Shown here: positions 1-47,341 of the stretch, piece after piece
Layout: each line of letters opens with the position of its first letter
How positions within the stretch are numbered: position 1 is the stretch's first letter
Assembly: GCA_030531085.1 (NCBI GenBank)
Contig: JAUNOM010000019.1
Coordinates: 1 to 47,341 of the forward strand
DNA: 47,341 bases
Direction: 5' to 3'
DNA from: Prevotellaceae bacterium
GTDB taxonomy: Bacteria; Bacteroidota; Bacteroidia; Bacteroidales; Bacteroidaceae
Notes under the pieces: generated by a model
The model's input: the letters and a program-made list of their open reading frames with translations, nothing else
The model's database searches: none
What the model was told of the DNA's origin: nothing
Position numbers and translations under genes: made by a program

Positions 1-8
1 AGCGAGTG

Positions 9-39
9 CAAAGGTACACACTTTTTCCCTTTCCACCAA
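9..39 (-). promoter_or_regulatory. Leftward Bacteroidota-type promoter at window edge
   Basis: On the minus strand a TACCTTTG -7 element (9-16) is preceded by a TTG -33 element (37-39) with a 20-nt spacer. This fits the Bacteroidota sigma consensus. It would drive a gene that lies beyond the left end of the window. Confidence 0.55.
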
Positions 40-316
40 ATGTTTTCACAAAAATGTTTCATAAATCTATCCTTTTCTGTAATTATAAACATACCAACTG
101 GAAGATAATACACAATAGATGCTTCTCTTTCCTGTTTCAAGCAAACAAGTAATAGAATGAAACAGCTGTCCATATAAACAGGAACAGAACCAGGCTACAC
201 CTTATTATATTATATAGAGCGAAAAGAAAAACATATAAAAGATATTGATTTCCCACACAAATCCGCATTTAACAAAATCTAAATTATTTTGAAATAAATC
301 TGAAATTCCTTTAAAA

Positions 317-324
317 TACCTTTG
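317..324 (+). promoter_or_regulatory. -7 element of porin-pst operon
   Basis: TACCTTTG matches TAnnTTTG. The nearest upstream TTTG (288-291) is spaced a little long at 25 nt, so the -33 element is uncertain. Transcription would begin near 330, which excludes an upstream GTG at 327 as start codon and supports the ATG at 351. Confidence 0.5.
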
Positions 325-350
325 CAGTGTCTAATCAAAACAACAACAAA

Positions 351-1331
351 ATGAAAACAAAAACATTATTAGCAGGCATTCTGGTCAGCACCAGTATCAC
401 AGCAACAGCACAAGACGCTAAAACAAAAGAACCGAACGGAAAAGCCATCATACAAGTGTTCAGCAATTTTCACACAGGGTTCGGAACAGAGAATAACGAC
501 CGTGGCTTTGAGTTGGAACGTAGCTACTTAGGTTATGAGTACAAATTCAACAATGGCCTGTCCTTAAAGAGTGTAATGGACATAGGCACATCAAGCGCCG
601 TCTCCGACTATCAGCGTATCGCCTACATCAAAAACGCCATGGTATCTTGGAAGAAGGGTGACATGACATTAAACGGTGGTCTCATTCCAACAACCTCATT
701 TAATTTCCAGGAGAAATTCTGGGGATACCGTTACATCATGAAGTCATTCCAAGATGAATACAAATTTGGCAGCAGTGCAGACTTAGGCCTTTCTATAAAC
801 TACCGTTTCGCAGACTGGCTCTCCGCTGACGCTATCATTGTGAATGGCGAGGGATACAAGAAGATACAAGTAAACGACGGTCTCAATTACGGTTTGGGAG
901 TCACTCTAACCCCTGTCAAAGACTTCCAAGTCCGCCTATACGGAGGATTGAATGAAAGTGGTGATGACAACAAGAAGGACATTGTCAACCTTTCCGCATT
1001 CGCAGGATACAAGCATGGCAGAGTCGCTATAGGTGCCGAATACAACCACATCTTCAATTCTGACAACAATAAAGACAAGGACAAATACGGCTACTCTGTA
1101 TTCGCATCCGTCAAGAGCTCAAGGAAATCTGAACTCTATGCCCGCTTTGACGCTCTTTGTTCCAAAGACAACTGGAATAAGGGGAAGGATGAGAAGGCGG
1201 CCATCCTCGGAGCACAATTCGCATTGGGTAAGTATGTAAAGGTTGCCCCCAACTTCAGAATAACCATACCAAAAGATGACAATAAAGAGAATAAATACTC
1301 CGCATACATCAATTGTTATTTTGGCTTATAA
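351..1331 (+). CDS. Outer-membrane porin-like beta-barrel protein
   Basis: A 326-residue protein beginning with a typical signal peptide (MKTKTLLAG..., likely cleavage after a TATA-type motif near residue 19-20). The rest is rich in alternating aromatic/polar strands with many Tyr, Phe and Gly residues and ends in an aromatic-containing strand (NCYFGL), as outer-membrane barrels do. An in-frame GTG at 327 would add eight residues in front of the signal peptide and sits almost on the -7 element, so the ATG at 351 is chosen. It lies 38 bp before pstS on the same strand. I infer that it is the outer-membrane pore for phosphate (a PorO/P-like role). The family assignment is by appearance only; it could be a general porin. 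Confidence 0.7.
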   Translation: MKTKTLLAGILVSTSITATAQDAKTKEPNGKAIIQVFSNFHTGFGTENNDRGFELERSYLGYEYKFNNGLSLKSVMDIGTSSAVSDYQRIAYIKNAMVSWKKGDMTLNGGLIPTTSFNFQEKFWGYRYIMKSFQDEYKFGSSADLGLSINYRFADWLSADAIIVNGEGYKKIQVNDGLNYGLGVTLTPVKDFQVRLYGGLNESGDDNKKDIVNLSAFAGYKHGRVAIGAEYNHIFNSDNNKDKDKYGYSVFASVKSSRKSELYARFDALCSKDNWNKGKDEKAAILGAQFALGKYVKVAPNFRITIPKDDNKENKYSAYINCYFGL

Positions 1332-1369
1332 ATAAAAACACATTATTCACACTTAAAATTTAAAAGAAC

Positions 1370-2431
1370 ATGAAGAAGATTTTTTCATCAATCATTACAT
1401 TAGTTCTCGCCATGGCACTCGCATCCTGTGGCGGCAGTTCAAACAAAGAGACCCGTGATGCGCAGGAGCTTTCCGGCGCCGGTGCCACCTTCCCGCTTCC
1501 TTTCTACAATGTGGTTTTCGAGCAGTTCTCCAAGGTCAACGGCGATGCTGTCGCATACGGCGGCATTGGCTCCGGCGGCGGTGTCCGCAACCTCCAGGAC
1601 AAGATTGTGGACTTTGCAGGCAGTGACGCCTTCCTTTCTGACAAGGAGATGAAGGAGATGGCCCCCGTCATCCACATCCCCACCTGCATGGGTGCCGTTG
1701 TACTGGCCTACAACTTGGACGGAGTGCCCAACCTGAACCTTTCGGGAGAGATTATCGCAGACATCTTTGCCGGTAAGGTAAAGATGTGGAACGACTCCCG
1801 TCTGGCCGAGCTTAACCCCGATGTCAAACTCCCGGCAGAGGCCATTATCCCTGTATTCCGCTCTGACGGCTCCGGCACCACATACGTATTCACCGATTAT
1901 CTGTCAAAGGTCAGCCCCATGTGGGCATCCGAATATGGAACAGGGAAATCTGTGAACTTCCCTTCCGGCCAGGCGGCAAAGGGCAATCCCGGTGTTGCAG
2001 GCGTGGTCTCCAACACTAAGAACTCCATCGGCTATGTCGGTTCGGAATACGCTTTCGCACAAAAGATACCATACGCAAAGGTTGAGAACCAGCGTGGAGA
2101 ACTCGTAGAGCCATCATCATCCAGCATATCCGCCGCTGCCTCAGGCGACATTCCGTTCGACACCCGCACCTCCATAACCAACGCAGACGCAGCAGGCGCC
2201 TACCCTATCAGCTGTTTCACATGGATAATAATATACAAGGAGCAGAACTACTCCGGCAGAAGCAGGGAACAGGCAGCCGCAACACTTGACCTAATACAGT
2301 ACATACTTTCAGACGAGGCGCAGCGCATCACTTCCGAGGTTCACTATGCACCACTTCCTGCAAGGGCTAAAGAGCTTAGCAAGAGAAATCTGAAGACCGT
2401 CACGTACGACGGGGCGGCAATACTACAATAA
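1370..2431 (+). CDS. pstS: Phosphate ABC transporter substrate-binding lipoprotein PstS
   Basis: A 353-residue periplasmic phosphate-binding protein that delivers inorganic phosphate to PstCA. The N-terminus is a lipoprotein signal with lipobox LASC (Cys20), so it is probably anchored to a membrane. Family hallmarks are visible: GAGATFP (36-42), the IGSGGG segment near residue 65, a SDAFLS segment, and the phosphate-contacting FRSDGSGTTY segment near residue 165. Length is normal. It is the first gene of the tight pstSCAB run (12 bp to pstC) and follows the porin closely, suggesting one phosphate-starvation operon. Confidence 0.95.
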   Translation: MKKIFSSIITLVLAMALASCGGSSNKETRDAQELSGAGATFPLPFYNVVFEQFSKVNGDAVAYGGIGSGGGVRNLQDKIVDFAGSDAFLSDKEMKEMAPVIHIPTCMGAVVLAYNLDGVPNLNLSGEIIADIFAGKVKMWNDSRLAELNPDVKLPAEAIIPVFRSDGSGTTYVFTDYLSKVSPMWASEYGTGKSVNFPSGQAAKGNPGVAGVVSNTKNSIGYVGSEYAFAQKIPYAKVENQRGELVEPSSSSISAAASGDIPFDTRTSITNADAAGAYPISCFTWIIIYKEQNYSGRSREQAAATLDLIQYILSDEAQRITSEVHYAPLPARAKELSKRNLKTVTYDGAAILQ

Positions 2432-2443
2432 CAGCATACCATC

Positions 2444-3301
2444 ATGAACGACAAACTGTACAGAGCAATACTGTTCATAGCCGCACTGACAATACCCATA
2501 GTATGCGGTGGCATAGTATACGCCCTTGTCACCGACGCCTACGACGCATTTGAACATTTCGGCTTCTTCAACTTCCTCACCTCTTCTGAATGGAGCTATA
2601 CCACGGGCGAGGAACGGTACGGCGCACTGCCTTTCATCACCGGCACACTGCTGACAACACTGCTGGCCCTGATGTTCTGCATCCCCTTCTCACTGCCCGT
2701 GGCACTATTTGTAGGAGAATACTTCAAGGGCACGCGCGTGGCGGCGGCATTGAGTACCGTCACAGATCTGCTGGCAGGCATACCGTCCATCATATACGGG
2801 CTATGGGGGTTCTACACACTGCGTCCTCTCATTATGGCACTGGACATCTCGCCCCAAGGTTCCGGCATCCTCACCGCATCTCTGGTACTGGCCATCATGA
2901 TCGTGCCATACGCGGCGTCACTGAGCGCGGAATTCATCAAGATTGTGCCCAATGACCTTAAAGAAGGGGCTTACAGTCTGGGAGCCACCCGTGCAGAGGT
3001 GGTCCGCAAGGTAGTCTTTCCCGTAGCCGGCTCGGGCATCTTCTCGTCGTATGTACTGGCTATAGGACGCGCGCTGGGCGAGACCATGACTGTGACGATG
3101 CTTATCGGCAACACAAACAACATTCCAAGCTCAATCACCTCCACGGGAAATTCCATGGCATCCATCATCGCCAATCAGTTCGGAGAGGCCGACGGACTGC
3201 GCCTGTCATCACTCATAGCCATCGGACTCATTCTGTTCCTCATTACGGCGATGATAAACATGATAGGAAAAGTAATGATAAAACGTGCAAGAATATCTTA
3301 A
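2444..3301 (+). CDS. pstC: Phosphate ABC transporter permease PstC
   Basis: A 285-residue inner-membrane permease with about six hydrophobic segments. It carries the PstC/PstA-type segment DLLAGIPSIIYGLWG and an EAA-type cytoplasmic loop (SLGATRAEVVRKVVFP) that docks on PstB. It pairs with PstA to form the phosphate channel. It lies 12 bp after pstS and 3 bp before pstA, so it is almost certainly co-transcribed. Length is near the family norm. Confidence 0.95.
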   Translation: MNDKLYRAILFIAALTIPIVCGGIVYALVTDAYDAFEHFGFFNFLTSSEWSYTTGEERYGALPFITGTLLTTLLALMFCIPFSLPVALFVGEYFKGTRVAAALSTVTDLLAGIPSIIYGLWGFYTLRPLIMALDISPQGSGILTASLVLAIMIVPYAASLSAEFIKIVPNDLKEGAYSLGATRAEVVRKVVFPVAGSGIFSSYVLAIGRALGETMTVTMLIGNTNNIPSSITSTGNSMASIIANQFGEADGLRLSSLIAIGLILFLITAMINMIGKVMIKRARIS

Positions 3302-3304
3302 TCT

Positions 3305-4171
3305 ATGACAAATCTGAAGACAAAACATCGCATGGCAACAGACAGGCTGACGCTGTGGACTATATGCGCCCTCGCCGCATTGACCGCAGTCCCCCTGCTT
3401 GCCATCTTGGGTGAGGTGCTGTTCCGCGGCTACGACCAACTGTCATGGGCATTCTTTACAGAACCGACTCCCACAGCCTATAGGGCCATGAAGGCCATAC
3501 AGGCAGGAGAGCCTATCCCCGGCGGCATAGCCAACGGCATCATAGGCACGGTCATAATGCTCGGCATGGCAGTGGCGTTAGCTGTCCCTACGGGTATTCT
3601 GTGCGGCGCATTCCTTGCAGAGAACGCGCAAAGCCGGTTCGCACAGACCGTCAGCTACCTCACAGACCTGCTGCAGGGCACACCGTCAGTAATTATCGGC
3701 ATCATAACCTATATTTGGATTGTGGTACCCATGAAGGGTTACTCCGCCATCGCAGGCAGCATAGCCCTCTTCATCATGATGCTTCCACTCATAATACGCT
3801 CTACTGAGGAGACACTGAAGATACTCCCCACCTCATTGAAGGAAGCGGGACTGGCCCTCGGAGGCAACAAGGCGCGCGTCATGCTTAAAGTACAGCTCCC
3901 TGCCGCATTCAGTGGAATATTCACAGGCGTGCTGCTTGCAATATCAAGAGTCATCGGCGAGACAGCGCCCCTAATGTTCACCGCCCTGGGTTGCTCACTG
4001 GTACGCTTCTCTATCAACAAGCCAATATCGGCGGTACCCTTGCTGATATGGGAATTCTTCAACGACCCCAACCTTCAGGAACTCATCTGGGGTGCATCCC
4101 TCTTCCTGCTTTTATTCGTACTCACTTTAAATCTCACTGCTAAATACATTGCAAAGAAATGGAATATATAA
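3305..4171 (+). CDS. pstA: Phosphate ABC transporter permease PstA
   Basis: A 288-residue inner-membrane permease, the partner of PstC. It shows the equivalent signature TDLLQGTPSVIIGII and an EAA loop (ALGGNKARVMLKVQLP), plus about six membrane segments. Its last codons overlap the start of pstB by 13 nt, indicating translational coupling. No truncation is seen. Confidence 0.95.
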   Translation: MTNLKTKHRMATDRLTLWTICALAALTAVPLLAILGEVLFRGYDQLSWAFFTEPTPTAYRAMKAIQAGEPIPGGIANGIIGTVIMLGMAVALAVPTGILCGAFLAENAQSRFAQTVSYLTDLLQGTPSVIIGIITYIWIVVPMKGYSAIAGSIALFIMMLPLIIRSTEETLKILPTSLKEAGLALGGNKARVMLKVQLPAAFSGIFTGVLLAISRVIGETAPLMFTALGCSLVRFSINKPISAVPLLIWEFFNDPNLQELIWGASLFLLLFVLTLNLTAKYIAKKWNI

Positions 4172-4926
4172 AACCCATACTTGAATTCAAGAAAACCTGC
4201 GTGTCATACACCAAACAGACTATGGCGGTAAAATATGTATCTGCAGCCATAGAGCGGAACACCATCACCGCCATCATGGGCCCTTCAGGATGCGGCAAGT
4301 CCACCCTGCTGCGGGCCGTGAACCTCATGCACAGCCTGTATCAGAACATACGCGTAGATGGCGAAATCCTGCTGAACGGTGAAGACATCCTCTCTATGGA
4401 GCCTATAGAAGTACGCCGCAGGGTGGGCATGGTGTTCCAGCGCCCCGCTCCCTTCCCCACCATGAGCATCTACGACAATGTGCTGTCGGGATTCTCGCTG
4501 AACGGCATCCGTCTTTCCAAGTCTGAAAGAGACTCCAAGGTTGAGCGTTGCCTGAAAAGCGTGGCACTGTGGGATGAGGTCAAGGATGTCTTAAACAAGA
4601 AAGGCACATTCCTGTCCGGAGGACAGCAGCAGCGCCTGTGCATAGCCCGTGCCTTAGCCATGAAGCCCGACGTGCTGCTGATGGACGAGCCCACCTCCGC
4701 CCTTGACCCTATAGCGACCAGCCACATAGAGGAACTGCTACAGGAGCTGCAGAAAGAGGTCACCATACTTATCGTCACACACAACATGGGGCAGGCCATG
4801 CGCATATCCTCCCACTCCATGTTCATGTACTTAGGCGAGCTTGTGGAATACGGAGACACCACAAAGATGTTCTCCTGTCCCACAGACGAACGCACAAAGG
4901 CATACCTGACGGGCAAGATGGGATAA
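4159..4926 (+). CDS. pstB: Phosphate ABC transporter ATP-binding protein PstB
   Basis: A 255-residue cytoplasmic ATPase that powers the PstSCA importer. Walker A is GPSGCGKST (41-49), the ABC signature is LSGGQQQR (about 152-159), Walker B is LLMDEPTSALD (about 172-182), and a switch histidine follows (IVTHNM). These, the length and the position identify PstB. It is the last gene of the operon; a strong hairpin follows within 10 bp. PhoU, often encoded next, is absent here. Confidence 0.96.
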   Translation: MEYIKPILEFKKTCVSYTKQTMAVKYVSAAIERNTITAIMGPSGCGKSTLLRAVNLMHSLYQNIRVDGEILLNGEDILSMEPIEVRRRVGMVFQRPAPFPTMSIYDNVLSGFSLNGIRLSKSERDSKVERCLKSVALWDEVKDVLNKKGTFLSGGQQQRLCIARALAMKPDVLLMDEPTSALDPIATSHIEELLQELQKEVTILIVTHNMGQAMRISSHSMFMYLGELVEYGDTTKMFSCPTDERTKAYLTGKMG

Positions 4927-4930
4927 CACA

Positions 4931-4963
4931 AACGGCCTGCATACCTTGGATGTGCAGGCCGTT
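4931..4963 (+). terminator. Hairpin terminator after pstB
   Basis: AACGGCCTGCA (4931-4941) and TGCAGGCCGTT (4953-4963) form a perfect 11-bp stem with an 11-nt loop, just after the pstB stop. There is only a weak T-tract. It sits between pstB and the leftward broken gene, so it could stop transcription from both sides. Confidence 0.75.
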
Positions 4964-4975
4964 CTCATACTATAA

Positions 4976-6443
4976 CTATTCTTCCGTAATCTCCCAATAA
5001 CCTTTCCTGTTGCTTCCTATGCGGCGGATTGTACCCTGTTCTCTAAGCAACTTCAGATACTTTTTCACCATTCTTTCGGAGACATCAGCTTCTTTTGCCA
5101 ACAACCCGATTGTCGCTCCGGGAAATTTTTGAAGTACTTTTAGGAAGAACTGTAACTGTTCCGGCATTATTGGGGAACTTTGACGAACTTTGGGGAACTT
5201 TGAGGCAATTTGGGGGACTTTATGGAACTTTGGGGCAATTTGGGGCAGTTTGGTGCAATGCTTCCATTGCCCCATTTTCCATTCCATAGTTCATATTATA
5301 TAGTGTAAGCACAAAATCGTAGCTGTCCGAATAAAATATCGGATGCAAATCTTCCCGATAATTGTACTGCGCACTGTAATCCTGACATATCTTCCTAAAT
5401 CCACTGCCACGACGCTCCATATATTTAATATGACTGAAGATGTCGGCAAGAATGGGATTACGCCGTCGTGACCTTACGCGCATGATGTCACAATCCTGAA
5501 CAGGCTTGTTCTCATACATTCCTCCGGGAGAGGAAATCTCTATACGGTTGTCAAAGATGTCTATGTGAACCTCACCACCTATTTCAAGATACGACCTGTG
5601 AATTAAGGCATTTACCAACCCCTCAAGAATACTGTCTTCTGGATAATCCGGCAATTCTATGCGCCCGTCAGGTGTCTTGTACCACATCTTTCTGGAGTTG
5701 CGCCGACAGAAATCAAGACCCTCCTGCAACAATATCACGAGGCTTCCGGAGACCTCCATGTCATCAAGCGCATCCATCATACCATGAGCCTGATCGAGAC
5801 CATTCCAACGGGTACAGAATAGTCGTGAATGCCGAATGGGAGACTCATCCGCCAGCAACGCACCGGCGTTAGTAAGCCGCCCGTCCGCATTCACAATACC
5901 CCATGATTCATAATCCGCATCAGTAAATTCCTTACCTGTTCGGGCATGAAATATTGACCGTAGCTTGGTAAAGGCATAATTCTCAAACTTATATCCAGAC
6001 AACAAACTGTCATAAGACTGGTGTGTTCCACGCAGCACCAAGTCTCTTAACATATTGGCCGTAGCAGGAACACTTTCGTTACCAATGCGGCAGAAAGCTA
6101 TTTATTGCCCGTCGCCCATATAATAATACGGTGTGACGGTCCCTGGTTCCACACGCACTATCATTAGTGTCTTTCCATCCACCTCCTCAAAAGAGAGTGT
6201 GAAATCCGGAACAGGATCCAGTTTCATCTTGACTATCTCACTGAACTTCTCCGCTGAAAGTTGCGGATTTTCCAAACCCACAACAATATCGTCATCCGTA
6301 ACACCGAAAATCAGAGAGCCGCCTCGTCCGTTAGCAAAGGCAGAAACACTCTTACACCAGCTCTTAGGCTTATTGGCTTCAAGCTGTTGCTTCTTATCAT
6401 AGTCTGTTGTCTCTCCTATTATATGTGCAAGGTCTGTAGGCAT
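4976..6443 (-). pseudogene. Interrupted AlbA_2 / HATPase_c_4 / winged-helix regulator
   Basis: Read leftward, three pieces make one protein of a common Bacteroidota family often annotated as ATP-binding or RecG-like. Piece 1 (6443-6102) is an AlbA_2/Schlafen-type domain with SAFANGRGGSLIFGV. Piece 2 continues in the same frame after a single TAA at 6104-6102 (GDGQ-stop-IAFCRIGNESVPA); the annotated-looking ATG at 6053 is internal. It carries a HATPase_c_4-like region (GLVNALIHRSY, then DNRIEISSPGG). Piece 3 (to 4976) is a winged helix (GATIGLLAKEADVSERMVKKY). It is in another frame, with the shift inside a 10-bp tandem repeat. Two lesions suggest a pseudogene, although the pieces could be made separately and sequencing error is possible. 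Intact relatives are usually single polypeptides of roughly 450-500 residues (from memory). Confidence 0.75.
5171..5250 (+). repeat. 10-bp tandem repeat in the linker of the AlbA_2 gene
   Basis: Eight contiguous 10-bp units related to TGGGGAACTT (variants TGACGAACTT, TGAGGCAATT, TATGGAACTT, TGGGGCAGTT) run from 5171 to 5250, with a degenerate ninth to 5260. The unit is not a multiple of three, so each gain or loss of a unit shifts the frame of the gene on the minus strand. The frame break between the HATPase part and the winged helix lies here. Confidence 0.85.
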
Positions 6444-6461
6444 ACTTTAACAATTTTAATA

Positions 6462-6469
6462 CAAAGGTA
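6462..6469 (-). promoter_or_regulatory. -7 element of the AlbA_2 gene
   Basis: On the minus strand TACCTTTG lies 18 bp upstream of the ATG at 6443. No clear -33 TTG is found at the usual spacing, so this is tentative. Confidence 0.4.
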
Positions 6470-6572
6470 ATAAAAAAAATCCGCAAAAGTTAGATTTACG
6501 AAAGAAATCCAAGAAAAAAGAGTACAAAACACCACCCAAAAGCAACCGACATTGTCGCGCATACGCCAAAAG

Positions 6573-7024
6573 CCCATTTTGACAAAACGTTACTTTTAGG
6601 GGCATTTTTGTAACATTTTGATTTTTTGGGACTGTCGGCCTCACCTTGCGTTTTAGAGAGAAGAAAGGTGTGTTTGCAGGCCTTTAAAGAGGAAATGATG
6701 CGCATTCCCACACGAAAAGACAATGATCCAACACAAAAAGATAGCTTTCGCACTGCTATTCGATAGCTTTCACCCTCCAATCTCTATCCTTTCGCACTGC
6801 TAAAGCTATCAAATAACAGCGTAAAGACGGCCTTTTTGAGGGAGTTTTACGCTGTTTTCACATTATTACTTTACTAACTGCATAACTGTCAGTGTTTTAC
6901 AAAAAATCGCAAATGGCTGCGCTGTACGCGGCCGTAGGGAAATAATTTTGAAATGAGGGCATTCTCCGCGCGTGCGAAAAATCAAAGTGTCAGAAAAAAG
7001 GGCATTTTTGTGACACTTTGATTT
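6573..7024 (-). repeat. Structured intergenic repeat, copy 1
   Basis: This 452-bp non-coding segment reappears in the opposite orientation at 25517-25946 with about 80% identity by eye. In the repeat's own direction (minus strand) it starts with a hairpin made of AAATCAAAGTGTCA and TGACACTTTGATTT. It then has an AACAGCGTAAA/TTTACGCTGTT stem, and then a GATAGCTTT/AAAGCTATC stem. It ends with CAAAATGGG. The motif TAGCAGTGCGAAAG occurs twice in this copy. No ORF is conserved between the copies. It fills the 600-bp space between the broken AlbA_2 gene and nadK. It may be a miniature mobile element or an RNA-coding or terminator-like element; no transposase is present. Confidence 0.85.
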
Positions 7025-7049
7025 CTGACACCTTACGGTCTTGGTGGTG

Positions 7050-7937
7050 TCATCGCTGGTCCAAGCCCCACATCATCTTCTCGCGCAGGGTGGTGAAGTA
7101 GCGGTGCTCTGTGAAGCGTACTATGCGTGCGGAGTACGGCGCCTTGCTTATCCTCACTACCGTTCCGTCGCTGAGACTGACACTGCGGCCGTCGACAGCG
7201 GCAAGGAAACTGTGGCTACGGCTTTCCACCTTCATGGTGATTACAGAGTCATCGGGCACCACTATGGGGCGTACCGTCAGGCTGTGGGGCGCAACGGGGG
7301 TGAGACAGAGTGTCGATGTGTCCGGAGCAATGACGGGACCGCCGTTTGAAAGGCTGTAGGCCGTAGAGCCAGTAGGGGTTGTCACTATCACTCCGTCGGC
7401 CTGATACGTCATGAGATACTCTCCGTTGATGCTGGTGCGTATCGAGATCATGGAGGCATGGTCGCGCTTCAGCAGCGCTATGTCGTTAAGTGCATACGGC
7501 GCGCTCATTATCTCTCCGCCCTCCTCCGTCTCCGCCTTTATGACGGAGTGGCTGTGTATGCGGTACTGTCCGCGGTACAGTGCCTCGAAGGCCTTCTCTA
7601 TGTCGGACGGGTTTACGGCGGCCAGGAATCCCAGCCGGCCTATATTCACACCGATAATGGGCACCTGCTTGGCCCCTACCCGTGCGGCGGTCTTCAGCAG
7701 TGTGCCGTCGCCACCCATGGAGATGGCGAAGTCCGCATCGAAATCGTCACCGTCAAACACTCCTGTCACATTCAAATCGATATGCTGCTCCACGGTGATG
7801 AAGTCATAGAACGGCCGGTCCACATATATCTCAGCATTCTTGTTCTGCAGAAATGCTATGAGTTTATAGACTGCCTGTGACTTCTTTGCCTGGTATTCGT
7901 TGCCGAAGAACGCAAAGCGTAATATTTCCTCTTTCAT
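7050..7937 (-). CDS. nadK: NAD kinase
   Basis: A 295-residue cytoplasmic enzyme that phosphorylates NAD+ to NADP+ with ATP. The hallmark GGDGT is at 75-79 (context MGGDGTLLKTAA) and the second conserved segment TPTGSTAYSLSNGGP lies in the C-terminal half. Length matches bacterial NadK. It is transcribed leftward from a promoter that overlaps the rightward promoter of the DJ-1 gene. Its stop codon is 26 bp from structured repeat copy 1. Confidence 0.95.
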   Translation of the reverse strand: MKEEILRFAFFGNEYQAKKSQAVYKLIAFLQNKNAEIYVDRPFYDFITVEQHIDLNVTGVFDGDDFDADFAISMGGDGTLLKTAARVGAKQVPIIGVNIGRLGFLAAVNPSDIEKAFEALYRGQYRIHSHSVIKAETEEGGEIMSAPYALNDIALLKRDHASMISIRTSINGEYLMTYQADGVIVTTPTGSTAYSLSNGGPVIAPDTSTLCLTPVAPHSLTVRPIVVPDDSVITMKVESRSHSFLAAVDGRSVSLSDGTVVRISKAPYSARIVRFTEHRYFTTLREKMMWGLDQR

Positions 7938-7967
7938 GCGTTTTTAACGTTTTATATGGCGGAAAAG

Positions 7968-7998
7968 TTTGCCGTTTGACAAATGTTTTGTATATTTG
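7968..7998 (+). promoter_or_regulatory. Promoter of the DJ-1 family gene
   Basis: TTTG (7968-7971), 19-nt spacer and TATATTTG (7991-7998) match the Bacteroidota promoter. Transcription would start near 8005, which rules out the upstream ATG at 7983 and supports the ATG at 8052 as the start. Confidence 0.7.
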
Positions 7999-8003
7999 CA
8001 GTG

Positions 8004-8034
8004 CAAAAGTACATTTTTTTTATCAGAAAAACAA
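8004..8034 (-). promoter_or_regulatory. Promoter of nadK
   Basis: On the minus strand TTG (8032-8034), a 20-nt spacer and TACTTTTG (8004-8011) match TTG-N20-TAnnTTTG. The element overlaps the rightward promoter region, so nadK and the DJ-1 gene share a divergent control region with about 60 bp of untranslated leader for nadK. Confidence 0.6.
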
Positions 8035-8051
8035 ATAAAACTACAGGAATT

Positions 8052-8618
8052 ATGGCTAAGGTATATGAATTTATGGCCAACGGCACAGAGGAGTTAGAGG
8101 CTCTGACCGTCGTGGACGTGCTGCGCCGCGGTGGCGTAGACATCAAGACCGTGAGCATTAGCGGCACAGAAGAGATAGAATCATCACATGGTGTGGTGAT
8201 AAAATGCGACATGAGGATAGAGGATGCGTGTCTTGACGATGCTGATATGCTGTTATTGCCGGGCGGACTGCCTGGCAGCACCCATCTGTTGGAGCATGAG
8301 GGTGTCAGGGAGGCACTGTTAAGGCACGCTGCGGAGGGCCGTAGGATTGGCGCTATCTGTGCCGCTCCGATGGTACTTGGTGACCTTGGACTGCTGAAAG
8401 GCAGGAAGGCGACGTGCTATCCGGGTTTCGAGAAATACATGGACGGTGCGGAATACACCGAGGAGCTATACACCGTGGACGGAAACATAATAACCGGCTG
8501 CGGTCCCGCGGCCACCCTGCCGTACTCATACGCCATCCTTGAGATGCTGACAGACAAGGATACGGTGGAAAGGCTGAAAGAGGGGATGATGTACAACCGG
8601 CTTGTCAGCCGGTTGTAA
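8052..8618 (+). CDS. DJ-1/PfpI family protein (glyoxalase III / deglycase-like)
   Basis: A 188-residue protein beginning MAKVYEFMANGTEELE. The nucleophile elbow is AICAAPMVLG with Cys103, a conserved acidic residue lies near 13-16 (GTEELE), and LLPGGLPG at 68-75 forms the other active-site loop. These are hallmarks of the DJ-1 subfamily, whose bacterial members act on methylglyoxal or on glycated or oxidised molecules; the exact substrate cannot be read. The start is fixed by the promoter at 7968-7998. The final codons form a perfect hairpin. Confidence 0.9.
   Translation: MAKVYEFMANGTEELEALTVVDVLRRGGVDIKTVSISGTEEIESSHGVVIKCDMRIEDACLDDADMLLLPGGLPGSTHLLEHEGVREALLRHAAEGRRIGAICAAPMVLGDLGLLKGRKATCYPGFEKYMDGAEYTEELYTVDGNIITGCGPAATLPYSYAILEMLTDKDTVERLKEGMMYNRLVSRL
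8593..8616 (+). terminator. Hairpin overlapping the DJ-1 gene stop codon
   Basis: ACAACCGGCT (8593-8602), loop TGTC and AGCCGGTTGT (8607-8616) form a perfect 10-bp stem that includes the last codons and the first base of the TAA. It could act as terminator or 3'-end stabiliser; no T-tract follows. Confidence 0.55.
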
Positions 8619-8840
8619 GGTTGTTGGTTGTGGGTTTTAGGTTGTAGGTCTGGAGGGTTGTGGGGTGTTGAGTTGTAGGTTATGGGTTTTTGGTTGTAGG
8701 TTTTAAGTTGAGGGTAGTTCTATATAACACCCACAACCTACAACCAAAAACCTCGCAACCAAACACCATAATTTACAACCTACAACCAAAAACCACACAA
8801 CCAAAGACCGAAAACCCACAACCTACAACCAAAAACCAAC
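8619..8840. repeat. GT-rich/AC-rich imperfect palindrome before ispD
   Basis: The left half (to about 8715) consists of GGTTGTAGGTTTT-like units and the right half (from about 8738) of ACAACCTACAACC and CCAAAAACC units repeated three to four times. The two halves are roughly inverse complements around a centre near 8725, so a long imperfect hairpin can form. The AC-rich half runs directly into the ispD start codon and would serve as its leader. No gene is seen. Confidence 0.8.
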
Positions 8841-8844
8841 AAAA

Positions 8845-9513
8845 ATGGACTACATCATAATAACCGCCGGGGGCAAGGGACTGCGTATGGGCGGTGACAT
8901 ACCGAAACAGTTTATGCCCGTAAAGGGAGTGCCCGTACTGATGCGCACCATAAGGCGGTTCAGGGAGTACTCACCCACACTGCGGATTATACTCGTTCTG
9001 CCCAAGGCACAGCAGCAATACTGGCGTGAATTGTGCCGGGAATACGCCTTCAACGAGGAATATACCATAGTGGATGGCGGCGAGACACGCTTCCACTCCG
9101 TAAGGAACGGACTGGACACCATACCCGACACGGAGGAGGGAGTGGTGGGAGTACACGACGGTGTGCGCCCGTTCGTGGCCGTAGACGTGATAGAGAGATG
9201 CTACGAGACAGCCCGCAGAACGGGGGCTGTGATACCTGTAACGCCCGTAGTGGAGACCCTGCGATACGTTGGAGACGGAAAAGAGCAGCGCAATGTGCTG
9301 CGCAGTGACTACAGACTGGTGCAGACACCGCAGGCATTTGACATACAACTGCTGAAGAAAGCCAACAGACAGCCGTACTCCGAGGCCTTCACCGATGACG
9401 CATCCATAGTGGAAAGCATCGGAGCCACGGTGACTATGGTGGACGGGAACAGGGAGAACATAAAGCTGACAACGCCGTTTGACATGACCGTGGCTATGGC
9501 ATTGGCGGAGTAA
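8845..9513 (+). CDS. ispD: 2-C-methyl-D-erythritol 4-phosphate cytidylyltransferase
   Basis: A 222-residue cytoplasmic enzyme that joins CTP and MEP in the non-mevalonate isoprenoid pathway. The CTP-binding N-terminus reads ITAGGKGLRMG, followed by the conserved lysine of PKQF. HDGVRPFV and the TDDASIVE segment near the C-terminus are also typical. Length is normal. It is preceded by an AC-rich low-complexity leader; a dead BRO-type gene now separates it from recG. Confidence 0.93.
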   Translation: MDYIIITAGGKGLRMGGDIPKQFMPVKGVPVLMRTIRRFREYSPTLRIILVLPKAQQQYWRELCREYAFNEEYTIVDGGETRFHSVRNGLDTIPDTEEGVVGVHDGVRPFVAVDVIERCYETARRTGAVIPVTPVVETLRYVGDGKEQRNVLRSDYRLVQTPQAFDIQLLKKANRQPYSEAFTDDASIVESIGATVTMVDGNRENIKLTTPFDMTVAMALAE

Positions 9514-9596
9514 CGCCCGGCCATCCCTTGCCACAACAAGTAACAAATGGGAAAGACTTTCATGATTTCGTAAAACACAGCAACAACTATTAAGTT

Positions 9597-10028
9597 ATGA
9601 GCGGAAAGAAATCCATTCGTTTCTTCAACGACCGTGAAGTGCGTGCCGTATGGGATGACGACAATAACTGCTGGTGGTTTTCCGCTACCGACATTGTCCG
9701 AGCCATCAACAATGAGCCCGACTACACCAAAGCAGGAAACTATTGGAGATGGTTAAAGCGCAAGTTGAAGCAAGAAGGCATCCAACTCGTGAGTGACACT
9801 CACGAGTTCAGGTTTGAAGCTCCTGACGGAAAACTCCGCAAAGCGGACGTACTTGACAGTGAGGCCGTGGCCGTATTAGCTAAGAACTATCCAAACAACC
9901 GGGCAAACGAGTTTCTTGACTAGTTCACATATAGCGACAACACGCTGGACGGGCAAAGCAGGAAGAAGGCATACCAATTGTATGAAAGCGGTCTGTTACG
10001 CCGCTTGGAGCCGGGAAGTCGGAGATAA
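9597..10028 (+). pseudogene. BRO-N-type protein remnant with nonsense codon and lost C-terminus
   Basis: The first 108 codons encode a BRO/KilA-like N-terminal domain (IRFFNDREVRAVWDDDNNCWWFSATDIV split over 9615-9700). A TAG at 9921-9923 follows ANEFLD, and the same frame continues FTYSDNTLDGQSRKKAYQLY until TAA at 10026-10028. In relatives I recall a Trp at that point (FLDWFTYSD), so a TGG to TAG change is likely. Related proteins continue into a longer, Fic-like C-terminal part that is missing here. It lies between ispD and recG, which I remember as neighbours in other Bacteroidales, so it is probably a decayed insertion. Confidence 0.7.
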
Positions 10029-10060
10029 ACAACACTCACAGCAACAAGTCAAAAAACCAC

Positions 10061-12157
10061 ATGGCCGACATACTGGAACAGGACATAAAATATCTCACGG
10101 GCGTAGGGCCGCAGAGACAGCAGACACTCAGCAAGGAGCTGGGCATACACTGTTTCGGCGACCTGTTAGAGTATTACCCTTACAAATACGTGGACCGCAG
10201 CAAGGTGTACAAAGCCAGTGAACTGACCGCTGATATGCCCTTTGTGCAGCTGAAGGGACGCATACTTTCATACGAGACTTTTGACATGGGGGCGAGGAAA
10301 AAGCGTCTTGTGGGGCACTTCTACGACGGTACTGGGACGATAGACCTTGTATGGTTCAGCGCCGTTAAATACATAATACAGACCTATAAGGTTGGGCAGG
10401 AGTACATAGTGTTCGGCAAACCCACCGTATTCAACCACCGGATACAGCTGAGCCACCCCGACATCGACGACGCATCGGCACTGACGCTGAACGATATGGG
10501 TATGCAGCCATACTACATAACCACAGAGCTGATGAAGAAGACGGGGCTGACCTCACGGGCTATGGAGCGCATAACCAAGGCGCTGCTGGCAAAGCTGCCG
10601 CCGCTAAAGGAGACCCTGCCCGACTTCATCACAGCGCCGCTGCACCTGATGGACAGGGATGAGGCACTGAGAGTGGTACACTATCCCAAGACTCCGCATG
10701 ACCTGCAGAAGGCAAGGGAAAGGCTGAAGTTCGAGGAACTGTTCTATGTGCAGCTGAACATACTGCGCTATACCGCCAACAACCGGCGCAAGTACAAGGG
10801 CTATATGCTGCCAAAGGTCGGCCGGGCTTTTAAGGATTTCTACACAAAGAACCTGCGGTTTGAGCTGACGGGGGCGCAGAAACGGGTGGTGCACGAGATA
10901 CAGTCCGACATGAACACGGGCCGGCAGATGAACAGACTGGTACAGGGTGACGTGGGATCAGGCAAGACTCTCGTGGCACTGATGGCGATGCTCATTGCCG
11001 TGGACAACGGTTTTCAGGCCGTGATGATGGCTCCGACGGAGATACTTGCAGAACAGCATCTGGCCACCATCACCGCTTTCCTGCAGGAAATGGACGTCAG
11101 AGTGGAGCTGCTGACGGGAGTTGTGAAGGGCAAACGACGCAAGGAGGTGCTCACAGGACTTGCAACAGGAGAGGTAAACATCCTTGTCGGCACGCACGCC
11201 GTGATAGAGGAGACGGTAATGTTTGCCAACCTCGGCCTGGCTGTCATTGACGAGCAGCACCGTTTCGGCGTGGCTCAACGCGCAAAGCTATGGGCTAAGA
11301 ACGACAACCCGCCACACGTGCTTGTGATGACGGCCACACCAATACCACGCACACTGGCAATGACGATATACGGAGACCTGGATGTCAGCGTCATTGACGA
11401 ACTGCCGCCGGGGCGCAAGCCTGTAATGACACTGCACAAGTACGAGAACCAGCAGACAAGCCTGTACAACGGCATACGGCGTGAGGTGGAGAAAGGCAGG
11501 CAGGTATATGTGGTATACCCTCTGATAACAGAGAGCGAGAAGATGGATCTGCAGAACCTTGAGGACGGATACAGCCACCTTCAGGAGGTGTTCCCTGACT
11601 ATAAGATGAGCAAGGTGCACGGAAGGATGAAGCCAGCAGAAAAGGATGCGGAGATGCAGCGGTTTGCCAACGGCGAGACACAGATGCTTGTAGCCACCAC
11701 AGTGATAGAGGTTGGGGTGAATGTTCCCAACGCCAGCGTCATGATAATAATGGAAGCGCAGAGATTCGGGCTGTCACAGCTGCACCAGTTGAGAGGAAGA
11801 GTGGGCCGGGGAGCCGACCAGTCCTACTGCATATTGGTGAGCGGATACGAGCTTAGCGCCGAAACACGGAAGAGACTCGACATCATGTGCGAGACAAATG
11901 ACGGTTTCCGCATAGCGGAGGCAGACCTGAAGCTGCGCGGACCCGGCGACCTTGAGGGCACACAGCAGAGTGGTATGGCCTTCGACCTTAAGATTGCCAA
12001 CATCGCACAGGACGGACAACTGGTACAGATGGCAAGGGATGAGGCGCAGAAAGTCATTGACGCCGATCCAAATTGTGACGCTCCGCAGCACGCCATGCTG
12101 TGGAACCGCCTGCGGGAGCTGCGCAAGGACAGCGTGGACTGGGGCACAATAAGCTAA
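10061..12157 (+). CDS. recG: ATP-dependent DNA helicase RecG
   Basis: A 698-residue helicase that remodels stalled replication forks and branched DNA. An N-terminal wedge/OB region (about 1-230, with LTGVGPQRQQTLSKELGI) precedes the helicase core. Walker A is GDVGSGKT (296-303), motif II is DEQH (397-400), and MTATPIPRTLAM and the Q-x-x-GR-x-GR region (LRGRVGRG) follow. Length fits RecG. The start ATG follows an AC-rich leader. The gene is intact although its upstream neighbour is dead. Confidence 0.96.
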   Translation: MADILEQDIKYLTGVGPQRQQTLSKELGIHCFGDLLEYYPYKYVDRSKVYKASELTADMPFVQLKGRILSYETFDMGARKKRLVGHFYDGTGTIDLVWFSAVKYIIQTYKVGQEYIVFGKPTVFNHRIQLSHPDIDDASALTLNDMGMQPYYITTELMKKTGLTSRAMERITKALLAKLPPLKETLPDFITAPLHLMDRDEALRVVHYPKTPHDLQKARERLKFEELFYVQLNILRYTANNRRKYKGYMLPKVGRAFKDFYTKNLRFELTGAQKRVVHEIQSDMNTGRQMNRLVQGDVGSGKTLVALMAMLIAVDNGFQAVMMAPTEILAEQHLATITAFLQEMDVRVELLTGVVKGKRRKEVLTGLATGEVNILVGTHAVIEETVMFANLGLAVIDEQHRFGVAQRAKLWAKNDNPPHVLVMTATPIPRTLAMTIYGDLDVSVIDELPPGRKPVMTLHKYENQQTSLYNGIRREVEKGRQVYVVYPLITESEKMDLQNLEDGYSHLQEVFPDYKMSKVHGRMKPAEKDAEMQRFANGETQMLVATTVIEVGVNVPNASVMIIMEAQRFGLSQLHQLRGRVGRGADQSYCILVSGYELSAETRKRLDIMCETNDGFRIAEADLKLRGPGDLEGTQQSGMAFDLKIANIAQDGQLVQMARDEAQKVIDADPNCDAPQHAMLWNRLRELRKDSVDWGTIS

Positions 12158-12239
12158 GAAAACCTGTCGTTAAGGCCCAGACGGCTCTCCTTATATATTA
12201 TACCAAGGCGCAAAGAATGGCAGAAAAAGGCATTTTTTC

Positions 12240-12270
12240 TTGGTTATATGAAAAACTATCACTAAATTTG
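12240..12270 (+). promoter_or_regulatory. Promoter of the DUF3791/DUF3990 module
   Basis: TTG (12240-12242), 20-nt spacer and TAAATTTG (12263-12270) match the Bacteroidota consensus and lie 30 bp upstream of the first DUF3791 ATG. The module therefore has its own promoter after recG. Confidence 0.65.
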
Positions 12271-12300
12271 CAGATGTTACACCGCTAAGAATAAGGACGA

Positions 12301-12540
12301 ATGGAACACATTATAGAATTGAGTTCTGACGAGATAAAGATGGCTTTTGTCGCCTCATGTATAGAGGGTGCCGCCAGAAGAATGGGGGTGTCATACCGTG
12401 AGGTGTATGACCGGATGAACAACGTGGGTATGATTGAGGACTATCTGCTTGGCTGTTACGATATGCTTCACACCGAAAGCCGCGAGCACGTGACAGATGA
12501 TGTTATAGAATGTCTACTGAACAAGGAAGCGACAAGATGA
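12301..12540 (+). CDS. DUF3791 protein, probable antitoxin
   Basis: A 79-residue acidic, helical protein (ELSSDEIKMAFVASCIEGAA, later YREVYDRMNNVGMIEDYL) of the DUF3791 type. Such small proteins commonly accompany DUF3990 genes and are predicted antitoxins or partners. Its stop overlaps the next start (ATGA at 12537-12540), indicating coupled translation. It has its own promoter. The function is inferred from gene neighbourhood; no DNA-binding motif is evident. Confidence 0.75.
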   Translation: MEHIIELSSDEIKMAFVASCIEGAARRMGVSYREVYDRMNNVGMIEDYLLGCYDMLHTESREHVTDDVIECLLNKEATR

Positions 12541-13028
12541 GGCTGTTGGTATATCATGGAGGAACAGAGGCTGTAAAGACACCGCTATGCGATTTCGGAC
12601 GGGCTAAGCTTGATTTCGGAAAAGGCTTTTATGTGACCGACATAAGGACGCAGGCGGCACAGTGGGCAACCCTAACGGCGAAGAAGCGTAACGCAAGAGC
12701 ATTGATAAACGTTTACTCTCTTGACAAGGAAGCCTTCATGGCAGAAGCCAACTGCAAGGTGTTCGAGAACTACAACAGTGAATGGCTGGAGTTTATCGTA
12801 GCAAGCAGGCGCGGATTAAGGCCATGGAAAGATTATGACTACATAGAGGGCGGCGTAGCAGACGATAGGGTTATCGATACCGTAAACCTGTATATGGCCG
12901 GGCTTTTGCCATCAGACATAGCACTCGGAAGGCTTAAAATGCACAAGCCCAATAATCAAATATGCCTGCTAAACCAATTGCTAACAGACAAATATCTAAA
13001 ATATGAGCGAACAGAAGTTGCAGAATGA
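12537..13028 (+). CDS. DUF3990 protein, ADP-ribosyltransferase-like putative toxin
   Basis: A 163-residue protein starting MRLLVYHGGT. The pattern YHGG, then DFGKGFYVTD about 20 residues later, then SEWLEFIV resembles the His-Tyr-Glu layout of ADP-ribosyltransferase-fold proteins, to which I recall DUF3990 being assigned. It may modify a host target and be held in check by the flanking DUF3791 proteins. I choose the ATG in the ATGA overlap; an in-frame ATG at 12510 would add nine residues and a 31-nt overlap. The next gene overlaps its end by 26 nt. The substrate is unknown and the toxin role is inference. Confidence 0.75.
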   Translation: MRLLVYHGGTEAVKTPLCDFGRAKLDFGKGFYVTDIRTQAAQWATLTAKKRNARALINVYSLDKEAFMAEANCKVFENYNSEWLEFIVASRRGLRPWKDYDYIEGGVADDRVIDTVNLYMAGLLPSDIALGRLKMHKPNNQICLLNQLLTDKYLKYERTEVAE

Positions 13029-13254
13029 CCCTGTAAAGTCGCCAGAAATACAGGATATGATAATGAGTTACAGGGTCGGAATGATTGCCGTTGAGCTGTC
13101 GAAGCGTCTCGGCGTTACTCCCATAGAGGCCTTGAAACGGTTTTATGAGAGCCATACCTGTGCAGAGCTGCATGATAAGGAAACGGGATTATACCTGTAT
13201 GGCAACCTGTATATTGCCGATGAGTTTTGCATGGAGACGCACAAAGAACTTTAA
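13003..13254 (+). CDS. Second DUF3791 protein, probable antitoxin
   Basis: An 83-residue protein (MIMSYRVGMIAVELSKRLGV, then PIEALKRFYESHTCAELHD) of the DUF3791 type, more distant from the first copy. It begins inside the DUF3990 gene (26-nt overlap), so the three genes form one coupled unit. The C-terminal part (LYLYGNLYIADEF) is typical of the family. Having antitoxin-like genes on both sides of the putative toxin is notable. Confidence 0.75.
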   Translation: MSEQKLQNDPVKSPEIQDMIMSYRVGMIAVELSKRLGVTPIEALKRFYESHTCAELHDKETGLYLYGNLYIADEFCMETHKEL

Positions 13255-13313
13255 ACATATAACAACAACAGTAAAAACGACTGCGTTAAACAACAGGAAA
13301 CACACAGAATGGA

Positions 13314-14615
13314 ATGAAGGAATTTATTATATCAGAGGCAAAAATAGAGACGGCAGTGCTGGTAGGACTGATTACTCCGCAGCAGAATGAGGCCAAGACA
13401 AAGGAATATCTTGACGAGCTGGAGTTTCTGGCTGACACTGCCGGGGCTGTAACGGTAAGGCGTTTCACGCAGAGAGTGAACGGACCAAGCAGCATAACAT
13501 ACGTGGGCAAGGGCAAACTGGAGGAGATTGCCGCCTTTATCAAGGACTGCGAGGAGCGTGCGGACAATGGTGACATACACCCGGACGGCACACCTTGGCA
13601 GCCAGTAGGTATGGTTATCTTCGACGATGAGCTGTCGGCCAAGCAGATACGCAATATAGAGGCAGAACTGAAGGTCAAGATTCTGGACCGTACCACTCTC
13701 ATATTGGACATATTCGCAATGCGCGCGCAGACCGCCAATGCCAAGACTCAGGTGGAACTGGCGCAGTACCGCTATATGCTTCCACGCCTTCAGCGCCTGT
13801 GGACGCACCTTGAAAGGCAGGGAGGCGGCTCTGGTAGCGGCGGAGGAAAGGGCTCTGTGGGCCTTCGAGGACCCGGTGAGACACAGTTAGAGATGGACCG
13901 CCGCATCATACTTGGAAGGATGTCACTGCTGAAAGAGCGTCTGGCAGAAATAGACAAGCAGAAGGTTACGCAGAGGAAAAACCGTGGAAGGCTGATACGT
14001 GTGGCGCTGGTGGGATACACAAACGTCGGGAAATCCACCATAATGAATATGCTGGCAAAGAGTGAGGTGTTTGCAGAGAACAAGCTGTTTGCTACACTTG
14101 ACACCACCGTCCGCAAGGTTGTGATAGACAACCTGCCCTTCCTGCTGGCGGATACCGTAGGGTTCATCAGGAAACTGCCCACTGACTTGGTTGAATCCTT
14201 CAAGTCAACGCTGGACGAGACACGCGAGGCGGACCTGCTGCTACACGTTGTTGACATATCACACCCGGACTTTGAGGAGCAGATTAAGGTTGTGGAGAAG
14301 ACACTCGCGGACCTTGGATGCGCCGACAAGCCTATGATGATAGTGTTCAATAAGATTGACGCATACACATGGAACGAGAAGGATGAGGACGACCTTACAC
14401 CCGTAAGGAAGGATGAAGTGTCACTGGAGGAACTGAAACGCACATGGATGGCGAAGCTAAGTGGCGAGTGTCTGTTCATATCCGCAAAGGAAAAGCTGAA
14501 CATTGACGAGTTCCGCAATGTCATATATAAGAAGGTTCGCGAGATGCACGTGCAGAAATACCCGTACAATGACTTCCTGTGGACAATCCCGGAAGAAGGG
14601 GATGACAACGCATAA
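13314..14615 (+). CDS. hflX: GTPase HflX, ribosome-associated
   Basis: A 433-residue GTPase that splits or rescues ribosomes under stress. The N-terminal HflX domain (1-200, including TYVGKGKLEEI and VIFDDELSAKQIRNIE) and a Gly-rich linker (GGGSGSGGGKGSVGLRGPGE) precede the G domain with G1 GYTNVGKST (234-242), DTVGF (G3) and NKID (G4). It ends about 30 bp before the DUF4954 gene. Length is typical. Confidence 0.95.
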   Translation: MKEFIISEAKIETAVLVGLITPQQNEAKTKEYLDELEFLADTAGAVTVRRFTQRVNGPSSITYVGKGKLEEIAAFIKDCEERADNGDIHPDGTPWQPVGMVIFDDELSAKQIRNIEAELKVKILDRTTLILDIFAMRAQTANAKTQVELAQYRYMLPRLQRLWTHLERQGGGSGSGGGKGSVGLRGPGETQLEMDRRIILGRMSLLKERLAEIDKQKVTQRKNRGRLIRVALVGYTNVGKSTIMNMLAKSEVFAENKLFATLDTTVRKVVIDNLPFLLADTVGFIRKLPTDLVESFKSTLDETREADLLLHVVDISHPDFEEQIKVVEKTLADLGCADKPMMIVFNKIDAYTWNEKDEDDLTPVRKDEVSLEELKRTWMAKLSGECLFISAKEKLNIDEFRNVIYKKVREMHVQKYPYNDFLWTIPEEGDDNA

Positions 14616-14648
14616 AGCCTGATAAGAAACCACACAACAGAGCAGATT

Positions 14649-16220
14649 ATGAGACAGCTTACACTGAATGAGATTGACATACTGACGGCACAGGGATGCC
14701 GCTGTGACTCATGGCAGCACATTATGGTTGGGGAGAACTTCTCAACGGATAGCATCCGCAATGTGCGCATGGAGGGAGAGATACACATTGGCGACAATGT
14801 GCGGATGGAGAATGTAGGCATTGTGCGTACAACAGACGGCGCTACCTTTGGCGAGGACTACATGATAAGCGTGAAGAACGAAGCGGGCAGCGGCAATGTG
14901 ATACTGTACAGCGCGCTGACAGCACAGACCGCCGCCCTGATGATGAAGACAGGGAATGACACGGAGCTGTTCATGACACTGCGCAGAATGATTAGTGAAT
15001 ATGTCAACAGGCACAAGCCCGTGTGCACAACCATAGGGAACAACGTCACCATAACGGACTGTCGCGAGCTTACCAATGTGGCAATAGGCGACGGATGTGA
15101 GCTGTGCGGAGCGTCACGTCTCATAGACTGCACCCTTTCCGCAATGCCTGAGGCCACAATATATATCGGTGACGACGTGATAATGGAGAATGTGGTGGCC
15201 CAGGCAGGCGCCACCATTGTTGACGGTGCACGGCTATACGACACATTTGTGGGCGAGGCGTGCCACATAGGACGGGGCTTCACATCCGAGAACTCGCTGT
15301 TCTTCGCCAACTCACACATGGACAACGGAGAGGCCTGCGCCGCTCTCTGCGGCCCGTTCAGCGTAAGCCACCACAAGGCGTCACTGCTGATAGGAGGCGA
15401 ATACTCATTCTATAATGCCGGCTCAAGCACCAACTTCTCCAATCATGCGTACAAGATGGGACCGATACACTATGGAACCATGGAGCGAGGGTCAAAGACT
15501 GCCAGCGGCGCGCACATACTATGGCCGGCGACAATAGGCGCATTCACCATGGTAATGGGTAAGGTACAGACACATCCTGACACCTCCATGCTGCCGTTCT
15601 CATACGTCATAGGCAGCGGACGCACCACGTATGTGGTGCCAGGGCGCAACCTTTGCACTGTCGGGACATACCGTGACGTGACAAAATGGCCCAAGAGAGA
15701 CAAGCGTCCGGCAAGCAGAAGGCTGTCACTTATAACATTTGACTGGCTGTCACCATACGTCATAGAGCGCATAAAGGCCGGACTGCACTACCTTCACACA
15801 CTGTTGGAGGAGCAAGGGTATGAGGTTGAGGAGTACGAGTGCCCCGGTTTCACCATCAAGGCAAGGGCACTGCGCAACGGAATGGACCTTTACGAACTGG
15901 CACTGCGTATGTACGGCAACGCCAACAGCACAAGCAAATGGACCGATCTGCTTGGCCTGCTGATACCAACGGACGCTCTTGAACAGCTCAAGGAGGACAT
16001 ACACAGCGGCGACATAGACTGCATAGAGACACTGGAGGACCGCTTTAAGAACATATATGAGAGCTATGAGCAATGGAAAGGCTTCTCAGAAAACGCGGCA
16101 ACAACGGAAAGTGCACATGAGGAATGGCTCAACGCCATACGCCGTGACGCGGAACGGGAGTTTGAAATGGGTGATGTGGACGAGGAAATGATGAACACCT
16201 TCGTCGACAGCCTGCAATGA
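14649..16220 (+). CDS. DUF4954 family protein (left-handed beta-helix-like)
   Basis: A 523-residue protein with repeated hexapeptide-like turns (IHIGDNVRMENVGIV, IYIGDDVIMENVVAQAG, TIVDGARLYDTFVG) in its first 300 residues. This suggests a left-handed beta-helix as found in acyl- and sugar-nucleotidyl transferases. The C-terminal 200 residues are helical. I recognise it as the Bacteroidota family DUF4954, whose reaction is not known to me. No signal peptide is present, so it is cytoplasmic. It lies between hflX and a hexapeptide acetyltransferase on one strand. Confidence 0.75.
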   Translation: MRQLTLNEIDILTAQGCRCDSWQHIMVGENFSTDSIRNVRMEGEIHIGDNVRMENVGIVRTTDGATFGEDYMISVKNEAGSGNVILYSALTAQTAALMMKTGNDTELFMTLRRMISEYVNRHKPVCTTIGNNVTITDCRELTNVAIGDGCELCGASRLIDCTLSAMPEATIYIGDDVIMENVVAQAGATIVDGARLYDTFVGEACHIGRGFTSENSLFFANSHMDNGEACAALCGPFSVSHHKASLLIGGEYSFYNAGSSTNFSNHAYKMGPIHYGTMERGSKTASGAHILWPATIGAFTMVMGKVQTHPDTSMLPFSYVIGSGRTTYVVPGRNLCTVGTYRDVTKWPKRDKRPASRRLSLITFDWLSPYVIERIKAGLHYLHTLLEEQGYEVEEYECPGFTIKARALRNGMDLYELALRMYGNANSTSKWTDLLGLLIPTDALEQLKEDIHSGDIDCIETLEDRFKNIYESYEQWKGFSENAATTESAHEEWLNAIRRDAEREFEMGDVDEEMMNTFVDSLQ

Positions 16221-16247
16221 ATGACCATATAAATCCACCACATAGAC

Positions 16248-16811
16248 ATGACATATATGAATGAACGCGAGAAGATGCTGGCCGGAATGCTGTACGATGC
16301 CAACTATGATCCGGAACTGATACAGCAACGTACAGAATGCAAGGAGCTGTGCTTTGAATACAACAACACACATCCCAAAGAACAGCAGCAGAGAAGCGAG
16401 ATACTGAAACGCATTCTCGGCAACACTGGCGAGAGGCTTATCATAGAGCAACCCTTCTACTGTGACTACGGATACAACATATCAGTAGGTGAGGATTTCT
16501 TCGCCAACCACAACCTTGTAATACTTGATCCCGCCCCCGTGACGTTTGGCGACCACTGCTTCATTGCCCCCAACTGCTGCTTTACAACCGCAACTCACCC
16601 CCTTGACGTGGAGAGAAGGAATGCGGGACTGGAGACCTGCAAGCCCATTAAGGTAGGTAACAACGTGTGGATTGGAGCTAATGTCACCGTACTGCCTGGC
16701 GTAACGATAGGAGATGGCGCCGTTGTTGCAGCCGGAGCATTGGTCAACAGGGATGTGGAAGCAGGAACATTGGTCGGCGGTGTACCGGCAAAACTTATCA
16801 GAAGATTATGA
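16248..16811 (+). CDS. Sugar O-acetyltransferase, Maa/LacA type
   Basis: A 187-residue hexapeptide-repeat acetyltransferase. The N-terminus ([19 protein letters not shown]) is the Mac domain of maltose/galactoside acetyltransferases. The body has left-handed helix turns, the catalytic-type histidine in FTTATHPLD, and the C-terminal [20 protein letters not shown] and GVPAK. It probably transfers acetyl from acetyl-CoA to a sugar. An in-frame ATG at 16257 is an alternative start. It overlaps the M16 protease gene by four bases. Confidence 0.9.
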
Positions 16812-19723
16812 GACACCTTATATATATAATAGTATGCACACTGTACCTTGCCACTGTACCAGCAGCCAATGCAAGGACATACAGCTACAAAAGCGTGGAG
16901 GGCGACCCCATGCGGACAAGAATCTACACCCTTGACAACGGTCTGAAGGTGTATTTGTCAGTAAACAACGAGGAGCCACGCATCACAGCTCACATCGCGG
17001 TAAACACGGGTTCAAGGAACGATCCCGCCGAGACGACAGGTCTGGCGCACTACCTTGAGCACCTGATGTTCAAAGGTTCACAGAGGTTCGGCACGACAGA
17101 CTACTCCAAGGAGGCACCACTGCTGCAGAGAATCAGTGACCTGTACGAGGAATACCGCCAGTTGACAGACCCGATAGCGCGCAAGGCCAAGTACCATGAG
17201 ATAGACTCCGTGTCCCAACTTGCCGCACAATACAACATCCCAAACGAGTATGACAAGATGATGTCGGCCGTCGGCAGCATTGGAACCGATGCCTATACGT
17301 CATACGATGTGACCTGTTATGTGGAGGATATACCATCCAATGAGATTGAGAGATGGTGCATATTGGAGAGCGACAGGTTCCAGAACCTTGTGATGCGCGG
17401 CTTCCACACGGAGCTGGAAGCGGTGTATGAGGAGAAGAACATATCCATGACCAAGGACGGACGGAAGTCCACGGAGGCCATGATGAAGCTGCTGTTCCCC
17501 TCCCACTCCTACGGTACACAGACGACAATAGGCACACAGGAGCACCTGAAGAACCCCTCACAGGTAAACATACGCAACTACTTCAACAAGTACTACGTGC
17601 CCAACAACATTGCGATATGTATGGCCGGCGACCTCAATCCCGACAGCACCATCGCCATGATCGACAGATATTTCGGCTCATGGAAGGCCGGAAACGACAT
17701 CACTCCACGCACCTTCGCGCCACAGCCCATACTGACCGCGCCTCACGACACCACCGTATTGGGGCATGAAACGGAGCACGTCATCTTGGGATGGAGGCTC
17801 AACGGCGCGTCATCCCTGCAGAATGACACCATCACCATGGTCGATATGCTGCTGTCCAACGGCGATGTGGGACTCATTGACATTGACCTCAACCAGAAGA
17901 TGAAGGTGCTTGGAGCCGGCTCCGGCATCTGGGACCTGAAGGATTACAGCATCTTCATGTTCCAAGGCACACCCAATGAGGGGCAGACCCTGGAGGAAGT
18001 ACGCCGCCTGATGCTTGGAGAACTGGAGAAGATCAAGCGTGGCGAGTGGGACGAGAAGCTCATGCACGGCATCGTTCTCAACACGAAGCTGTCGCAACTG
18101 AAAGCCCTTGACAATAACAAGGCGCGCGTATCGGACATGGTTGACAGCTATATCAACGGCACACCGTGGGCACAACAGGTGCAGCAGATAGAGAGACTGG
18201 GCAAGCTTACCAAGGCAGACATAATGAAATGGGCAAGCGAACACCTCACCGACGGATACGTATGCGTCTATAAACGCAAGGGTGAGGACACCACAATTGT
18301 CAAGATTGACAAGCCCGCCATTACGGCAATACCGAGCAACCGCGACTATAAGAGCCGCTTTCTTGAGGACTTCCTCGCCCGTGACGTGAAGCCCATACAG
18401 CCCCAGTTCGTTGACTTCAAGAAGGAACTGACATTCGGCAGCACCAAAAGCGGACTGCCTGTGATATACAAACAGAACACCCAGGACGAGCGCTTCACAC
18501 TCAACTACTACTTTGAATTTGGCACAGAGGCCGACAAGCGCTATGACATAGCGTCAGACCTCACATACCTTTTCGGCACAAACACCGAGACAGCCGAGCA
18601 GATAAAGCGCAAATTCTACGACATAGCGTGCTCCTATTCCGTGAATGTGTCAGGCAAAACGCTGACCCTTAGCATCAGCGGACTACAGGAGAACATGAAG
18701 GCCGCCGTGCAGATGTTTGAGGATTTCATGCAGAACATGAAGCCCGACACCGCCGTTTACAACCAGTATGTGGAGCAGGTGATGAAGAGCCGCATGGAGA
18801 CACGCACCAACCAGAACTCCTGTTACAACGCACTCGTGACCTATGGCATTTACGGAGCGCACAATCCCCTTACCGATTCCACGTCACCCTCCACGCTCCG
18901 CAGCACCAATCCCGTGGTCTACACGGACCTGCTTAAAGGCCTTTCCGGCATGAAGCATCAGATACTGTACTGGGGACCGGCCACCATGAAGGAGGTATCA
19001 GCTATCATCAGCAGGCACCACCGCACCCCAAAGCGCCTTGCCGACGTGCCTGTCAACAAGCCATACCGGCCTGTCACCACCGCCAGCACAGAGGTTCTCA
19101 TAGCCCCATACAAGGCTAAGAACATCAATATGCGCATGATTCACAGCGAAGGCACGCCGTTCTCAATAGAGCGCAAGCCGCTGATAACTACATTCAACGA
19201 ATACTTCGGCGGCTCAATGAACGCCATAGTGTTCCAGGAACTGCGCGAGGCACGCGGACTGGCATACAATGCCTGGGCATCATACGTAAGCCCTCGCAGG
19301 GTCGATGAGACAGAATATTACCAGCAACACATCATCTCACAGAACGACAAGATGATGGACTGCATACGCGTATTCAATGAGATTACCGACACACTGCCAC
19401 AGTCACAGGCCCTGTTCAGCACCGCGCAGAACAGCATCATGAAGACAATCACAGCGGCACGCACCACAAAAGCCGCCGTCATCACCAAGTATCTCAACGC
19501 AAAGGACATGGGCATTGACTACGACATAAACCGTCTGTACTTCGAGAAAGTGCCCACACTGACACTTCAGGACCTCGTGAACTTCGAGCAGAAGAACATA
19601 AAGGGCAAGCCTATGCGGTACCTCATACTGGGTGACAGCAGCGAACTGGATATGCAGTCACTAAGCAGACTTGGTAAGGTGACAACGCTGACGCTTGACG
19701 ATATATTCCCAGCATACAAGTAA
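16808..19723 (+). CDS. M16 family zinc metallopeptidase, exported
   Basis: A 971-residue two-lobed insulinase/pitrilysin-type protease with a signal peptide ([20 protein letters not shown]). The inverted zinc motif HxxEH is HYLEH (81-85). The distal acidic cluster ELEAVYEEK (202-210) probably supplies the third ligand. The C-terminal half repeats the M16 fold without HxxEH ([12 protein letters not shown] is typical of the inactive lobe). It should act in the periplasm or at the outer membrane; the substrate is unknown. Its ATG overlaps the acetyltransferase stop. A hairpin terminator follows. Confidence 0.92.
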
Positions 19724-19734
19724 ACAGTATATGA

Positions 19735-19773
19735 CACGGGCTGACACTCAACGACCATGAGTGCCAGCCCGTG
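19735..19773. terminator. Bidirectional terminator between M16 and bPH genes
   Basis: CACGGGCTGACACTCA (19735-19750) pairs with TGAGTGCCAGCCCGTG (19758-19773) with one mismatch and a 7-nt loop. It lies between two convergent genes and probably serves both. Confidence 0.75.
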
Positions 19774-19778
19774 CCGTA

Positions 19779-20183
19779 TCACACCGCGACCACTATGTCC
19801 GGGTTCACCCTCAGCAGTTCCCTTATGAACTCATCCTGCCTCACGGGCGAGATAAGTATCTCGTCATACCGGCCGTAAGAAATGCGGATGCGCCGCGTTG
19901 ACATCGCCGGGGCCGACAGGAAGGAATTGGACGGCTCTATCCTCCTGATAGTTTTAATGTCTATCCTCTCCAAAACGATATGGGAACGCACGGCCAGTGT
20001 GCCGCCATCAATGATATACTCGCAGCGCAACATCAACGCATAAAGCACCAAGACCACCGCCGCCACAGCAACATACGTGGCCTTACTGTTGTGGTACAGC
20101 ACTATCGCCTCTATGGCGACAAGCGCAAACACAGACATGATGACAACCATGCCATAACGCGATCTGTAAACTTTCCTGTCCAT
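19779..20183 (-). CDS. Small membrane protein with bacterial PH-like domain
   Basis: A 134-residue protein with two hydrophobic helices (about 12-30 and 35-50) followed by a beta-rich region (YIIDGGTLAVRSHIVLERI, then TRRIRISYGRYDEILISP). That region resembles the bPH_4/DUF1200 class of bacterial pleckstrin-homology-like domains. The role is unknown. The gene is convergent with the M16 protease and divergent from fumarase, and has its own promoter. Confidence 0.7.
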   Translation of the reverse strand: MDRKVYRSRYGMVVIMSVFALVAIEAIVLYHNSKATYVAVAAVVLVLYALMLRCEYIIDGGTLAVRSHIVLERIDIKTIRRIEPSNSFLSAPAMSTRRIRISYGRYDEILISPVRQDEFIRELLRVNPDIVVAV

Positions 20184-20207
20184 AAACGAAGTGATTGCTT
20201 AGTGGCG

Positions 20208-20238
20208 CAAAGGTAACAAAAAAGGTAATATTAACCAA
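20208..20238 (-). promoter_or_regulatory. Promoter of the bPH-like gene
   Basis: On the minus strand TTG (20236-20238), 20-nt spacer and TACCTTTG (20208-20215) match the Bacteroidota consensus, 25 bp upstream of the ATG. Confidence 0.65.
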
Positions 20239-20265
20239 ACAATCCTGCAAAAAACGGCAATTCAC

Positions 20266-20296
20266 TTGCACAATCAAAACAAATAAAGTAAATTTG
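20266..20296 (+). promoter_or_regulatory. Promoter of fumarase
   Basis: TTG (20266-20268), 20-nt spacer and TAAATTTG (20289-20296) match the consensus. The leader that follows is A/C-rich (AAACAACCAAATAACCAACA), as is usual in genomes that do not use Shine-Dalgarno sites. Confidence 0.7.
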
Positions 20297-20340
20297 CAGT
20301 CATAAAGAAAAACAAAACAACCAAATAACCAACAGCAAAT

Positions 20341-21960
20341 ATGGCAAATCCAGAATTCAAGTATGCGCCAATGTTCCAGCTTGGCGAAGACAAGACAGAG
20401 TACAGACTGCTCTCCAAGGAAGGCATCTCAATGAGCGAGTTTGAGGGTCAGCCCATCCTCAAGGTGTCAGCCGAGGCCCTTGAGCTGCTCACCACACAGG
20501 CCTTCCATGACGTCAACTTCATGTTGCGCCGCGAGCACAATGAGAAAGTGGCATCAATACTGAACGATCCCGAGGCATCCGACAATGACAAGTACGTAGC
20601 CCTCACCATGCTGCGCAACGCAGAGGTAGCCTGCAAGGGTCAGCTGCCCTTCTGTCAGGACACGGGCACAGCCATAATCCACGGCGAGAAGGGCCAGCAG
20701 GTGTGGACAGGCTTTGAGGATGAGGAGCCATTGGCCAAGGGTGTCTACAACACCTACACCAACGACAACCTGCGCTACTCACAGAACGCGCCGCTGAATA
20801 TGTACGATGAGGTCAACACACGCTGCAACCTGCCTGCCCAGATAGACATCGAGGCCACCCAGGGCATGGAATACCGCTTCCTGTGTGTGGTTAAGGGCGG
20901 CGGTTCCGCTAACAAGACATACCTCTATCAGGAGACAAAGGCGCGCATACAGAACCCCGGTACCCTCGTGCCTTTCCTCGTAGAGAAGATGAAGACACTC
21001 GGTACTGCGGCGTGCCCTCCATATCATATCGCCATCGTCGTGGGCGGAACATCGGCCGAGAAGAACCTGCTGACGGTCAAACTCGCCTCCACCAAGTACT
21101 ACGACGGCCTGCCTACCACGGGCGATGAGACGGGTCGCGCATTCCGTGACATAGAGCTTGAGAAGCAGTTGCTTGAGGAAACCCGCAAGATTGGCTTCGG
21201 CGCGCAGTTCGGAGGCAAGGCCTACGCCCACGACATACGCGTAGTGCGACTGCCACGCCATGGCGCCAGCTGCCCTATCGGACTCGGAGTAAGCTGCTCC
21301 GCCGACCGTAACATCAAGGCAAAGATTAACAAGGACGGCATCTGGCTGGAGAAAATGGACGACAAACCATACGAGCTGATACCAGAGGCACTGCGTCAGG
21401 CCGGCGAGGGCGACGCCATATCAATCAACCTTGACCAGCCTATAGCAGAGGTATGCAAGGAACTTAGCAAGTATCCTGTATCCACACGCGTGTCCCTTAA
21501 CGGCACTATCATAGTGGCACGCGACATCGCCCACGCCAAGATCAAGGCGCGTCTGGACGCCGGAGAGGCTATGCCGCAGTACTTCAAGGACCATCCTGTG
21601 CTTTACGCAGGCCCTGCCAAGACACCGGCAGGTATGCCATGCGGCTCCATGGGCCCCACAACGGCAGGACGCATGGACCCATACGTATATGAGTTCCAGG
21701 ACAACGGCGGCTCAATGGTGATGATAGCCAAGGGCAACCGCTCACAGATTGTGACGGATTCATGCAAGGATCACAAGGGCTTCTACCTCGGCTCAATAGG
21801 CGGACCGGCTGCATTCCTGTCCTCAAGCAACATCAAGAGCATCGAGTGTGTGGAGTATCCCGAACTCGGAATGGAGGCTATATGGAAGATACGCGTGGAG
21901 AACTTCCCCGCATTCATCCTCGTTGACGACAAGGGCAATGACTTCTTCAAGCAGTTTTAA
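20341..21960 (+). CDS. Class I fumarate hydratase (4Fe-4S)
   Basis: A 539-residue iron-sulfur fumarase interconverting fumarate and malate, the FumA/FumB type. Candidate cluster cysteines are Cys105 (LPFCQDTG), Cys225 (TAACPPYH) and Cys319 (GVSCSADR). From memory, E. coli FumA uses 105, 224 and 318, which matches almost exactly. [15 protein letters not shown] is a family motif in the C-terminal part. Cytoplasmic. In an anaerobe it probably runs in the malate to fumarate direction feeding fumarate respiration. It has its own promoter and terminator, so it is a single-gene unit. Confidence 0.95.
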
Positions 21961-21990
21961 GTGAACTACACATAACCATCTTTATCACCC

Positions 21991-22024
21991 AAAGGCAGGA
22001 GGGAAACGTCTCCCCCCTGCCTTT
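21991..22024 (+). terminator. Terminator after fumarase
   Basis: AAAGGCAGG (21991-21999) pairs with CCTGCCTTT (22016-22024), with further G/C pairing inside, followed by ATTGCTTTTA. It lies 14 bp before the ABC ATPase start. Confidence 0.75.
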
Positions 22025-22038
22025 ATTGCTTTTACACA

Positions 22039-22773
22039 ATGATAGAACTTTCAAATGTCAACTACACCTATCCCCGTGGCCGGCGGGTGTTCAGCGACCT
22101 AAGCCTCACACTGCACAGCGGTCACATCTACGGTCTGCTCGGTATGAACGGAGCCGGCAAGTCAACGCTGCTCTATCTGATATGCTCCCTGCTGCTGCCA
22201 CAAAGCGGCCGCATCACAGTTAACGGCAAAGACATGAGGCGTCGCAATGCGGAGACGCTGAGTGACATATTCATCGTACCGGAGGAATACGACCTGCCGG
22301 GAATAACCCTTCAGGAATATGTCAGGGTCAACAAGACCTTCTACCCCAACTTTGACGAGGAGGCGCTGAAACGCTACGTCGCCGCATTCCGCCTGCCATA
22401 CGATGTCAACCTCGGACAGCTGTCCATGGGACAGAAGAAGAAAGTCTATATGTGCCTTGCACTGGCTACTGGCGTCAGCGTCATACTGATGGACGAGCCT
22501 ACAAACGGCATGGACATACCGTCAAAGTCCATCTTCAGGGAGATAATACGCAGCAGTATCAACGACAACCGCACCATCCTCATATCCACACATCAGGTAA
22601 AGGATGTGGAGAAGCTGCTGGACAGCATCGTCATCATTGACGACAGCCGGATACTGCTCAATGAAAGCACGGAGCAGATAAAGCGCGACATGGGCGCTGA
22701 CGCTGACGCTGTCCTGGACCTTGAGGAACTGTTCACCAGGACATTAACACAGGGAGGAAGAGCAAATGGATAG
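22039..22773 (+). CDS. ABC transporter ATP-binding protein
   Basis: A 244-residue ATPase. Walker A is GMNGAGKST (about 36-44), the signature is LSMGQKKK, Walker B is VILMDEPTNGMD and the switch histidine lies in ISTHQVKD. The architecture is that of exporter or ABC-2-type ATPases. It overlaps the first membrane subunit gene by 8 nt and should power the pair of membrane proteins that follow. The substrate cannot be inferred. Confidence 0.92.
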   Translation: MIELSNVNYTYPRGRRVFSDLSLTLHSGHIYGLLGMNGAGKSTLLYLICSLLLPQSGRITVNGKDMRRRNAETLSDIFIVPEEYDLPGITLQEYVRVNKTFYPNFDEEALKRYVAAFRLPYDVNLGQLSMGQKKKVYMCLALATGVSVILMDEPTNGMDIPSKSIFREIIRSSINDNRTILISTHQVKDVEKLLDSIVIIDDSRILLNESTEQIKRDMGADADAVLDLEELFTRTLTQGGRANG

Positions 22774-23548
22774 AATACTTGACATAGTGAGGTGGGACCT
22801 GACGAACCACCGCCGCGCATATATGCTGCAACTGGCCACTATCTACGGCCTGTTCCTCATGCTGATGCTGTACCCTATAATGACAGGCAGACATCTGGAC
22901 GATGACTTCCGCCCCTATTCTGAAGACCAATCCTTCTACATTATGGCTCTTGGCCTTATGGCCTCGGGATGCTATCTCACGCAGCTCAGTGCCCCCTTCC
23001 ACGGCAAGCAGAACAGGCTCTCCATGCTAATGCTGCCTGCCTCCATGCGGCAGAAGCTGGCCGCGCGTCTTATAACCATAGTGGTGATGGTGCCCGTGGG
23101 TATTATCGCGGCCGTAATAGCGGCGGACCTGTCACACCTTGCACTTGCCGGAGCATACACATTGGTTACGGGCGGCGCCGTACACAGCTACTGTCCGGAG
23201 CTGATAGACTTGGAGATAGATATAATAAAGAGCATCCTGCCTAACAACATAGACAGCTGGTACCGCTTCTGTAAATACATAATCGGCCTGCAATGCCTTA
23301 TCGGCGCACCATTATACGCACTGGTATGCGGCGCCTTATGGACAAGACACGCGCTGTTAAAGTGCATAGCCTCCATGATATGTTTCGGCATACTGTTCGC
23401 CGTGTTCTCCTTTGTCATAAACCACACCGTATCCATGCTCATCGTCATAGCATTCAACGCCGTCATGATCTATATGGGCTACCGCACATTCATCAACAGG
23501 GAGCTGTCGGACAGGAAGCTCCTCCAGATTAAAAGAAGCAGATCATAG
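22766..23548 (+). CDS. ABC transporter membrane subunit (paralog A)
   Basis: A 260-residue protein with about six hydrophobic segments, no signal peptide, and a short polar N-terminus (DRILDIVRWDLTNHRRAY). It resembles the next protein throughout (WDLT-N-R-AY-LQL, SAP-GKQ-R-SMLMLPASM-QKL, YRTFINREL), so the two arose by tandem duplication. Together with the overlapping ATPase it likely forms an ABC-2-like exporter. The substrate is unknown. Confidence 0.75.
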   Translation: MDRILDIVRWDLTNHRRAYMLQLATIYGLFLMLMLYPIMTGRHLDDDFRPYSEDQSFYIMALGLMASGCYLTQLSAPFHGKQNRLSMLMLPASMRQKLAARLITIVVMVPVGIIAAVIAADLSHLALAGAYTLVTGGAVHSYCPELIDLEIDIIKSILPNNIDSWYRFCKYIIGLQCLIGAPLYALVCGALWTRHALLKCIASMICFGILFAVFSFVINHTVSMLIVIAFNAVMIYMGYRTFINRELSDRKLLQIKRSRS

Positions 23549-23599
23549 AGAAGCTGTTCGCCCAAGTTATAAACAAGACATACTGAAAGAAGGAGGACA

Positions 23600-24385
23600 A
23601 TGAATAAGATAATGAAACTGATAAAGTGGGACTTGACAACCAACCGCCACGCCTACACGCTGCAACTGCTGGCGGCTTACGGCCTGTGTCTTATCTCTAT
23701 GCTATTACCTGTCATACAAGGCAAGACCGATTATGCTACTTATGGGAATTATACCGATGACCCTGGCGATTACATAGCAGAGTTCTACTTACTGACATAC
23801 GGAGCCTGTCTCACCCAAATCAGCGCCCCCTACACGGGTAAACAGAGCCGCATCTCGATGCTCATGCTACCTGCCTCCATGCAGCAGAAACTCATATCAA
23901 GACTCATTGTCGTAGCTGTCATCTTACCGTTGAGCCTGTTCTTAGCCGTGATAGCGGCTGACCTGACGCACCTTGCGTTAGGAAGTATATTCATTTCCGT
24001 AAATGATGGAGGCTCACTATACAGCTATATGCCGAGCTTCATAGATCAATTTAGATGGCATATAACACCTATAGGTATTGGCAGTTATGATATTATGACT
24101 ATAATACGATTCTTGACAGGCTTGATTACCGACTACGGTTTAACGCTGTTCGCCCTTGCCTGTGGCCTATTATGGACACGTTACGCTCTGTTGAAGACTG
24201 GCATCTGCTGCATACTCATACAAATTATCTATTATTCTAATCTGGGTCATACGGGAGAACTTAGAATGAACGAGATAATTGCATTTGTCTTATGCCACTC
24301 CTTCATTATCTTCATGTTATGCTTGGGTTACCGCACATTCATTAACCGAGAACTGTCAGAAAAGAAATTCCTTAAAATAAAATAA
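23600..24385 (+). CDS. ABC transporter membrane subunit (paralog B)
   Basis: A 261-residue paralog of the preceding protein with the same six-segment pattern, beginning MNKIMKLIKWDLTTNRHAY. The conserved block ISMLMLPASMQQKL and the ending GYRTFINRELSEKKFLKIK match paralog A. Its central loop is more diverged and the DNA is somewhat more AT-rich. The 51-bp gap from paralog A and lack of a promoter suggest one operon. A heterodimeric membrane domain with one ATPase is the simplest reading. Confidence 0.75.
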   Translation: MNKIMKLIKWDLTTNRHAYTLQLLAAYGLCLISMLLPVIQGKTDYATYGNYTDDPGDYIAEFYLLTYGACLTQISAPYTGKQSRISMLMLPASMQQKLISRLIVVAVILPLSLFLAVIAADLTHLALGSIFISVNDGGSLYSYMPSFIDQFRWHITPIGIGSYDIMTIIRFLTGLITDYGLTLFALACGLLWTRYALLKTGICCILIQIIYYSNLGHTGELRMNEIIAFVLCHSFIIFMLCLGYRTFINRELSEKKFLKIK

Positions 24386-24400
24386 AAACAACATATCCTT

Positions 24401-25429
24401 ATGGACATACTTATATATTCCCTGCAATTCATTGTAGGCCTCGCTGCCATAGTGAAGGGTGCCGACTGGCTCACGGACGGCGCGGCTTCCATAGCCCGCA
24501 AGTTCGGCATCCCCACCCTTGTGGTGGGTCTTACCATCGTTGCCATGGGCAGTTCTGCCCCCGAACTGGTGGTGAGCGTCGTCTCAGCCATACAGGGTAA
24601 TGCGGATATTGCCCTTGGCAACGTTGTGGGCAGCAACATATTCAACACCCTTGCCATAATGGGCGTCACGGCGATGGTATGCCCCATCGTGGTGGAGCGG
24701 GGCAACATACGCAATGATGTGCCCTTCTCCGTACTGGCAAGCGTGGCCGTCTTCATCACGGCCTTTGACTCTCTCTTCAACGGTAGGCTGACTAATGCGG
24801 TGGGAACGGACACCATCATACAGCAGAACATTATCAGCCGCACCGACGGACTGCTGTTACTCTGTATGTTCGCCATATTCATGTCCTACACAATGTCCAT
24901 TGCCAGGAGGGGTGACGGGACACCAACAGCGGAAGCACCAGCGGCCGACGACGGCAAGGACATCACCGAAATGCCGACATGGAAGTGCGTGGCATGGATA
25001 GTAACAGGCCTTGCAGGGCTTATCATCGGCGGCAACTGGCTTGTCGGCGGAGCGTCGGGACTGGCCTTGATGATGGGTGTCAGCCAGTCCATCATAGCGC
25101 TGACCATAGTGAGCATGGGCACCTCCGCACCGGAACTGGCCGCCTCGGTCATGGCCGCACGCAAGAGTGACACCGCAATGGCTCTGGGCAATGTGGTGGG
25201 CAGCAACGTCTTCAACGTGTTCTTCGTACTGGGTTGCGCCGCAACCATCCATCCTCTCGGCATCGGAGGCATCACACTGTTCGACATCGCGACACTCCTC
25301 GTAGCGTCAGCGACACTGTGGCTGCTGTGCAAATTCGGCAAGACATACTACACCCTTACACGCCTTGAAGGCGCGTTGCTTGTGATAATGGCCGTAGCGT
25401 ACTATGGCATTATTGTGTATAACGCATAA
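24401..25429 (+). CDS. Calcium/sodium antiporter, CaCA family (YrbG-like)
   Basis: A 342-residue inner-membrane exchanger with ten to eleven hydrophobic segments. Both alpha repeats are clear: GSSAPELVVSVVSA with GNVVGSNIFN, and GTSAPELAASVMAA with GNVVGSNVFN. These glutamate- and asparagine-containing motifs form the ion-binding site. A polar cytoplasmic loop separates the two halves. It lies 15 bp after the ABC membrane protein on the same strand and could be part of that transcript. Convergent with folE. Confidence 0.93.
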   Translation: MDILIYSLQFIVGLAAIVKGADWLTDGAASIARKFGIPTLVVGLTIVAMGSSAPELVVSVVSAIQGNADIALGNVVGSNIFNTLAIMGVTAMVCPIVVERGNIRNDVPFSVLASVAVFITAFDSLFNGRLTNAVGTDTIIQQNIISRTDGLLLLCMFAIFMSYTMSIARRGDGTPTAEAPAADDGKDITEMPTWKCVAWIVTGLAGLIIGGNWLVGGASGLALMMGVSQSIIALTIVSMGTSAPELAASVMAARKSDTAMALGNVVGSNVFNVFFVLGCAATIHPLGIGGITLFDIATLLVASATLWLLCKFGKTYYTLTRLEGALLVIMAVAYYGIIVYNA

Positions 25430-25510
25430 GACTTTGGTGATATTGCAGAACTTTTGGTGAAAAACTTCGATGATATTGCAAAATTTTCGGTGAAAGACTT
25501 TGGTGATAAC
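25430..25510. repeat. 33-bp imperfect tandem repeat
   Basis: Two and a half copies of a 33-bp unit (GACTTTGGTGATATTGCAGA... at 25430, second copy at 25463, partial third at 25496-25510) follow the antiporter stop immediately and end just before structured repeat copy 2. The unit is a multiple of three and on the minus strand would read as an 11-residue repeat, but no supported gene covers it. Confidence 0.7.
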
Positions 25511-25516
25511 ACACAA

Positions 25517-25946
25517 AAATCAAAGTGTCACAAAAATGCCCTTTTTCCTGACACTTTGATTTTTCGTAAGCGCGGAGAATGCCCTCGTTTCAAAATTATT
25601 TCCCGACGGCCGCGTACAGCGCAAGCATTTGAAATATCATAAAACACTGATAACTATACAGTTAAATAAAATATCAACAAAATAACAGCGTAAAAGCACC
25701 CCGAAAAGGGCGTTTTTACGCTGTTATTTGATAGTTATTGCAGTGCGAAAGGATAGAGATTGGAGGGTAAAAGCTATCAGATTAGTGTGCAATCTCTATC
25801 CTTTCGTGTGGTATCACGTATTTTTCGCTCTTCAAAAGCCTGCAAACACACCTTTCTTCTCTCTAAAACGCGAGGTGAGGCCGACACTTCCGAAAAAGCA
25901 AAGTGTCACAAAAACGGCCCTAAAAGTAACGATTTGTCAAAATGGG
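25517..25946 (+). repeat. Structured intergenic repeat, copy 2
   Basis: This 430-bp segment is homologous to 6573-7024 in inverted orientation. It opens with the AAATCAAAGTGTCA/TGACACTTTGATTT hairpin. It contains AACAGCGTAAA/TTTACGCTGTT and the perfect 17-bp stem CGAAAGGATAGAGATTG (25745-25761) with CAATCTCTATCCTTTCG (25790-25806). It ends CAAAATGGG. Blocks near the two ends (GACACTTTGATTTTTCG near 25549 and, inverted, CGAAAAAGCAAAGTGTC near 25891) resemble each other, like subterminal inverted repeats. It fills the space between the convergent antiporter and folE genes. No protein is encoded that copy 1 shares. Confidence 0.85.
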
Positions 25947-25987
25947 GGTGTTGCCATTCCCGTGGACTGTGGCGTTCCGCGGCACCC

Positions 25988-26569
25988 TTAACGCTCCATC
26001 TGCACCATCTGGTAGAACTCGTTCCGGAGCTGGGCATTGTCCTTAAAGCAGCCAGTGAAATAGGAAACACACATATCTCCGTTGTTCTTCACGCCGCGCA
26101 TGGACTTGCACAGGTGGCGGCCACGCATGACAATAGCCATTCCGAGGGCCGTGTTGTCAAGGGCATCCGTAAGCATCTCCACTATCTCACGTGCCAGACG
26201 CTCCTGCAACTGCAGGCGTGCTGCACAGTAGCCCACCGCCCTCGCCACCTTCGAGATGCCCAATATGCGCCCGTTGGCACTCGGAACGTAGGCGAAGTAA
26301 TACCGTCCGAAGAAGGGCAGTATATGGTGCTCGCACATGGAATGGTAGTCTCCGCTGTCAAAGACCATCTCCTCATGGTGGGCATCATTGCGGAATGTGG
26401 TTATGCGCGGCCTGCTGGCCTCGTCGTACCCCCTGAATATCTCCTTGTACATACGCATTATGCGCCCCGGAGTCTCCACCAGTCCCTCACGGTCGGGGTC
26501 CTCTCCTATGGCGCGTATTATGGTGCGTATGGCCTGGCGCAGCTCCTCCTCGCTGACATCATGGCTCAT
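25988..26569 (-). CDS. folE: GTP cyclohydrolase I
   Basis: A 193-residue enzyme that converts GTP to dihydroneopterin triphosphate, the first step shared by folate and queuosine synthesis. Motifs include PDREGLVETPGRI, the zinc-site CEHHILPFFG, GRILGISKVARAVGYCA and the second zinc cysteine in GRHLCKSMRG. I choose the ATG whose ATGA overlaps the queE stop (26566-26569). An in-frame ATG at 26611 would add 14 poorly conserved residues and a 46-nt overlap. Being third behind queD and queE suggests that this copy feeds 7-deazaguanine synthesis. Confidence 0.95.
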   Translation of the reverse strand: MSHDVSEEELRQAIRTIIRAIGEDPDREGLVETPGRIMRMYKEIFRGYDEASRPRITTFRNDAHHEEMVFDSGDYHSMCEHHILPFFGRYYFAYVPSANGRILGISKVARAVGYCAARLQLQERLAREIVEMLTDALDNTALGMAIVMRGRHLCKSMRGVKNNGDMCVSYFTGCFKDNAQLRNEFYQMVQMER

Positions 26570-27132
26570 CTTACGTTCAGTATCTTGTGTGTTTGAAGTG
26601 ACAATTTCCATTTCGGGTTCCTAAGTATATAGTTAATGGTATCGTTCAAGTTCCTCTTGTTCTCCTCATCATTGCCTGAATCCAGGGGCTGCAGGCGGTA
26701 TTCCCTTGCACTGATGGCGCTGTAGCGCTCCATATCCTGATGCATGAAGAGCACTTTCAGCTCGTCAATGCGCTGTATCCGCACCGCCTTCTCCTTGGGA
26801 GAGCACGTTATCCAGTCCACCTCCGCACCCTCTGGCAGCTCCAGTGAGCCGTTGGTCTCAATCTGGATGTAAAGGCCCTTGGCGTGAAGCAGATGCGTAA
26901 GGCGCGCCGTAAGCTGCATGACAGGCTCGCCGCCGGTGATTACAACATGGCGTGCGGGATAGTGACAGACCTCCGCAACGATTTCCTCCTCGGTCATATC
27001 GGTATGGGAATGGTGGTCGGTGTCGCAGAAGTCACAGCGCAGGTTGCAGCCGCTAAGGCGTACAAACACCGCGGGAGTGCCCGTGAAAAGGCCCTCGCCC
27101 TGCAGAGAATAGAATATCTCGTTGACTCTCAT
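26566..27132 (-). CDS. queE: 7-carboxy-7-deazaguanine synthase
   Basis: A 188-residue radical-SAM enzyme that converts 6-carboxytetrahydropterin to CDG in the preQ0/queuosine pathway. The cluster motif CxxxCxxC is in GCNLRCDFCDTD, and ITGGEPVMQ and IETNGS are typical radical-SAM segments. The N-terminus MRVNEIFYSLQGEG is diagnostic of QueE. It lies six bases after queD and overlaps folE. Length is short but normal for Bacteroidota. Confidence 0.95.
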   Translation of the reverse strand: MRVNEIFYSLQGEGLFTGTPAVFVRLSGCNLRCDFCDTDHHSHTDMTEEEIVAEVCHYPARHVVITGGEPVMQLTARLTHLLHAKGLYIQIETNGSLELPEGAEVDWITCSPKEKAVRIQRIDELKVLFMHQDMERYSAISAREYRLQPLDSGNDEENKRNLNDTINYILRNPKWKLSLQTHKILNVR

Positions 27133-27138
27133 GTTTCC

Positions 27139-27471
27139 CTAATCCTTCTCGTAAACGGCCGTATTGCCCACACTTTCCTGCACCTCCACACGATAGCAGT
27201 GCGGTACCTGCTCGCAAATCCAGCGTGCTATGTTCTCCGCCGTGGGGTTGAAGGGCAGCAGCTCATTAAAATTACCGTGGTCGAGATAGCCGTGTATCCT
27301 CTCCTTCACCTGTGTGAAGTCCGTCACCATGCCGTCTTTGTTCAGTTCCCTGGCCTTGCAGTGGATGGTAACCACCCAGTTATGGCCGTGCAGCTGCTCG
27401 CACTTGCTCTCATACGACAGCGTAAGCCGGTGACAGCCGGCTATCTCCATTGTCTTAGAAATGTAATACAT
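27139..27471 (-). CDS. queD: 6-carboxy-5,6,7,8-tetrahydropterin synthase
   Basis: A 110-residue enzyme that turns dihydroneopterin triphosphate into 6-carboxytetrahydropterin. Zinc-binding histidines are visible in CHRL (about 13-16) and HGHNW (about 29-33), and the DHGNFNEL segment is conserved. It is the first gene of the leftward queD-queE-folE unit. Its 5' leader of about 45 nt carries a candidate preQ1-I riboswitch right against the start codon. QueC, needed for the next step, is not in the window. Confidence 0.94.
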   Translation of the reverse strand: MYYISKTMEIAGCHRLTLSYESKCEQLHGHNWVVTIHCKARELNKDGMVTDFTQVKERIHGYLDHGNFNELLPFNPTAENIARWICEQVPHCYRVEVQESVGNTAVYEKD

Positions 27472-27473
27472 AC

Positions 27474-27508
27474 GAAAGTTTTTTTAATTAGGGTTTTCTT
27501 CTACCTAA
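27474..27508 (-). promoter_or_regulatory. Candidate preQ1-I riboswitch in the queD leader
   Basis: On the minus strand TTAGG (27508-27504) pairs with CCTAA (27492-27488) around an 11-nt loop TAGAAGAAAAC. The tail is TTAAAAAAACTTTC, and loop GAAG can pair with tail CTTT to form the H-type pseudoknot. The 5-bp P1, the U after GG, the C-rich 3' strand and the A-rich tail match the preQ1-I aptamer as I remember it, notably the T. tengcongensis version. It sits between the promoter (start near 27516) and the queD ATG (27471), so ligand binding would block translation of the queuosine genes. Found by eye, without covariance scoring. Confidence 0.6.
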
Positions 27509-27522
27509 GTTATTTCCGCCTG

Positions 27523-27552
27523 CAAAGTTACCCATTTTTTCCCTAACATCAA
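27523..27552 (-). promoter_or_regulatory. Promoter of the queD-queE-folE operon
   Basis: On the minus strand TTG (27550-27552), 19-nt spacer and TAACTTTG (27523-27530) fit the Bacteroidota consensus and place the transcript start just upstream of the candidate riboswitch. Confidence 0.65.
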
Positions 27553-27594
27553 AAGAATTATGTCAAAAAGCATCGTTATATGGGGGAAATTTAG

Positions 27595-27602
27595 TAATTT
27601 TG
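27595..27602 (+). promoter_or_regulatory. -7 element of the DUF1599 gene
   Basis: TAATTTTG matches TAnnTTTG, 40 bp upstream of the ATG at 27643. No clear -33 TTG at the usual spacing, so moderate confidence. Confidence 0.45.
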
Positions 27603-27642
27603 CACCCGTAAACGTATTATATTAATGTAAAGCCCATACATA

Positions 27643-28194
27643 ATGGCAACACCAGACACTACAGCGGAATTCAGGAACGCGATGTCCCTCTGCCGTGACA
27701 TCTTCTCAAAGAAGCTCTATGACTACAAGCCTTCATGGCGAATGCTGCGCCCGTCATCGCTCACGGACCAGCTGTTCATAAAGGCAAAGCGCATACGTAC
27801 CCTTGAGGTCACGGGCAAATCGCTTGTGGGCGAGGGCATACTGCCGGAGTTCATGGCACTCATCAACTACGGGATAATAGGGCTTATACAACTGGAGAAG
27901 GGGTATGCCGAGAAGGTGGACATGAGCAATGACGAGGCGATGGCGCTGTATGACCAGCACGCGCAGATGTGCACAGAGCTGATGCTGAAGAAGAATCATG
28001 ACTACGGAGAGGCGTGGCGTGACATGAGGACAAGCTCGTACACGGACATAATACTCACAAAACTGGAGCGGATAAAGGAGATAGAGGACAAGAACGGAGC
28101 CACTACAGTGAGCGAGGGCATAGACTCCAACTATATGGACATAATAAACTACGCCACATTCGGAGTGATAAAACTCACCGAGAAGAACCAATGA
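27643..28194 (+). CDS. DUF1599 protein with internal duplication
   Basis: A 183-residue helical protein with two similar halves. Half one has [20 protein letters not shown], later [17 protein letters not shown]. Half two has [20 protein letters not shown], later [17 protein letters not shown]. This is the DUF1599 arrangement, which I recall being described as a nucleotide-modification-associated domain; its activity is not established here. It overlaps the DoxX-TIM gene by four bases (ATGA), in the order DUF1599-DoxX-tpiA-SPOR that I remember from Bacteroides. Confidence 0.8.
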
Positions 28195-30296
28195 GCCTGC
28201 TGCTGAACATACTCACGAACATAAGCCGCATCATAGTCGGCATAACATTCATCCTTTCCGGCTTCGTGAAGGCGGTGGATCCTACTGGCACGCAGTACAA
28301 GCTGCAGGACTATGCGGAGGCGGTAGGGATAGAGACACTGGCGGACTGGATGACAATGACGGCCGCCGTGGCGCTGGCGGCAGTGGAGTTCGTGCTCGGA
28401 ATACTGCTGTTATTCGCCATAAGGCGCAGACTCGTCACAAGGCTCACGCTGCTGTTCATCAGCGTGATGACCGTAATCACGGTGTGGATATACGCCGCGA
28501 ACCCCGTGAGTGACTGCGGATGCTTCGGCGATGCCATCATACTGACGAACGGGGAGACGCTGCTGAAGAACATAATACTTCTGGCCTTATGCCTGCTGAC
28601 GGCACGCTTCCCGATGCGGATGCCACGGATGGTGAGCCTGAACAACCAGTGGATAGTGCTGCATTACTCCACGGTGTTCATACTGATAATATCCGCCTAC
28701 AGCCTGTACCACCTGCCTATATTCGACTTTAGGCCATATCACATAGGGGCAAACCTGGTAAAGGGGATGGAGATACCGGACGATGCGGAGCAGCCGCAGT
28801 TCGAGACAACGTTCATAATGGAGAAGGATGGGGAGCGGAAGGAGTTCTCCTTGGACAACTACCCTGACTCTACATGGACATTCATTGACTCGAAGACAAC
28901 GGTGATAAGGCAGGGATACGTGCCGCCGATACACGACTTCTCCATAACACTGCTGCCATACCGCAGCGACGAGGAGCCGGAAGGGGAGAATTATACCGAG
29001 GACATCACGGGCATAGTGCTTGCGGACACCAGCTATACCTTCCTGCTTATAGCGCCCTATCTGGAGAAGGCAAGCGACGCGACCTTCGGCAATATAGCAC
29101 GGATATACGAGTATGCCCTTGACAAGGGATACAAGTTCTACTGTCTGACCGCAAGCGGAAGGGAGGCAATAGGTAGATGGAGCGACCTGACAGGAGCGGA
29201 ATACCCCTTCTGCAACACTGACGCCACAACGCTGAAGACCATAATCAGAAGCAATCCGGGACTGGTACTGCTGAAGAATGGCACCGTGGTGGGCAAATGG
29301 GGATACAACGACCTGCCCGCAGAACAGCTGGAGTCAGAGGGCGGCGGGCTGTCAACGGAGTCGGCAGTGCTGCAGCAGAATGACGTGATGGCAAAGAGAA
29401 TAGCGAAGATACTGCTATGGTTCGTACTGCCACTGACATTCCTTGTCATAGCGGACAGGCTGTGGATGTGGAGCCGATGGATTAAGAGAAAAGAGACAAG
29501 AAACTCTGATAGATTACTCAAACTATTAAAAATCAAACGAAAAATGAGAAAGAAAATTGTAGCAGGTAACTGGAAGATGAACAAGAACCTGCAGGAGGGC
29601 GTGGCTCTCGCGAAGGAACTTACAGAGGTAGTAAAGAACCCTAACTGCGGTGTTATTATCTGTACACCTTTCATTCACCTTGCAAGTGTGGCCGAAATCG
29701 TTAAGGGCAGCGCCATAGAACTGGGTGCGGAGAACTGCGCGGACAAGGCAAGCGGTGCATACACAGGTGAGGTTTCAGCCGAGATGGTTAAGTCTACAGG
29801 CGCTGAATACGTAATCCTCGGCCACTCAGAGCGCCGTGAGTATTACAACGAGACACCGGAAATACTCAAGGAGAAGGTGCAGCTTGCACTGGCAAACGGC
29901 CTGAAGGTAATCTTCTGCATTGGCGAGACACTCGCTGAACGCGAGGCTAACAAGCAGAATGAGGTTGTAAAGGCAGAGCTGGCTGGCAGCGTCTTCAACC
30001 TCACAGCAGAGGAGTGGAAGAACATTGTCATAGCTTACGAGCCAATCTGGGCCATCGGTACGGGCAAGACCGCTACAGCAGACCAGGCCGAGGAGATTCA
30101 TGCCTACATCCGTTCTGCCGTTGCTGAGGTGTACGGACAGGAGGTTGCCGACGACACTACAATCCTTTACGGCGGCTCATGCAAGGCAAGCAACGCGCCA
30201 GAGCTGTTCGCAAAGCCTGACATCGACGGTGGTCTCATCGGCGGTGCATCCCTCAAGGCCGCTGACTTCAAGGGCATCATCGACGCATGGAACTAA
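28191..30296 (+). CDS. DoxX/MauE-like membrane protein fused in frame to triosephosphate isomerase
   Basis: A 701-residue open frame. Residues 1-180 hold about five hydrophobic helices and the redox-type motif DCGCFGD (Cys109, Cys111), as in DoxX/MauE-like proteins. Residues 190-400 form a soluble region, and a further helix (about 413-432, [20 protein letters not shown]) is followed by the basic tail [23 protein letters not shown] complete triosephosphate isomerase starts at residue 452. No stop codon lies between the two. If made as one chain, the positive-inside tail puts TIM in the cytoplasm, tethered to the membrane. The A-rich stretch before the inner ATG looks like an ordinary leader, so a separate TIM is equally possible. 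Confidence 0.7.
29544..30296 (+). CDS. tpiA: Triosephosphate isomerase (domain of the fusion, or separate product)
   Basis: A complete 250-residue TIM interconverting glyceraldehyde 3-phosphate and dihydroxyacetone phosphate in glycolysis. The catalytic set is present: Asn9 and Lys11 in GNWKMNK, His94 in LGHSERR, Glu166 in [11 protein letters not shown] and the phosphate-binding YGGS and GGASL segments. The ATG is preceded by ATTAAAAATCAAACGAAAA, a typical Bacteroidota leader, and codon choice shifts to the more biased use expected of a highly expressed glycolytic gene. This favours independent initiation even though the upstream frame reads straight through. A strong hairpin follows the stop. 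Confidence 0.9.
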
Positions 30297-30311
30297 GATA
30301 ATGACACAACC

Positions 30312-30353
30312 TATGGCAGACACAGCGCATACCTGTGCGCAGTGTCTGCCATA
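30312..30353 (+). terminator. Hairpin after tpiA
   Basis: TATGGCAGACACAGCGCA (30312-30329) pairs with TGCGCAGTGTCTGCCATA (30336-30353) with one mismatch, 15 bp after the tpiA stop. The T-tract is weak. It may reduce read-through into the SPOR gene. Confidence 0.7.
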
Positions 30354-30427
30354 CTTTATGCACACGTTACTGAAAACGCTGCGGAAACGTGTGACGAAAA
30401 CCCGTAAACTGCCAATACATAACTTAT

Positions 30428-31003
30428 ATGAAGAACCGTCTCATATATTCAATCATAATGACTCTATGCGCAACAGCCGCGCACTCGCAGACCTTTCTGG
30501 ACTCGCTGCGCAAGCAGGAACCTGGCAAAGGCACTGTCAGCATAATACAGTCGCCGGAGATTGACAAGCTCGTGAACGGCAGCGCACAGGGCAATAGCGA
30601 GCGGAAGGCGCAGGAACACACGCCGCCGGCAGACTCCTCGCATGAGAGTGCCGCCACAACGCATGAGAGTACCACCACAACCACACCCGCAATGGAGGAG
30701 ACAGTGGTTGACACACGCAAGAAGGTGATGCGTAACAGCTACAAGACTCAGGGCTACCGCATACAGGTTTTCTCTGGAGGAAACTCACGAAAGGACCGTC
30801 AGAAGGCGGAGACAGCAGGTGCTGTCATCAAGAACAACTTCCCTTCAGAACCTGTTTACGTACACTTCTACTCCCCATCGTGGAAATGCCGCATGGGCAA
30901 CTATAAGACACTGGAGGAGGCTCGCAGACTGCTTGCGCAGGTAAAGAAACTGGGATACACACAGGCCTGCATCGTCAAGGGCACTATATCAGTGCAATAT
31001 TAA
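30428..31003 (+). CDS. Exported SPOR domain protein
   Basis: A 191-residue protein with a signal peptide (MKNRLIYSIIMTLCATAAHS), a low-complexity Thr/Glu-rich linker (about 60-95) and a C-terminal SPOR domain (about 112-190: YRIQVFSGGNSRKDRQKAE through YTQACIVKG). SPOR domains bind denuded septal peptidoglycan, so it probably acts in the periplasm at division sites. In Bacteroides I recall folE following this gene; here an exonuclease III gene follows instead. Confidence 0.85.
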   Translation: MKNRLIYSIIMTLCATAAHSQTFLDSLRKQEPGKGTVSIIQSPEIDKLVNGSAQGNSERKAQEHTPPADSSHESAATTHESTTTTTPAMEETVVDTRKKVMRNSYKTQGYRIQVFSGGNSRKDRQKAETAGAVIKNNFPSEPVYVHFYSPSWKCRMGNYKTLEEARRLLAQVKKLGYTQACIVKGTISVQY

Positions 31004-31027
31004 AACAAACTCACACACATATCCATC

Positions 31028-31816
31028 ATGCTCCTTATATCATGGAACGTAAACGGTCTGCGCGCCTGCGCAGGCAAAGGCTTTTCAGAAGTCTTCTCAC
31101 AGCTGAATGCAGACTTTTTCTGCCTTCAGGAGACTAAGATGCAGGCCGGACAGCTGGACATTAACTTTCCCGGATACCAGTCATACTGGAGCTATGCCGA
31201 GAAGAAGGGATACTCCGGCACCGCCATTTTCACACGACACACACCGCAGCACGTATTCTACGGCATGGGAACCGTAGATGCCGACGGAGAGATAATATAC
31301 GATGACGGCAACATACACAACCACGAAGGCCGCATAGTGACACTGGAATACGACACATACTATGTCATGACAGCCTACGTACCCAACTCACAGGACGGGC
31401 TGAAGCGCCTGGATTACCGCATGAAATGGGAGGACGACTTCAGAATGTACGTCAAGGCACTCGACAAACGCAAGCCTGTCATATTCTGCGGCGACCTGAA
31501 TGTGGCACATAAGGAGATTGATCTGAAGAATCCAAAGACCAACCGCCGCAACGCAGGCTTCACAGACGAGGAGAGAGAGAAGTTCTCCACGCTGTTAGGG
31601 GAAGGCTTCAAGGACACGTTCCGAACCCTGCACCCTGACGAGCAGACCTATTCATGGTGGTCATACCGCTTCAAGGCGCGAGAGAAGAACACGGGATGGC
31701 GCATAGACTACTTCGTTGTCTCAGACCGTATCATGCAGAACGTGAGGGCGGCAACCATCCACACCGGCATAATGGGGTCCGACCACTGTCCTGTAGGACT
31801 GGAAATAGAACTTTAA
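31028..31816 (+). CDS. xth: Exodeoxyribonuclease III / AP endonuclease
   Basis: A 262-residue Mg2+-dependent AP endonuclease and 3' exonuclease for base-excision repair. Motifs are WNVNGLRA (6-13), LQETKMQ (metal-binding Glu), YSGTAIFTR, GDLNVAH (catalytic Asp and Asn) and the C-terminal SDHCPVGLEI (catalytic His). Length matches bacterial ExoIII/ExoA. It follows the SPOR gene by 25 bp. Confidence 0.94.
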   Translation: MLLISWNVNGLRACAGKGFSEVFSQLNADFFCLQETKMQAGQLDINFPGYQSYWSYAEKKGYSGTAIFTRHTPQHVFYGMGTVDADGEIIYDDGNIHNHEGRIVTLEYDTYYVMTAYVPNSQDGLKRLDYRMKWEDDFRMYVKALDKRKPVIFCGDLNVAHKEIDLKNPKTNRRNAGFTDEEREKFSTLLGEGFKDTFRTLHPDEQTYSWWSYRFKAREKNTGWRIDYFVVSDRIMQNVRAATIHTGIMGSDHCPVGLEIEL

Positions 31817-31859
31817 CGGATAACAATAACGCTACAGTCTCCATCAGGAGGCATGGAAA

Positions 31860-31896
31860 CATAAAGGCGACAGGTGATGAACCCGTCGCCTTTATG
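31860..31896. terminator. Bidirectional terminator between xth and the PL11 lyase
   Basis: CATAAAGGCGAC (31860-31871) and GTCGCCTTTATG (31885-31896) form a perfect 12-bp stem, followed by CTTTTATG on the plus strand. It lies between convergent genes. Confidence 0.8.
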
Positions 31897-31924
31897 CTTT
31901 TATGTATGTCACATTACGGCTGCA

Positions 31925-34018
31925 CTACTTCTTAACCGCATCAGGAAGATAATACCCAAGATGAGGAGGCTGGTTGTAAGAGACGTTCTGCCACACCACT
32001 CCCATACGGTAAATGTGATCGTGCATCAGCGTAACCACACGGTAGTCCGTAGGTATTGTGGTTGTGAATATGTTCAGATGCGAGTTGTCACCGGCGTCAA
32101 ACAGTATTATCTCCTCGCGCCAGTCACCGAACAGGTCTGCCTGAAGACATGGGGTCGCCTTGGTGCCATTGCATGATGACGAGTTGCCCCACTCGCTCAG
32201 GTCACGGCCGTTGTGCCTTATATTGTCGACACCCTCGCCGTTCCACTTCGCAATATAGTATCTCTGGCGTGGAACACCTCGCATTCCCTGTGGTCCTCGC
32301 TCCCCTCTGTTCCTGCGTTCACTCTGCTGCTGGCGCGGACGCATACGCTCTCTGCCGTCCCGTGGCGGCCTCTGTCCATCCTGCCTGCGCTGTCCTTGCG
32401 CGTTCCATGCGCTGCCCGGCTTCATGTTCCTGCCGCCATTGGCCACCAGTTCATCCTGTAAGTCGCCGTCCCAATATATGCGGAAGTTCTGAGGTGTCCA
32501 TCCCTCCGTCTCCTTTAGAACACTTCCGTCAATGGAATACACTGTCTTTGAGTCCGAACACCACATCTCATATCCCCTGTGAGCGGCGTCAATGTCGGCC
32601 GCCAGACCACGTCCCGTATCCTCGGGACCATTCTTCCGGACCAGAATCTCACCAGTCCGCGCATCGCGCAGGTCCATACCATACGGCCGTGCCTCGTGAA
32701 CCATGAAGTATTCCAGTCCCGGACGGTCAGGATCAAGGTCTGCCAGATGCTGCGCGTCACCGTGTCCCAGTCCTGTACTGTACAGCAGCGTACCGTCATT
32801 GTTGATGGCCGCCGAGCCGTATGTAATCTCATCACACCCGTCACCGTCCACATCTCCGACGGCAATGCTGTGCGCTCCCTGTCCGTATGCCGTGACCTTC
32901 AGCCCGTCAGCACTGGCAATGGTCTTTCCCTCCGCGTCAGTCACAATCCATTCATGCGGCGACACACTCGCGTGCAGCCACCGTGTGCGTAGCTGTTTGC
33001 CGTCAAAGTCAACGGCCCAGAGGTACGAACGCGTGTAATATCCACGGCACATCACCACAGAGGGGTTCTGTTCCTTTCCGCCAAGGAACGCCACGCAGGC
33101 CAGATAGCGCTCACTGCGATTGCCATAATAGTCTCCCCATCCCTCGGCATAATCAGGTGCCCCTCCAACTGTAAAGGCCCTGTTCGGATTATAGTACACG
33201 GTGTGTATGGCACGCCCGTTCTTTCCGTTGAAGACAGTAAGATATTCCGGTCCGTGGATGACGTGTCCGCCTTCATTACGGTAGTCCGCGTCATTGTCAG
33301 CCTTTCTGATTGTCTCGTCAGTAGCCGCCTCTGTGACATAATCACCCTTGCCGTCCTTCGCTCCGGGAGCGGTCTTGCACACCAGTTCCGCCTTACCGTC
33401 ACCGTCAAGGTCATACACCATGAACTGGGTATAGTGCGCTCCGGCGCGTATGTTCTTTCCAAGGCTGACGCGCCACATCAGTATTCCCTCCGGCTTGTAG
33501 CAGTCTATGAACACCTCACCCGTGTATCCCGTGTGCGAGTTGTCATGTGCGTTGCTCGGATCCCACTTCAATATTATCTCATACTCGCCGTCACCGTCCA
33601 CGTCCGCAGCCGAACAGTCGTTCGGAGAATATGTGCAGACCCTGCCATCGGGCATGGTCTGCTCGATAGGACGCACCAGTGGCACCGAGAGATACGGCTT
33701 GTCCCACGTCCTCACCTCGTCACTGGTCTCGGTGACAGAGCCGTTCACCACCGTCTGTACACTGTAACGGCTGGCCGTTGTGCCTCCCTCGTCTGTGTAA
33801 CAGGTGGCCGCAGACAGCCCGGAGGCTATCACATCCCCGTCTCGCAACAGGTTAAACGTGACATCCTTGGCATCTGTCAGCAGCAGTCTCCAGCTTATAA
33901 ACACGCCCTTCTCGGCAGGAAGAGCCACCACTCCACGCGACAGCCGCTCCACGTATGTCTGGGCTTGCAGCGCAATAGTCAGCAGCATGGAAAGTGATAG
34001 GATAATAAGTCTTTTCAT
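31925..34018 (-). CDS. Rhamnogalacturonan endolyase, PL11 family
   Basis: A 697-residue secreted lyase with signal peptide MKRLIILSLSMLLTIALQA. It matches the YesW/PL11 type: VERLSRGVVALPAEKGVFIS at the N-terminus, followed by repeated Asp-rich calcium-binding loops (ADVDGDGEYE, YDLDGDGKAE, GDVDGDGCDE) of its beta-propeller. It should cut the rhamnogalacturonan I backbone of pectin by beta-elimination. Unusual is a 55-60-residue insertion at about 524-580, rich in Arg, Gln, Gly and Pro (GQRRQDGQRPPRDGRERMRP). It is divergent from a hexuronate-type transporter, which fits pectin use. Confidence 0.9.
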   Translation of the reverse strand: MKRLIILSLSMLLTIALQAQTYVERLSRGVVALPAEKGVFISWRLLLTDAKDVTFNLLRDGDVIASGLSAATCYTDEGGTTASRYSVQTVVNGSVTETSDEVRTWDKPYLSVPLVRPIEQTMPDGRVCTYSPNDCSAADVDGDGEYEIILKWDPSNAHDNSHTGYTGEVFIDCYKPEGILMWRVSLGKNIRAGAHYTQFMVYDLDGDGKAELVCKTAPGAKDGKGDYVTEAATDETIRKADNDADYRNEGGHVIHGPEYLTVFNGKNGRAIHTVYYNPNRAFTVGGAPDYAEGWGDYYGNRSERYLACVAFLGGKEQNPSVVMCRGYYTRSYLWAVDFDGKQLRTRWLHASVSPHEWIVTDAEGKTIASADGLKVTAYGQGAHSIAVGDVDGDGCDEITYGSAAINNDGTLLYSTGLGHGDAQHLADLDPDRPGLEYFMVHEARPYGMDLRDARTGEILVRKNGPEDTGRGLAADIDAAHRGYEMWCSDSKTVYSIDGSVLKETEGWTPQNFRIYWDGDLQDELVANGGRNMKPGSAWNAQGQRRQDGQRPPRDGRERMRPRQQQSERRNRGERGPQGMRGVPRQRYYIAKWNGEGVDNIRHNGRDLSEWGNSSSCNGTKATPCLQADLFGDWREEIILFDAGDNSHLNIFTTTIPTDYRVVTLMHDHIYRMGVVWQNVSYNQPPHLGYYLPDAVKK

Positions 34019-34158
34019 TTCTTAAAAGATTAGCAGTTAGTTAGTTTAATATTTCAACGCCGCTCACACCATAGTGAACTGTACATTTGACGCATACGAC
34101 AGCAGCATAGTTTAATGTGCCGACTGTAAAAAAACAGTCCTTATCCCTAAAAACAAAG

Positions 34159-34190
34159 CAAAGTTAACACTTTTTCTTTATTTTGTACAA
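34159..34190 (-). promoter_or_regulatory. Promoter of the PL11 lyase
   Basis: On the minus strand TTG (34188-34190), 21-nt spacer and TAACTTTG (34159-34166). This leaves an untranslated leader of about 130 nt before the ATG at 34018, long enough to hold regulatory structure. Confidence 0.55.
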
Positions 34191-34252
34191 CTTTTCCCGT
34201 TAACAAACCTTAATAATAAGCTGTCACTGCATTTGTTGTACCATATTTTTAG

Positions 34253-34260
34253 TAACTTTG
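34253..34260 (+). promoter_or_regulatory. -7 element of the MFS transporter gene
   Basis: TAACTTTG matches TAnnTTTG, 31 bp upstream of the ATG. The candidate -33 (TTTG at 34232-34235) has a short 17-nt spacer. Confidence 0.5.
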
Positions 34261-34291
34261 CAAAGTAGATAACCCAACAGACCATATATTT

Positions 34292-35776
34292 ATGAGCCCG
34301 ATACAAACAGCGCAAAAGACTAATTACAGATGGATAGTATGCGGAATGCTGTTCCTTGCCACGACAATAAACTACATGGACCGTCAGGTACTTTCACTGA
34401 CATGGAAGGACTTCATCGCCCCCGAGTTCGCGTGGAACGATGAGGACTACGGCAGGATAACGTCCATCTTCTCCCTTGTATACGCACTGAGCATGCTTGT
34501 TGTAGGCAGGCTCACGGACGTGATCGGCGTGAAGCGCGGCTACAGCTGGGCCATCGGGGTGTGGAGTCTCGGCGCCATTCTGCACGCCTTCTGCGGCATT
34601 GCCACCTGCATTCATCTTACACCCTATTGGCCCACAGGCTTTGAGGAGGCCAAGGAGCTGCTGTACAGTTACGGAGTGAAAGGCCTGCCAATCACAACGG
34701 TAAGCATTTTCTTCTTCATGGCGTGCCGTATCATACTGGCAATAGGCCAGGCCGGCAACTTCCCCGCCGCTGTCAAGGCCACAGCGGAGTACTTTCCGAA
34801 GAGGGACTGGACGTATGCCATAAGCATTTTCAACAATGGCGCGTCGGTAGGAGCACTCCTTGCGCCGCTGACCATACCGCTGCTGGCTAACGAGTTCGGC
34901 TGGGAGATGGCCTTTTTCATTGTAGGCGCCATAGGATACCTGTGGATGCTGCTGTGGCTGATGATGTACTACAGGCCACAGGACAACAAGATGATGAACA
35001 TGGCCGAGCGTGAATATATAGAGCAGGACACAGACAAGAGCCTGACAACAGCCACAGCAGAGGCGGAAGGTAAGCCACAGGAGGAGAGGCGCATTGGCTT
35101 CTGGCGCTGCTTCACATATCCACAGACCTGGGCACTGTTCATTGGCAAGTTCATTACAGACGGTGTATGGTGGTTCTTCCTGTTCTGGACACCGGTATAC
35201 ATATCCGACTTCTACTCCTACACCTCTGACTCACAGATGGGCATCGCCCTCATCTTCACGCTATACCTCGTGTCCATGTTGTCAATAGCCGGCGGATACC
35301 TGCCCACATACCTTGTGAACCATCAGGGAATGCAGCCATACAGCAGCCGTATGCGCGCCATGCTCTACTATGCGGTGATACAGCTGTTAGGGTTCTTCAC
35401 CGTGCCCATGGGAGCCATCTCGCCATGGCTCTTCGTGGTAGTGATAGGAATACTGGGAGCGTCACACCAGAGCTGGTCAGCGAATATGTTCTCAATGGTG
35501 GGTGACTTCTTCCCCAAAAGCACCATAGGCACCATAACGGGTATCATAGGCATGGCAGGCGGCATAGGAGCCTACATCATAATGATATACTCCAGCAGGC
35601 TGTTTGCGTACGCGGAGGCTCTCGGCACATCCTTCTCATACATGGGATACTACGGAAAACAGGACGCATACATGATAGTGTTCAGCTTATTCGCGGTGCT
35701 GTACCTGATAGGATGGGGACTGATGATGCTAATAATACCGAACCCTGACACTGCAAACAGGAAGAAACTGCAGTAA
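34292..35776 (+). CDS. MFS transporter, hexuronate (ExuT/GudP) type
   Basis: A 494-residue protein with about twelve membrane segments of the anion:cation symporter family. The N-terminus has the family segment TTINYMDRQVLSLTW, and the first cytoplasmic loop is GRLTDVIGVKRGYS (motif A). A polar central loop (about 230-265) separates the two halves. Likely substrates are galacturonate, glucuronate or related sugar acids. The divergent PL11 lyase supports pectin-derived substrates, but specificity cannot be read. Confidence 0.85.
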   Translation: MSPIQTAQKTNYRWIVCGMLFLATTINYMDRQVLSLTWKDFIAPEFAWNDEDYGRITSIFSLVYALSMLVVGRLTDVIGVKRGYSWAIGVWSLGAILHAFCGIATCIHLTPYWPTGFEEAKELLYSYGVKGLPITTVSIFFFMACRIILAIGQAGNFPAAVKATAEYFPKRDWTYAISIFNNGASVGALLAPLTIPLLANEFGWEMAFFIVGAIGYLWMLLWLMMYYRPQDNKMMNMAEREYIEQDTDKSLTTATAEAEGKPQEERRIGFWRCFTYPQTWALFIGKFITDGVWWFFLFWTPVYISDFYSYTSDSQMGIALIFTLYLVSMLSIAGGYLPTYLVNHQGMQPYSSRMRAMLYYAVIQLLGFFTVPMGAISPWLFVVVIGILGASHQSWSANMFSMVGDFFPKSTIGTITGIIGMAGGIGAYIIMIYSSRLFAYAEALGTSFSYMGYYGKQDAYMIVFSLFAVLYLIGWGLMMLIIPNPDTANRKKLQ

Positions 35777-35856
35777 GGCCCGGCGGTAAAAGATGCGAAA
35801 GCACCTTGAACCCTAAAATATATATATGTAACTTTCAACAAAGAGTTTTATATATT

Positions 35857-36927
35857 ATGATACTGACATATTTCAATTATAAGGAACCGGGATGGGAATT
35901 GGCGGAACTGGCACCTTTAAAGACTGTAAACCTGATTGTTGGAAGAAATGCGACAGGTAAGAGCAGGACTATAAGGGCACTCCTCCAGGTGGCTGCTTTC
36001 ATGCAGATGAAGGACCATTTCCTGTCAAGTAAGAGCTTTACTGTTGATATGGCTTTTTCTGATCCTGATGACACAGATTGGAATATGAGCTATGGCTTCA
36101 AGGTGAATGAAGGGATAGTGGAAAAGGAAACCCTTTCTGTAAAAGGCGGACTGCTGTTAAAACGCACAAGAAAAACCGCAAGATATAAGGAGGATAAGAT
36201 CAATCCCCCGTCAGAAAAGCTGGTGGTACAGATAAGACGTGACAAGGAACTCTATCCGGAAATAGAAAGACTGATGCAATGGGTGGAGGGTGTAACGTAT
36301 ATCTCGTTTTCAGACATCAATCCTTTTATGGTATTATTTCCCACACGCTTGTTCTCTCCTATGAACTTTAGTGAGATAGTTGACTCTCTTACAGATGAGG
36401 AAAGGAAGAGTGTGCTGAATGAGGCGCGTATGTTAGGATATAATATATCCGAAATGACGACCATAGTGAACAGTGATATTAAGTTGGTTCAGATAAAGGA
36501 ACGTTCCGTACCTAACAGAATGTTGGATATGCAACTGTCAAGTGGTATGCTCAGAACATTATATTTGCTCTGCTTCATGCAGGTTATAAAGCATAACCGC
36601 AAACTGAGTATGCTGCTGGTCGATGATATGGGAGAGGGATTGGATTATGGCCGCTCCACGCAATTTGGCAAGATGATTTTTGAAAACTGTGAGAGTAGCG
36701 GCCTGCAGTTGGTGGCAAGCTCAAATGATGCCTTCCTTATGGATGTCGTGGATATAGATAACTGGCAAGTGTTAAGCAGGAAGGGCGGTAAGGTCACAAC
36801 CGTCAACAGGGCGAACAATTCGGATATGTTCCGTAAGTTCCGCATGACAGGATTAAGTAATTTTGACTTCTTCTCATCGGATTTTATAGACAAGTTTATA
36901 TCAAGACAGCAGCGGGCCAATGGATAA
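35857..36927 (+). CDS. AAA ATPase of OLD/RloA-like type, candidate defence component
   Basis: A 356-residue ATPase. Walker A is GRNATGKS (29-36), just after the beta-strand NLIV. Walker B is LLVDDMGEGLD with Asp256/Asp257, and SSNDAFLMDVVD follows. The SSGMLRTLYLLCFMQV segment before Walker B occupies the place of the ABC-type signature. Together this indicates an SMC/OLD-class ATPase (AAA_15/AAA_21). The longest frame starts with TTG at 35806; the ATG at 35857 is preferred because it begins exactly at the conserved strand. It overlaps the next gene by 8 nt. The DNA is clearly more AT-rich than the flanks, suggesting acquisition. Function by analogy: sensor ATPase of a two-gene defence module. 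Confidence 0.75.
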   Translation: MILTYFNYKEPGWELAELAPLKTVNLIVGRNATGKSRTIRALLQVAAFMQMKDHFLSSKSFTVDMAFSDPDDTDWNMSYGFKVNEGIVEKETLSVKGGLLLKRTRKTARYKEDKINPPSEKLVVQIRRDKELYPEIERLMQWVEGVTYISFSDINPFMVLFPTRLFSPMNFSEIVDSLTDEERKSVLNEARMLGYNISEMTTIVNSDIKLVQIKERSVPNRMLDMQLSSGMLRTLYLLCFMQVIKHNRKLSMLLVDDMGEGLDYGRSTQFGKMIFENCESSGLQLVASSNDAFLMDVVDIDNWQVLSRKGGKVTTVNRANNSDMFRKFRMTGLSNFDFFSSDFIDKFISRQQRANG

Positions 36928-37630
36928 GTGTGCGATTTTTGTGGAAGGGCAGTCAGAACAGATATTTGTCCGTGAGCTGCTGCTGCGCCGTTACTGCTGG
37001 GATGCGCGTAATATAGCTGTGAGATGCTACAAACTGCAGTCAGAGGTGTTTGAGACTGCTGAATATGACTTTGGAGATGATGATGCGGAGCATTTCTATC
37101 AGATTGTAGATGTGGGCAATGACAATAAGGTGCTGTCGGCTATGACTAAAAGAGCACCTAAAATGAATGAGTCGGGATTTACACAGATAGTGGGTCTGCG
37201 TGATATGTATTGTCGTGTTTATCGTGAAATGTCTCCACATTGTGTCTCACGCGAGTTAAACGAGGAGTTCATAAATAATGCCAATGAACTGATAAGGGAT
37301 ATGAACCTGTCCGAAACGACAAGATTGCATTTCGCTATCATGGAAGTGGAGACATGGATGTTGGCGCTGTTGGAAAAATGGAAAGGGAATATCTCGGATG
37401 AGGACATAGCTCTATATTTCGACTCGCAGGCGGAACTTGAGAATATTTTCCATCCTGCAGCGGTGATGAAGAATATAACGGAGAAAACAGGTGAGCCGTA
37501 CGAGAAACACAAGACTCAGGTGAATTCCATCATGTCGAATATTGAGTGGCAGGATTTTCAGAATTTGTATGATTCTAATAGATGCCCTTCATTTAACCGG
37601 TTCATGGATGACATTCTGCCCTCTGCATGA
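36920..37630 (+). CDS. TOPRIM-like protein of DUF4276/RloB type, candidate effector nuclease
   Basis: A 236-residue protein starting MDKCAIFVEGQSEQIFVREL. The VEGxSE motif (Glu9) is the first acidic motif of TOPRIM-like DUF4276/RloB proteins. QIVGLRDMYCRVY fits the central Asp motif and HFAIMEVETWMLALLEKW fits the family glutamate segment. Its start lies within the ATPase gene, so the two are translated together. By analogy with AbiLi/AbiLii and AriA/AriB (PARIS), it may be a nuclease released or activated by the ATPase. A full DxD motif is not evident, so catalytic activity is uncertain. Confidence 0.65.
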   Translation: MDKCAIFVEGQSEQIFVRELLLRRYCWDARNIAVRCYKLQSEVFETAEYDFGDDDAEHFYQIVDVGNDNKVLSAMTKRAPKMNESGFTQIVGLRDMYCRVYREMSPHCVSRELNEEFINNANELIRDMNLSETTRLHFAIMEVETWMLALLEKWKGNISDEDIALYFDSQAELENIFHPAAVMKNITEKTGEPYEKHKTQVNSIMSNIEWQDFQNLYDSNRCPSFNRFMDDILPSA

Positions 37631-38346
37631 TATTGTCCGCTCTGGCGTTTCCATTACCGCTATATGTCCTACACCATACGATGGACAGGCCTCTGTTTCT
37701 ATTCTCTTGTCTAAGTGAATTTTATGCTTTATATATACTTTTATACAAATAGAAATAAAATTTTCTGATTTTTCTTTTCTGTTTCGTTTTTTTTGTATAT
37801 CTTTGCAATTGATTTCAATATGGTCGCATTTTTTCGAGAGGGGGATTGAGTCCCTGCTGATATAAATGACGACATGGAGCCCACGCAGTGCATAAATGGT
37901 GATGCTTCCAATGGGAGCGTTTACGTATGATGCGGGTCATGGGAGGAAATTACGACATAGTAAAAAGGCGTTCATGTAGCGCTATATTCCAAACATCAGG
38001 AAACTTCGCAACTTTCAGGAATCTTTGGGATACAGGTAACATAGAATGTCCTCGGGATGTGTTTATAACGCATCCCTTATATATACTTTACAGGGACTTG
38101 TGAGTATTGCACCGTTGTGGTGCGGCGAACCGCTTTGTATGGGATATGTAAGGGACGGTAAGTGCATTGGCGTGGGCTTCATGTTGCTTCGTTTCTACGA
38201 TTCCGGGCAATGCGAAGGCCTCCTGATGTGGAACGGGCAACGTGACAGTTCCGCGCTCTTTTTATTTATTCGGTAGCATAAAGAAACAATTCACATAATC
38301 TGAACAATGTCTATTCTGGAACTGTAGACACACCATTGTTTGTGCA
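37631..38346. other. Gene-free structured region between defence-like pair and caspase cluster
   Basis: About 700 bp with no convincing gene. It contains a TATCTTTG -7 element and several hairpins: GGGATGTG/CGCATCCC (38054-38076), GCACC/GGTGC (38109-38123) and GGAAC/GTTCC (38230-38252) followed by a T-rich run. An inverted repeat AACAATG (38303-38309)/CATTGTT (38334-38340) lies just before the caspase start. A 76-codon frame at 38046-38276 lacks protein-like features. It may encode a non-coding RNA of about 450 nt or the structured leader of the caspase cluster. Confidence 0.5.
37798..37805 (+). promoter_or_regulatory. -7 element in the gene-free region
   Basis: TATCTTTG matches TAnnTTTG and is followed by GCAATTG, as in other promoters here. 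No good -33 TTG is found at the usual spacing. It would start a transcript near 37812, some 530 nt before the caspase gene. Confidence 0.45.
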
Positions 38347-39159
38347 ATGATTCCAAGTATGAGACGGTTACTTTTTCTTGTGTTGTCTTTCTGTTTTCTT
38401 TCCACCGCTTTGTATGGACAGAAGCGTGAAAGAAAATGGTATGTCATGGTGGTGGGCGTGAGTGACTATTTCCGTCCGGACATACCGAAGCTCACCAAGC
38501 CTGTAAATGACGCTGATACAGTTGCGAAACTGTTCTCCACTTACAATGCCGAGGTTATGATACTTAAGAACAAGGAGGCTACGGGCGAAAGCATAGTGAG
38601 CAAGATGATGACCTTCTTCTCCCGTTCCACACAGTATGACAATGTGTTGTTCTTCTTTTCCGGTCATGGTTACCGTAATGGCTTCTGTCCATACGACTAT
38701 GGCTGCGCTGGTCATAGTTCTGTGTCTTATGATGATATCAAGAAGGTGTTCCGCAGCATACAGGCCAATGGCCGTGTGATACTGGCCGACGCGTGCTTCT
38801 CCGGAGGGTTGCGCCCCAAGCAGGATCCAGTGCGTAACGACACCGCACAGGTGCAGCAGACGGCGGCATCGTCTGTAAAGCGCAAGCAGCAGGTGATGCT
38901 CTTCCTCTCGTCACGCGGTTATGAGCCGTCGTATGAGAGCCCCTCCATGACAAACGGATACTTCACCACCTATCTGAAGGAAGCCCTGCAGGGAGCGGCG
39001 GATGCGAACAGAAACGGTAAGGTTACAGCGGCGGAGCTGCATGAGTATGTCTCCATGAAGCTAAAGGCAAGCCTTGGAGACAGGCAGCACTCCAATATGT
39101 GGGGTGACTTCAGCAAAGGATGGATTCTCGCACGTGTGCCCGTGACACAGACACAATAG
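38347..39159 (+). CDS. Exported caspase-like cysteine protease (peptidase C14)
   Basis: A 270-residue protein. A signal peptide (MRRLLFLVLSFCFLSTALYG, from an in-frame ATG at 38359) precedes a caspase fold starting RKWYVMVVGVSDYF. The catalytic dyad is clear: His107 in FFSGHGYRNG and Cys150 in ILADACFSGG. It should act in the periplasm or outside, cutting after a basic residue if metacaspase-like. The length is that of the fold alone, with no extra sensor domain. It heads the rightward run of signalling genes, 12 bp before the first FHA gene. Confidence 0.88.
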   Translation: MIPSMRRLLFLVLSFCFLSTALYGQKRERKWYVMVVGVSDYFRPDIPKLTKPVNDADTVAKLFSTYNAEVMILKNKEATGESIVSKMMTFFSRSTQYDNVLFFFSGHGYRNGFCPYDYGCAGHSSVSYDDIKKVFRSIQANGRVILADACFSGGLRPKQDPVRNDTAQVQQTAASSVKRKQQVMLFLSSRGYEPSYESPSMTNGYFTTYLKEALQGAADANRNGKVTAAELHEYVSMKLKASLGDRQHSNMWGDFSKGWILARVPVTQTQ

Positions 39160-39171
39160 TACTTACAGACT

Positions 39172-39831
39172 ATGAGAGTATATAATATAGGAAGAAAGGG
39201 AAATCAGAACTTCCCACTTGACAAGAAAGAGAAGGTCAATGACATCCATGCACGGCTTGTCATCAGCGATGATGGGGTGTGGACACTGGAGGATCTCGGC
39301 TCGCTCAACGGCACTTACATAATAACGGAGAATGGAGAGCAGGTGGAGGTGCGCAAGAAGCAGATAACGGAATACACGCGTATCATCCTTGCGGACACCT
39401 CCGTTATGGGCTCATCATTCTTTGCGCATCATCTGTTGGAGCAGGATCCCGATGATTACCGTAAGGAGTTCCGCCATCTGGTGGAGCAGTATGAACGCAT
39501 ATCGCGCCAGAAGGGAGAGATGGAGGAGCGCATCAAGCAGCGCAGGATGGTGCTAAGCATACTGCCCGCAGTCACCTCTTCGGCGCTGGGTGTATCTGCG
39601 AGGCTGGTGTTCAGCAACTCATCCAATATAGTATATATTATAATAGGTATGATGTCAGGTGTTACAGCGTTGCTTAATATGCTTATCACATGGTATAACA
39701 ACCGCGACAAGAGCCTGAAGGTGTTCTCTATGCGTATGCAGAACCTCCTTGTCTGTCCACGGTGTGGCTTCCCTCTTACCGACTATAACCTGCAAGCACA
39801 GCAGTGTCCTGCGTGCAAGGCCCATGCGTAG
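39172..39831 (+). CDS. FHA domain protein with coiled coil, two membrane helices and zinc ribbon
   Basis: A 219-residue protein. Residues 1-80 form an FHA domain with MRVYNIGRKG, the conserved NDIHARL and LEDLGSLNGTYI, so phosphothreonine binding is expected. A charged helix (about 90-125) is followed by two hydrophobic segments (about 128-148 and 150-170, VYIIIGMMSGVTALLNML). The C-terminus is a zinc ribbon with two CxxC pairs (CPRCGFPLTDYNLQAQQCPAC). Both ends should face the cytoplasm. It lies between the caspase and second FHA gene and is a plausible reader of the kinase encoded downstream. Confidence 0.82.
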   Translation: MRVYNIGRKGNQNFPLDKKEKVNDIHARLVISDDGVWTLEDLGSLNGTYIITENGEQVEVRKKQITEYTRIILADTSVMGSSFFAHHLLEQDPDDYRKEFRHLVEQYERISRQKGEMEERIKQRRMVLSILPAVTSSALGVSARLVFSNSSNIVYIIIGMMSGVTALLNMLITWYNNRDKSLKVFSMRMQNLLVCPRCGFPLTDYNLQAQQCPACKAHA

Positions 39832-40100
39832 GTGGGGGCTTGGTTGATTAGTTGTTTGGTGGTTTGGTTAATACTACATCAATACGCAGACTATCCAAAG
39901 GACAAACAACCAAGACACGAAACCACAAAACAGCCAACACGTCAGACAACCAACCTCACAAAACCACCCAATCAACCTCACAAAACCACCCAATCAACCA
40001 AACAACCAGATAAGCATTCAACCAAACAACTAAACCACTAAACAACTAACCCCCAAATCAACCAAATAACAAAACCACTAAACCACCAAACAACCAACAA
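39832..40100. repeat. GT-rich then AC-rich low-complexity leader
   Basis: The first 40 bases are rich in TTGGTTGATTAGTTG-like sequence. From about 39895 to the ATG at 40101 the strand is almost only A and C with scattered T (CAACCTCACAAAACCACCCA appears twice in near succession). The halves can pair imperfectly. It is the same kind of element as that before ispD. It separates two genes of the cluster; a short frame in it is low-complexity and not supported. Confidence 0.75.
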
Positions 40101-40643
40101 ATGTCCCAGAAACTCTCATGCGTCTGTCCGCATTGTAAGCAGACTATAACCATCCGTCGTCCCGATACTCCGGGCCGTTACAAGTATACCTGCACCGCCT
40201 GCAAGGAGGCTTTCGCCATAGCCTTCAAGGATGAGAATGCCGAGGCGGCGCAGTCATCGAAGGATGACAACGCACCGCGTCCTGTGGAAGCGGCGCAGCT
40301 GAACCGCCATCTCTATGCCACTGTTGGCGGATTACGAAAGAAGCGCCGCGGACTGTTCGGCAGGCAACAGCCGCTGATACCGTTGCGTGCAGGCCGGCAG
40401 CTGATAGGGCGTGAGGATGAGTCATACCCTTCGGACATCTCTTTTGATGACCCCATGATGAGCCGTCAGTCTGTAGAGCTGACAGTGGAGCGCCACGATG
40501 GAGGATATTCATACGTCCTCAGGGTGAGACGTATGCTCAATCCCGTGATGCACAATGCGCAGCCGTTACGGCAGGGGGAGGTCGTGGTGCTTGCGGTAGG
40601 AGACTCTATAACCCTTGGAAATACAACACTGATATTACAATAG
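40101..40643 (+). CDS. Zinc-ribbon and FHA domain protein
   Basis: A 180-residue cytoplasmic protein. An N-terminal zinc ribbon of the MJ0042 kind (CPHCKQTITI, later YTCTACKEAF) is joined by an acidic linker to a C-terminal FHA-like domain (about 95-180). The FHA region shows LIGREDESYPSDISFDDPMM, SRQSVEL and the closing VVVLAVGDSITLGNTTLIL. It ends seven bases before the kinase gene, so it is the likely phosphopeptide-binding partner or substrate of that kinase. Confidence 0.82.
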   Translation: MSQKLSCVCPHCKQTITIRRPDTPGRYKYTCTACKEAFAIAFKDENAEAAQSSKDDNAPRPVEAAQLNRHLYATVGGLRKKRRGLFGRQQPLIPLRAGRQLIGREDESYPSDISFDDPMMSRQSVELTVERHDGGYSYVLRVRRMLNPVMHNAQPLRQGEVVVLAVGDSITLGNTTLILQ

Positions 40644-40649
40644 AAGTAT

Positions 40650-42134
40650 ATGACAGAAATAAAAAAGACACTCAAGGCCGGCACATTGCTGCATGGCGAG
40701 AAGCTGACCTATGAGGTGGAGGCGGTACTTGGCGCCGGTACATTCGGCATCACGTATAAGGCAAAGACGCGGGTTACAATAGGTAATGTGACACATACGG
40801 TGCGTTACGCCATAAAGGAGTTCTTTGTGGCGGAGGCCTGCCTGCGTGCTGATGATGGAAGCGTCATTGTCAACACGGCGCAAAAGGAACTGTACACCTC
40901 ACAGCTCGCGGCGTTCAGGCGTGAGGCGCGTATGCTGTGCGATATGCCCAAGCATCAGGGCATAGTGAGCGTCAATGAGCGTATAGACGCTTTCAATACC
41001 TCATATTATGTCATGGAGTATCTCGGAGAGTCACTTGCGCATCACATAGAGTCCGCTCCGAGTCATATCCTGTCAGAACCCGAGGCACTGGAGATATTCC
41101 TGAACATCTCCAAGGCTGTGGCCTTTCTGCATTCCCATTACCGTCTGCACCTTGACATAAAGCCAGACAATATAATGTTCTATGAAGAACAGCCGAAACT
41201 CATAGACTTCGGCCAGTCAAGGGTGTTTGACGGCAAGGATTATGACAGGCAGAAGGGTACCGTCAGTGCCGGCTTCTCGCCATTGGAGCAGTATAAGGGC
41301 ATCAACAGCTTCTCGCCCTCTGCCGACATCTACGCTCTGGGAGCCACTCTGCTGTATATGCTTAGCGGCAAGCGTCCCGTAGAGGCTAAGGACATGACGG
41401 CGGAGTATATAGACTCCGTGCTGCCACCGGGCATTGCCGAGGAGACGAGGCAGGTGCTACATAAGTGCCTTGCGCGTGACCCTCGGCAGCGTGGAGAGAG
41501 AATATCCGACATACTCTCCATTCTCGGATATATTATATCTGATGACAACGGCACCACTCTTATAGCAGAAGATCAGAAGCCGGACAGACCCTGTATCCAT
41601 ATAAGCGGCACTGTGAAGAAGGCGCTGATAGGGGTGTTGGTGATAGTGCTGGCGTTTCTTGCAGTATGGCAGATGCTCCCATTGTTCTCTGGTATGCGGC
41701 AGCATACGGACAGGGACACAGTGACGGCTGTAACGGATACAGTAAGAAAGGATTCTGTCAGTACTGATGTGGCAGGTCCTGTGGGAACCAATCCTAAGGA
41801 CACTGTAGTGAAGAAATCCACAGGCCCAGAGACAGCGCCGGGAAAGCCGAACGATGTGATAACTAAGGAGGGCGGTACAGACGAGAAGCCCGTAAAGCAG
41901 CCGGAAAATAATGAAGCTCCAAAAAACAATACACTCGATTATGCCTCATGGAGTGGGCGTGTGATTAATGGAAAGCCTGACGGTTATGGCAAGATGACGT
42001 TCACCCGTCCGCATCTTATACCCGGTACGTCCATACGTGCAGAAGTGGGTGACGTACTCAAGGGAGCATTCTCTGATGGACGTCTGGTCAATGGCGAACT
42101 GAATGGTAAATATATAGAAGTGGAGGAAAGATGA
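40650..42134 (+). CDS. Transmembrane Ser/Thr protein kinase with MORN-like C-terminus
   Basis: A 494-residue kinase. The N-lobe has GAGTFG (28-33) and Lys56 in YAIKEFF; the catalytic loop is HLDIKPDN (167-174, Asp169, Asn174) and the metal motif is DFG (186-188). The usual HRD arginine is a leucine, making it a non-RD kinase that may not need activation-loop phosphorylation. A membrane helix (about 328-350) follows, then a Thr/Pro/Lys-rich extracytoplasmic linker and a MORN-like unit (YASWSGRVINGKPDGYGKM) near 435-455. Its stop overlaps the next start (ATGA). It is the apparent signalling centre of the cluster. Confidence 0.9.
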   Translation: MTEIKKTLKAGTLLHGEKLTYEVEAVLGAGTFGITYKAKTRVTIGNVTHTVRYAIKEFFVAEACLRADDGSVIVNTAQKELYTSQLAAFRREARMLCDMPKHQGIVSVNERIDAFNTSYYVMEYLGESLAHHIESAPSHILSEPEALEIFLNISKAVAFLHSHYRLHLDIKPDNIMFYEEQPKLIDFGQSRVFDGKDYDRQKGTVSAGFSPLEQYKGINSFSPSADIYALGATLLYMLSGKRPVEAKDMTAEYIDSVLPPGIAEETRQVLHKCLARDPRQRGERISDILSILGYIISDDNGTTLIAEDQKPDRPCIHISGTVKKALIGVLVIVLAFLAVWQMLPLFSGMRQHTDRDTVTAVTDTVRKDSVSTDVAGPVGTNPKDTVVKKSTGPETAPGKPNDVITKEGGTDEKPVKQPENNEAPKNNTLDYASWSGRVINGKPDGYGKMTFTRPHLIPGTSIRAEVGDVLKGAFSDGRLVNGELNGKYIEVEER

Positions 42135-43228
42135 AAAACAGTATTATTGCCGCACTATGCGCTATGGTTCCGCTAACCGTCTGCTCGCAGACACAGCAGC
42201 CCGCAAAGGCCAATGTAGCCAATGTGCTCCGTTCCCTCGGCATCAACGGTGTCGATACGCTGCGTCCGGGCAACACCTTATATAATATACGTGGACAGCG
42301 TGTGTCGCTGCGCGTGTCGGCAGACGGCGTGGAGCATATCGGCATTCCAGTGTTCCCTAACGAGATGCGCACCAAGTCACCATCGCCCGTGTATGACTAT
42401 ATAGAGTATACGCTGCTTGTCAACACCTTTCATCTGCCCGAGGCATCAGTGTTGCAGGGCGGTGTCACCTTCAGGAAGGGCGCATGGAGTGATATGCTTG
42501 CCATCACTTCCGATATGCCATGCACCGTAAACTGCAACGATGGCAAAAGTTATGAGGTGACATGGCAGCGCAGTGACGGGAGCACTCTGGTGGCGGTCAC
42601 CTTCCCGATGCAGTATGATATGCTGATGTTCAGTAACAAGGAGGAACTGGAACAGCGCCTGATACAGAAGCTGAAGACCATCAACGGCCAGCAGACGGAC
42701 AACACCATACGTCATGCCAAGGCGGAACTGTTCGCACGGCATTACGACAACAACGAGGTGTACGTACTGGAGGGAGACATACATATAAAGCAGATTATAA
42801 CCAATAACCTTTACTATCGCCGTTCCGGTTCCACATACCGCCTCTTCTCCTCATCGCGTCTGCCGGCGGAGTCATTAGCCAATATCCTGCTCACGGCGGA
42901 CCGCCGTCTGCCAAAGGCGCGCATTCTCCTTTCCGTTGTAAAGTATGATGCCACCACAGAGAAGGTGGAAATCACGGCGGCGGACTGGCTGGACTGCATG
43001 AAGGCGGACGGTTGCCGATCATATTACGCCTTTGACAAGGAGGTGGACGGCAAGGCTACCGTCGTGCTGTACGCCGCCAACGAGACGACAGGCTACGACC
43101 ATGTGCTGACACTGACGTGCAATATAGACCAGCTTGACGGCTCGGCAGTGACACTTCAGGGCACTGCCTATCTCTTTTCGCCTACTTCCAATGTTAAAAA
43201 CCTATTTTACGAATACAAGAAGAAATGA
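42131..43228 (+). CDS. Exported protein of unknown function in the kinase cluster
   Basis: A 365-residue protein with signal peptide MKNSIIAALCAMVPLTVCS. No known domain is recognised. It is beta-rich with a mixed helical middle (KEELEQRLIQKLKTINGQQT) and two cysteines in MPCTVNC that could form a disulfide. An early segment TLYNIRGQRVSL resembles the short signature seen near C-terminal sorting regions of Prevotella proteins, but here it is N-terminal. It overlaps both the kinase and the next gene by four bases, so it is part of the same translational unit. Confidence 0.7.
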   Translation: MKNSIIAALCAMVPLTVCSQTQQPAKANVANVLRSLGINGVDTLRPGNTLYNIRGQRVSLRVSADGVEHIGIPVFPNEMRTKSPSPVYDYIEYTLLVNTFHLPEASVLQGGVTFRKGAWSDMLAITSDMPCTVNCNDGKSYEVTWQRSDGSTLVAVTFPMQYDMLMFSNKEELEQRLIQKLKTINGQQTDNTIRHAKAELFARHYDNNEVYVLEGDIHIKQIITNNLYYRRSGSTYRLFSSSRLPAESLANILLTADRRLPKARILLSVVKYDATTEKVEITAADWLDCMKADGCRSYYAFDKEVDGKATVVLYAANETTGYDHVLTLTCNIDQLDGSAVTLQGTAYLFSPTSNVKNLFYEYKKK

Positions 43229-44550
43229 CAATGAAACGCTTATTTTCAATTTTCCTTGCTTTGTTTTTTACCCTGTGTCATGTCTCCGCCGCTTCCGAGG
43301 CCACAGACTCTATGAACTCCATACAGACAGACACAGCCTATCTCTCCGCCACTGTCCGTGATGGCTCGGTATACAAGGCCCGTCTTCATGGACATGAGAG
43401 GCTTCTGGAGATCGTGAAGACCGCTGTGCCCGGTTGCCGCTTACCCGACGAGACCGTCGCACAGCATATAAAGGAGATTATCATCAAGAACTCTGGGCAG
43501 CCCACGGTGTTCTTCTATGTCAGGAAGAGTGACCTGTTACAGCCTGCCACAGCAGTGCCACCGGAGAACAAGCCCGCCCCCGTGCGGACTACAGTGCAGC
43601 CCTGCGCCACTGTCAGCTTTGCCTTCTCACCCGAGTCGGATGTCAAGGCTGATCGACGCCATGTGGAGAATAACATCACAGCACTGCTCAATGCCGTCAA
43701 CACAGCATACAGCAACAGCAAGGAACCTGACCTTACGGGGATAGACATGACACCCGACTGCCTCAATAGCCTGCTGCTGGGATGGAAGCACAAGCCATAT
43801 TACTGTGTTAAGTCGCGTAATGTCAGTCCCTGCCTTTATGCATCGGACAATATGAATGTGCGTGACATACCTGTCTATTCGCCTAACGATGAGGCACCGG
43901 ACAGGAATCTCTCCATATCCTTCAATGCCCAAGGCCAGATAGAGTGTGTGCGCTTCGCCGCCGAACTTGCTTCATACGAGAAGATAATGCGAAAAGGCGG
44001 TAAGGAGATAACAGAAGCAACGGATGTGGCGCGCCGCACCTCTATCCTCTCCTTTGTGGAGAACTACCGTCAGTATTATGTCGACATGGATGTTCAAAAG
44101 ATAGAGAACATCTTTGCGGACGATGCCATCATCATTACTGGCAGTGTCGTTGAGAAGGCGGTGAAACAGCCAGATACAAGAAAGATTGTGAAGGAGAAGA
44201 GGGTGATATACAACCGTAAGACCAAGGAAGAGTATATAGCCGCCCTGCGAACACTCTTTAAGAATCTGGAGGAGGTGAGCGTAATTTTTGATGATATCCG
44301 TGTGGTGCAGGATCCAAATTATAAGGATATTTATGGCGTGACGCTCTTGCAGCATTGGCAAACAAAAAACAAGAAAAACGTAAAATACAAGGATTTGGGT
44401 TATCTTTTCCTGCTGTGGGATTTCCAAGACCCTGAGAAACCCATGATACACGCGCGTACATGGCAACCGAAGGACATGATAATTAATCAAGAGGAAATCT
44501 TCAGCCTTAACAGTTTCCGATACGGAGACAGAAATACAAAGAGAAAATAA
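43225..44550 (+). CDS. Exported protein with C-terminal NTF2-like domain
   Basis: A 441-residue protein with a signal peptide (MKRLFSIFLALFFTLCHVSA, from the second in-frame ATG). The middle part contains a Pro-rich linker (about 108-125). The C-terminal 165 residues begin SILSFVENYRQYYVDMDVQKIENIFADDA (split over two helices), the usual opening of an NTF2/SnoaL-like fold, and end with a DLGYLFLLWDF strand. Such domains bind small ligands or serve as interaction modules. It starts by ATGA overlap with the preceding gene. No enzyme motif is seen. Confidence 0.7.
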   Translation: MTMKRLFSIFLALFFTLCHVSAASEATDSMNSIQTDTAYLSATVRDGSVYKARLHGHERLLEIVKTAVPGCRLPDETVAQHIKEIIIKNSGQPTVFFYVRKSDLLQPATAVPPENKPAPVRTTVQPCATVSFAFSPESDVKADRRHVENNITALLNAVNTAYSNSKEPDLTGIDMTPDCLNSLLLGWKHKPYYCVKSRNVSPCLYASDNMNVRDIPVYSPNDEAPDRNLSISFNAQGQIECVRFAAELASYEKIMRKGGKEITEATDVARRTSILSFVENYRQYYVDMDVQKIENIFADDAIIITGSVVEKAVKQPDTRKIVKEKRVIYNRKTKEEYIAALRTLFKNLEEVSVIFDDIRVVQDPNYKDIYGVTLLQHWQTKNKKNVKYKDLGYLFLLWDFQDPEKPMIHARTWQPKDMIINQEEIFSLNSFRYGDRNTKRK

Positions 44551-44585
44551 AATAATGAATAATACATAATTTAATTCAAACAACA

Positions 44586-45425
44586 ATGAGAAAACTATTA
44601 TTTTTGACAGGCTTCCTGCTGGTAAGCATAGTCATGTCAGCACAGCAACTTGAGGTCCATGACTTCGAAACGCTAACAATGTCAGCGGAGGCGCGAACCA
44701 ATCCCGTAGTGGACCCCATCTCCGGTCGTAACTGCGGTTTGCTTATCATCAAGGGAAACAATATCAAGGAATATAGTTTCTCTGGAAAGATTATAGGCGA
44801 GCCGGAGTATTCAGAGGGTGAAGTGAGGCTCTATATGGCTCCGGGAGCCAACTATCTTGAGGTGAGGAGTGAGAAACTCGGAAATACAGACTTCGACTTC
44901 AACGGCAGCGTGATACTCTCGCAGACGGTTTACACCATGACACTCATCTACAACACCGAGCGTTACCGCACACTGGTGATGCCTGTAGCCGCCCTGGGCA
45001 AGACCTCCTCATTCGGTGCCATGATAGGTATAGTGAAGAAATTCGGTGGATATGTCAAAGGACATTCCAACTTCAAGTCAGCCGAGGACGACATAGAGTG
45101 TAATGAGAAGGGATTTACCGACACTGGTAACGAGGTGTGGTTCAGCGGCGCGGAGGAGCAGGCACGCCTCGCAGTGACTGCCGGTATGCTTTACAGGCTG
45201 TCCAAGCCATTTTATATGTACGGCGGTCTGGGCTACGGACAGTACACATACTCCCGTCAGACCTCTGACGGACTGTGGGCGAAGAACATAGACTCCAGCG
45301 TGGACGGCGTAGAGGTTGAGGCCGGAATTATAGGCAGATGGAAGAGTGTTGCCATCTCCGCAGGCGTGGAGACCTGTCAGATGAAGCACTGGGAGCTGAA
45401 CCTTGGTATAGGTGTATTCTTCTGA
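44586..45425 (+). CDS. Exported protein with probable outer-membrane beta-barrel
   Basis: A 279-residue protein with signal peptide MRKLLFLTGFLLVSIVMSA. The N-terminal half looks like a PEGA-like or carbohydrate-domain-like beta-sandwich (VRLYMAPGANYLEVRSEKLG). The C-terminal half has alternating strands (YMYGGLGYGQYTYSR, VEAGIIGRWKSVAISAGVE) and ends LNLGIGVFF, a terminal-phenylalanine barrel signature. It may link the kinase pathway to the cell surface. It follows its neighbour after a short AT-rich gap. Confidence 0.7.
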   Translation: MRKLLFLTGFLLVSIVMSAQQLEVHDFETLTMSAEARTNPVVDPISGRNCGLLIIKGNNIKEYSFSGKIIGEPEYSEGEVRLYMAPGANYLEVRSEKLGNTDFDFNGSVILSQTVYTMTLIYNTERYRTLVMPVAALGKTSSFGAMIGIVKKFGGYVKGHSNFKSAEDDIECNEKGFTDTGNEVWFSGAEEQARLAVTAGMLYRLSKPFYMYGGLGYGQYTYSRQTSDGLWAKNIDSSVDGVEVEAGIIGRWKSVAISAGVETCQMKHWELNLGIGVFF

Positions 45426-45467
45426 TATATGTTTTTTCAGTATGGTAAAATCTAAACAATAATAATT

Positions 45468-46826
45468 ATGAAACAGAAACTTACAATGATATTGATGTTC
45501 TTCTCACTATTTCTTGTTTCCTGTGAGGAGGACAGTTCCGACGTAGCGCTCGCCCCCGTAGTCACTATGGGAGATGTAAAGGACGTATACCGCACTGCTG
45601 TCACACTTACGGCGAATGTGGAACGCAGCGAGGGACGCAGTATAGTGGAGAGTGGATTTATAGTATCCACAACCAATGACTTTGTCAATATGACATTTGA
45701 CGAGATAAAGCAATCGTCATCATGCAAGGTGGAGCGTACCGCAAGCCCCGTCACCGCAGGACAGATGTCACTCAATGTGACTGGCCTGGAGGCAACGACA
45801 TCTTACTATTGCTGCGCCTACGTCTCCAGCGGCTACAGCGTGGCGAGGAGTGAGATGAAGGAATTCACCACCGCCGAGACATCTCTGCCCATATTTGAGG
45901 ACATCGCTTTATCTGATATAAAAATAAGCAGCTGCCATGTATCGACACAGATCATCGACATTGGCGGTGAGGATGCCGTGAAGACTTTCGAGTTCTGGTA
46001 CACAAAAGTGGGAGCTTCCGAGACTCCGGCAACGCTGAACAGGACCGATTGCCATATCGCAGATGCACCAGGTTACTCCGTTACGCTGCGTGACTTGGAG
46101 AAGAACTCACGCTACGCAGTATGTGCTAACGTTGTGACTACAACAGGACGCACGGCACAGAGCAAGGTGGTATGCTTCACTACAGGCGATATCAACGTCA
46201 CGTTTGACAATCCATCCATCAACATAGGCCAAGACTATATTGAGGTATCACAGGCTGTCAACACTCCCGAGACGGTAGTAAACGAAGGAGTCTTTTACAG
46301 CTCGGAGGTGGAGAAGCCCAATGAGAATAATAGGCAGATATTTGATGAGAATATAGACAAAAGCATCAATGTACGTATTACAGATTTGCCCGTTGGTGAC
46401 TACTATGTGCGCCCATTCGTACAGGTGGAGAAAGACGGTGTCACCTCCTATGTCTACGATGATGTGGTCAAGGTGTCCATTAAAGAGCCTGCACCCGTTC
46501 TCACTGCGTGTCAGATTGGGGAAATCACCTCATCGTCTGTTGCTGTGAGTGCATCCGTTAACAATACAGTGGTGTGCGGTGAGCGCGGCTTCTGTTATGT
46601 CGAAGGCACAGGCACTCCGACTATAGCCGACAACACCGTCACCATTACGACAGACAAACCTTTCAGTACCGTGCTGCAGCTGTTGAAGTCAGATACTGAC
46701 ATCACTATCCGCGCCTATGCTATCAATAGTAACGGCGAAGTGGGTTATAGTGAGCCTGTAACGGTACATACTAAAAAGAAGACACCATCGGTTGGAGATA
46801 TAGAGTTCCCCGAAGTGAGGCCATAA
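45468..46826 (+). CDS. Surface lipoprotein with repeated FN3/Ig-like domains
   Basis: A 452-residue lipoprotein with lipobox LVSC (Cys near residue 19) followed by EEDSSD, an acidic start that resembles surface-export signals of Bacteroidota lipoproteins. The body has about four beta-sandwich repeats with recurring YRTAVTLTANV, TTSYYCCAYVSS, NSRYAVCANVVT and DITIRAYAINSNGE segments, a pattern of fibronectin type III-like domains. It probably serves in adhesion or binding. It lies 42 bp after the barrel gene and is likely the last member of the run. Confidence 0.75.
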   Translation: MKQKLTMILMFFSLFLVSCEEDSSDVALAPVVTMGDVKDVYRTAVTLTANVERSEGRSIVESGFIVSTTNDFVNMTFDEIKQSSSCKVERTASPVTAGQMSLNVTGLEATTSYYCCAYVSSGYSVARSEMKEFTTAETSLPIFEDIALSDIKISSCHVSTQIIDIGGEDAVKTFEFWYTKVGASETPATLNRTDCHIADAPGYSVTLRDLEKNSRYAVCANVVTTTGRTAQSKVVCFTTGDINVTFDNPSINIGQDYIEVSQAVNTPETVVNEGVFYSSEVEKPNENNRQIFDENIDKSINVRITDLPVGDYYVRPFVQVEKDGVTSYVYDDVVKVSIKEPAPVLTACQIGEITSSSVAVSASVNNTVVCGERGFCYVEGTGTPTIADNTVTITTDKPFSTVLQLLKSDTDITIRAYAINSNGEVGYSEPVTVHTKKKTPSVGDIEFPEVRP

Positions 46827-46852
46827 GGTCTTATTAGGATATTAGTATTGTC

Positions 46853-46961
46853 TATCAGAGCCTTGCCTGTTTTTATGCAACACTAAGATAAGTAAGGCTT
46901 CTGATATGACAACCTCGGGGCAACTCTGTTGTCCCGTATAATATTATCATTGTGTTGCATA
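46853..46961 (+). terminator. Nested hairpins between the lipoprotein and LRR genes
   Basis: TATCAGAGCCTT (46853-46864) can pair with AAGGCTTCTGATA (46894-46906) with a small bulge, as a terminator would. A competing, wider pairing joins TATGCAACAC (46874-46883) and GTGTTGCATA (46952-46961), with GACAAC/GTTGTC inside. The two folds are mutually exclusive in part, so attenuation of the next gene is possible. Confidence 0.45.
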
Positions 46962-46974
46962 ATATAGGTAAATT

Positions 46975-47341
46975 ATGAGACAGACTATATTAAACATAAT
47001 ACTTTTGATAGCTCTGTTGTTGGGAGTCACATCCGCAAATGCCTACGATTTCACGTCTGAAGGTATTTATTACAACATAGTATCAAAAGATGCCCTTACC
47101 TGTACAGTAGTGAAAGGCGACAGTCCATATAGTGGCGATGTTGTTATTCCTAAAACTGTCACATCAGGATTCCTTAATGAGGCAATATTAGAAACAGAAG
47201 AAGTAACGTATAAGGTAATCGGCATTGCTAATAATGCGTTCCAGGGTTGTTCAGACTTAACGTCCATAACCCTGAGTGACGGTTTAGAGACCATCGGACG
47301 CTCCGCCTTTAAAAACTGCTCGAAGCTGAAGACGTTGAGTA
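46975..47341 (+). CDS. BspA-like leucine-rich repeat surface protein (partial)
   Basis: The first 122 codons are present; the gene runs off the right edge. A signal peptide (MRQTILNIILLIALLLGVTS) precedes a short beta-region (VVIPKTVT) typical of BspA-family proteins. Then comes the start of LRR_5 repeats, with AFQGCSDLTSITLSDGLETI and SAFKNCSKLKTL. Such proteins are secreted or surface-attached adhesins of oral and gut Bacteroidales. It is on the same strand as the kinase cluster, but the hairpins in between suggest a separate unit. Confidence 0.88.
   Translation, partial: MRQTILNIILLIALLLGVTSANAYDFTSEGIYYNIVSKDALTCTVVKGDSPYSGDVVIPKTVTSGFLNEAILETEEVTYKVIGIANNAFQGCSDLTSITLSDGLETIGRSAFKNCSKLKTLS

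Follow-up and report, generated by a model that had tools for sequence, protein, structure and literature searches.

Type VI secretion has a threonine phosphorylation pathway built on PpkA, PppA and Fha. Metacaspases and orthocaspases cleave after Arg or Lys and depend on Ca2+, and to our knowledge little has been established about what caspases of bacteria do outside the cytoplasm. For the tubulin-like protein FtsZl1 (Tubulin_2, PF13809) operons including protein kinases and OmpA-like proteins have been reported (Makarova and Koonin 2010, PMC2875224), and the main text of that paper contains none of the terms FHA, caspase and MORN. Possible signal peptides of metacaspases and orthocaspases are discussed in PMC3501461; its relevant passages name no operon of FHA, PP2C and kinase genes, and Prevotella does not occur in the main text. 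In the conflict systems centred on MoxR-vWA and a GTPase, tubulin, HSP70 and kinase-PP2C-vWA have been treated as alternative themes that share a single GTPase core (PMC7159879).

Gene content of the locus

The window analysed in this work, the whole stretch of 47,341 nucleotides from a Prevotellaceae bacterium, carries between positions 38347 and 46826 eight same-strand genes encoding a caspase, two FHA proteins (FHA1 and FHA2), a transmembrane Ser/Thr kinase, the proteins P5 and P6, a predicted barrel and a lipoprotein. This confirms the products claimed in the initial annotation. The features are:

38347..39159, + strand: caspase (C14; PF00656 6e-19) with a signal-peptide-like N-terminus
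38665-38667 and 38794-38796, + strand: catalytic residues His107 and Cys150 of the caspase, kept in relatives
39172..39831, + strand: FHA1, with an FHA domain (PF00498 9e-11), a hydrophobic stretch and a C-terminal four-Cys ribbon
39832..40100, + strand: hairpin-folding intergenic repeat of 269 bp between FHA1 and FHA2 (z -4.0)
40101..40643, + strand: FHA2, with an N-terminal zinc ribbon and an FHA domain (PF00498 4e-7); relatives found
40650..42134, + strand: Ser/Thr kinase (PF00069 3e-31)
~40710-41492, ~41622-41687 and ~41931-42128, + strand: kinase domain, single transmembrane helix and MORN-like outer tail of the kinase
42131..43228, + strand: P5, secreted-looking, of an unnamed family, its C-terminal part weakly NTF2-like
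43225..44550, + strand: P6, secreted-looking, with an LPP-like N-terminal part (~43294-43545) and an NTF2-like domain (~44002-44487)
44586..45425, + strand: predicted outer-membrane barrel with final residue Phe (PF13505 0.027, below the cut-off)
45468..46826, + strand: lipoprotein with fn3-like repeats (fn3 2e-6) and a Cys-Glu-Glu-Asp start

By the signal rule we take the start of the lipoprotein to suggest a surface location. Its profile relatives are found in loci L057, L061, L062 and L195, the link being the fn3-like repeats and weak, while barrel relatives are present in L195 (37% identity) and L057 (27%). The GC content of the cluster is 0.502 vs 0.513 for positions 1-36000. When a mobile or phage origin was considered, a PHROGs scan of five cluster proteins matched only the caspase, with two matches of unknown function. 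The 269-bp repeat has 37 BLAST matches in its own genome, itself counted. Directly upstream of the cluster is an AAA_21-DUF4276 pair resembling defence pairs, and the upstream genes scanned are mostly housekeeping.

The C14 domain of the caspase scores 69.2 bits against a curated cut-off of 21.4, which identifies it as a peptidase C14. It resembles the prokaryotic metacaspases and orthocaspases described in PMC3501461 in having a single C14 domain, a His/Cys dyad and an Asp two residues before the Cys. The catalytic His and Cys are found in the window caspase and in 40/40 island caspases, and the Asp (Asp148) in 38 of the 40, which would be compatible with cleavage after Arg or Lys and with Ca2+ dependence. 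As judged from its N-terminal sequence the window caspase is apparently exported; a crude test for a hydrophobic N-terminus flagged 29/40 island caspases and did not flag that of the window.

In FHA1 the four Cys of the ribbon are invariant in 15/15 sequences. The FHA residues are mostly kept, with His in 45, Ser in 40 and Asn in 40 of 45 FHA1 sequences, and Arg in 42 and Ser in 38 of 43 FHA2 sequences. Window FHA1 has Asn at a position with Ser in 40/45, and window FHA2 has Ser at a position with His in 35/43.

Among described systems, the type VI secretion pathway shares with this locus and its relatives a transmembrane kinase with an outer part, an FHA protein and, in the relatives, a PP2C. 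It differs in that FHA2 reaches 18.7 bits, far under the TagH cut-off of 120.25, and in the additional caspase and, in the relatives, LytTR genes. Among the proteins scanned, which are part of the window's genes, there was no match to type VI core genes. The conflict systems of PMC7159879 likewise combine caspase effectors, FHA and a kinase with PP2C, whereas here the caspase looks exported and the eight genes contain no MoxR, vWA or EACC1 match. The bifidobacterial PFNA cluster (PMC8430577) also unites a sensor kinase and an fn3 protein; instead of its AAA-ATPase, DUF58 and transglutaminase, the eight genes include a barrel and a lipoprotein. The initial annotation knew of no description of this combination of genes and allowed it to be either new or merely unlabelled; no description was found among the literature matches listed, most subscription journals lying outside their coverage.

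Recurrence of the core in Bacteroidales

The caspase, both FHA proteins and the kinase occur together repeatedly in several families of Bacteroidales, which supports the initial annotation in this part. Unlabelled clustering of the proteins near FHA1 in 38 loci gave six recurrent families: FHA2 (29 loci), PP2C (29), kinase (28), LytTR (23), an acidic protein (23) and the caspase (22), every other family being present in at most four. Of the 57 proteins in the kinase cluster, 37 carried the label kinase. The acidic family has a low complexity, and composition may account for part of its 23/38. In the larger set of 40 island loci, PP2C was present in 29 and LytTR in 24. Both counts exclude locus L085, which had no FHA1 gene left after gene calling. 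Genes of the loci were called with our own greedy ORF caller, which misses or swaps genes, so that single absences are weak.

Eighteen caspases had been held out of the profile; within 10 kb, 17 of them have one or more, and 14 two or more, of FHA1, FHA2, PP2C and kinase. The same-genome control gave 25/35 vs 1/115, with 41 of 42 FHA1 places (the one left out being the second piece of a gene in genome G053) and the 150 caspase places among the matches listed. The core is no chance neighbourhood. Islands are found in Parabacteroides distasonis (L057), without caspase, and in a Muribaculaceae bacterium (L113), with caspase.

An island is defined here by the presence of FHA2, caspase and kinase no more than 8 kb from FHA1, and the window has these four genes. 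The usual island also has PP2C, LytTR and the acidic protein, all three absent from the window, whose gene calls gave no profile match to PP2C or LytTR. Searches of the window's genome, 81% complete, gave kinase matches over the cut-off at two places, FHA matches likewise at two, and two PP2C genes, both away from the cluster. Neither PP2C was retained as a dedicated partner: they are unlinked, one flanked by a RelA/SpoT homologue and an unknown of 393 aa and the other beside an ADP-ribosylglycohydrolase.

In a suicide or anti-phage defence system the caspase would be a death effector released via the kinase/FHA pathway. Conflict systems do use caspases as effectors (PMC7159879, PMC8195603), the caspase and the kinase have PADLOC matches, to single-gene models only, and the defence-like pair lies immediately upstream. 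We consider this role highly unlikely: the caspase looks exported, it scores 70.8 bits with the NCBI model of EACC1-associated caspases (NF047832) against a cut-off of 140, the phosphatase and the regulator, both long conserved, fit signalling equally well, and the upstream genes scanned are mostly of the housekeeping type.

The kinase, the envelope genes and the tubulin-like loci

The K/D/N/D residues of the kinase are kept in 68/68 island kinases. An hhalign comparison (99.7%, E 4e-27) shows its outer tail and the MORN-TM protein of tubulin loci to be homologous, and the window shares this tail and the P5-LPP-P6 genes with the Tubulin_2 loci fetched here. The window cluster is unlike the FtsZl1 system in having no tubulin-like gene (no tubulin match within 8 kb of its P6), in the fusion of the tail to a kinase, and in the adjoining caspase and FHA genes. 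Among 31 P6 loci, a tubulin-like GTPase is nearby in 15, the MORN-TM gene being left uncalled by our ORF caller in four of these 15, and the kinase branch of the window in four (the window, L030, L098 and L195), in all of which the kinase is linked to P5.

The claim of one eight-gene unit therefore gives way to two modules, P5, P6 and the tail being more often found by the GTPase than by the kinase. Of the eight families the core recurs; the window is the sole locus with all eight among the loci examined, and a unit in fixed order was rejected, the order in L030 being different. In that locus caspase, FHA1, FHA2, kinase, P5 and P6 are all present side by side, with LytTR and without PP2C. L195 carries lipoprotein, barrel, kinase, P5, LPP and P6 on one strand in one run. 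The 301 genomes searched contain 56 places with a full-length P6, and only two of these, in the window and L030, are near an FHA1.

In the kinase tree those of the window, L030 and L195 group together (99/87), nested in a clade of ten kinases (100/99), the others being L098 and caspase-island kinases (L077-L079, L081). The four kinases linked to P5 do not all group with one another, and the tree requires two changes. The branch of the window kinase is very long (1.64).

If a caspase-FHA island had shrunk and merely come to adjoin an independent, unrelated operon of kinase and envelope genes, this would account for the long branch, for the hairpin repeat splitting FHA1 from FHA2, for the window lacking PP2C, LytTR and acidic protein, and for genome G637, which carries its kinase-P5-P6 run (L195) on one contig and its caspase-FHA island (L080) on another. 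Such a juxtaposition is unlikely, since only 6 bp separate FHA2 and kinase, L030 joins the same genes in another order, and the window kinase branches within the caspase-island kinases. Our best explanation, at a little under even confidence, is a composite of two conserved modules: the kinase of a phospho-signalling island would have gained an envelope module which in other loci serves a tubulin-like protein. In its favour are the recurrence of the core, the kept residues, the shared tail, the kinase tree and the loci L195 and L030. Against it count the missing genes, the hairpin repeat, the separate contigs in G637, the rarity of P6 near FHA1, the two changes and long branch in the kinase tree, the deviating FHA residues of the window, its caspase N-terminus unflagged by the crude test, and the weak link of the lipoprotein.

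A proposed composite of two modules

The first module would be the Ser/Thr kinase, FHA1, FHA2 and caspase, with PP2C in most relatives and LytTR and the acidic protein each in ~60% of loci. The second would consist of the MORN-like outer tail on its transmembrane helix, P5, the LPP-like protein and P6, sometimes with barrel and lipoprotein; it adjoins a tubulin-like GTPase in about half of the tabulated P6 loci, and in the window its transmembrane tail is fused to the island kinase.

In the pathway we propose, the state of the outer envelope would be relayed by lipoprotein, barrel, P5 and P6 to the kinase tail. The kinase, its residues being intact, would phosphorylate itself and cytoplasmic partners; the FHA proteins, their residues mostly kept, would read phosphothreonine and gather a complex at the inner membrane, to which FHA1 may be anchored. 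PP2C, absent in the window locus and present in most relatives, would reset the pathway. The apparently exported caspase may trim the exported partners or further proteins of the envelope; to judge from its N-terminus, intact His/Cys and gene company, it would be a protease of maturation or disassembly and not a killer. If exported, it does not share a compartment with the kinase domain or the FHA proteins, and the signal would have to cross the inner membrane. Both the direction of the signal and the caspase substrate are inferred. As in the route put forward by the initial annotation, the kinase may phosphorylate the FHA proteins and the caspase may be the output.

The shared parts could also belong to an envelope remodelling machine, in which the kinase replaces the tubulin-like GTPase, a surface structure is built or reshaped, and the caspase is a structural maturase. 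This is on the unlikely side: a shared fold demonstrates no function, the window locus has no polymer-forming protein, and the wider NTF2-like fold has many functions.

The composite of two modules may be extended, as a possible though doubtful further reading, to one envelope-spanning device with interchangeable inner drivers, either the tubulin-like GTPase (15/31) or the FHA-read caspase-island kinase (4/31), with the exported caspase as processing protease. With similar reserve, the device itself would be the transmembrane MORN-like tail, P5, the LPP-like protein and P6, joined in some loci by barrel and surface lipoprotein.

The work defines a recurrent seven-part island of LytTR, FHA1, FHA2, PP2C, kinase, acidic protein and caspase. 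As likely regulators and partners are encoded beside it, the role of a non-cytoplasmic caspase becomes approachable by knockout and pull-down. The association of a caspase, a kinase and two FHA proteins with a tail that tubulin-like loci also have points to a system controlling the cell envelope that has so far gone undescribed, and this common tail offers a handle on the job of FtsZl1. If true, the device with interchangeable drivers would unite three things in one machine: a family of bacterial cytoskeletal proteins, phospho-signalling of a eukaryote-like kind and a caspase of the envelope.

Gene content and surroundings of the cluster

The eight same-strand open reading frames at 38347-46826 (caspase, FHA1, FHA2, kinase, P5, P6, barrel and lipoprotein) lie at the positions claimed in the initial annotation. 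Domain scans bore out the identities of the first four and left P5, P6, the barrel and the lipoprotein almost without labels. In the caspase, His107 and Cys150 are intact, without variation across 25 of 25 aligned sequences and 40 of 40 relatives; in the kinase K56, D169, N174 and D186 are intact, and 68 of 68 island kinases share these four residues. FHA1 ends in a four-cysteine ribbon, invariant in 15/15 aligned sequences, with a hydrophobic stretch between it and the FHA part. At the positions which we take to be those of the FHA phosphothreonine pocket, Ser and Asn are each found in 40 of 45 FHA1 proteins, and Arg and His in 42 and 35 of 43 FHA2 proteins; the window FHA1 carries Asn in place of the pocket Ser and the window FHA2 Ser at the His position. 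From their N-termini the caspase, P5, P6, the barrel and the lipoprotein are predicted to be exported; a crude hydrophobic-N-terminus test flags 29 of 40 caspases, the window caspase not among them.

A dispersed intergenic repeat with a period of about 8 nt (AACCAAAC-like) and inverted arms is present at these places of the window:

39832-40100, dispersed repeat, between FHA1 and FHA2
8791, dispersed repeat
9889, dispersed repeat
20233-20330, dispersed repeat

For the copy at 39832-40100, a BLAST search of the genome gives 37 matches, itself counted, and the folding z is -4.0; because this hairpin-forming repeat separates FHA1 from FHA2, a single transcript across the cluster is uncertain. Upstream of the caspase, the 716-bp gap at 37631-38346 (GC 0.413) holds no convincing gene and no Rfam match, and the terminator-like hairpin at 38054-38076 is a weak candidate (9 such sites observed versus 7.0 expected). 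The genome is 81% complete, so absences from it are soft.

Elsewhere in the window, 35806-37630 encodes an AAA_21 ATPase and a DUF4276-like protein with overlapping ends, a pair of GC 0.42-0.44 versus 0.505 for the window which resembles the AbiLi and HEC-01 defence models. A single 701-aa frame (28191-30296) joins a MauE/DoxX membrane part to a triosephosphate isomerase, and 46975-47341 is the beginning of a BspA-type leucine-rich repeat protein whose N-terminus resembles a signal peptide and whose frame runs past the window end.

The island around FHA1

Matches to the FHA1 profile came from 35 of the 393 order genomes at E up to 1e-8 and from 37 of the 301 family genomes at 1e-10; many covered the FHA part only. 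The locus set comprised 38 fetched neighbourhoods, the window, L030 and a Parabacteroides distasonis record (L057), 41 in all; with L085 left out, 40 loci were counted. Within 8 kb of FHA1 these carried FHA2 in 32, PP2C and kinase in 29 each, and caspase and LytTR in 24 each. Since the labels derive from our own queries, all neighbouring proteins were also clustered label-free; in 38 loci this returned FHA2 and PP2C (29 each), kinase (28), LytTR and an acidic protein (23 each) and caspase (22), the next most frequent family occurring in 4 only. The neighbourhood of caspase, FHA1, FHA2 and kinase thus recurs, each partner of FHA1 being present in 22-29 of 38 loci. In some of the acidic proteins a single glycine-rich hydrophobic stretch is accompanied by Asp-rich repeats. 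Two named carriers are:

L113, Muribaculaceae: LytTR, FHA1, caspase, acidic protein, FHA2, PP2C
L101, uncultured Bacteroides

A control started from the caspase, resting on 150 places among the matches listed for the 301 family genomes. Its profile gave 35 strong matches (E up to 3.4e-73), followed by a gap to 5e-36. Within 10 kb of an FHA1 match lay 25 of the 35 (0.2 expected), versus 1 of the 115 weaker matches among those listed (0.23 expected). The profile was built from 17 of the strong caspases; of the 18 held out, 17 had at least one of FHA1, FHA2, PP2C and kinase within 10 kb, and two or more were there in 14 and three or more in 13, the one with no such neighbour (L184) being on a contig of 4.7 kb.

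A proposed envelope module and its possible inner partners

Of 151 genomes of the family, 24 contain P5. A table of 31 P6 loci, a non-random sample for which L098 and L193-L195 were fetched separately, shows a tubulin-like gene in 15, a kinase in 4, a secreted-looking TPR-type protein set without a tubulin-like gene in 8, and none of these in 4. The tubulin-like protein matches PF13809 at 5e-50 and is taken to be the FtsZl1 family of PMC2875224; such a locus is also found in the window's own genome (L039). A small transmembrane protein, called in 11 of the 15 tubulin loci, has an outer part homologous to the tail of the window kinase (hhalign 99.7%, E 4e-27), and a Cys-rich N-terminus where that kinase has its kinase domain. 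In its N-terminal part the window P6 resembles the LPP-like protein that other loci encode separately, between P5 and P6 (95.6%, E 1e-8), which suggests a fusion.

Kinase and P5 occur together at four loci: the window, L030, L098 (from Muribaculum caecicola, with PP2C directly upstream and at a contig end) and L195. On a single strand L195 reads lipoprotein, barrel, kinase, P5, LPP-like protein, P6. The window's last five genes therefore have counterparts that stand together there, in a different order; the two barrels share 37% identity, and for the lipoprotein the link is weaker. In the kinase tree, a clade of ten (100/99) contains the window, L030 and L195 as a clade of their own (99/87), the remaining members being L098 and kinases from caspase islands L077-L079 and L081. 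The exact place of the window kinase is unsure because its branch is very long. The four P5-linked kinases are not one clade; the label needs two changes, a number as low being reached in 0 of 500 shuffles. On these sequences we read the tree as a caspase-island kinase lineage that would have gained the tail and the envelope partners.

Other arrangements were seen. L045, a P5-LPP-P6 locus, has the MORN tail fused to a TPR/Sel1 protein, a possible further inner partner, preceded by two zinc-ribbon proteins. L193 (G100:C183) is a second caspase-P5/P6 association: a 604-aa caspase-containing protein lies one gene away from P5-P6, with no kinase or FHA called there. In G085:C45 and G117:C44, P6-like NTF2 domains in frames of about 600 aa lie less than 650 bases from weaker caspase matches.

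Relation to described systems

The open-access literature searched yielded no description of the combination. The closest systems in it are conflict systems (PMC7159879, PMC8195603), metacaspase operons (PMC3501461) and the PFNA cluster (PMC8430577). PMC7159879 presents a single GTPase core on which tubulin, HSP70 and kinase-PP2C-vWA are alternative themes, and so offers a precedent for interchangeable drivers. The mechanism proposed for the island and envelope module may be considered plausible. The island itself is real, recurrent and apparently unlabelled, and in the window it comes with an unusual fused envelope module.
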